NCBI GenBank assembly: GCA_014896485.1 | Contig: JADBKH010000023.1 | Coordinates: forward strand, 1-34,206 | DNA: 34,206 bases | Source: Bacillota bacterium | GTDB taxonomy: Bacteria > Bacillota > Bacilli > Bu12 | Reading direction: 5' to 3' | Shown: positions 1-34,206 of the stretch, one piece after another | How positions within the stretch are numbered: the first letter of the stretch is position 1 | How the letters are laid out: each line of letters starts with the position of its first letter | Made by a program: the position numbers and the translations under genes | The notes under the pieces: model-generated | What the model was told of the DNA's origin: nothing | The model's input: only the letters and a program-made list of their open reading frames with translations | The model's database searches: none

Positions 1-148
1 GTCTGCCCTACAGAAAACTATAGATGAATAGCTTTGTCTATGGTTTTTGGAGCGGCAAGCCAAGGTAGGTCTCGTAATAAAATGCTAAATTGGCGTTGAA
101 AGCCTGCGCTATACGCAACTATACGACCTGTCGAAAGCAAAGCCATGA

Positions 149-585
149 CCCTTTATTTCTCTCCTGTTCCACATTCTCCTGCTCGGCGACAATCTATACG
201 CAGCAGAAAACGTCACTCTCTTGGACTTGGCGCAAGCTGCATACCGAGTGAACCGTTACGATGCAACCCCTCCAAAAGAGCGTCCTTTTTTGGAGCAGAC
301 GCCCGTCGGCCCTGATTTTGCAACAAGCGCTGTTCTCGTTTGGCCCGTATGCTAAAAGGTTCTACAGCACCGCATTCTTTGTTGGGTTAAAAGGGACGAA
401 TCGCCACCCTACACCCTTTTCACTACCTGATTCACAAAGCCTCAAGCTACGCTGTGGAACTTGCCCAAGAAGCAATACGACTTCACGATAAAGGCGATGC
501 GTCTTTCAAAAAGCTTCTAGGTGCTTTCTCACTGATAATGGGAGTGGAAAAAGGTCAAGCTAGTTTGCAGGAGGTGAGACCGTGA
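149..585 (+). pseudogene. Decayed unknown gene upstream of the DUF2512 gene
   Basis: Protein-like sequence runs through two reading frames. The first piece (149-355) reads PFISLLFHILLLGDNLYAAE and continues with LLDLAQAAYRVNRYDATPPK until a TAA at 353. Reading then fits another frame, with a further TAA at 388, followed by an open stretch (KGRIATLHPFHYLIHKASSY, later LLGAFSLIMGVEKGQASLQE) ending with TGA at 583-585. That stop overlaps the GTG start of the next gene and sits beside its AGGAGG site, so the pair looks like a former translationally coupled operon. I do not recognise the family. The LAQAAYRVNR segment faintly recalls the start of YkyB-like proteins, but the rest does not follow. 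No start codon is clear. Positions 1-148 show nothing I can support. Confidence 0.4.
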
Positions 586-947
586 AGCAGATACGTGCCC
601 TCGTCATCAAATACCTCTTCTTGACGGCAATTGTCGAGGCGACCATGGCACTCTTTGGGCCAATGACTTTTGTCGGTGGACTGCTGTGGGGTTTGGTTTT
701 GACCATTGCACTCTACTTGATCGGCGACCAACTCATTCTGCGCTTCCTGGGGAATGTTCCCGCTGCTGTTGCCGATGGCGGCATGGCTTTTGTGATTCTG
801 CTCTTTGCGCCAGGGGGTTGGTTTCTCCCGCTTATTGCTGGCATCGTCATCCTTCTCGCTGAGCTTGCATTCCACCGCTACCTCCTTTCCAAGGAGATCG
901 TCCCCCACCATTCGCTCGGTTCTTCAGGACACCTTGCTGAGGGTTGA
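582..947 (+). CDS. DUF2512 (YndM-like) small integral membrane protein
   Basis: A 121-residue protein made almost wholly of four membrane-spanning segments. The opening MKQIRALVIKYLF and the segment YLIGDQLILRFLGNVPAAVA, followed by DGGMAF, match the DUF2512/YndM family of spore-forming bacilli, in which a short basic N-terminus leads into four helices with a conserved IGD motif after helix two. The start is GTG at 582, chosen because AGGAGG (570-575) lies seven bases upstream; its GTGA overlaps the stop of the decayed upstream gene. The function of the family is unknown; a cytoplasmic-membrane location is clear. Transcription probably ends at the hairpin at 971-995. Confidence 0.85.
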   Translation: MKQIRALVIKYLFLTAIVEATMALFGPMTFVGGLLWGLVLTIALYLIGDQLILRFLGNVPAAVADGGMAFVILLFAPGGWFLPLIAGIVILLAELAFHRYLLSKEIVPHHSLGSSGHLAEG

Positions 948-970
948 TCCTCTCTTTTCTTCTTCACATC

Positions 971-995
971 ACCCGTCCTTGTGACGGGTCTTTTT
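971..995 (+). terminator. Intrinsic terminator after the DUF2512 gene
   Basis: A perfect 7-bp stem ACCCGTC/GACGGGT with a 5-nt loop is followed by C and five T residues. It separates the DUF2512 gene from the flavoenzyme gene starting at 1067. Confidence 0.8.
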
Positions 996-1066
996 ATGTC
1001 TGGTGGAAAGCCGAAAACCATTTTGGTATCATATTTTACCATCTGATGAGAGAGCGAGGCGTTTCT

Positions 1067-2278
1067 ATGTCCACCTATGGGCCGGATACACAACTTGAAA
1101 TCTATGGAGCGACCTCTCCTCAAACCAAAGGATTGCCCATTGCCTACGAGGATTGGAGGCGCCGGGCACAAGAGTTGTTGGAAGATGCTGCGTTTTGGTA
1201 TGTTGCAGGAGGTGCCGGGGAAGAAGCGACCATGCGCGCCAATCGCGAGGCCTTTTCCCATTGGTCGATCCGCCCGCACATGCTGTGTGATGTCTCCAGC
1301 CGAGATTTGCATGTCGATGTTCTTGGCACCCCTTTGCCTGCACCTTTACTCCTCGCACCTGTAGGTGTCCTGTCCATTGTGCACCCCTTCGATGCTGCCG
1401 CGTCGATTTCATCCGACGAACCTGCGGCAGAATTGGCTGTCGCTGCCGCTTCCGCAGAAACAGGAATTCCCATGATTCTCTCCAGTGTTTCCTCAACACC
1501 GATGGAAACCGTTGCAGCATCCCTCGCTCAGACGCCTCGCTGGTTTCAATGCTATCCTGCTAAAGACCGGGAGATCTTGTATTCGTTTGCCCACCGTGCC
1601 GAAGCCGCTGGGTTTGGAGCCCTGGTCGTCACCGTCGATACCACGCTGCTGGGTTGGCGAACACATGACTTAGAAAGGGCATACCTACCTTTCTTGCAGG
1701 GAAACGGAGTTGCCAACTACTTTACCGATCCCGCTTTTCGAGCAGAACTCCCTCAGCCTCCCGAAGTTGATCCTTCGGCAGCGATACGCCACTTTCTCAA
1801 CGTCTACGTCAACCCGTCCTTCACATGGGAAAGCTTGGCCGATCTCCGGAATCATACTTCTCTGCCGATACTCATCAAAGGAATCACCCATCCTGATGAT
1901 GCGCTTCAAGCCCTCGATCTAGGCATGGATGGGATCATCGTTTCCAATCACGGCGGACGCCAAGTCGATGGAGCCGTTGCTGCCCTGGATGCTCTCCCCG
2001 AGATCGTCGATCGTGTAGAGGGCCGACTTCCAGTCCTTTTTGATAGCGGCATTCGCCATGCAGCGGACATCGTCAAAGCATTGGCATTGGGCGCTTCTGC
2101 AGTATTGATCGGACGGCCTTACGTATGGGGCCTTGCGGTCGCCGGAGCACGTGGCGTTCAAACCGTGTTACGCAACCTGATTGCAGAACTGGACCTGCAG
2201 CTCGCCCTCTCTGGCATCACCTCCGTGGCACAATGCGATCGGAGCCTCCTATGTCCCACTGCCCACAGGAACCCTTAA
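1067..2278 (+). CDS. FMN-dependent alpha-hydroxy-acid oxidizing enzyme, lactate 2-monooxygenase-like
   Basis: A 403-residue cytoplasmic flavoprotein of the FMN-dependent alpha-hydroxy-acid oxidase family. The FMN and substrate motifs come in order: LLLAPVG (about 95-100), SSVSSTP, QCYPAKDR with Tyr163, VVTVDTTLLGWRTHDLERAY (about 188-206), LIKGITHPDDA with Lys271, SNHGGRQ with the catalytic-base His295 and Arg298, and FDSGIRHAADIVKALALGAS. The WRTHDLERAYLPF segment and the length favour the lactate 2-monooxygenase branch (lactate plus O2 to acetate, CO2 and water) over short lactate oxidases or LldD; exact substrate is inferred. An extra run of about ten residues (FDAAASISSDEPA) sits between the HP and ELAVA landmarks. 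Start ATG 1067 follows GAGCGAGG; an in-frame ATG at 1046 has no site. The MOSC gene follows after nine bases, suggesting one operon. Confidence 0.85.
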   Translation: MSTYGPDTQLEIYGATSPQTKGLPIAYEDWRRRAQELLEDAAFWYVAGGAGEEATMRANREAFSHWSIRPHMLCDVSSRDLHVDVLGTPLPAPLLLAPVGVLSIVHPFDAAASISSDEPAAELAVAAASAETGIPMILSSVSSTPMETVAASLAQTPRWFQCYPAKDREILYSFAHRAEAAGFGALVVTVDTTLLGWRTHDLERAYLPFLQGNGVANYFTDPAFRAELPQPPEVDPSAAIRHFLNVYVNPSFTWESLADLRNHTSLPILIKGITHPDDALQALDLGMDGIIVSNHGGRQVDGAVAALDALPEIVDRVEGRLPVLFDSGIRHAADIVKALALGASAVLIGRPYVWGLAVAGARGVQTVLRNLIAELDLQLALSGITSVAQCDRSLLCPTAHRNP

Positions 2279-2287
2279 GGAGAAAGG

Positions 2288-2854
2288 ATGAGCAAAATAA
2301 AGATACAAGAAGCGCGCGTCTGCGCTGTATGCGTTGCCACAGATCCCAGGCATTTTGTCACAGCGACAGTTCCTCAGGTTTCCCTCGAGTTTGGAGGCAT
2401 TCCGGGTGATCGCCACTTTGGTTTGACCAAGCGGGCAAGTGGACGCGAATCAAACTACCCACATGGGGCAACGATTTTTAACCGTCGCCAAATCACCGCC
2501 GTCTCCCTGGAGGAATGTCGTCTTATTGCAAAAATTCTTTCCATTCCACTGCTTTCACCCAACTGGTTAGGCGCCAATCTCGTCTTAGAAGGTATCTTCG
2601 ATTTGACAGATTTACCGATGGGCTGTCGTCTCCTTTTTCCAAGTGGTGCGGGGTTACTCTGTGAAGGTCGTAATACACCTTGCATTCATGCAGCTCGTGC
2701 CGTGCAAGCGCACTACCCGGATCGACCGACGTTAGCCAAGGAGTTCATTGCGGCAGCTGCTGGACATCGCGGGATCTTCTGCATTGTAGAAAGGCCAGGC
2801 ATCCTTTTCACCGAAGACAAGGTAAAGATCGTTTGGGAGCGATCTTTCCGCTAA
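2288..2854 (+). CDS. MOSC-domain protein
   Basis: A 188-residue soluble protein whose core matches the MOSC domain of molybdenum-cofactor sulfurases and YiiM/YuaD-type proteins: FGGIPGDRHFG (about 36-46), a WLGANLVLEG strand (about 93-102), and CEGRNTPCIHAAR (about 123-135) with the conserved cysteine, then GHRGIFCIVERPG near the end. MOSC proteins bind or transfer sulfur or handle the Mo/W pterin cofactor; the precise role cannot be read here. Start ATG 2288 has a clean GGAGAAAGG site. It lies nine bases after the flavoenzyme. A MoaD-like protein (23417) and a pterin enzyme (23840-25639) are elsewhere in the window, but a link is only inference. A hairpin at 2881 probably ends the operon. 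Confidence 0.8.
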   Translation: MSKIKIQEARVCAVCVATDPRHFVTATVPQVSLEFGGIPGDRHFGLTKRASGRESNYPHGATIFNRRQITAVSLEECRLIAKILSIPLLSPNWLGANLVLEGIFDLTDLPMGCRLLFPSGAGLLCEGRNTPCIHAARAVQAHYPDRPTLAKEFIAAAAGHRGIFCIVERPGILFTEDKVKIVWERSFR

Positions 2855-2880
2855 TGGATTAATGGATGCTTTTAAAACAG

Positions 2881-2907
2881 ACAAAGGGCGCGTGTTCGGC
2901 TCTTTGT
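2881..2907 (+). terminator. Hairpin, probable weak terminator after the MOSC gene
   Basis: ACAAAGGGC pairs with GCTCTTTGT (nine pairs, one G-U) across a 9-nt loop. The following T-run is poor (TATGTT). It sits inside the longest possible form of the amidase ORF, which is one reason to start that gene later, at 2926. Confidence 0.4.
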
Positions 2908-2925
2908 TATGTTAAACTTCCACCT

Positions 2926-4488
2926 ATGAAAAACGACAACCGTTTCACCCAACTGTCGGAAGCCACCCTTGTGCAACTGCAACACGCTTTGTCGGAAGGT
3001 GTGTTGACCTCTGAGGCGCTTACCCTCCTTTACTTGGAGCGTATCGCAGCATATGACCAACCCATGACGGGCAAACGAGACGGCGAAGCTTTCCCCGGGC
3101 TTAATGCCGTCCTGGAACTCAATCCCGATGCCCTTGCAATTGCCCGTTCTTTGGACGCCCAGCGCCGATCCGGTCAGGTTCGCGGCTTTTTGCACGGTAT
3201 TCCCATCCTATTGAAAGATAACATCGAAACCGGAGATCGCATGCACACCTCGGCCGGTTCCCTTGCTTTGGCAGACCAACCTGCTCCAAACGACGCTTTT
3301 GTCGTACAGCGGCTGCGCCAAGCAGGTGCCATTCTGCTGGGCAAAACGAATCTTTCTGAATGGGCCAATTTTCGATCGACGTATTCGGTCAGCGGCTGGA
3401 GCGGCCGTGGTGGGCAAACCCACAACCCCTATGCGCTCGACCGCAACCCCTCTGGTTCCAGCTCAGGATCAGCCGTAGCAGTTTCTGCCAATCTTGCTGC
3501 AGCAGCATTGGGAACTGAAACGGATGGTTCCATCGTCAGCCCCGCAGCGGCCAATGGAATCGTGGGGATCAAGCCAACGGTTGGTCTTACCAGTCGTCGC
3601 GGCGTCATTCCCATCTCACATAGCCAAGATACCGTCGGACCACTCGCACGTACGGTCGCCGATGCCGCACTCTTGCTGACGGCTATCGTCGGCCATGATT
3701 CCCATGATCCTGCAACAGCGGCCGCAGGACAGCAAGCAAGCGACTATACCCGTTTTCTGGATCGCGAGGGGCTACGTGGCGCACGGATTGGTGTCGCCCG
3801 CGCGGGATTTTGGGGATACAGCGAAAAAACAGATGCCATTGCTGAAGATGCGCTTCGGATTATGCGAAGTTTGGGAGCAGAGATCATCGATCCTGCGGAC
3901 TTACCCTCGGCCGCCTCCTATCGCACGGACAGCTCCGAAATGACTGTACTCCTCTATGAATTTAAGGCCGATCTGAATGCGTATTTGGCCTCTCGCCCAG
4001 GAGTGGCGGTGCACTCCCTAGCTGAGCTGATTCAATGGAATCGTGAACATGCAACGCTCGAGATGCCCTTCTTTGGCCAGGATCTGTTTGAGCGAGCAGA
4101 AGTGATGGGGCCGTTGCATGATCCAGCATACTTGCAAGCGTTGCAACAAAGCCGACGCTTGGGCGCTCAAGAAGGGATAGATGTGGTCTTGCAACGCCAC
4201 CAACTCGACGCGCTGGTCGCCCCAACCGGAGGACCAGCATGGATGATCGATCCGATCAATGGGGATGCCGTGACAGGCAGCAGTTCGGGGCCAGCAGCAC
4301 GTGCTGGGTATCCCATCGTTACGGTGCCGGCAGGCATGGCCCAAGGACTTCCGGTCAATATCAGCTTCATGGGCACAGCTTGGAGCGAGCCGACGTTGAT
4401 TCGGCTCGCTTACGCTTTTGAACAGGCAACGCAGGCCCGCCGCCCGCCACGATTTCTTCTTACTATCGACACCGAGAATCTTTATTAG
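2926..4488 (+). CDS. Amidase-signature (AS) family hydrolase
   Basis: A 520-residue amidase-signature enzyme, the usual length for the family. The Ser-cisSer-Lys triad is visible: Lys97 in GIPILLKDNIET, cis-Ser about 179 in NPSGSSSGSAVAV, and nucleophile Ser about 202 in GTETDGSIVSPAA. Such enzymes hydrolyse carboxamides to acid and ammonia; the substrate cannot be told. It is not GatA-like in context, since no gatC or gatB is nearby. Its closest style is the stand-alone bacterial/plant amidases (HGIPILLKDNI with a long C-terminal lid). The start at 2926 (MKNDNRFTQLSEA) is chosen because the upstream in-frame ATG (2866) lies before a hairpin and adds a non-conserved tail; no good ribosome-binding site precedes 2926, so initiation may be leaderless. 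Its stop overlaps the convergent lipoprotein gene by four bases. Confidence 0.85.
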   Translation: MKNDNRFTQLSEATLVQLQHALSEGVLTSEALTLLYLERIAAYDQPMTGKRDGEAFPGLNAVLELNPDALAIARSLDAQRRSGQVRGFLHGIPILLKDNIETGDRMHTSAGSLALADQPAPNDAFVVQRLRQAGAILLGKTNLSEWANFRSTYSVSGWSGRGGQTHNPYALDRNPSGSSSGSAVAVSANLAAAALGTETDGSIVSPAAANGIVGIKPTVGLTSRRGVIPISHSQDTVGPLARTVADAALLLTAIVGHDSHDPATAAAGQQASDYTRFLDREGLRGARIGVARAGFWGYSEKTDAIAEDALRIMRSLGAEIIDPADLPSAASYRTDSSEMTVLLYEFKADLNAYLASRPGVAVHSLAELIQWNREHATLEMPFFGQDLFERAEVMGPLHDPAYLQALQQSRRLGAQEGIDVVLQRHQLDALVAPTGGPAWMIDPINGDAVTGSSSGPAARAGYPIVTVPAGMAQGLPVNISFMGTAWSEPTLIRLAYAFEQATQARRPPRFLLTIDTENLY

Positions 4489-5720
4489 AAGATCACTTTC
4501 CATCCACCTTTTGGCATGTTCCAAAAGATATTGGCGATCGTCTTCTGCCCTTGCATGAAGACACCTGCTACCCGTTCCCCCTTTTGATCAATGGCTGTTA
4601 TTCCCACCGTCCGATCTTGTCCAAAAACAGTCGACCAGTGCCTACCACCATCGTGTGTCTGCCAGAGGTTCCCTTCTATGGGACCCGCTCCTGGATTGTC
4701 TCCGATCAAGCCGTCTTTGGCAGTAGTAAAAGCAAAGACAGCTGTGCTTTTGCGGCCGTCCGCCAGATCACCATTGACCCGTTTCCAACCCCTTGTCAGA
4801 TCACTGCTGGTATAGAGCAATCCCCTCATATTCGTGCTGTCCTTGGCGTAATACCACCATTGCTGCCCATCCGTCGCCACGCGCAATGCCATCGGCTGTG
4901 CCTGCATCTTCACTGGTGATGCGGTCTGCTGCCACGTTTTTCCTCCATCGGAGGTATACAAGAGTGCAGTGGCAAACGATGTCTTTTCTGCACTGCGCGC
5001 GACAACCAGTCCATTGCGGGCATCTCTCCAGATCATGTCGATGGCAACCCATCCCTTTGGCAGCGCCATCTCTTTCCACTGTACACCGTCATCCGTCGAA
5101 AAGAGTAGCTGTCCATTGAGCAGCGCTACGTCATGACCTGTCTTTAAGTCGATCTTTGCGTTGCTCGGATCGGCCACATCTTGATCGAGAGATACTGTCT
5201 TTTCCCAGACCGTCGACCAGTGCTGTCCCCCATCTTTGGTGGTTTCAAGGGAAAGAAGGTTTTGCTGCCCATTTGTTCCTCCTTGCTGTGTTACAACGTA
5301 ACCCTGCTGCAGGGTAGCAAAACGCAAAGCCCAAACGGTTTTCTGGAACTGCGTCACCAAGTTCCAGTGGTTGGCACCATCTGATGTCTCGACCAGCAAG
5401 GAAGGTCCGAAAGCGTCCTCAGTAGCTCCGGCGACAAATCCATGTTGATCGTCAGGGAAATCGATTGCAGTGATACGTTTGAGAGTGGGTACCTGCTGGA
5501 GAGGTGCGCGCTGCTGCCCGATAACCGTGACATTTTGAGAAGGAGGGGACATCTGCTGCGACACAGGTTGGCCTGTGTCGGTCTGCTTTTGAGAGACCAC
5601 GCTCTGCTGCGAAACAGTAGGTGAATTTGACTGCTCCGCCGCCGGACCACATCCGGACAAGAGTACACCGACCATCCCGAAACTACCAAAAATGGCAGAG
5701 AGAAAAAGATGTTTGCGCAT
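4485..5720 (-). CDS. Lipoprotein with Asp-box (BNR/Ycf48-like) beta-propeller
   Basis: A 411-residue secreted lipoprotein. A basic start and hydrophobic stretch end in the lipobox LLSGC (Cys about 24), then a Gln/Ser-rich linker to about residue 70. The rest is a propeller with six Asp-box repeats, each ending a strand with an S/T-x-D-x-G-x-x-W pattern: SDGANHW, TKDGGQHW, STDDGVQW, TSDGGKTW, SSDLTRGW and THDGGRHW. This matches sialidase-fold/Ycf48-like proteins, which usually bind rather than cut; no sialidase catalytic set was recognised. It should be anchored on the outer face of the membrane. GGGGAAG precedes the ATG. It converges on the amidase with a four-base overlap of stop codons and has no other operon partner. 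Confidence 0.75.
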   Translation of the reverse strand: MRKHLFLSAIFGSFGMVGVLLSGCGPAAEQSNSPTVSQQSVVSQKQTDTGQPVSQQMSPPSQNVTVIGQQRAPLQQVPTLKRITAIDFPDDQHGFVAGATEDAFGPSLLVETSDGANHWNLVTQFQKTVWALRFATLQQGYVVTQQGGTNGQQNLLSLETTKDGGQHWSTVWEKTVSLDQDVADPSNAKIDLKTGHDVALLNGQLLFSTDDGVQWKEMALPKGWVAIDMIWRDARNGLVVARSAEKTSFATALLYTSDGGKTWQQTASPVKMQAQPMALRVATDGQQWWYYAKDSTNMRGLLYTSSDLTRGWKRVNGDLADGRKSTAVFAFTTAKDGLIGDNPGAGPIEGNLWQTHDGGRHWSTVFGQDRTVGITAIDQKGERVAGVFMQGQKTIANIFWNMPKGGWKVIF

Positions 5721-5957
5721 CGCATCGCTTCCCCAAAGTTAGATGCCTCAAGTTTATCCCAAAAAAGTGTTACGGTTGTTACAGAAAAGTGTCGGAATCC
5801 CTTCACTTGTCGTCATATCCCCGCTTGCGCACAAGCGCGGATGCGTTGCGGCTGCATCGTCCCAATGTTCGGTTGAATCCCAGCGGGATGGCGATCGGCT
5901 AAACCATACCAGACATCCCCTCACTCCCTTGCCTAATCCTGTTTCATACAAAAAGCA

Positions 5958-5966
5958 TGTTACAAT
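5958..5966 (+). promoter_or_regulatory. Extended -10 promoter of the DapA-like gene
   Basis: TGTTACAAT gives an extended -10 (TG-N-TACAAT) 38 bases before the start codon; the -35 region is weak. The rest of the 283-base gap (5721-6003) holds a perfect 6-bp hairpin CGCTTG-CGCA-CAAGCG at 5822-5837 of unknown role and nothing coding that I can support. Confidence 0.4.
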
Positions 5967-6003
5967 GTTTCAAACGAAACCTGCTCAGAAAGGATGCGCT
6001 TAC

Positions 6004-6910
6004 ATGGAAATGATTCCGGCGATGTTGACCCTTTTTCGCACCGATGGGGCGCTGGATCTTGCCGCTACCCGAACGTATGCCCGTTTTCTCTGCGATCGTG
6101 GGGCTACCCAACTGCTTGTCCTTGGTTCCAACGGAAGTTTTCCCTTACTCGATCCCAGTGAGCGACAGGCTGTAGTCGAAGCTGTCATCGAAGCCGTTGG
6201 CGACCGTATTCCTGTACTTGTACAAGTAGGGGACCCAGCCACCCAGAGAGCCGTAAATTTGACGCGTTCTGCCAAACAGGATGGCGCAGCAGGCATTGTC
6301 GCCGTAACCCCAATCCTACTACGCATACGATGAGGAAAGCCTAAAAGCGTATTTTCTCGAAATCCTCGACGCAGCTGCTCCTGTGCCCACGTATCTCTAC
6401 AACATTCTCTCCCATGCGCGCAATAGCATTTCGCCACACCTTCTGCAGGTACTGGCTGCCGAAGCCTCTCATTTAGCAGGTATCAAAGACTCATCGGCTG
6501 ATTTTCAGCACGTGATAGAGATCCTCGCTACAGCGCAGACCATCGGCAGGCCCTTTTCTGTCTTCATCCGTACAGAACAATATCTATTGCCGGGATTGCT
6601 GCTCGGGACATCGGGAGGCGTTTCGGGTTTGGCCAATGTTTTCCCAGAATTGATAAGTACCTTGTTAGAGGCCTATAAATCTGGTGAAATCGTCCGTGCA
6701 CAATCGGCACACCAGAAAATCCTTGACCTTGAAAAACGGCTTTCTACCTTCCCGAGCATCAGCGCCCATTATGCTGTACTGGCACTGCGTGGAATGGAGG
6801 AGAGCTTCCCACGTCGGCCTATGCGCCCTTTAAATGCGTCAGAGACCATGCGTCTGCGGAAGGGACTTCAGGAATTGGAATTACTCGACCCATTCTCTCC
6901 TCAAGAATAA
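6004..6910 (+). pseudogene. DapA/KDG-aldolase-family lyase, broken by a +1 frameshift
   Basis: The two halves join into one DHDPS/N-acetylneuraminate-lyase-type TIM barrel of about 300 residues. The first half (from ATG 6004, site AAAGGA) carries MIPAMLTLF and LVLGSNGSFPLLDPSER, the position of the GTTGE-type loop. The second half has PTYLYNI with the catalytic Tyr, AGIKDSSADF with the Schiff-base Lys, and GTSGGVSGLANVFPE. The break is at 6308-6316 (ACCCCAATCC): removing one A restores VTPSYYAYDEESL, where family members read VTPYY. The first frame otherwise ends at TGA 6331. It faces the sugar ABC importer tail to tail across a shared terminator, so it probably cleaved a keto-sugar acid such as KDG; this is inference. 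It could be a sequencing error, since only one base is wrong. Confidence 0.75.
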
Positions 6911-6930
6911 ATGCCTGCCGAGATAAGTTA

Positions 6931-6980
6931 AAAAGGACAGCCCTTGCTTTTGCGCAAAAGCAAAGGCTGTTCCCTTTATT
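6931..6980. terminator. Bidirectional terminator between the lyase gene and the ABC importer
   Basis: A long stem is formed by ACAGCC..TTGCTTTTGC and GCAAAAGCAA..GGCTGT, with an A-run on the left and a T-rich right flank (TTCCCTTTATT). It can serve both converging genes. Confidence 0.75.
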
Positions 6981-7003
6981 CTACAGCGTTCCGATAGTCC
7001 GCC

Positions 7004-8209
7004 TTACTGCGAGCGTCGGCGGCGCCGTGTCAGTGCGTCGACAGTGACCGCAGCGAGCAAAACGATCGCTTCAACAATAAATTTCGTACTCGAAGGTGCA
7101 CTGAGCAGATCCATGCCATTTTCGACGCTGCCTATGACCAATGCCCCGGCCAAGGCATTATAAACACTGCCAACCCCGCCAAAGAGACTGGTCCCACCGA
7201 TGACCGCTGTTGCGATCGAATCCATCAACAAGGTACTCCCGCCGGATGCCGGTGAAGCAGCGCCCAAGCGGGAAGCCTCAAGCACGCCGCCAATCGCACC
7301 GAGCGTAGAAGCTAACACAAAGACGCCCATGCGCACCCAACGCACGTTGATCCCAGCACGTCTCGCTGCTTCACGATTGCCACCCAATGCAAAAATATGT
7401 CTACCAAAAACCGTCGATTGTGTGATAAACGCAAAGAGCAAGACAAAAGCGATAAGGATCACGCCTAGCAGTGGAATCCCCATAAAGGCGTTGAGGATCC
7501 AGACCACCAGGCCAACAAGGACAGCGGTCAAAATGAAGCGTCCGATTAAGCTTCCCTGAGAAGGTGCGCTCAGCCCCCGGTCAAGACGGGCTTTCCTGCT
7601 GCGAATACCCATTAGAACTACCGCTGCCACACCCACACATCCTAAGATGACACCGACGGGTTTGGGAAGGTAGTCGCTTGCAATCGCAAGAAGCACAGGA
7701 TCCGACAAAGGCACGGTTCCTTCCTGACCGAGCAGAGCAAGCAGTAGACCTTGATAGCCGATGGACCCTGCCAGCGTCACAATAAAGGAAGGAACGCCGA
7801 CCACTGTCACCCAAAACCCTTGAAAGAGGCCGATGAGCGCTCCTGCCACGATTGCTCCTGCAATCGCCAAGACGGGATTGATCCCCATAAAGACAGAGAG
7901 GGAAACCAGGATGCCGCCGGCTAGACCGCTGACTGCAGCAATCGAAAGGTCAATTTCACCCAACAGCAGGATCAACGTTTCTCCAACCCCGAGCATACCG
8001 ATGGTAGCGATCTGCAGCACCAAGTTGGAGATGTTGCGTGGCGTCAAAAAGTGTGGGTTAAGCAATTCAAAGACGATCCAAGTCAGAATCAGCGCGATGA
8101 TTACCGGGATCATGCCCAGGTTTCCAGAGCGGAAACGGGCGCGCAAAACATAGAATGGACCTTTTTCCTGCGACTCCGAGGATTCGGCTGCCGGTTCAGG
8201 GCTGGTCAT
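7004..8209 (-). CDS. Sugar ABC transporter permease (XylH/RbsC family)
   Basis: A 401-residue membrane protein of the ribose/xylose permease family with a charged N-terminal tail (about 30 residues) and about ten hydrophobic segments. The landmarks are NISNLVLQIATIGMLGVGET, LLGEIDLSIAAVSGL (the conserved G-IDLS motif), VPSFIVTLA, GRHIFALGGNREAARRAGIN near the coupling helix, and GGTSLFGGVGSVYNALAGAL. The length matches XylH better than RbsC. It is the third gene of a binding protein-ATPase-permease operon; its ATG overlaps the ATPase stop by four bases (ATGA), so translation is coupled. Pentose import is likely but the exact sugar is unknown. Confidence 0.88.
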   Translation of the reverse strand: MTSPEPAAESSESQEKGPFYVLRARFRSGNLGMIPVIIALILTWIVFELLNPHFLTPRNISNLVLQIATIGMLGVGETLILLLGEIDLSIAAVSGLAGGILVSLSVFMGINPVLAIAGAIVAGALIGLFQGFWVTVVGVPSFIVTLAGSIGYQGLLLALLGQEGTVPLSDPVLLAIASDYLPKPVGVILGCVGVAAVVLMGIRSRKARLDRGLSAPSQGSLIGRFILTAVLVGLVVWILNAFMGIPLLGVILIAFVLLFAFITQSTVFGRHIFALGGNREAARRAGINVRWVRMGVFVLASTLGAIGGVLEASRLGAASPASGGSTLLMDSIATAVIGGTSLFGGVGSVYNALAGALVIGSVENGMDLLSAPSSTKFIVEAIVLLAAVTVDALTRRRRRSQ

Positions 8210-8979
8210 GCATACACCCCCCCACTTGCTCCCGTAATGGCAGCCACGACTTCTTCCGGCGTCGTCTTCTCCTTGACAAAGTTACTCACGGTCCGTCCTA
8301 GCCGCATGACCACAATGCGATCTGCGAACTGGAATACATCACTTAGGTTGTGGGAGACCACCATCACCCCTTGCCCGCGTTCGGCCAGCCGTCGGATCAA
8401 AGCAAGTACCTGGCGGGTTTGTGCGACTCCCAAAGCCGCAGTCGGTTCATCCAACAAGACCAGCTTGGATCCCCACAACACTGCGCGGGCCACTGCCACT
8501 GCCTGCCGTTGACCACCAGAAAGGCTGGCCACTGGAGTATCCAGCGGCGGTAGGCGAATACCCAGCTCATCCAACACTGGCCTGGCTCTCTCTTCCATCT
8601 CTGCATTGTGCAGCGTTGAGAATAGTCCAGGGAGAACAGGACGCTTCAACTCGCGACCTAAAAAGAGGTTGGCCACGATATCCAAATTGTCGCACAGCGC
8701 CAAGTCCTGATAAACGGTCTGGATCCCAAGCGTTTCTGCGTCCCGAGGACCCGTCAGCTCAACACGCTTGCCCTCGAAATAGATCTCACCTTCATCCGCT
8801 TGTTCCACACCGCTGATGATCTTGATCGCTGTCGACTTTCCTGCGCCGTTGTCCCCCACCAAGGCCACCACTTCACCGGCATACACTTCCAAGGTAACAT
8901 CATCGAGTGCCTGCACTGCACCGAAGCGTTTACGAATGTGGGAAAGGACAAGCAAGGGTTCCTTTTTCTCTGTATCCAT
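8206..8979 (-). CDS. Sugar ABC transporter ATP-binding protein, single-domain type
   Basis: A 257-residue ATPase with Walker A GDNGAGKST (about 42-50), signature LSGGQRQ (about 153-159), Walker B LVLLDEP (about 173-179) and a switch SH in VMVVSHNLSD. Classic ribose and xylose ATPases (RbsA, XylG) carry two tandem ABC domains of about 500 residues; this one has a single domain, as in FrcA-type systems, so it should act as a homodimer. Start ATG 8979 has a GAGGTG site. It lies 22 bases after the binding-protein gene and overlaps the permease start. Confidence 0.9.
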   Translation of the reverse strand: MDTEKKEPLLVLSHIRKRFGAVQALDDVTLEVYAGEVVALVGDNGAGKSTAIKIISGVEQADEGEIYFEGKRVELTGPRDAETLGIQTVYQDLALCDNLDIVANLFLGRELKRPVLPGLFSTLHNAEMEERARPVLDELGIRLPPLDTPVASLSGGQRQAVAVARAVLWGSKLVLLDEPTAALGVAQTRQVLALIRRLAERGQGVMVVSHNLSDVFQFADRIVVMRLGRTVSNFVKEKTTPEEVVAAITGASGGVYA

Positions 8980-9001
8980 TCTTCACCTCGAGACCACGTC
9001 T

Positions 9002-10138
9002 TTACTGCGGCGGCACACCAATCTTAGCCCACGTCGTAAACCCATCCTTGATGACGGTATCTGCAATGTTCTCTTTGGTCACTACAATGGGCGTCAACAG
9101 TACCGACGGCACTTGCTTCGATCCATTGTCAATCTGCCCATTGACCAGTCCTGCCGGCGGTTGCTGCCCCTGTGCAAGGGCAACTGCCAGCTTGGCGGCC
9201 GCCTGTGTCTCGTCTTTGATTGGTTTGTAAACCGTCATCGATTGATACCCCAACGCAATGTTTTTCAGCCCCTGATCAGTTGCATCTTGCCCGGTAATCG
9301 GTACTTTGCCGACCAGTCCTTGCGGACGTAATGCTTGGATGACGGACCCAGCGAGGTTGTCATTCGCAGCCAATACACCGTCCACTTTGTTGTTGAGCGT
9401 TGTCAACGCCTGCTCCATTTCACGTAGGCCATTGGCAGCATCCCAATCCGGCGTGTAGCTCTCGTATCCTTTTTTCAGCGTGCCATTTTGGAAGAGCGGA
9501 TCCAGCACTTCGTGAGCGCCTTTGGCAAAGAGCAGGGCATTGTTGTCGGTTTGTGCACCGTTGATCATGACCACAGTACCGCCTTTTTTGGTGTGATCCG
9601 CGATGTATTGCCCCTGTAACCGTCCAACCCGCTCGTTGTCAAAGGAGACGTAATAATCGACATTTGGGGTACCGGTGATCAACCGATCATAGGAGATCAT
9701 TGCAACCCCGGATTGTTTAGCCTTGTTAGCAATTACTGCAGCTGCCTTGGCATCGACCGGATCTAAAACGAGCACTTTTGCGCCGTTTGAAATCGCTGCT
9801 TCTGCTTGCTGTTGCTGGGAAGAAGCATTTCCTTGCGCGTTGGAATAGATCACATTGACATTGGGATCGAGCTGCTTGACGTCCTCCATAAAATGCGGCT
9901 TGTCCTGAGACTCGTAACGCGGAGAAGTTGCCGTTTCCGGCAAGAGGAGCGCAATCGTCACCTTTTCTCCCGAAGTTGCCGACTGTTCTTGTGCGGCATT
10001 TCCACTTTGCTGAGAAGGGCTCTGTGGCGGCGACGTGTTTCCACCGTTGTTCCCCGATGATCCGCAGCCTGCCAACAACAGCGGCACCAACGCGACAGCA
10101 GCAACAGCTGTGCTCACGTGCAAACGCCTTTTATTCAA
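9002..10138 (-). CDS. Sugar-binding lipoprotein of the ABC importer (XylF-like)
   Basis: A 378-residue lipoprotein with a signal sequence ending in LLLAGC (Cys about 25), a Gly/Ser/Gln-rich linker, then a periplasmic-binding-protein type I fold. The segments VLVLDPVDAKAAA, ISYDRLITGTPNVDYYVSFD, VGRLQGQYIAD and GVLAANDNLAGSVIQAL resemble D-xylose-binding XylF, in which YDR and the SFDN stretch line the ligand pocket. Xylose or another pentose is the best guess. The start codon is TTG at 10138, since the nearby ATG runs straight into a stop; GGGGG lies 11 bases upstream. A strong promoter is at 10188-10216, and an inverted repeat near the start site suggests control by the divergent DeoR protein. 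Confidence 0.85.
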   Translation of the reverse strand: MNKRRLHVSTAVAAVALVPLLLAGCGSSGNNGGNTSPPQSPSQQSGNAAQEQSATSGEKVTIALLLPETATSPRYESQDKPHFMEDVKQLDPNVNVIYSNAQGNASSQQQQAEAAISNGAKVLVLDPVDAKAAAVIANKAKQSGVAMISYDRLITGTPNVDYYVSFDNERVGRLQGQYIADHTKKGGTVVMINGAQTDNNALLFAKGAHEVLDPLFQNGTLKKGYESYTPDWDAANGLREMEQALTTLNNKVDGVLAANDNLAGSVIQALRPQGLVGKVPITGQDATDQGLKNIALGYQSMTVYKPIKDETQAAAKLAVALAQGQQPPAGLVNGQIDNGSKQVPSVLLTPIVVTKENIADTVIKDGFTTWAKIGVPPQ

Positions 10139-10164
10139 CGTAGCATAGACCCCCTTTTCTGATC

Positions 10165-10189
10165 ATCATTGTCGAAGTAGCGCAATGAT
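10165..10189. promoter_or_regulatory. Candidate operator: 7-bp inverted repeat at the ABC operon start site
   Basis: ATCATTG and CAATGAT form a perfect inverted repeat with an 11-base spacer. It overlaps the end of the -10 box and the expected transcription start, where repressor binding would block the operon. The divergent DeoR-family gene is the natural candidate to bind it; this is inferred from position. Confidence 0.45.
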
Positions 10190-10216
10190 AATAGAACATT
10201 CATACGAGGTGTACAA
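10188..10216 (-). promoter_or_regulatory. Sigma-A-like promoter of the sugar ABC operon
   Basis: On the minus strand, -35 TTGTAC and -10 TATTAT are separated by exactly 17 bases, about 50 bases ahead of the TTG start. Confidence 0.6.
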
Positions 10217-10277
10217 GAACCAAGGGATGCAATTTTGATTGAAATTACGGTAAAATGCGCATAAAGGAGTATGAAAG

Positions 10278-11090
10278 ATGCGCAAAGAAGAGCGTCAAGC
10301 GCAACTGCTTGCTCTCATCGAACAACATGAAACGCTCACGCCGCAGCAATTGGCTCAGCACCTTGGAATCTCGATCGCCACGATCCGTCGTGATCTCAAA
10401 CAACTGGCCAACCAAGGGCTTTTGCGACGAACTCGAGGCCGGGCTTCTTTGCGCGCCGCTCCTTCTCTCTATCAGCGCCGGCTGCATTCACATTCCGCAG
10501 AAAAGCGAGCTATCGCAAAGGCAGCTTGCCGTTTCCTACAGGAAGGGGCAAGCATTTACCTTGATTCGGGAACGACGACCCTTGCCGTCGCGCACGAATT
10601 GCAGCATGTGGGCACCATGAATGTGGTCACCAATGATTTGCATATCGCACATGCGCTGGTCGGCAACCCTGAGCTAATCGTCCAATTATGTGGTGGAACG
10701 GTGCGCCGCGATACAGAGACCCTTGTCGGTGGGGCAGCCCTTGAAGCGATCCATGCACTGCGTGTCGAGATCGCCTTCATGGCAGCGAGCGCGGTCAATT
10801 TGACGTATGGGGTAAGTAACATTGATCCATTTGAAGCAGAAGTCAAAAAAGAGGTACTCACGCGCGCACAAAAAAAGATGTTGTTGGTTGATAGCTCCAA
10901 ATTTGGGCGGACATTGGCTTCGCGTTGGGCACCTTTAGAGGCGTTCGATTGGGTGATTACAGATCCGCATCTCTCCCCTGCCGTGTTGCAAGCACTCCAA
11001 CAAAAGGACATACGGGTCGTTGTCGCAGAGATGGAAAACGATTCCCTGATGGAACTCGTAGAAAAAAAAGATACAATCGAGTATTGGTAG
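10278..11090 (+). CDS. DeoR-family transcriptional repressor
   Basis: A 270-residue regulator. The N-terminal winged helix (residues about 3-58) has the DeoR pattern RQAQLLALIEQHETLTPQQL, then ISIATIRRDLKQLANQGLLRR. The C-terminal DeoRC sugar-phosphate domain shows LDSGTTTLAVAHEL, VVTNDLHIAHAL, LCGGTVRRDTETLVG and VDSSKFGR. Members typically release DNA on binding a phosphorylated sugar. The gene is divergent from the pentose-type ABC operon, so it probably represses it. Start ATG 10278 follows AAGGAG (10263-10268). It is probably cotranscribed with the broken PP-loop gene 21 bases downstream. Confidence 0.88.
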   Translation: MRKEERQAQLLALIEQHETLTPQQLAQHLGISIATIRRDLKQLANQGLLRRTRGRASLRAAPSLYQRRLHSHSAEKRAIAKAACRFLQEGASIYLDSGTTTLAVAHELQHVGTMNVVTNDLHIAHALVGNPELIVQLCGGTVRRDTETLVGGAALEAIHALRVEIAFMAASAVNLTYGVSNIDPFEAEVKKEVLTRAQKKMLLVDSSKFGRTLASRWAPLEAFDWVITDPHLSPAVLQALQQKDIRVVVAEMENDSLMELVEKKDTIEYW

Positions 11091-11111
11091 GGCTTAAAGG
11101 GAGGTGTGAAG

Positions 11112-11792
11112 ATGCGCATCGTTCTGAGTTGGAGTGGCGGAAAAGACAGCGCCTATGCATTGGCCACACTACAAGCACAGAGGGAAGAAGTTGTGGGACT
11201 GCTGACAACAGTCACGGAGACCTATGACCGCATCAGCATTCATGGTGTACGCCGCTCCCTCCTGCGCAAACAAGCAGAAGCAATTGGTCTCCCCCTCTAT
11301 GAGGTAATCTTGCCCGTTCCCTGTTCCAATGCCGAATACGAAATGCGCACGGGACAGAGGATACAGGAGCTCCTTGCAAAAGGAGTTGCTGGTTTCGCCT
11401 TTGGCGATCTCTATCTCGACGATGTTCGACACTATCGCGAAACGATGTTGGCTCAAGCAGCGGAACATGCTCCTGCGGCGTTTTTTCCGCTATGGGGTCT
11501 ACCGACACGCCAGCTTGCCCAGTAGATACTCACCAGCGGTTTTCGAGCCGTCGTCTGCTGCGTTGATCCACAACAGCTCAATTCCGCCATGGTGGGAAGA
11601 GAATACGATGCCACGTTCTTAGAAGACTTGCCTCCAAGTGTGGATCCTTGTGGTGAAAACGGAGAATTTCATACTTTCGTTTACCGTGCACCTATCTTTG
11701 CCCATCCGATCCCGCTCCAGCGCGGCCTAAACGTAGAACGTGATGGTTTTTGGTATTGTGAACTGCAAGCGTCCAACAACGCGATACCTTAG
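11112..11792 (+). pseudogene. Dph6-like PP-loop ATPase gene split by an in-frame TAG
   Basis: The N-terminal half has the PP-loop SGGKDSAYAL (about 8-17), then ETYDRISIHGVRRSLL, GVAGFAFGDLYLDDVR and FPLWGLPTRQLAQ. A TAG at 11523-11525 follows, and the same frame continues without any shift: ILTSGFRAVVCCVD, MVGREYDATFLEDLP, PCGENGEFHTFVYRAPIF and DGFWYC, ending at TAG 11790. Together they make about 226 residues, the expected size for the MJ0570/diphthine-ammonia-ligase-like family. Bacteria lack diphthamide, so the bacterial role is unknown. A single point mutation explains the break, so this is either a recent pseudogene or a readthrough case. Start ATG 11112 follows GGGAGG; GTG 11106 is too close to the site. 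Stops overlap the convergent bcrC-like gene by four bases. Confidence 0.8.
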
Positions 11793-12391
11793 CTTCGCGT
11801 ACGCGTATAGGCAACCCCGTGGCTGCTGCGGATGACCCATGTCAAATGCATCAGCCAAAACGAGAAGCGCTCCAAGTGTCGGCGCAGGGACCAAGTCGTC
11901 CATCCAATCATTGTACCGAGAGCAAATCCTCCCAAAATATCGGTCGGCCAGTGGACCCCGACTGCCACACGTGCGGCACCGCAGAGCATTGCCAACGCGA
12001 TGAGCACATAGCGAAGGCGCCTGTGTGTTCCAGCAAAGGCGGCGGCAAGTGCTGCAACAACAGTGGCATGATCACTGGGAAAAGAAGCATCGGCCACATG
12101 AGCGAGCAGGGGATGATCCATTCCTCCCAATACGACAAACGGCCGAGGGCGGTACCAAAAATGGCCGATCACAGCTGCCACCACAATCCCAGAAAGAGCC
12201 GCCACCGCCGCACAAACGATCCCTGTACGGCTGTGCAGATCTTCCCTTCGGTAAGCAAACCATGCAATCACCAGCAGGAGTGTTGAAACCTCTGGAAGGT
12301 ACGACGCCAAAAAACGGATCATTGGGTCGAAAGAAGGGTGAACCACTGTCCATTGATTCATCGCCTCGACGACCCCAATCTCCCAGCCCAC
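11789..12391 (-). CDS. bcrC: PAP2-family undecaprenyl-diphosphate phosphatase, BcrC-like
   Basis: About 200 residues with five or six membrane helices. The PAP2 phosphatase motifs are WYRPRPF, ADASFPSDHAT and AARVAVGVHWPTDILGG, giving the catalytic SerAspHis and Arg/His/Asp sets. The spacing and the HVADASFPSDH wording match Bacillus BcrC, which recycles undecaprenyl diphosphate to the monophosphate outside the membrane and confers bacitracin tolerance. Start is uncertain. I choose GTG 12391, six bases after GAGGGGGAG; an ATG at 12418 (MTFFEGE) and longer forms lack a well-placed site. It is divergent from murT-gatD, another lipid II function. Confidence 0.75.
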   Translation of the reverse strand: MGWEIGVVEAMNQWTVVHPSFDPMIRFLASYLPEVSTLLLVIAWFAYRREDLHSRTGIVCAAVAALSGIVVAAVIGHFWYRPRPFVVLGGMDHPLLAHVADASFPSDHATVVAALAAAFAGTHRRLRYVLIALAMLCGAARVAVGVHWPTDILGGFALGTMIGWTTWSLRRHLERFSFWLMHLTWVIRSSHGVAYTRTRS

Positions 12392-12581
12392 CAAACACTC
12401 CCCCTCAAAGAATGTCATTATAAGCGGGGATTGCCTCGTTTTTGGAAGTGCAAACAAAGTGTTACACTCCCATTTCATTTGTCCGTTCATTGTAACGAAA
12501 AGCTTACATCTTTGTGTTTGATGACTTGGTACGCTTTCAAGTGTTTTCATGAGAGATGCTCATTCAAGGGAAAGGGATGCG

Positions 12582-14843
12582 ATGACTGGGCAGGCAGCAC
12601 TACCGAGACGCTTCTGGTTAGCTTTTTACTTTTCGCGATGTTTACACTGGATGTTGCTTCGGGTTGGGCGAACGGCAACCAGTTTACCAGGTCTGCTCGC
12701 CTTGTGGATTGACCCTTCCTTTTTGCTTCACGCGCGAATGCATTTCCAAGGAAGCCTGCTCATCGTTACTGGAACCAACGGCAAAAGCACCACAACCTCC
12801 CTGGCAACACGCCTGCTACATGCTGCGCATCGAACAGTCATCACCAACCGTGGAGGTGCCAACATGGTCCAAGGGCTGGTGACGGCTCTGAGCAGTGCAG
12901 GAGTACGGCATCTTTTCGATCCCAATACCATCTGGCTCTTCGAATTGGATGAAGGAACAGCGCTCGAGCAACTCCCCCTGCTACATCCACAGATTGTCGT
13001 ACTGACTAATCTTTTCCGCGATCAATTGGACCGATACGCCGATATCGACACACTGCAATCCAACTTGATCATCGCCTTGCGCCGTTGCAGTGAATCCGGG
13101 TACCCATGTACGATTGTGGTCAATGCCGACGATCCCCTCAGTTGTGCGATAGCTGACACTGTGCAACTGCCCTCGTATTACTATGGAATAGATGGCTTCG
13201 ATACAGGCCAAACATCAACTCTGGACAGTAGCAATCGCATCCTTGCGGGAGAACTGGCAGTCTGCCCGGTGTGCGGTGAACCGCTTGTCTATTCGATCCA
13301 TTCGTTCGCTCAGTTTGGTCATTGGTCTTGTCCACAAAAGCACATTCATCGACCTCAACCCGATATCTCTGCTGATGTCCACGTCGACCAAGCGGGAAGA
13401 ATGGCACTGCAAATTCAAACCCGTTCCATGGACCACAGGATAAACACTTCCCTGCCTCTCTTTGGCCTGTACAACGCTTACAATGCATTGGCCGCCATTG
13501 CCGCTCTTGTACATTTAGAACCCAGTGCCATCGAACAGGCCAATGCAGCATGGGCCGATGTCCTGCCTGTTTTCGGCCGATTTGAACGTCTGCAGGGACG
13601 CCAGGTGTACCTCGTTCTCACAAAAAACCCGATTGGCATGGATCTCGCATTGGAAGAAGCGTTGCATTTCCACGGTCCGAAGCGTTTTCTCTTTGCCATT
13701 GGCGACGACTATGCAGATGGAGAAGACCTCTCTTGGCTTTGGGATGCCCATGTGGAGCGTTTGAGTGAACATCGCAGCGTTGTCGCGTTAGCCACCTATG
13801 GTTCCGGTGCACAACGTATGGCATTGCGCCTTGCCGCTGCTGGCTTTTCTGATGAGGCCATAACGGTTTTGCATACTTCTGCAACATTATCCCGCTGGGT
13901 CGCTCAATCTCCAGTGACCTGCTTTATCCTTTCGACCTATACGTTGCTCCAACCCATTCGTAAACAGCTGCTCGCATCGGCTCCTGTTCTCACAAATGCC
14001 CAAGCGAAAAAAGAGAGAATCACTTCTCCTTTTAAACCTCCGGCTTCCCACCCTGTTCCTTCCACCAAACGCATCCCATTGCGCATCGTGCACCTCTATC
14101 CACAGCGAATGGGATTGTACGGAGATCGTGGCAATGTTGCCATGCTTCGCCGCAGGGCTAAAGCAGTTGGATGGCAGGTGGAAATCACCGAGATTGAACA
14201 CTTTGAGCCTGATCTACTTCTCAAAGCCGATATCATCGTCATTGGGGGCGGCCCGGATACCGCTGAGCGTGACGTAGCCAAAGAGTTTTTTAACAATCGG
14301 AATGAGTGGCATGCGGCTGTCGAAGATGGAGTGGTATTGCTGGGTATCTGTGGAGGATATCAACTGCTTGGGGAACGTTATCTTACCCTTTCGGGAGAGG
14401 TGATGCGAGGGGCAGGTATTCAGCCATTCGAAACAATAGCGGGACGCACACGCATGGTTGGTCGTATCGCCATACGAAACACGATGGGCGATCCAAAAGT
14501 TTACTTCGTTGGGTTTGAAAACCATAGCGGCCGCACCTACGGCGTCCCTGCAGCGATGGGTCGAGTATTATATGGCCACGGCAACAACGGGGAAGATGGC
14601 CAAGAGGGGTTCTTTTACCGCAACACCATCGGTACCTATTTGCATGGTCCGGTTCTGGCGCTCAACCCTTGGCTCACCGATTGGCTGCTTGCCGCAGCCT
14701 TGGAGCGTCGAGGGATCACCTGTGCCTTGGAAGATACACCAGTCGATCCATTGGCCCAAAAGGCTCACGAACAGTATCTCAAACGCATCCTTGGCCCTGC
14801 TGTCCGTGAACCCAAACGCCCTTCCTGGTACAACGCCAGTTAA
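12582..14843 (+). CDS. murT-gatD: Fused MurT-GatD lipid II isoglutaminyl synthase in one polypeptide
   Basis: A 753-residue protein joining two enzymes normally encoded by separate genes. Residues 1-460 are MurT: a membrane-proximal N-terminus, P-loop GTNGKSTTT (64-72), NRGGANMVQGL, LTNLFRDQLDRY, VNADDP, a zinc-ribbon insertion (Cys228, Cys231, Cys250), and the DUF1727 C-domain with LTKNPIG and ADGEDLSWLWD, whose Asp388 matches the catalytic Asp of MurT. After a Pro/Lys-rich linker (about 460-498) comes GatD: LRIVHLYPQRMGLYGDRGN, IIVIGGGPDTAE, nucleophile Cys590 in LGICGGYQLLG, FVGFENHSGRTY, and His688 in GTYLHGPVL. The pair amidates the D-Glu of lipid II using glutamine and ATP. Start ATG 12582 follows AAGGGAAAGGG. 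The frame is open throughout, with no sign of a lost start codon between the halves. Confidence 0.92.
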   Translation: MTGQAALPRRFWLAFYFSRCLHWMLLRVGRTATSLPGLLALWIDPSFLLHARMHFQGSLLIVTGTNGKSTTTSLATRLLHAAHRTVITNRGGANMVQGLVTALSSAGVRHLFDPNTIWLFELDEGTALEQLPLLHPQIVVLTNLFRDQLDRYADIDTLQSNLIIALRRCSESGYPCTIVVNADDPLSCAIADTVQLPSYYYGIDGFDTGQTSTLDSSNRILAGELAVCPVCGEPLVYSIHSFAQFGHWSCPQKHIHRPQPDISADVHVDQAGRMALQIQTRSMDHRINTSLPLFGLYNAYNALAAIAALVHLEPSAIEQANAAWADVLPVFGRFERLQGRQVYLVLTKNPIGMDLALEEALHFHGPKRFLFAIGDDYADGEDLSWLWDAHVERLSEHRSVVALATYGSGAQRMALRLAAAGFSDEAITVLHTSATLSRWVAQSPVTCFILSTYTLLQPIRKQLLASAPVLTNAQAKKERITSPFKPPASHPVPSTKRIPLRIVHLYPQRMGLYGDRGNVAMLRRRAKAVGWQVEITEIEHFEPDLLLKADIIVIGGGPDTAERDVAKEFFNNRNEWHAAVEDGVVLLGICGGYQLLGERYLTLSGEVMRGAGIQPFETIAGRTRMVGRIAIRNTMGDPKVYFVGFENHSGRTYGVPAAMGRVLYGHGNNGEDGQEGFFYRNTIGTYLHGPVLALNPWLTDWLLAAALERRGITCALEDTPVDPLAQKAHEQYLKRILGPAVREPKRPSWYNAS

Positions 14844-14929
14844 GCTGCACTTCGGAGACAGACCATTGGGTTGGTGGTCAAAATGCCCATCATTGTAGGA
14901 ACGAAAAGAAACAATTTAGTTGCGAAAGA

Positions 14930-14957
14930 AGCACAGCGACAATAGCCTGCTGTGCTG
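14930..14957 (-). terminator. Terminator of the CWB2-like gene
   Basis: AGCACAGC and GCTGTGCT form a perfect 8-bp stem around an 11-nt loop. On the minus strand it is followed by TTCTTTC, just downstream of the CWB2-like gene's stop. Confidence 0.6.
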
Positions 14958-14982
14958 CTAAATGAGAGGGTCGTCGGAAGGC

Positions 14983-16368
14983 TTAAGGCCTTGTATATAG
15001 ACTCCCGGTGTTTTGACTGAAGACACGTCGGTTGGCCATGCCGGAAAGGTAGTCTATCTGTGCCTGTTCTGGCCATGAAATGGCGCCGTAATTGCCGACA
15101 ATGTACGTCATGTTATAGGGACCATCGGCAGGTGAAGTCAGAAAGGTAGGAGCTACCGACTGGAAGTATCCCTTCAAATCGGTTGGAAGGTTCTTACTGT
15201 TGTCACTTAAAAGCAGCGGCGCATGAAACCCAAGGTGGGAGAGAATGGCCGAAGCGACTGCAGCTTGCCAATCGTTTTGCTGGATCACCGTAAAACCGTG
15301 GCCAGGTCCCGTGATATTCCACCCCACCATTCCCATGGGATCCCACATCTTTGCAAAGGCGATGCTGGTCTCCATTGGGGTATCCTGAGGAGGTTGGTTG
15401 AAATCAACAGCATCGTCGTTCGTGATACGAACCACGTTGCCGTACTTCGCCAATATCTGCATGACTTGACGCGAAACTTGCTGTGGCCCACCGAACACAT
15501 AGATGTTAGCGTGACCCATGCGCCGCTTTAGCGCATCGACAGTTGACGCAGGCACACTGTCTTTGGTTACCCACAGTAGTCCGGCAGGCATATGTGAAAC
15601 CCAGTGCGTCGCAGGAAGAACGTACTGCCATGCCTGCGTCGCTCCGATCATCACGTCCATCACACCATTGCCTCCAGTGGAAGCCGAAGTTTCCATGGCA
15701 GGCACACCAAGATCTGGGTTTTGGATTTTCCCGTAATAAGCATCGATTTTATTGGCCAAATCATAATCGTTTGAGGCAACGATGGTATCGCACTTGAGGC
15801 CAAGTTGCTCCACCTGATGAACAACAGCAGCGTTAGCAGCATGGCCAACAGCAATGACATCGACATTCTTGTCTCGAATTATTCCGGTATCACCCAAACG
15901 TTTGATCTCATTGAGCGTAACCTGAGGAATGCCATTCGGCTCCACAAAAAGGATGGGCGCATCATCGGGAAAATGGATAAGCGGTGTGGCACTGATAGCT
16001 GCCAACGGATCGTCCGGGGTTACTAAAATAACCCCCCAGGGACGGTCACCAACATTGTTGTCGATATTCGGAGCATCTTTAGGGATTGCAGCAGTGTAAA
16101 TGTGCTGCGTAACCGAGACAGCCAATTGGAAGGGGTCATTGCCATAGAATCGCGTCGTATACTTGGTATCTGCATTGATTAAGGTAGGTTCTTCAGGAGG
16201 AGAGGGGACCTGGAAATCTGGACCGGAAGGCTTGGCAACGTTTGACGGGGAAGAGCTTTGGGAAGCTGCATACGAGGGTGGGAGTAACCCCAAACCGCTG
16301 ACAACCCCTGCCCCAGCCGAAAACGAAGCAATGATGGATCCAACAAGAAGCAATGTGTAGCGTTTCAC
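14983..16368 (-). CDS. Secreted cell-wall-binding-repeat (CWB2)-like protein
   Basis: A 461-residue exported protein. The signal peptide (KRYTLLLVGSIIASF, ending near SYAASQ) is followed by a Pro/Ser-rich stretch and two domains with alternating strands typical of cell-wall-binding repeat 2 proteins: WGVILVTPDDPLAAISATPL, DAPILFVEPNGIP, VDVIAVGHAAN, GNGVMDVMIGATQAW, ANIYVFGGPQQVS, HAPLLLSDN and MTYIVGNYG. Such repeats usually attach proteins non-covalently to wall polymers; here no extra catalytic domain is present. Start GTG 16368 follows GGAAGG by seven bases; the longer reading adds a non-signal tail. A badly decayed paralogue lies at 31735-32916, which proves a past duplication. Confidence 0.75.
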   Translation of the reverse strand: MKRYTLLLVGSIIASFSAGAGVVSGLGLLPPSYAASQSSSPSNVAKPSGPDFQVPSPPEEPTLINADTKYTTRFYGNDPFQLAVSVTQHIYTAAIPKDAPNIDNNVGDRPWGVILVTPDDPLAAISATPLIHFPDDAPILFVEPNGIPQVTLNEIKRLGDTGIIRDKNVDVIAVGHAANAAVVHQVEQLGLKCDTIVASNDYDLANKIDAYYGKIQNPDLGVPAMETSASTGGNGVMDVMIGATQAWQYVLPATHWVSHMPAGLLWVTKDSVPASTVDALKRRMGHANIYVFGGPQQVSRQVMQILAKYGNVVRITNDDAVDFNQPPQDTPMETSIAFAKMWDPMGMVGWNITGPGHGFTVIQQNDWQAAVASAILSHLGFHAPLLLSDNSKNLPTDLKGYFQSVAPTFLTSPADGPYNMTYIVGNYGAISWPEQAQIDYLSGMANRRVFSQNTGSLYTRP

Positions 16369-16400
16369 GATAAGACCTTCCTCCGCTAGTAGATAGGATG

Positions 16401-16429
16401 ATGCTACCATATATTACCTATTAATCCAA
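16401..16429 (-). promoter_or_regulatory. Possible promoter of the CWB2-like gene
   Basis: On the minus strand, TTGGAT and TAGCAT are spaced 17 bases apart, 33 bases ahead of the GTG start. Both hexamers are partial matches. Confidence 0.35.
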
Positions 16430-16609
16430 TAAGAAGACCTTTTCCTCTCCCGTTGGCCAAAATTCTCTCGAAATACGAACGCAATGGCACCTTTTTCTCG
16501 CGCGCTTCCCACCGCTTTTTTACCAATTTCCAATCTTTTACCGTTACTTTCTTTAGGGAGCGGTTGAAAGCCGAATTCCCGTACATCCTAATTTTTGGAG
16601 GCCGATGCG

Positions 16610-17110
16610 TTGATCCACCCAATGATTGTGCATTTTCCCATTGCATTGTTGCTTATCAGTGCCTTGTTTGACCTGCTTGGTGTTGTGTTGCGCAAACCCC
16701 CATTTCACCTTGTTGGTTTTTGGACACTGCTGATCGGAGGCATCGGCTTACTGGTCTCGTTAGCAAGTGGAGAAGAAGCTTCCGGCCCTGCCATTGTCTT
16801 AGGCATGGGCACCTTGGTTCAACAACATAAGCTTTTTGCGACGCTATCTGTTCTGCTGTTTGGGTTGTTGGCCCTTGCACGACTCATCGTCGCTTGGCGT
16901 AGCAGGCAATGGCCTGCCATCACGAGCAACGGGGATGTATTGCTGGGATGGGCACGTAGCCATCGGTCCATCCTCTTGGTTTACTTTGTCGTCACTGTAG
17001 CAGCGGTAGCGTGCTTGGGAATCACCGGCTATTTGGGCGGCGAATTGGCCTACTCGCACAATCCGGTCAACCCAGCCATCACGCCTGTTCCTCCGGAAAT
17101 CGGAGAATAA
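16610..17110 (+). CDS. DUF2231 integral membrane protein
   Basis: A 166-residue protein with four membrane segments. Its opening IHPMIVHFPIALL is the hallmark of DUF2231, whose conserved histidines (also QQHKLF and RSHRS here) have led to suggestions of heme or metal binding; this is unproven. Start TTG 16610 is chosen because GGAGG (16597-16601) sits nine bases before it and it begins exactly at the family start; an upstream TTG (16595) overlaps that site. It is followed by a terminator-like hairpin and then by a ferric-reductase-like protein, fitting a membrane redox setting. Confidence 0.8.
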   Translation: MIHPMIVHFPIALLLISALFDLLGVVLRKPPFHLVGFWTLLIGGIGLLVSLASGEEASGPAIVLGMGTLVQQHKLFATLSVLLFGLLALARLIVAWRSRQWPAITSNGDVLLGWARSHRSILLVYFVVTVAAVACLGITGYLGGELAYSHNPVNPAITPVPPEIGE

Positions 17111-17112
17111 CC

Positions 17113-17174
17113 AAGAGGCCTGGAGGCTCGTAAACAAATCGTTACACCTCGTTCGTGTGAAGGGGGCCTCTTTT
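17113..17174 (+). terminator. Terminator or attenuator between DUF2231 and the ferric-reductase-like gene
   Basis: AAGAGGCC and GGCCTCTT make a perfect 8-bp closing stem with a run of four T residues at its end, enclosing about 44 bases with a smaller ACAC/GTGT stem. The large loop allows a regulated fold as well as a plain terminator. Confidence 0.55.
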
Positions 17175-17246
17175 AACGATGATCCAAACTGTAACGGAGA
17201 GAATGAGAAATGCGCATAACTTCTGGTAAGAAGGGGCGTGGAGCGA

Positions 17247-17858
17247 GTGGACAGCGCACTCATGTGGAGCGCGATCCGAGCGAGTGGCTTGGTCGCGTAC
17301 GGCCTGTTGTGGCTGCAAGTGTGTACGGGCCTGAGTATCCGACGTCCCCTAGCCGGAAAACCTGCCTACCACGCTGATTGGCACGGATGGCTAGGATTAT
17401 GGGCGTTGGGGTTTCTAGCAGTACACATCACCCTGGTCCTATTAGACACTTTCCAGCCTTTTACACTCCGTCAAGCATTCGTGCCTGGGGCCGCCACTTA
17501 CCGCGGCTTTTGGGTGGCACTTGGCACCATTGGACTCTACTTGTTGCTGTTGGTCTTGCTGACCACCTTCTTGCGGCGCCTATTTAAACCGACCGTGTGG
17601 CGCGCACTGCATCAAGCCAGCTTTTTTGCCTGGCTTGCAGCACTGGCCCATGGTCTAGGAACGGGATTTGATGGAAACACAGTGTGGGCGCAAAGCTTTT
17701 ACGGAATCACGGCCGTGGTGGTTTTGGTGCTGTGGATCAGACATTTCAAGCGGAAACGCCCTTCGAAGCGACCAGCTGTTCTGCCGGACTCCGAAAGTGT
17801 CTCTACCGTATCCCCTGGACTGCCCAATGGACAGTGCAATACGGCACAATCTCGGTAA
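17247..17858 (+). CDS. Ferric-reductase-like transmembrane protein (MsrQ/YedZ-like)
   Basis: About 203 residues with six hydrophobic helices and a basic C-terminal tail. Paired histidines lie in adjacent helices, in DWHGWLGLWALGFLAVHITL and LHQASFFAWLAALAHGLGTG, the pattern of heme b ligands in the ferric-reductase-like/YedZ domain. It should pass electrons across or within the membrane; no soluble FAD/NAD domain is attached. The start is uncertain: GTG 17247 is about ten bases after AGAAGGGG, while GTG 17238 is too close and ATG 17262 also fits the family. The neighbours are DUF2231 before, an anchored Pro-rich protein 14 bases after, then ApbE on the other strand. Confidence 0.75.
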   Translation: MDSALMWSAIRASGLVAYGLLWLQVCTGLSIRRPLAGKPAYHADWHGWLGLWALGFLAVHITLVLLDTFQPFTLRQAFVPGAATYRGFWVALGTIGLYLLLLVLLTTFLRRLFKPTVWRALHQASFFAWLAALAHGLGTGFDGNTVWAQSFYGITAVVVLVLWIRHFKRKRPSKRPAVLPDSESVSTVSPGLPNGQCNTAQSR

Positions 17859-17872
17859 GGAGGGCCTCGGCC

Positions 17873-18412
17873 ATGTCCAACATGACAGTCGACAAACAGC
17901 CAAAGAGACCGATCAGGCAGCGCATGCGTGCTCGAGGTGCCAAATGGGCAACCGGAATGGCCAGTTTTGCCGCGCTCTTTGGCCTCACAGGATACATTTT
18001 TCCTCAGGCACTTACCCATACGCAGCAAAGCAACGCCGAAAAAACGACGTCAAAGGCTGCCACCGCACCATCCACCCCTCCTCCTGCGCAACCTTCATCT
18101 CCTTCGACAAGTGCAGAAAAGGGTCAGTATGTCATCGTGCAAGGGCCTGACGGCCGTTTCTACCTTGTGCGGATTCCCGGTGACCAAAGCGTATCTGGTT
18201 GGGAAGACGGATCAGAGAGCGGAGACTGGGAGCGTGGGGAATCGGAGGAGCACCATCATGGCTCCACCAGCTTGCCTTCTACCACCCCCCCTTCTGTTGA
18301 ACAACCCTTCTCTCCCTCTACGCCGCCTGTAGCGGGAAACCCAGGATTTGGAGTCACCGGACAGCCTTTCCCCTCCCCCTCGACCCCGATGCCACACACC
18401 GGGCAATCTTAA
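17873..18412 (+). CDS. Membrane-anchored Pro/Ser-rich protein of unknown function
   Basis: A 179-residue protein I do not recognise. A basic N-terminus (KQPKRPIRQRMRARG) leads into one hydrophobic helix (about 27-45, GMASFAALFGLTGYIFPQAL), so it should be anchored with its C-terminus outside. A Thr/Ala/Pro/Ser linker follows, then a short ordered stretch QYVIVQGPDGRFYLVRIPGD (about 84-103), an acidic patch with HHH, and a second Pro/Ser-rich tail. Start ATG 17873 has AAGGAGGG. It is cotranscribed with the ferric-reductase-like gene and converges on apbE, so a role as an extracytoplasmic partner is plausible. No FMN-attachment motif of the S/T-G-A-T type was found in it. Confidence 0.7.
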   Translation: MSNMTVDKQPKRPIRQRMRARGAKWATGMASFAALFGLTGYIFPQALTHTQQSNAEKTTSKAATAPSTPPPAQPSSPSTSAEKGQYVIVQGPDGRFYLVRIPGDQSVSGWEDGSESGDWERGESEEHHHGSTSLPSTTPPSVEQPFSPSTPPVAGNPGFGVTGQPFPSPSTPMPHTGQS

Positions 18413-18442
18413 TCTTATGGAAGGCTAAAAGAGACGATTACC

Positions 18443-19366
18443 TTATTGCTCATAGCCAAACGGTATACGCCTCCCGCTGCGATCGACGGCAATGCCTGCG
18501 ATCCCAGCGTTTTTTGCGATCTCATCCAGACGTTCCTCCCCTTGTAGCAACGCAGCTTTCGCCCATGTGCCAGCTTGGAGGGTCGTCGGCGCAACGCAGG
18601 TCACTTGTAAGAGATTCGACTCTGTTGGTTTGCCTGTCCAAGGGTCGATGAGATGGTGTGCAATTTTATCTCCATGTTTCCAGCGACGTTTTGTAACGCC
18701 TGAAGTAGCCACACCTCCTTCCTTTAGGACAATCTGGGCCAAAATTCCATTCATTTCTAATGGATCGTCGACTGCAACGGACTGTGGCTCTAATACCCCA
18801 AAAAAACGCAAATCCCCACCCAAATCGATCCACCCGGCTCCGCCAGCAGCTGATAATGCTGTTCCGGCTTGATCCGCTGCCCACTCTTTGGCAATACCAC
18901 CTAGATCCACCTGAGTTTCTGGAGGAAGAGAGACGTTCCTTGTCCTCTGATCGAGCTGAATCTCCCGCCAGGTCGAGCGCCAAGAAATCACTCCTGTAGA
19001 AGGTTTAGACCCCTCTTTTTGCAGATATTCAAAGTCACGGTCATACCCGACCGCCAGAAGAGCCGGCAGTACGGTCAAGTCGACCCAGCCTCCCGTTTTG
19101 CGGGCTGCATCAATTGCTGCTTCTAAAAGGGCAAAGAGCGTCGACGATACTCGCGCATGACCCTCTCGATTCAAGATCGAAAGCTCGCTTTTCGGATTGA
19201 AGCGACTGGCAACCTGGTTGACTTCCTCGGTGATGTGCTGCGCATCCCGCAGCAGGCGTCTCTGCCGCAAACGATCAGCAGGCGCTGTCAGTGTCAAACA
19301 ACATGCGCATCCCATCGCCTGAAAAGTGTATACAGTCAGGCCGTTCTCATGGAGTCGTTTCGCCAT
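18443..19366 (-). CDS. apbE: ApbE-family FAD:protein FMN transferase
   Basis: A 307-residue protein covering the full ApbE domain, which moves FMN from FAD onto a Thr or Ser of a partner protein and needs Mg. The signatures are TFQAMGCACCLTL, NQVASRFNPKSELSILN, VDLGGIAKEWAAD, GWIDLGGDLRFFG, VATSGVTKRRW, HHLIDPWTGKPTES and AGTWAKAALL. There is no clear lipobox, unlike many ApbE proteins, so it may act in the cytoplasm. Start ATG 19366 follows GGGAGG; the longer ORF adds eight residues over that site. It is divergent from a two-component system and convergent with a membrane redox pair, but no FMN-binding-domain gene lies in the window. Confidence 0.88.
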   Translation of the reverse strand: MAKRLHENGLTVYTFQAMGCACCLTLTAPADRLRQRRLLRDAQHITEEVNQVASRFNPKSELSILNREGHARVSSTLFALLEAAIDAARKTGGWVDLTVLPALLAVGYDRDFEYLQKEGSKPSTGVISWRSTWREIQLDQRTRNVSLPPETQVDLGGIAKEWAADQAGTALSAAGGAGWIDLGGDLRFFGVLEPQSVAVDDPLEMNGILAQIVLKEGGVATSGVTKRRWKHGDKIAHHLIDPWTGKPTESNLLQVTCVAPTTLQAGTWAKAALLQGEERLDEIAKNAGIAGIAVDRSGRRIPFGYEQ

Positions 19367-19426
19367 TTTTCCTCCCTCTACCAAGTCCATCCTCCAAGCA
19401 GGACTTTCTCGAGTTTATACGTAAAA

Positions 19427-19498
19427 GGTTAAAAGACAGTTAGAGGAAAGAGGGAGGTTGGTGTTTTCCAACCCACTTTTAACCGAAAAAGGCTATAC
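19427..19498. promoter_or_regulatory. Divergent apbE / two-component promoter region with paired CTTTTAACC boxes
   Basis: The box CTTTTAACC occurs once per strand: 19427-19435 (minus) ahead of a TATAAA -10 for apbE, and 19476-19484 (plus) ahead of TATACT (19493-19498) for the response regulator. Between them lies a second inverted repeat, GGTTGG (19456-19461) and CCAACC (19468-19473). Each box ends seven to nine bases before its -10, where an activator or repressor would touch polymerase. The neighbouring response regulator is the obvious candidate binder; this is inference. Confidence 0.5.
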
Positions 19499-19526
19499 TT
19501 TTGTCGAAATCAGGGGGTCAGTACCT

Positions 19527-20222
19527 ATGCCAACATTGTTGGTAATCGAAGACGAGCCCAAGTTATTGCGCTTTTTAGGGACGCTGTTGCAAGAAGAAGG
19601 CTACCATGTGCTTTTGGAATCAGACGGTCAAAGGGGATTACGCCGCGCTTTGACGGAAAGCTACGATTTATTGATTTTAGACCGGATGCTGCCCGGTACC
19701 GACGGACTGACGATCTGTCGCCAAGTACGTCGTGCACGGCCTTCCATGCCCATCCTGATCTTAACTGCGAAAGACGCTATCGCCGAGCGTGTAGAGGGGC
19801 TCGATGCGGGTGCAGATGATTATCTGGTCAAGCCTTTTGCTTTTGACGAGTTATTGGCCCGCTTGCGTGCCTTAGAAAGGCGGGCACACCCTCCAACTTC
19901 TCCGGGGAATGCAGGTATGGCAGTTGGTCCCTTCCTCATCGATGAGGCCCAACGACAGGTATCGATCGACGGGCAGGTGCGCTCTCTTTCCGCAAAGGAG
20001 CTGGTGTTGCTGGCAACCCTCGCCCGACATCCCGGACGCGTCTTTTCCCGCAGTGAACTTCTCGAACAGGTATGGGGATATGATGCCGATGTTTCCGAAA
20101 AAGAGGTGGATGTCTATTGCCACTACCTGCGCAAGAAACTTCGACCTTTTGGCGCCGATAAAATGATAGAGAGTGTGCGCGGCTTCGGTTATCGGCTCAA
20201 CCTTACGGATCGACGTCGATGA
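19527..20222 (+). CDS. OmpR/PhoB-family response regulator
   Basis: A 231-residue regulator. Receiver domain: acidic pocket E8-D9, phospho-acceptor Asp52 in LILDRMLPGTDG, Thr80 and Lys102 in DYLVKPF. The C-terminal winged helix (about 135-230) has LSAKELVLLATLARHPGRVF, VWGYDADVSEKEVDVYCHYL and IESVRGFGYRL, typical of OmpR/PhoB DNA binding. Start ATG 19527 follows AGGGGGT. It overlaps the kinase gene by four bases (ATGA), so the pair is translated together. Adjacent, shared promoter boxes suggest that apbE and this operon are targets. Confidence 0.92.
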   Translation: MPTLLVIEDEPKLLRFLGTLLQEEGYHVLLESDGQRGLRRALTESYDLLILDRMLPGTDGLTICRQVRRARPSMPILILTAKDAIAERVEGLDAGADDYLVKPFAFDELLARLRALERRAHPPTSPGNAGMAVGPFLIDEAQRQVSIDGQVRSLSAKELVLLATLARHPGRVFSRSELLEQVWGYDADVSEKEVDVYCHYLRKKLRPFGADKMIESVRGFGYRLNLTDRRR

Positions 20223-21448
20223 ACGCTCGCGATCCCTTACAACGACTACGCCACCAACTTGCATTTTGGTATTGGGCAACAATGGCAAGTTTGCTTATCG
20301 TCCTGGCCCTCTTCTTTGGTTACAGCTATGACCGCCACGCGACCGATGAAATCGACCACCTGCTGAGCGCGACCGTGCGCGGGGCAACCCATGAGGCAGA
20401 CGAGCATGGCTATTCTATCTTCCCCGCCGTTCAGCAAACAACCGGCGGACTACTGCTTTATACACTGGATGAACAAGGCCAAGCGGCAACGGCACTGCCT
20501 GCTGGACTCCCGGATCGATCTGCGCTATCGGGCGCGATAGCGCCTCAAGGGGCTTTTCACACACTCCAATGGAACAATCAGAGCTGGCGCACCCTGACCG
20601 TACCACTTCGCAATGGCTTCCTTCAGGCCGCTATTGACACCACCGGTCTAGAGAACCGTGAAAATCATATTCTGTGGCGCATCGTCTTCGGCTGTGCAGC
20701 CGCACTCGGCGTAGCTGCCTATGGCGGCTGGTGGCTCTCAAATCGTGCGACCCAACCCATCGACGAGACCTGGTCGCGCGAGCGCCGTTTCTTTTCCGAT
20801 GCCTCGCATGAATTGCGCACACCCTTGGCTGTATTGCAAAGTGGTTTGGAGCTGTTACGCCGCCAAACAGCAGAACACTCCCAAGCCCGCCAAACTGTGG
20901 AGGACTTGCTCGAAGAAGCTGCGCAGCTCAACACGCTTGCAGATGAACTGCTGACGCTCTCACGTCTAGACGCAACGGATACACCCAAAAACCTGGAATC
21001 CGTTAATTGGACAGAAATATTGGAAACCCTCTTACGCACCCGCTTACCTCTGGCCAAACAAAAGGAGCTGCAGCTCACATGGCAACTCACACCGGTACTG
21101 GTAACCGCCGAGCCAGACGGACTGCGCAGGATGAGTGATGCATTGATTGAAAACGCTCTGCGCTACACACCCCCCGGCGGACATGTGAACGTGGCACTCA
21201 CTTCTATGCAGCACAAAGCGCTCTTTTCTGTCTGTGACGATGGCCCTGGTATCGCTCCCGAATACCTACCTCATCTGTTCGAACGCTTCTTCCGTGTCGA
21301 ACAGAGTACCCGCACCCATGAAGCAGGGGGAACCGGTTTGGGCCTGTCCATCGCGGAGGCTTACGCCCAACGCTACCATGGCAAAATCCATGTAAAAAGT
21401 GCCCTTGGTAAGGGCAGCTGTTTCTCTATTGAACTGCCTGGCCAATAG
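20219..21448 (+). CDS. Membrane sensor histidine kinase
   Basis: A 409-residue kinase. Two membrane segments (about 15-36 and 151-174) enclose an outside sensor region of about 115 residues with no recognised domain. The H-box FFSDASHELRTPLAVL has phospho-acceptor His197. The ATPase domain shows the N-box ENALRYTPPGG, G1 DDGPGIAPEYLPHLFERFF and G2 GGTGLGLSIAEAYA. No HAMP domain is obvious. It pairs with the overlapping response regulator. The stimulus is unknown; the redox genes next door hint at a respiratory or envelope signal. Confidence 0.92.
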   Translation: MNARDPLQRLRHQLAFWYWATMASLLIVLALFFGYSYDRHATDEIDHLLSATVRGATHEADEHGYSIFPAVQQTTGGLLLYTLDEQGQAATALPAGLPDRSALSGAIAPQGAFHTLQWNNQSWRTLTVPLRNGFLQAAIDTTGLENRENHILWRIVFGCAAALGVAAYGGWWLSNRATQPIDETWSRERRFFSDASHELRTPLAVLQSGLELLRRQTAEHSQARQTVEDLLEEAAQLNTLADELLTLSRLDATDTPKNLESVNWTEILETLLRTRLPLAKQKELQLTWQLTPVLVTAEPDGLRRMSDALIENALRYTPPGGHVNVALTSMQHKALFSVCDDGPGIAPEYLPHLFERFFRVEQSTRTHEAGGTGLGLSIAEAYAQRYHGKIHVKSALGKGSCFSIELPGQ

Positions 21449-21454
21449 CTCCCC

Positions 21455-21500
21455 CACCCATTGCGGCTCATCCCATTTGCAACGGGTGTGCATTATCCTT
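21455..21500 (+). terminator. Probable terminator after the kinase gene
   Basis: CACCCATTGC pairs with GCAACGGGTG (nine of ten positions, one A-C mismatch) around a 14-nt loop, followed by a T-rich tract (TTATCCTTTTCTC). Confidence 0.5.
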
Positions 21501-21535
21501 TTCTCACAAAAGACTGTGTTGCATGTCATAATGCA
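21489..21535. promoter_or_regulatory. Inverted repeat upstream of the GntR remnant
   Basis: TGCATTAT (21489-21496) and ATAATGCA (21528-21535) are a perfect 8-bp inverted repeat; a smaller TGCAT/ATGCA repeat overlaps its right end. The place fits an autoregulatory operator for the now broken GntR gene. Confidence 0.35.
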
Positions 21536-21569
21536 GAAGGACAATCTACAGAAGTGGAGGGATACCTAA

Positions 21570-22285
21570 ATGGCCGAAAGAGTGAAAGCAGGCCAAACGC
21601 AAGCTAGCGAATTCTCTGAAGCTCCTGATCTTTCTGCAAGCGATCGTGCTTTTCAACAACTGCGCCGCGATATTCTCCGCGGCACCTATCGTCGGGGTAC
21701 TCCACTTCCTGAACGCCCGCTGGCACAAGCGCTCGGTGTCAGCCATACACCATTGCGCGAAGCATTTCGGCGCCTACAAGCAGAAGGATTGGTCACCCAC
21801 CAAAACGGCAGAGGAGTCGTTGTCACTGGCCTGGCTCCAGAAGAAATCGCCGAAATCTTTCTCATTCGCGGGGCACTAGAAGGGCTTGCAGCCTCCTTGG
21901 CAGCACAGCGCATGAGCGAACAAGAAGCGGCATTGCTTTGTAACAAGGCAGAGCAACTTCTACAAGCTGTTCAGGCTGGAACGCGCGGTGATGCCTTGGA
22001 TGAAGGACATCTCGCATTTAACGAAGCGCTCTATCGGGGCGCCCGATCCCCACGTCTTCACGCTACTTGATGGAATTGCGAGATTATATCGGTGCTTTTG
22101 CGCATCATAGTTATGAGTCACCAGAACGGGCTTGGGCTGCGCAAATCGAACATGTGGAGATCGCTCGCGCCATTGCGGAGCACGATGCTCCATTGGCGGA
22201 ATAGCTTACCCGCCGGCATGTTCAGCGAAGCATGCACAGTTATCTCAAATGGGCAACACAAAACAATACCTCAGATTCCCCCTGA
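21570..22285 (+). pseudogene. GntR/FadR-family regulator, frameshifted and with a nonsense codon
   Basis: The intact first part (from ATG 21570, site GTGGAGGG) has a GntR winged helix: AFQQLRRDILRGTYRRGTPL, then LGVSHTPLREAFRRLQAEGL, and the start of an FCD domain (FLIRGALEGLAA). The frame ends early at TGA 22068. One missing base in CACGCTAC (22058-22065; CACCGCTAC would read HRYL) moves reading to RYLMELRDYIGAFAHHSYES, and on to IARAIAEHDAPLAE. A TAG at 22202-22204 then interrupts before LTRRHVQRSMHSYLKWATQN and the final TGA at 22283. Two independent lesions make true inactivation likely. It converges on the Gfo/Idh gene, which it may once have controlled. Confidence 0.8.
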
Positions 22286-22296
22286 AGCTTTCAAAC

Positions 22297-23268
22297 CTAC
22301 GTGTTTCGCCCCACCGCTTGATAGATGGCATCTATCATCGCCATGTTGTTTACAGTCTGCTGCGGCTGCTGAAGCAAACTCTCCTCTCCACGGATGCAAG
22401 CGTTGAAATGCTCGACTTCTCGCCGGTACATCTCCCCCTGTGGCATCTTCTCCGTTTTTTCTCCTTGGGCAGTCCGTAAAATCAGTGTTGGACTTCCTTT
22501 GTCCGGTCGAAAGGGACGCGTCACCAACAAGGTTCCCTCGCTTCCAACCAGTTCAACCGACTGCCGATCCGCAGTCACAAAGGAAACATCGAAATGGGCC
22601 AACTCCCCTTTCGGAAAAGCGAGAGCTGCTACAGTCGTCCGATCGACGCCCCCCTCGTTTAAATCGGCCACAGCTTGCACCCGGACGGGCAATTGATCCC
22701 CAGTGATGGAGCGTATGAGATGAACACAATAACAGCCAACATCGTAGAGTGCCCCACCCCCGCGTGCAGACCAGCGAATGTCTTGCGGACGTGTCAGTGA
22801 AAACGAAAATCGGACCAGGATGAGTCGCAACGATCCGATAGCCCCCTCATCAAGCCACTGGTCTACCCGCTCCCATTGCGGATGAAAGCGATACATGAAA
22901 GCTTCCATGAAAAGAACATTGTTCTGCTGACAAGCTTCGATCATCTGTCGTGCTTCGGTTGCGTTGAGCGCTGCTGGTTTTTCGCACAAAACATGCTTGT
23001 GATGTTGTGCAGCACGTATGGTCCACGTCGCATGGAGGTGATTGGGTAAAGGAAGATAGACTGCATCGATCGTCGGATCTTCTAGCAGTGCTTCATAGGA
23101 AGCGTACACCTGGGGAATCCCGTTACGATGTGCAAATACTTGCCCGCGTTGCTGATCACGGCTGGCCACTCCCACCAATTCTGCACCCTCTGTCGATTGA
23201 AAAGCTGGGATTAACTGTTCTTCTGCAATCTTGGCAGTGCCGAGAATTCCCCATCGTATCGTCTGCAT
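22297..23268 (-). CDS. Gfo/Idh/MocA-family NAD(P)-dependent oxidoreductase
   Basis: A 323-residue dehydrogenase. The Rossmann start is IRWGILGTAKIAEEQLIPAF (GxGxxA-type), followed by LPNHLHATWTIRAAQHHKHV, the family signature CEKPAAL with the catalytic Lys, and YDVGCYCVHLIRSI with the second-domain Asp/His pair. Members oxidise or reduce sugars, inositols or their derivatives; the substrate is unknown. Start ATG 23268 has AGGAGGAG six bases upstream; the longer reading frame adds 32 residues with no homology. It faces the broken GntR gene tail to tail. Confidence 0.87.
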   Translation of the reverse strand: MQTIRWGILGTAKIAEEQLIPAFQSTEGAELVGVASRDQQRGQVFAHRNGIPQVYASYEALLEDPTIDAVYLPLPNHLHATWTIRAAQHHKHVLCEKPAALNATEARQMIEACQQNNVLFMEAFMYRFHPQWERVDQWLDEGAIGSLRLILVRFSFSLTRPQDIRWSARGGGALYDVGCYCVHLIRSITGDQLPVRVQAVADLNEGGVDRTTVAALAFPKGELAHFDVSFVTADRQSVELVGSEGTLLVTRPFRPDKGSPTLILRTAQGEKTEKMPQGEMYRREVEHFNACIRGEESLLQQPQQTVNNMAMIDAIYQAVGRNT

Positions 23269-23369
23269 GCTCTCCTCCTTGTTGAATGGCCAATGGATGT
23301 CGCTCTTTGATTCAGTGTGCCAGAGCATCTCTTGCATCACGAGAGAAGAAAAACTTTTGCTCAAAAAGA

Positions 23370-23397
23370 TTGCTCAAAGCGCGCGCAACGCTACACT
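23370..23397 (+). promoter_or_regulatory. Promoter of the MoaD-like gene
   Basis: -35 TTGCTC and -10 TACACT with a 16-base spacer lie 20 bases before the start codon. A second TTGCTC at 23358-23363 sits just upstream. Confidence 0.45.
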
Positions 23398-23416
23398 AAA
23401 GAGATGGAGGGATTAA

Positions 23417-23698
23417 ATGACGGTTGCTTTCTACGCTACATTGCGCGACAAAACGGGAACAGCCACCTACGAGCTCGACTTGTCCGAGCCTACGCGGTTA
23501 GATGAAATACTGAGACGCCTGATTGCGATCTTTCCCGCTTTGAAAGAAGATCTCTTTGATGAAAACGGAAATCTTTCACATCATCTCCATCTCTTTCGCA
23601 ACGGACGAGACGTGCGCTTTCTAAACGCCCTAGAAACGATCATTGAGCCGACAGACACCCTTGCACTCATCCCCCCTGTCGGAGGAGGCAGTACATGA
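23417..23698 (+). CDS. moaD: MoaD/ThiS-like ubiquitin-fold sulfur carrier
   Basis: A 93-residue protein with the beta-grasp pattern of MoaD and archaeal SAMP-like carriers: AFYATLRDKTG at the start, a helix LDEILRRLIAIFPAL, LFRNGRDVRFL, and the ending PTDTLALIPPVGGGST. MoaD carriers end in an exposed Gly-Gly that is adenylated and thiocarboxylated; here two further residues (Ser-Thr) follow, so the tail would need trimming or the chemistry is lost. Start ATG 23417 follows GGAGGG. It converges on an aldehyde:ferredoxin oxidoreductase, a common partner of such carriers. Downstream (23699-23790) its frame continues past the stop as FERHLEIVGNIANQLLQM, perhaps the relic of another gene. Confidence 0.75.
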   Translation: MTVAFYATLRDKTGTATYELDLSEPTRLDEILRRLIAIFPALKEDLFDENGNLSHHLHLFRNGRDVRFLNALETIIEPTDTLALIPPVGGGST

Positions 23699-23787
23699 AA
23701 CGGAACTTTCGAGCGTCACCTTGAAATCGTCGGCAACATCGCCAATCAATTGCTTCAGATGGCCATACGTGGTGGGGATAATTCAAA

Positions 23788-23818
23788 AACAAGTCGGAGC
23801 AAAAAGCCCCGACTCGTT
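23788..23818 (-). terminator. Terminator between the MoaD-like gene and AOR
   Basis: AGTCGGAGC and GCCCCGACT form a nine-position stem with one mismatch and an AAAAA loop. On the minus strand it ends in TTGTTTTTG, serving the AOR gene; the plus-strand flank CGTTTGTT is weaker. Confidence 0.65.
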
Positions 23819-23839
23819 TGTTCAAAAAGATGATTCAAG

Positions 23840-25639
23840 CTATTCCAAGATCCCCAAAGCACGCAACTTCTCTTCAGGAACCACTCCATTGGGCCAGCCA
23901 CGCACTTCGTAGTATTCGGGCAGCATCTCATTTAAATGGCTAACCATTCCAGCACTTCCGCCCGTTCCCGGTTCCTTTAAAAAGCGTGGGGGTAACGTGT
24001 CATCTGCCTGGGTAAATCCAGCCAACTGGTTATAGTACCGCTCAAGGGTGTAGATACGTTCACCAATGGTCAGAACATCTTCAGGTGTAATCGGAATTCC
24101 GGTCATTCCCGTGTACTGCTCGGCATACTCTTCTGCACTTTCCGCAAAAGCAGAGAATTTGCACAAATCGAGACAATCTGAAAAGGCATGCAGATCCTGG
24201 AATGTCTTGAGTAGTGCCGCCTTCCCTTCTGTCACTGTTCGATCGACCGGCTGGGGAATCCCCATCATTTCGGCAGCGATGGTGTAGCCACGCAGATGAC
24301 AACCTCCACGGTTAGAGGTGGCATAGGAGAGGCCCATTCCTTGTACTGCGCGAGGATCATAGGCGGCAATGGCCTGTCCCTTGACAACGTTTGCAAGCTC
24401 TGGATGGCCACATCGTGCTGCCAAACGCGCTGGACCTTCGGCCAGCAGATCGCCGATACCTTCTCGAACAGCTGTTTTCGTCAGCGCCGCGATCATCGCA
24501 TCTGCATCTCCCCAGGTTAGACCAGCATCTAGTGCCCCTATCTCCTGGAGTTCCATTGCTGTCGACAGGGCATTGCCCATCTCGATGGTATCTAAGCCAA
24601 ACTCGTTGCACAAATCGATCATAAACGCAATCGCATCTCGGTTTCCGTTCCCACAGTTCGCACCCAATGCCCACGCTGACTCATATTCGAATGATTCGAC
24701 ACGTACCTTATACGGCCCTTCTTTGACCTCGACCTCTTTCTTGCAAGCGACGGGGCAAGCGTGGCAAGTCGGTTCACTGACCAAAAGATGCTCACGGACT
24801 GCTTCTCCGGAAATCGCTTCGGCCTGATCAAAGTCACTGCGGCGACCGTTGTAGGTGGGCACGCCCCCGACCACATTCATCATGTTCATGAGCACGTTGG
24901 TTCCGTAGACAGAAAGACCACCTTTGTTTGGTGCCGTAACAGGTGAGCTCATGATCGCCTTGAGTCCCTGCGTACGCGCCACTTTGAATGTTGCTGCGTC
25001 AGGAGGCTTGGGCATCTGTTTCTCATTGCTTTTGATCACAATGGCTTTCAGATGTTTGCTCCCTCCAACGGCACCCGTTCCTCCGCGGCCAGCCGCACGG
25101 TCGTTCTCGTTGATCCAGCCCGCAAAACGGACCAGATGCTCTCCTGCTGGACCAATCGCCATTACCGAGCACTCAGCACCATGGCGCTGTTGAAGGGTGT
25201 GCACTGTTTCACGGACACCCAAACCCCAAAGATCGGTAGCATCTTTGAGCGTGACTGTGCTATTTTCGACAAATGCATAGACCGGGCGTTCTGCTTTGCC
25301 ACGAAAAAGCAATCCGTCGAAACCCGCCCATTTGAGTTTCGCTGCGGTCCAACCACCAATATGAGAATCCGTGACCGTTCCCGTCAATGGCGAACGCGTC
25401 ACCACAGCCATTCGTCCACTCATGTTAACCTGTGTTCCTGTCAGCGGACCGGTCATCATGCAAAGCAGATTCTCTGGTGAAAACGGTTCTACTTGGGGAC
25501 CGTTGTCAAGCACAAATTTGACACCTAACCCACGACCACCGATATATTTACGTGCCAACGCTTCATCCATAGGCTCGTACCGCACGGTTTGTGTCGTGAG
25601 ATCGATGAAAGCAAGACGATTGGCATATCCCCCGTACAC
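23840..25639 (-). CDS. aor: Aldehyde:ferredoxin oxidoreductase (tungstopterin enzyme)
   Basis: A 599-residue member of the AOR family, which oxidises aldehydes to acids with ferredoxin using a tungsten bis-pterin and a 4Fe-4S cluster. The N-terminal domain starts YGGYANRLAFIDLTTQ and has YIGGRGLGVKFVLDN; pterin-contact motifs include AAGRGGTGAVGGSKHLKAIV. The cluster cysteines are Cys292, Cys295 and Cys299 (CHACPVAC) and Cys493 in DCLDLCKF; all four are present. AYDPRAVQGMGLSYATSNRG is also typical. Start GTG 25639 follows GGAGGGGTG and begins where the family begins (MYGGY); the longer reading adds a Cys-containing tail without support. It has its own promoter and terminator. Such enzymes are oxygen sensitive, so it hints at anaerobic or micro-oxic metabolism. 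Confidence 0.92.
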   Translation of the reverse strand: MYGGYANRLAFIDLTTQTVRYEPMDEALARKYIGGRGLGVKFVLDNGPQVEPFSPENLLCMMTGPLTGTQVNMSGRMAVVTRSPLTGTVTDSHIGGWTAAKLKWAGFDGLLFRGKAERPVYAFVENSTVTLKDATDLWGLGVRETVHTLQQRHGAECSVMAIGPAGEHLVRFAGWINENDRAAGRGGTGAVGGSKHLKAIVIKSNEKQMPKPPDAATFKVARTQGLKAIMSSPVTAPNKGGLSVYGTNVLMNMMNVVGGVPTYNGRRSDFDQAEAISGEAVREHLLVSEPTCHACPVACKKEVEVKEGPYKVRVESFEYESAWALGANCGNGNRDAIAFMIDLCNEFGLDTIEMGNALSTAMELQEIGALDAGLTWGDADAMIAALTKTAVREGIGDLLAEGPARLAARCGHPELANVVKGQAIAAYDPRAVQGMGLSYATSNRGGCHLRGYTIAAEMMGIPQPVDRTVTEGKAALLKTFQDLHAFSDCLDLCKFSAFAESAEEYAEQYTGMTGIPITPEDVLTIGERIYTLERYYNQLAGFTQADDTLPPRFLKEPGTGGSAGMVSHLNEMLPEYYEVRGWPNGVVPEEKLRALGILE

Positions 25640-25688
25640 AATATCACCCCTCCGCGATTCTGAGCAGTACTCACAACGATGCAACTTC

Positions 25689-25718
25689 ACTGTAACATTC
25701 ATCGCCGATCATGGACAA
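25689..25718 (-). promoter_or_regulatory. Promoter of the AOR gene
   Basis: Minus strand -35 TTGTCC and extended -10 TGTTACAGT are 18 bases apart, about 50 bases ahead of the GTG start. AOR is therefore not tied to the upstream DUF1874 transcript. Confidence 0.45.
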
Positions 25719-25782
25719 TCACCCATCTGTCCCTTCCGCTGTGTCCTAAAAGCAAGAATAACCGTGGAAAGACCTTACGCGT

Positions 25783-26108
25783 TCACCCTACCCTTTCAAC
25801 GAGATCAAAACGATACAGGGTTTCCTCCAATTCTTCTTCGGTCAAAATCTTCCCTTCAGGGAGGCGCTTGGCCAAAATAAACCGAACGGCCATATCCTCT
25901 GGAGACAATTCCACGCGAATGCGGTTTACAGGTATTGGAATATTGAGAAGGCGACTGAGAAAGCGCGCTGTTGATGCGTAACCGACTGCCGATATAAAAC
26001 CTTCCACCAAGATGGCCGTCACTTCATTTTTTCAAGCGGCCACAAGCGAATCAACGCACGCTCATGGACAGGAACCGGTAAGACATCGGCGGACAGCAAA
26101 TAGACCAT
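25783..26108 (-). pseudogene. DUF1874 (STIV B116 / AcrIII-1 ring-nuclease family) protein with a -1 frameshift
   Basis: ATG 26108 (site GGGAG, seven-base spacing) opens MVYLLSADVLPVPVHERALI and RLWPLEK. The frame then stops at TGA within a few codons of an A6 run (26027-26032). Stepping back one base there gives NEVTAILVEGFISAVG, YASTARFLSRLLNIPIPVNR and LAKRLPEGKILTEEELEETL, ending at 25783: about 108 residues in all, the normal size for this family. DUF1874 proteins are small alpha/beta dimers; viral members (AcrIII-1) and cellular relatives cut cyclic tetra-adenylate to switch off type III CRISPR signalling. The helix opening that reads IGHDST in viral proteins reads VGYAST here, so the catalytic His is a Tyr. 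It may be a relic, a non-cleaving binder, or a product of slippage at A6. A GTG at 26022 could make a 79-residue shorter form. Confidence 0.75.
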
Positions 26109-26189
26109 CGTTCATCTCCCATTAGACAAACATGTGAATAGAAATGTTTATTCTTAGCATATAAAAATCTTCGCCATTTTGGCTTTTAT

Positions 26190-26240
26190 GTAAAAGAAAC
26201 ACAGATGCGATACCTCACTCTTCTGGAGGTACCGCATTCT
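26190..26240 (-). terminator. Strong intrinsic terminator upstream of the DUF1874 gene
   Basis: On the minus strand ATGCGGTACCTC pairs with GAGGTATCGCAT: twelve pairs, one of them G-U, with a 9-nt loop. CTGTGTTTCTTTTAC follows. The same stem has an A-C mismatch on the plus strand, so it was selected for the minus-strand transcript. Confidence 0.7.
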
Positions 26241-26415
26241 AGACCTTGCCCGATTCAACCAGCTTGCATCACCTACCAGTCGCACCCTACACCGTGCAAG
26301 GCCACTTTCTTATTCACTTTTTGGGGATCCCCAGTCCCGGCGTTTCTCGGCTTCCCAGTTTCGGTGGGTTCCGTTCAGCTTCCCGCTGTGTTTTGCCGAT
26401 TCCCTTCCGGAACCA
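26190..26415 (-). ncRNA. Unassigned structured RNA or riboswitch-like leader
   Basis: A promoter (26421-26449), a structured stretch without a credible ORF, and an intrinsic terminator follow one another on the minus strand in a 490-base gap between tatA and the DUF1874 gene. Possible pairings: GGTTCC/GGAACC closing a region with CAGC-GGGAA-GCTG; CCCA/TGGG; TCGGC/GCCGA; GGGGATCCCC; and two competing stems, CTTGCA/TGCAAG versus GGCCTTGC/GCAAGGTC. The length is about 225 nt. I could not match it to a riboswitch, 6S, SRP or T-box consensus. It may be a stand-alone small RNA or a leader controlling the DUF1874 gene, which starts about 80 bases past the terminator. The rest of the gap (26450-26595) shows nothing clear. 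Confidence 0.5.
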
Positions 26416-26420
26416 TCTTA

Positions 26421-26449
26421 AGTATAAATAGATGCACCTAGAAATGCAA
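26421..26449 (-). promoter_or_regulatory. Promoter of the structured RNA
   Basis: Minus strand -35 TTGCAT and -10 TATACT have a 17-base spacer. Initiation is expected near 26414-26417, at the edge of the first predicted stem. Confidence 0.6.
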
Positions 26450-26595
26450 GCATCAAAACAGGCCCTTCTTCCCGCTCTCACCAGACCAAATCCCTGCATT
26501 CCTTTTTTTACAGGCAATTTCGCCTTAACACACTCTTTTTCGCGCTCCTGTGGGATACGCTGAAAAAAGTCTCTACCTTCCCCTTGTCGGTTGCC

Positions 26596-26844
26596 TCAAA
26601 GGATATCAGCATGCTCGGTCGTGTTTGGTGATTTTGAAGCGGTCGTTTGCGGAGCATCGCTCGTACCTGAGTCTAAGGCAGTAGATGTAGCTTCGCGTCC
26701 CGTATCCTTCTCTGAAGCCGAGCGAAATTCTTTGATCGCTTGACCGGCAGCCCTTGCCAGCCCTGGAAGCTTAGAAGGTCCAAACAAAAGCAGGACAATC
26801 AACACGATGATGAGAATATGCAAGGGAGAAAACAGATCACCCAT
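26596..26844 (-). CDS. tatA: Twin-arginine translocase subunit TatA
   Basis: An 82-residue TatA/E protein: MGDLFSPLHILIIVLIVLLL gives the N-terminal membrane helix, then the FGPSKLPGLARAAGQAIKEF hinge and amphipathic helix, and an acidic, Thr/Ser-rich tail. TatA multimers form the passage for folded proteins with twin-Arg signals. Start ATG 26844 is six bases after GGGGGTG; a GTG three codons earlier overlaps that site. No tatC is adjacent, so the rest of the system must lie elsewhere. It has its own promoter at 26872-26899. Confidence 0.9.
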   Translation of the reverse strand: MGDLFSPLHILIIVLIVLLLFGPSKLPGLARAAGQAIKEFRSASEKDTGREATSTALDSGTSDAPQTTASKSPNTTEHADIL

Positions 26845-26871
26845 TTTCTTCACCCCCTAGAGGACGAATAG

Positions 26872-26899
26872 ATTGTACGACTCCCCGGGGCATTTGCAA
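26872..26899 (-). promoter_or_regulatory. Promoter of tatA
   Basis: Minus strand -35 TTGCAA and -10 TACAAT are separated by 16 bases and lie 28 bases before the ATG. Confidence 0.6.
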
Positions 26900-26996
26900 A
26901 GGTTTTCTGAGCAACCCCGTATGTACAGCGGGCAGGGGCCATCCGCCATTCTTTACCTAAGAAAAGGGGCATTTCATTCAATAGAACACAGCATCT

Positions 26997-28925
26997 TTAC
27001 AGGGTAGGGACTTTCCGCGGGGTTTCACCCAAGTGGTAGGGAACCGTAGTCACAACCACGTCGCGATGCCGCAATAGCCAGTTAGACAAGATTAAGCCAG
27101 TATGGTTATGCAAAAGGTACTGCCACGGCTTGGTTGGAATCAATTGCGGAATAATGACATGTACAGCATCTGGGCGATGCTCCCACTGCTCCATACGTTG
27201 TAAGAACCGCGCAACTGGCCCCACAAGGGAACGATACTCGCTGTAAAGCGTGACGAGGCGACAAGGATTGCCCCATTCTTTCCACTTACGTTCCATCTCC
27301 TCGATCGACGCTTCATCAAAGCCGATATAGACAACGATCGTTTCTGTGCCCAAACTTTGTGCGAAAGAGAGTGATTCCAAAAGCACACGATGGATCCCTG
27401 AGGCAAAGACAATGGTGAGTACTTGGTGGGGTTGCGGGCGCTTCAATTTGCGATCGATGCGTAGTTCGTCACGAATTCGTGCGTAGTGACGCGCAACGCC
27501 AAGACAACCCGTGACCAAAACCGGAATAATCAGAAGGACGACCCATGCCCCTTGGGTAAACTTGGTCACCGCAAAAACCAATGCCACCAACGCGGTAATG
27601 ACCGCTCCGAACAGCTGCATCGCTTGCTTGAGGCGCCATCTCCCCTGGCGGGTCCGTTGCCAACGGCGAGCCAACCCCACCTGTGCAATGGTGAACGATA
27701 CAAAAACACCGATTGCATAGAGAGGAATGAGCGCGTTGGTCTGAGCATGAAAAATCTCTACCAAGAGAATTGCCAATGCAGCCAGCAAAAGAATGCCGTT
27801 GGAATAGACCAGCCGATCTCCCCGGATCGCCAAAGCCCGAGGCAAATAACCATCGTTTGCCATTCGTGCAGCCAACTGAGGAAATCCAGAGAAAGTCGAA
27901 TTTGCTGCAAGGATAAGTACGATGTATGTCACGGCCATCATCACTTGATAGACAGGCCCATGGCCGAAATAGCGTTGCGCCAGTTGAGAAAGCATGGTGT
28001 TGTGGGCATTGACAGGGATATTCTGTACCCACAAAAGAAACGAAAACCCAAGCAGAGTAATGGCCGTGACAACTCCAAGCGTGATGTATGCCCTGACAGC
28101 ATTTTCAGCTTGGGGATGCCTGAAGATGGGAACAGAATTTGAGATCGTCTCCAAACCCGTTAGCGCCGAACAAGCGGAGCTAAAGGCCTTGAGAAGCAAC
28201 AATACCGTTAACGCATGGGGCATCGTACCAAAAGGTGGGGTCTGCTGCTGGAAAACACCATGATGGCCTACATCGACGATGCCTGTCCCTACCAACACGA
28301 GCATTGTGATAATGAACAGAAGTGTGGGCCAGGCAAATAGGCGCGCACTGTCAGATACACCGCGTAAATTAACGACGAGAATCAGTACGATCGAGACTAC
28401 AGAAAGCAGGACGTGGAAAGGAGCAAGCATGGGATAAGCCGAAACGACGGCAGCTACACCCGCAGAGACCGAGACGGCTACGGTAAGGATGTAGTCGGTC
28501 AATAGAGCACTGGCAGCAAGAAGTGCTATCCAATGTTGTGAAAAATTGTCCTTGGCAATGGCATAAGCGCCACCACCTCCTGGATATGCCCGCACCCCCA
28601 GGATATAAGTCACAATCAGCAAGGTAAGTAGTCCGACGATGGCTAGGGTGATGGGAAGGATCCACCATTGTGCTGCATGCCATGCCAGTTGCAATTCTGT
28701 TAGTCCTGCTTCCGGACCATAGGCAACAGAGGAATACAAATCTGCTGCCAAGACTGCAAATCCCATGAACCAGCCCAACTGTTGTCGGGGAGAATCCGCA
28801 TCTCGTGTACGTAAAGGGCGTCCGATGACGAACCTTCGAAAACCAGCTGGATTGCGAACAACGACCAAAGCCGTGATGACTGCTAGCGTAATCACTACCG
28901 GATGGACCCATGGGACTCGCCCCAT
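26997..28925 (-). CDS. kimA: KimA-type high-affinity potassium importer (APC superfamily)
   Basis: A 642-residue transporter with twelve membrane helices (to about residue 465) and a cytoplasmic C-terminal domain. It follows Bacillus KimA (formerly YdaO) closely: LAADLYSSVAYGPEA with Asp62 and Tyr69, AYPGGGGAYAIAKDN, LLTDYILTVAVSVSAG with Asp144 and Ser152, LLLKAFSSACSALTGLETIS, NSTFSGFPQLAARMANDGYL, and in the cytoplasmic part LVTLYSEYRSLVGP and HNHTGLILSNWLL. KimA brings in K+ with protons and is shut off by cyclic di-AMP. The N-terminus is about 25 residues longer than in Bacillus. Start ATG 28925 has AGGG nearby and GGGGAGG further up. A structured 298-base gap precedes it. Confidence 0.9.
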   Translation of the reverse strand: MGRVPWVHPVVITLAVITALVVVRNPAGFRRFVIGRPLRTRDADSPRQQLGWFMGFAVLAADLYSSVAYGPEAGLTELQLAWHAAQWWILPITLAIVGLLTLLIVTYILGVRAYPGGGGAYAIAKDNFSQHWIALLAASALLTDYILTVAVSVSAGVAAVVSAYPMLAPFHVLLSVVSIVLILVVNLRGVSDSARLFAWPTLLFIITMLVLVGTGIVDVGHHGVFQQQTPPFGTMPHALTVLLLLKAFSSACSALTGLETISNSVPIFRHPQAENAVRAYITLGVVTAITLLGFSFLLWVQNIPVNAHNTMLSQLAQRYFGHGPVYQVMMAVTYIVLILAANSTFSGFPQLAARMANDGYLPRALAIRGDRLVYSNGILLLAALAILLVEIFHAQTNALIPLYAIGVFVSFTIAQVGLARRWQRTRQGRWRLKQAMQLFGAVITALVALVFAVTKFTQGAWVVLLIIPVLVTGCLGVARHYARIRDELRIDRKLKRPQPHQVLTIVFASGIHRVLLESLSFAQSLGTETIVVYIGFDEASIEEMERKWKEWGNPCRLVTLYSEYRSLVGPVARFLQRMEQWEHRPDAVHVIIPQLIPTKPWQYLLHNHTGLILSNWLLRHRDVVVTTVPYHLGETPRKVPTL

Positions 28926-29223
28926 CTACCCTACTCGCCTCCCCGAAGCTACATACAAAGCCTGTTGGAGAGAAAGATACTCTCTCAGCCTTTTCACCGC
29001 CATAGAGAGATGCTCCGGGCGATAGCACGTACGGGCCTTAGCTCGTTAAGTACCTGCTTTACTTTTTACTCCGGGTTTCTTGAAAAGGCTTTCGGCTTGG
29101 ATCCGTGTCCCGTTATAGCTTCACCGCCGGTTTCATTACCAAGAATCTCCAGAAGCCGTACGGCGATACAAGCCAAACATCGGATTTGCCAAACCTCTGC
29201 AAGGATCCAACGACTTGGATCGG
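28926..29223 (-). promoter_or_regulatory. Possible regulatory leader of kimA
   Basis: There is no gene in this gap. A perfect 7-bp hairpin GATCCAA-GTCG-TTGGATC (29204-29221) follows the upstream stop codon but lacks a T-run. Near kimA, three pyrimidine/purine runs can pair in two exclusive ways on the minus strand: TCTCTCT (29004-29010) with AGAGAGT (28979-28985), or that middle run with CTTTCTCTCC (28967-28976). In Bacillus, kimA sits behind a cyclic di-AMP (ydaO) riboswitch. A piece ACGAGCTAAGGCCCGTACG faintly recalls its 3' end, but the other conserved blocks were not found, so the identity is open. Confidence 0.35.
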
Positions 29224-30591
29224 CTATGGCGCTACTGCCAATGCCGCAATGTCGTCATTCGCAGATCTCAGCTGTTGATCGATTAAAGCATCGCTATAAT
29301 GCTGTCCAGAAGCTGCTGCGCTGGCGATCGCCTTGATGGCACTGCCAATGTCACTTTCGACTTGGCTGTAGGTCGGTACCGGCGGCGTCGGCTTCGCTCT
29401 TTTTAGCAAGATTTCTTTGAAAACAGCAAAGTTTCCTTGAGAAAAATAAGGGTCATCGAGGGCTTCAGGGGTCGTCGGAAAGGCATGGAAAGCCTTGGCC
29501 AGTGTAACCTGGGCCTCTTTATCCGTGACGAACTTCAAGAATTTCAGTGCAGCTTGCTGGTGTTGTGCGTTTTTAAAAATGGCCAAATCAACACCTGCCA
29601 CATGGCTGGTTACATCTTGGCCTCCCGGAAAGATAGGCAATGGAGCAACGCCATATTTCCCCTTTAAAGGCGACTGGTCCAATGCTACCATGGAGCTGTT
29701 CTGCGAGATCATCATGGCTCCCTCACCTTGGATAAAGGCATGGGTCATCTCATCCGCACTCGCATATTCCGCAGAACCTGGAGAGAGCACTTTCTGAGCG
29801 AACAAATCTCCAATGAATCGAGCGGCCTCATGGGCTTGAGGCGTGGTCAATGTCGGCTGTTTACCCGCCGAATCCGCGAAGAAGTTCCCACCCTTTTGAG
29901 AAAAGAGCACAAAGAACAGATGGGCCATATCCGTCACCGTAGCCGTATCCAACACGACCCCGTATTCGTTTTTGGACGGTTCGGTCAGCTTTTTGGCATC
30001 GGCCATAAATTCGTTCCAAGTCTTGGGAGTCGCTGAAATACCAGCCTGTTGAAACTTCTCTTTGTTGTAGAAAAGCCCCATCCCCCCAACGCTATACGGA
30101 ACAGCGACAGGATCTTGTCCCGGTAAGCCGGTTAAGCCAAACGCAGCGGCCAGAAATTTCTCCTTACCTCCGATCTCTTGCAATCGATCCGCTGTCAAGG
30201 GCAACAAACCATTTGTCGCTGCCAAACTGGATACCCAAGTATTTCCAATTGCGACGACGTCGACATCCGTTGCACCGCTCGTGATTTGTGCCAGAATCTG
30301 ATTCAACAAGTTTTCCCAAGGAACAGGCTGATAGTTGACATGGATCCCGGTCTGGCGCTCAAACTGATCGAGGAGTGGCTGCCAAACTTTCTGCTGGACG
30401 TCCAATGCAATGGCCTCATCCGCCCAAAAAGTGATCGTTTCTCCACGAACCGTTGCTCCTGCAAGAGCATTCTCTTGCTTATCTTTCGGTGAGTGATTAC
30501 TCGCAGCGCTCCCCCCACAGCCAGCCAGAATGCCAACCGTAAGAAGAAATGCACCTCCTGCTGTTGCGAATCGTCGCCATCCTGGTCCCAC
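29224..30591 (-). CDS. Extracellular sugar-binding lipoprotein (family 1), orphan
   Basis: A 455-residue lipoprotein with lipobox ILAGC (Cys about 25) and a family-1 solute-binding fold: TITFWADEAI, PLLDQFERQTGIHVNYQPVP, DVDVVAIGNTW, PVAVPYSVGGMGLFYNKEKF (the usual hinge and ligand strand), ATPKTWNEFMADAKKL and FIQGEGAMMISQNSSM. Such proteins capture oligosaccharides or glycerol-3-phosphate for CUT1 ABC importers. No permease or ATPase gene is next to it, so partners are elsewhere or lost. Start GTG 30591 follows AGGGAGG by seven bases. Confidence 0.85.
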   Translation of the reverse strand: MGPGWRRFATAGGAFLLTVGILAGCGGSAASNHSPKDKQENALAGATVRGETITFWADEAIALDVQQKVWQPLLDQFERQTGIHVNYQPVPWENLLNQILAQITSGATDVDVVAIGNTWVSSLAATNGLLPLTADRLQEIGGKEKFLAAAFGLTGLPGQDPVAVPYSVGGMGLFYNKEKFQQAGISATPKTWNEFMADAKKLTEPSKNEYGVVLDTATVTDMAHLFFVLFSQKGGNFFADSAGKQPTLTTPQAHEAARFIGDLFAQKVLSPGSAEYASADEMTHAFIQGEGAMMISQNSSMVALDQSPLKGKYGVAPLPIFPGGQDVTSHVAGVDLAIFKNAQHQQAALKFLKFVTDKEAQVTLAKAFHAFPTTPEALDDPYFSQGNFAVFKEILLKRAKPTPPVPTYSQVESDIGSAIKAIASAAASGQHYSDALIDQQLRSANDDIAALAVAP

Positions 30592-30650
30592 CCTCAGACC
30601 TCCCTTAGCAATGGGTCAAATCCAAGGAGTGCATCCTATCACAGTAGCGT

Positions 30651-31418
30651 TCATCTATCTAGCACCAACTCTGTCAACCAACCGATGGCAAATCCAACCA
30701 CGACAAAGCTCATGATGACCACCTGTGCTGTCTCCTTGCGCACCCCAGAGAAGAGTTCGTTGATCACATAGAGCAGGGCACCACCAGCCATCGCCAGTAC
30801 GAAAATGGAGAGAGGGACAGAGGTCCATAAACTGCCAAGCAGGGTACCCACGAACGTGGGTCCTCCGCTGATGGCACCCAAAAACGCTATCTCTCGCCAT
30901 CGAACACGTTGGCCCTGCTGTAACATTGGCCCGACGATCCCAAACCCTTCGGTGGCATTGTGTAGCGCAAATCCGATTACGAGGCTGAAAGCCAAGGCGA
31001 TCTGTCCAGAAAGAAACGATTGTCCGATGGCCAACCCTTCACTCAGATTATGTAATCCGATACCCGCCGCGATCATCAGAGAAAGCCGCTGGGAAGAAAT
31101 TCGTGCTGCTTGGCGGATGAAGCGTTGCCGCACATAGACGAGGCCGACCAAACCGATGGCAAAGCCCACCAGGAATAGGACCACAAAGAAGTTAAAGCGT
31201 AGACTGGTACCTGTTTCGGGCGCTTCCAAAGCAGCAGAGACAGGAGAGATCGCATCCAATATGATCTCAGTGAACAAGAAAACCAGGATGCCAGTTGCTA
31301 CCATGCTCAGTGCACCGCGCCAGGTCCCGCTCAGCCCCTTGAAGCGTCCCAGGGAAAGGCCAATGAAGATGGTGCTGCCCGCAACCAGACCCAGCAGCAA
31401 AAGGGCCATCCAATTCAC
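30651..31418 (-). CDS. ZIP-family divalent metal transporter
   Basis: A 255-residue protein with eight hydrophobic helices. The two ZIP metal-binding helices are clear: GIGLHNLSEGLAIG (about 118-131) and GFALHNATEGFGIV (about 149-162), each with the HNxxEG motif, separated by the usual helix; a variable loop follows helix three. ZIP proteins import Zn, Fe or Mn; a few act as exporters. Which metal cannot be decided. Start GTG 31418 has AAGGAGGT seven bases upstream, and a near-ideal promoter lies at 31460-31488. Confidence 0.88.
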   Translation of the reverse strand: MNWMALLLLGLVAGSTIFIGLSLGRFKGLSGTWRGALSMVATGILVFLFTEIILDAISPVSAALEAPETGTSLRFNFFVVLFLVGFAIGLVGLVYVRQRFIRQAARISSQRLSLMIAAGIGLHNLSEGLAIGQSFLSGQIALAFSLVIGFALHNATEGFGIVGPMLQQGQRVRWREIAFLGAISGGPTFVGTLLGSLWTSVPLSIFVLAMAGGALLYVINELFSGVRKETAQVVIMSFVVVGFAIGWLTELVLDR

Positions 31419-31459
31419 CTGTGCTACCTCCTTATTTTAGCCTATACTAAACTTTTGGG

Positions 31460-31488
31460 ATTGTAGCACATATAGTCTATTTGGACAA
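31460..31488 (-). promoter_or_regulatory. Promoter of the ZIP transporter gene
   Basis: Minus strand -35 TTGTCC and -10 TACAAT with a 17-base spacer; the start codon is about 40 bases downstream. The stretch 31489-31734 beyond it holds no gene I can support; it probably contains the unrecognisable 5' end of the pseudogene that follows. Confidence 0.65.
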
Positions 31489-31734
31489 GAACAAAATACA
31501 CTATCTGCACACCTTTCTCTTGTTGTTCTCACCCACATGCTGATCGACGTCAGGCGGAATGACATGCCTAGATCGCAGGCGGCAAAACAGCCTGCCCTGC
31601 GTTCTCTTTCCTTGGGAAGAGTACTTACAAGATGGGGGCCAGAGAGGAACAGATAAAATGCGATCACATAAGCTGTCCTGAAAAGGGATGGCCATTTTGG
31701 CAAAGACCAAAAACGACCCAAAATCAATGCCTGT

Positions 31735-32916
31735 TCCAAAAAGCCAGACTTCATCGTACCAGCGTCACCCGAAGCACCGACGCTGGTCAAGCCAGACACA
31801 AAGTTCCCCACAGTCGCCGTTTCAGCGACTCAGTTCATCTACGCAGCAGCTCTACCCAAACATTCCCAGTAGTCGATGACAATACTGATGATCGTTCGTA
31901 GGGGATGGTACTTGTCACCGCCGATGATCTCTTTGAGGCAGTAACAGCAACCCCATTGATTCATCTTCCCAATGATGCGTCTGCTTTGTTTTTTACAAAA
32001 TCCGGTATTCCCACTGTCACGCACCATGAAACGGACACCTGGGTGTCACTGGAATCCACGTTTCCCAAAGGAAGTGGATGCCTTTGTTGTAGGACATACA
32101 GCCAACCCTGCCGTCTTGTCAGCATTGCAGCAGATGGGCTTGAATGCCATTCCTATCACAGCACCCGATCTTTTTCGTTTGGCCAATGAAGTAGATAGGG
32201 TGCAGGGCTATGTACAGGATTCCGATCTCGACGTTCCAATTGAGGAAGAATATTCCAGAACCGGCGGCAATGGTGTGATGGACGTCATGATCGGCTGTGT
32301 TACGGCACTTTCCTATATCTTGCCAGCCACGCACTGGGTCTCCCATATGCCCTCCGGACTGGTGTGGGTAACGGAAATGACGTACCGGCTGCGACCATCG
32401 AAACCCTCAAACGCCGCCAAGGAAAAGCTTTCATCCTCGTTTGGGGCGGTCCGAAGAAGATCTCGCCTCGTGTCATGCGCATCCTCTCCAGATATGGCAG
32501 TGTGACGCGGGTGGACGCGGAAGGAAACATGACCTTCAACCAACCGGACATCACCTCCCCCATGTGCACGAGAATGCCTTTGCGAAAATGTGAGATCTAT
32601 CCGGCATGGTGGGCAGGAGGATTGCCGGGCCAGGACACGTTTTTACTCTCGTGCGAGAAGATGAGGGACCGCAACTATCACATCCGTCATCCTCTCCCAC
32701 CTTGGCTTTCATGCTCCTCTGCTGCTGACACCGCGCGGGGACACTTTGCCGAAAGAGCTGGAGGATTATTACCACATGGTTAGACCTATCTTTTTGGAAA
32801 CTTTGGTCCAAGGCCTGTAGAACATGCACTACATCATCGGTGATTATGCCACCCTCTTCTGGACCGTTCAAACACAAGTCGATTATGCTTCCTATATGCT
32901 CAACCGTCGCGTATAG
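31735..32916 (+). pseudogene. Decayed paralogue of the CWB2-like secreted protein
   Basis: Pieces in all three forward frames line up in order with the intact protein at 14983-16368. KPDFIVPASPEAPTL matches PDFQVPSPPEEPTL; AVSATQFIYAAALPK matches AVSVTQHIYTAAIPK; VTADDLFEAVTATPLIHLPN, then TGGNGVMDVMIG, ILPATHWVSHMPSGLVWVT, and after a frameshift near 32366 AATIETLKRRQGKAFILVWG; later LGFHAPLLL and MHYIIGDYATLFW with NRRV at the end. Lesions include TAG at 31870, a Trp-to-TAG change at 31899, shifts near 31870, 32030, 32366, 32575 and 32700, TGA at 32591 and TAG at 32818. A stretch equivalent to about ten residues after DTKF is deleted. No signal peptide or start is left. This gene is long dead. 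Confidence 0.85.
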
Positions 32917-32974
32917 AACCAAAGTTCTGGAAGTCTTTACATCGGCCCCTAATCCAAACGCGTTTGCCATCGAC

Positions 32975-33010
32975 GAAAAAAAGGCACTCACATTTGAGCG
33001 CCCTTTTTTG
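32975..33010. terminator. Bidirectional terminator upstream of the alcohol dehydrogenase stop
   Basis: AAAAAAGG-CACTCA pairs with TGAGCGCCCTTTTTT (one bulge, one mismatch) around a short loop. A-runs and T-runs at both ends allow it to stop transcription from either side; for adh (minus strand) it lies just past the stop codon. Confidence 0.75.
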
Positions 33011-33046
33011 TAAGACCAAGAACATAAATGTCTTTGGCGGAAATGC

Positions 33047-34090
33047 TTATGCGCGATTGAGAACGACTTTTAGCGCATTGGTTTGCGATGCATTCAAAAA
33101 GGTATCATAGGCTTCCATCATCTGATCCAAAGCAAAACGGTGCGTAGCAAGTTTCTCTGCTGGCAGACGCCCACTTTCCACCATCCGCAGTAGCGTTGGG
33201 ATCGTAAAAGTATCCACGAGTCCTGTGGTAATGGTCACGTCACGAATCCATAGTTGTTCCAAATGCAGCGTAACCGGTTTTCCGTGAACACCGATGTTGG
33301 CAATACGTCCACCTGGGCGCACTAGAGAAGCTGTCAGCTCGAATGTGGCCGGAATGCCCACTGCCTCAATCGCAACATCGACACCCAATCCGTCCGTCAG
33401 GGTGCGAACGGCTTCCACCGCATCAACCTGGCCATTGTTGATTGCATCGGTGGCGCCGAATACCCTGGCCTTTTCCAAACGAGCATCGATCATATCCAGC
33501 GCGATGATACGCATTGGCGAATAAAGTTGCGCCGTAAGTATTGCTGCCAACCCGACAGGCCCGGCACCGATTACGGCAATACTCTGGCCAGGCTGCACCA
33601 CCCCTTTCAGCACCCCTACTTCGTAACCGGTCGGCAGGATATCGGACAGGAAAAGCACCTGTTCGTTGCTCAGTTGCTCTGGAACACGATAGAGGCTGTT
33701 GTCCGCAAAGGGGATGCGGACATATTCGGCTTGCGTCCCGTCGATCAGGTGGCCCAAAATCCACCCGCCGCCGTTGAGACATTGACCATACATGCCCTTG
33801 CGACAGTATTCGCACCGACCACAAGCGCTAATGCACGAGATAAGGACCCGATCGCCTTCACGGAAATTATGCACTGCTGATCCCACCGAAACGATCGTAC
33901 CTATCCCTTCGTGTCCCAATACGCGCCCATCGATCACCTCTGGCGTATCACCCTTCAAAATATGGAGATCCGAACCGCAGATTGTTGTAGTGTCCATTCG
34001 GACAATGGCATCGGTCGGTTGTTGGATCTGTGGATTGGGCACTTCTTCCCATACCTTCTGTCCAGGTCCGTGGTAAACCAACGCCTTCAT
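33047..34090 (-). CDS. Zinc-dependent medium-chain alcohol dehydrogenase
   Basis: A 347-residue MDR enzyme. Catalytic-zinc motifs: CGSDLHILKG (Cys about 38) and GHEGIG (His about 60). The structural zinc site is CISACGRCEYCRKGMYGQC with four Cys. The Rossmann segment SIAVIGAGPVGLAAIL is followed by IIALDMIDARLEKA, where the Asp after the second strand favours NAD over NADP. Family members of this type oxidise short alcohols or polyols; the substrate is unknown. Start ATG 34090 (MKALVYHGPG) is the normal family start; AAAGGAG lies 11 bases ahead. The 5' region 34091-34206 holds its promoter zone, but no clear -35/-10 pair could be fixed. Confidence 0.88.
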   Translation of the reverse strand: MKALVYHGPGQKVWEEVPNPQIQQPTDAIVRMDTTTICGSDLHILKGDTPEVIDGRVLGHEGIGTIVSVGSAVHNFREGDRVLISCISACGRCEYCRKGMYGQCLNGGGWILGHLIDGTQAEYVRIPFADNSLYRVPEQLSNEQVLFLSDILPTGYEVGVLKGVVQPGQSIAVIGAGPVGLAAILTAQLYSPMRIIALDMIDARLEKARVFGATDAINNGQVDAVEAVRTLTDGLGVDVAIEAVGIPATFELTASLVRPGGRIANIGVHGKPVTLHLEQLWIRDVTITTGLVDTFTIPTLLRMVESGRLPAEKLATHRFALDQMMEAYDTFLNASQTNALKVVLNRA

Positions 34091-34206
34091 TTCACTCACC
34101 ACTCCTTTCACCATTCGAAGTGAGCGCAGTTGCTCTTTTTCAGCCGCACACCATCAGTTTAACATTGAAACTTAGCTTAAGATCGATTTGCTCGCAAAAT
34201 GCATCA

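Follow-up and report, generated by a model that had tools for sequence, protein, structure and literature searches.

A single stop-free reading frame of 753 codons in a genome of the Bacilli (Bacillota bacterium, GTDB lineage Bu12; GenBank assembly GCA_014896485.1, contig JADBKH010000023.1) carries a full MurT followed by a full GatD, and the observation of a fusion, made in a preliminary description of this DNA, is hereby confirmed. The 753-residue product is probably a lipid II isoglutaminyl synthase that unites both functions in a single chain and works as the MurT/GatD heterodimer does. The whole stretch of contig that was analysed, 34,206 nucleotides in length, is termed the window below, and the features discussed are collected in Table 1.

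Table 1. Coordinates of the fused gene, its parts and the divergent neighbouring gene in the window
Feature	Position	Strand	Evidence
murT-gatD fusion gene (753 aa), predicted to encode a single-chain, glutamine-hydrolysing lipid II isoglutaminyl synthase	12582..14843	+	
Purine-rich AAGGGAAAGGG, likely ribosome-binding site 5' of ATG 12582	12566..12576	+	sequence read directly
MurT part, residues 15-464	12624..13973	+	NCBIfam, alignment
Interdomain linker, residues 469-495, Pro/Lys/Ser-rich, pLDDT <50	13986..14066	+	
GatD part, residues 497-717 (D515, C590, R624, H688, P690)	14070..14732	+	NCBIfam, alignment
Divergent PAP2 phosphatase gene, undecaprenyl-diphosphatase-like	11789..12394	-	Pfam, NCBIfam

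Domain architecture and predicted fold

The longest stop-free run in shuffled sequence of the same base composition was 247 codons, which excludes a chance origin of the murT-gatD frame; an alternative, earlier start exists at ATG 12549. Searches of the window with Rfam gave no match, and a scan of it for promoters and terminators gave no signal above chance.

From the N- to the C-terminus, Pfam recognizes Mur_ligase_M (residues 62-206), MurT_C (346-455) and GATase_3 (501-693). The best NCBIfam models are those of MurT and GatD, with scores far under their equivalog cut-offs, and CobQ models match the GatD part weakly. The relatives in the PDB are the MurT and GatD chains of S. pneumoniae, S. 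aureus and S. pyogenes. The N-terminal part thus combines a Mur ligase middle domain and MurT_C (DUF1727) with a P-loop and the aspartate of the SWxWD motif; the C-terminal part combines GATase_3 with the catalytic cysteine and histidine, a proline two residues after that histidine and a glutamine-capturing arginine. These matches, together with the uninterrupted frame, bear out the proposal of one frame with both enzymes. A single frame takes the place of the two adjacent genes that usually encode the enzyme as a heterodimer, and this does not disqualify the protein, since rare merged ORFs are on record.

An AlphaFold2 model of the fused protein (pTM 0.79, mean pLDDT 81) shows two confidently folded parts with a disordered segment between them, coinciding with the Pro/Lys-rich linker of the preliminary description. 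It was computed from another alignment than two large ones, in which MurT was wrongly aligned with GatD rows. Comparison by Foldseek matched the model to solved chains of both enzymes, the TM values, normalised by target length, reaching 0.77 for MurT and 0.89 for GatD, and thus the fold prediction that had been proposed as a check agrees with the domain assignment.

Sequence-structure correlates of the two parts

Catalytic and interface residues were located by reference to the structural work on the S. aureus and S. pneumoniae enzymes (PMC6113224, PMC6085368), and 75 murT-gatD pairs of other genomes served as the yardstick of conservation. The MurT part displays the motifs GTNGKS (P-loop, 64-69), ELDE (121-124), RDQLDR (146-151), KNP (348-350) and W385-x-W387-D388. 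D388 aligns to D349 of S. aureus, and within the retained SWLWD motif either Trp385 or Trp387 is the counterpart of W360 of S. pneumoniae. In the GatD part, C590, H688, P690 and R624 correspond to C94, H189, P191 and R128 of stand-alone GatD, and D515 and the interface Gly517 are also kept. The P-loop, Asp388, Cys590 and His688 were hence correctly placed in the preliminary description.

Among columns with a conservation of 90% or more, the MurT part retains 65 of 72 and the GatD part 44 of 49. The departures in the former are distributed over the P-loop (T69S, giving GTNGKS against the usual GTNGKT), the loop situated at the interface in S. pneumoniae (G153A and E154D, where D154 aligns by motif to Glu143 of that species), the zinc ribbon (F245 for Leu and C253K) and the C-terminal MurT domain (N374G and R409G). 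Those in the latter are E561A, Q562E, F569 for Leu, K694L and E725A.

The zinc insertion reported earlier is there in part: Cys228, Cys231 and Cys250 are kept, but the fourth position, a cysteine in 72 of 75 relatives, is occupied by Lys253, so that the site is degenerate rather than an intact Cys4 ribbon. Such a ribbon is found in only a subset of MurT members (PMC6113224) and is not a requirement. His254 and His256 lie close by, and either could replace the lost ligand in a putative Cys3His site.

Genomic neighbourhood

The preliminary description regarded the locus as devoted to the lipid II cycle, a view that is not upheld by the neighbouring genes. The longest frame of the divergent PAP2 gene starts at 12550, but a start that suits the family better is a GTG near 12394, preceded by GAGGGGGAG; its product scores under the curated cut-offs of the undecaprenyl-diphosphatase NCBIfam families. 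A PAP2 relative lies close to murT-gatD in just 1 of 80 related loci, and the adjacency therefore carries little weight; the two genes probably do not belong to any shared system. The further neighbours, namely a diphthamide-synthase-like gene, a DeoR regulator, sugar-ABC-transporter genes and a gene for a cell wall binding domain 2 (CWB2) protein, include no cell-wall precursor gene.

The CWB2 gene (14983-16410, - strand) is convergent to the fused gene. The diphthamide-synthase-like gene (PF01902; 11106-11793, + strand) has an in-frame TAG at 11523, past which the protein seems to run on in frame, pointing to a pseudogene, an error or read-through. A frameshift near 6310 breaks a gene of the DHDPS family (5743-6910, + strand) in two; this gene is either a pseudogene or affected by a sequencing error. 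Elsewhere in the window, a complete aldehyde ferredoxin oxidoreductase (23840-25702, - strand) hints at anaerobic metabolism in this lineage of Bacilli.

Phyletic distribution and relatives

We surveyed about 850 genomes for single chains with both parts, in three sets that overlap: 399 genomes of Bacilli, 398 of Bacillota and 83 others. Barring one frame across a gap of N, no other stop-free frame with both halves was present among the matches listed, a survey in which a very divergent fusion, as a weak match outside those listed, could be missed. A scan of genome contigs with a GatD alignment recovered 80 loci from GTDB genomes. In 77 named loci both parts were found on one strand; none of these is fused, and murT precedes gatD in 76 of them, as it does in the fused gene. 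These searches thus yielded no second instance in the Bacillota among the matches listed and the 77 loci. Scanning contigs with the fused protein alone confirmed no close relative, and a scan of viral sequences found no relative of it. In its own genome the fused gene is the only match to PF08353 (MurT_C) and to P0001, and neither MurT nor GatD was seen a second time.

Several apparent fusions were rejected upon inspection. In G064, G114, G236, G572 and others, separate genes occupy the same frame with a stop between them; in G801 the reading frame spans an assembly gap of N; and matches on Priestia and Streptomyces plasmids are each two genes. A long murT frame in G837 was likewise set aside, its gatD being separate. 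The 823 residues of this last frame (L190:46-2517, Bacillota) comprise an apparent multi-pass membrane (transporter-like) protein and MurT, with an uncertain start, and the frame is overlapped by the separate gatD.

In a phylogenetic tree the fused protein has a terminal branch of 1.48, against a median of 0.32. Its position as sister to a Saccharibacteria sequence joins it to a very long branch, and we distrust this placement.

The fusion had been thought undescribed, but Figueiredo et al. reported rare merged murT-gatD ORFs in Actinobacteria in 2012, with three cases (PMC3267633, Discussion and legend of Figure S1). These belong to another phylum and can be set beside the present protein by description only, their sequences being absent from the text of that paper. 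The protein studied here is apparently a further case of independent origin in a different phylum. Three papers on MurT/GatD structures and a pangenome study of archaeal murT/gatD make no mention of a natural fusion.

Is the junction genuine?

An error of sequencing or assembly might have joined two genes, with murT in reality ending in the linker and gatD initiating separately, for instance at TTG 14079, from which translation would give MRIVHLYP..., an N-terminus typical of GatD. The linker contains a run of six A, and one extra A would end murT at TAA. Two other genes of the window are interrupted, one by a frameshift and one by an in-frame stop, so errors or gene decay do occur on this contig. 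Moreover, murT and gatD are separate in all other pairs examined, and this is the sole genome of its order among those compared, so that the frame lacks confirmation from a close relative. When every possible one-base substitution, insertion and deletion between 13930 and 14085 was considered, none created both a stop for murT and a start for gatD preceded by a Shine-Dalgarno sequence. The gatD starts that single edits do open, mainly ATG 13996 and TTG 14079, are every one devoid of it. Furthermore, the in-frame linker has a composition typical of interdomain linkers, unlike frame +1, which is hydrophobic, and frame +2, which bears a stop, and both halves are otherwise intact across the 753 codons. 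Taken together, we judge such an artefact unlikely. A genuine fusion would most likely have arisen from an ordinary murT-gatD pair of adjacent genes in which murT lost its stop and gatD its start.

Predicted function and mechanism

The covalent MurT-GatD protein proposed earlier still accounts best for the sequence, and it entails a fixed 1:1 stoichiometry. The layout is that of MurT, a linker of about 30 residues and GatD. By analogy with the heterodimers, the GatD part would hydrolyse glutamine by means of Cys590 and His688, with Asp388 of the MurT part completing the site, and ammonia would move from the GatD part to the MurT part. There, ATP would phosphorylate the alpha-carboxylate of D-Glu in lipid II, and the activated residue would be converted to D-isoglutamine. 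We infer the substrate, the transfer of ammonia and the persistence of an uncleaved chain.

A genuine fusion might instead act on another Mur-type substrate, or be impaired. The long branch accords with this, as do several changes at near-invariant sites, among them N374, R409, the threonine of the P-loop and the last of the zinc cysteines. However, the glutaminase and interface residues are retained and the gene is the sole copy in its genome. In S. pneumoniae, loss of Glu143, the site of D154, has a minor effect, and a mutant of all four zinc cysteines keeps residual activity. We hence regard a departure from standard lipid II amidation as very improbable.

With the MurT/GatD heterodimers (S. 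aureus, 6gs2/7q8e; S. pneumoniae, 6fqb; S. pyogenes, 9sq9) the predicted synthase shares both complete domains, the murT-then-gatD order, the catalytic Cys, His and Asp, R624, the SWLWD motif and the GatD glycine at the interface. It differs from them in its single chain and linker, the missing fourth zinc cysteine and the alteration of several near-invariant residues. In amidotransferases of the CobQ type, a synthetase part is followed by a C-terminal GATase_3 in one chain. The fusion has this arrangement in common with CobQ/CobB-type enzymes, but its synthetase part is a Mur ligase.

Conclusions

On balance, we favour the view that a lineage of Bacilli, represented by one genome at the level of an order, relies solely on a fused MurT-GatD whose zinc site is altered, a fusion which originated independently of the Actinobacterial forms and works as a single-chain amidase. 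The known chemistry is unchanged by the fusion, and merged ORFs have been on record since 2012; the kind of protein is known and this instance is new, a novelty that is real but modest. If this view is correct, free dissociation of MurT and GatD would be unnecessary. As a natural single-chain form with fixed stoichiometry, and perhaps with greater stability owing to the link, the protein would also lend itself to structural studies of an essential drug target and to work on its inhibitors.
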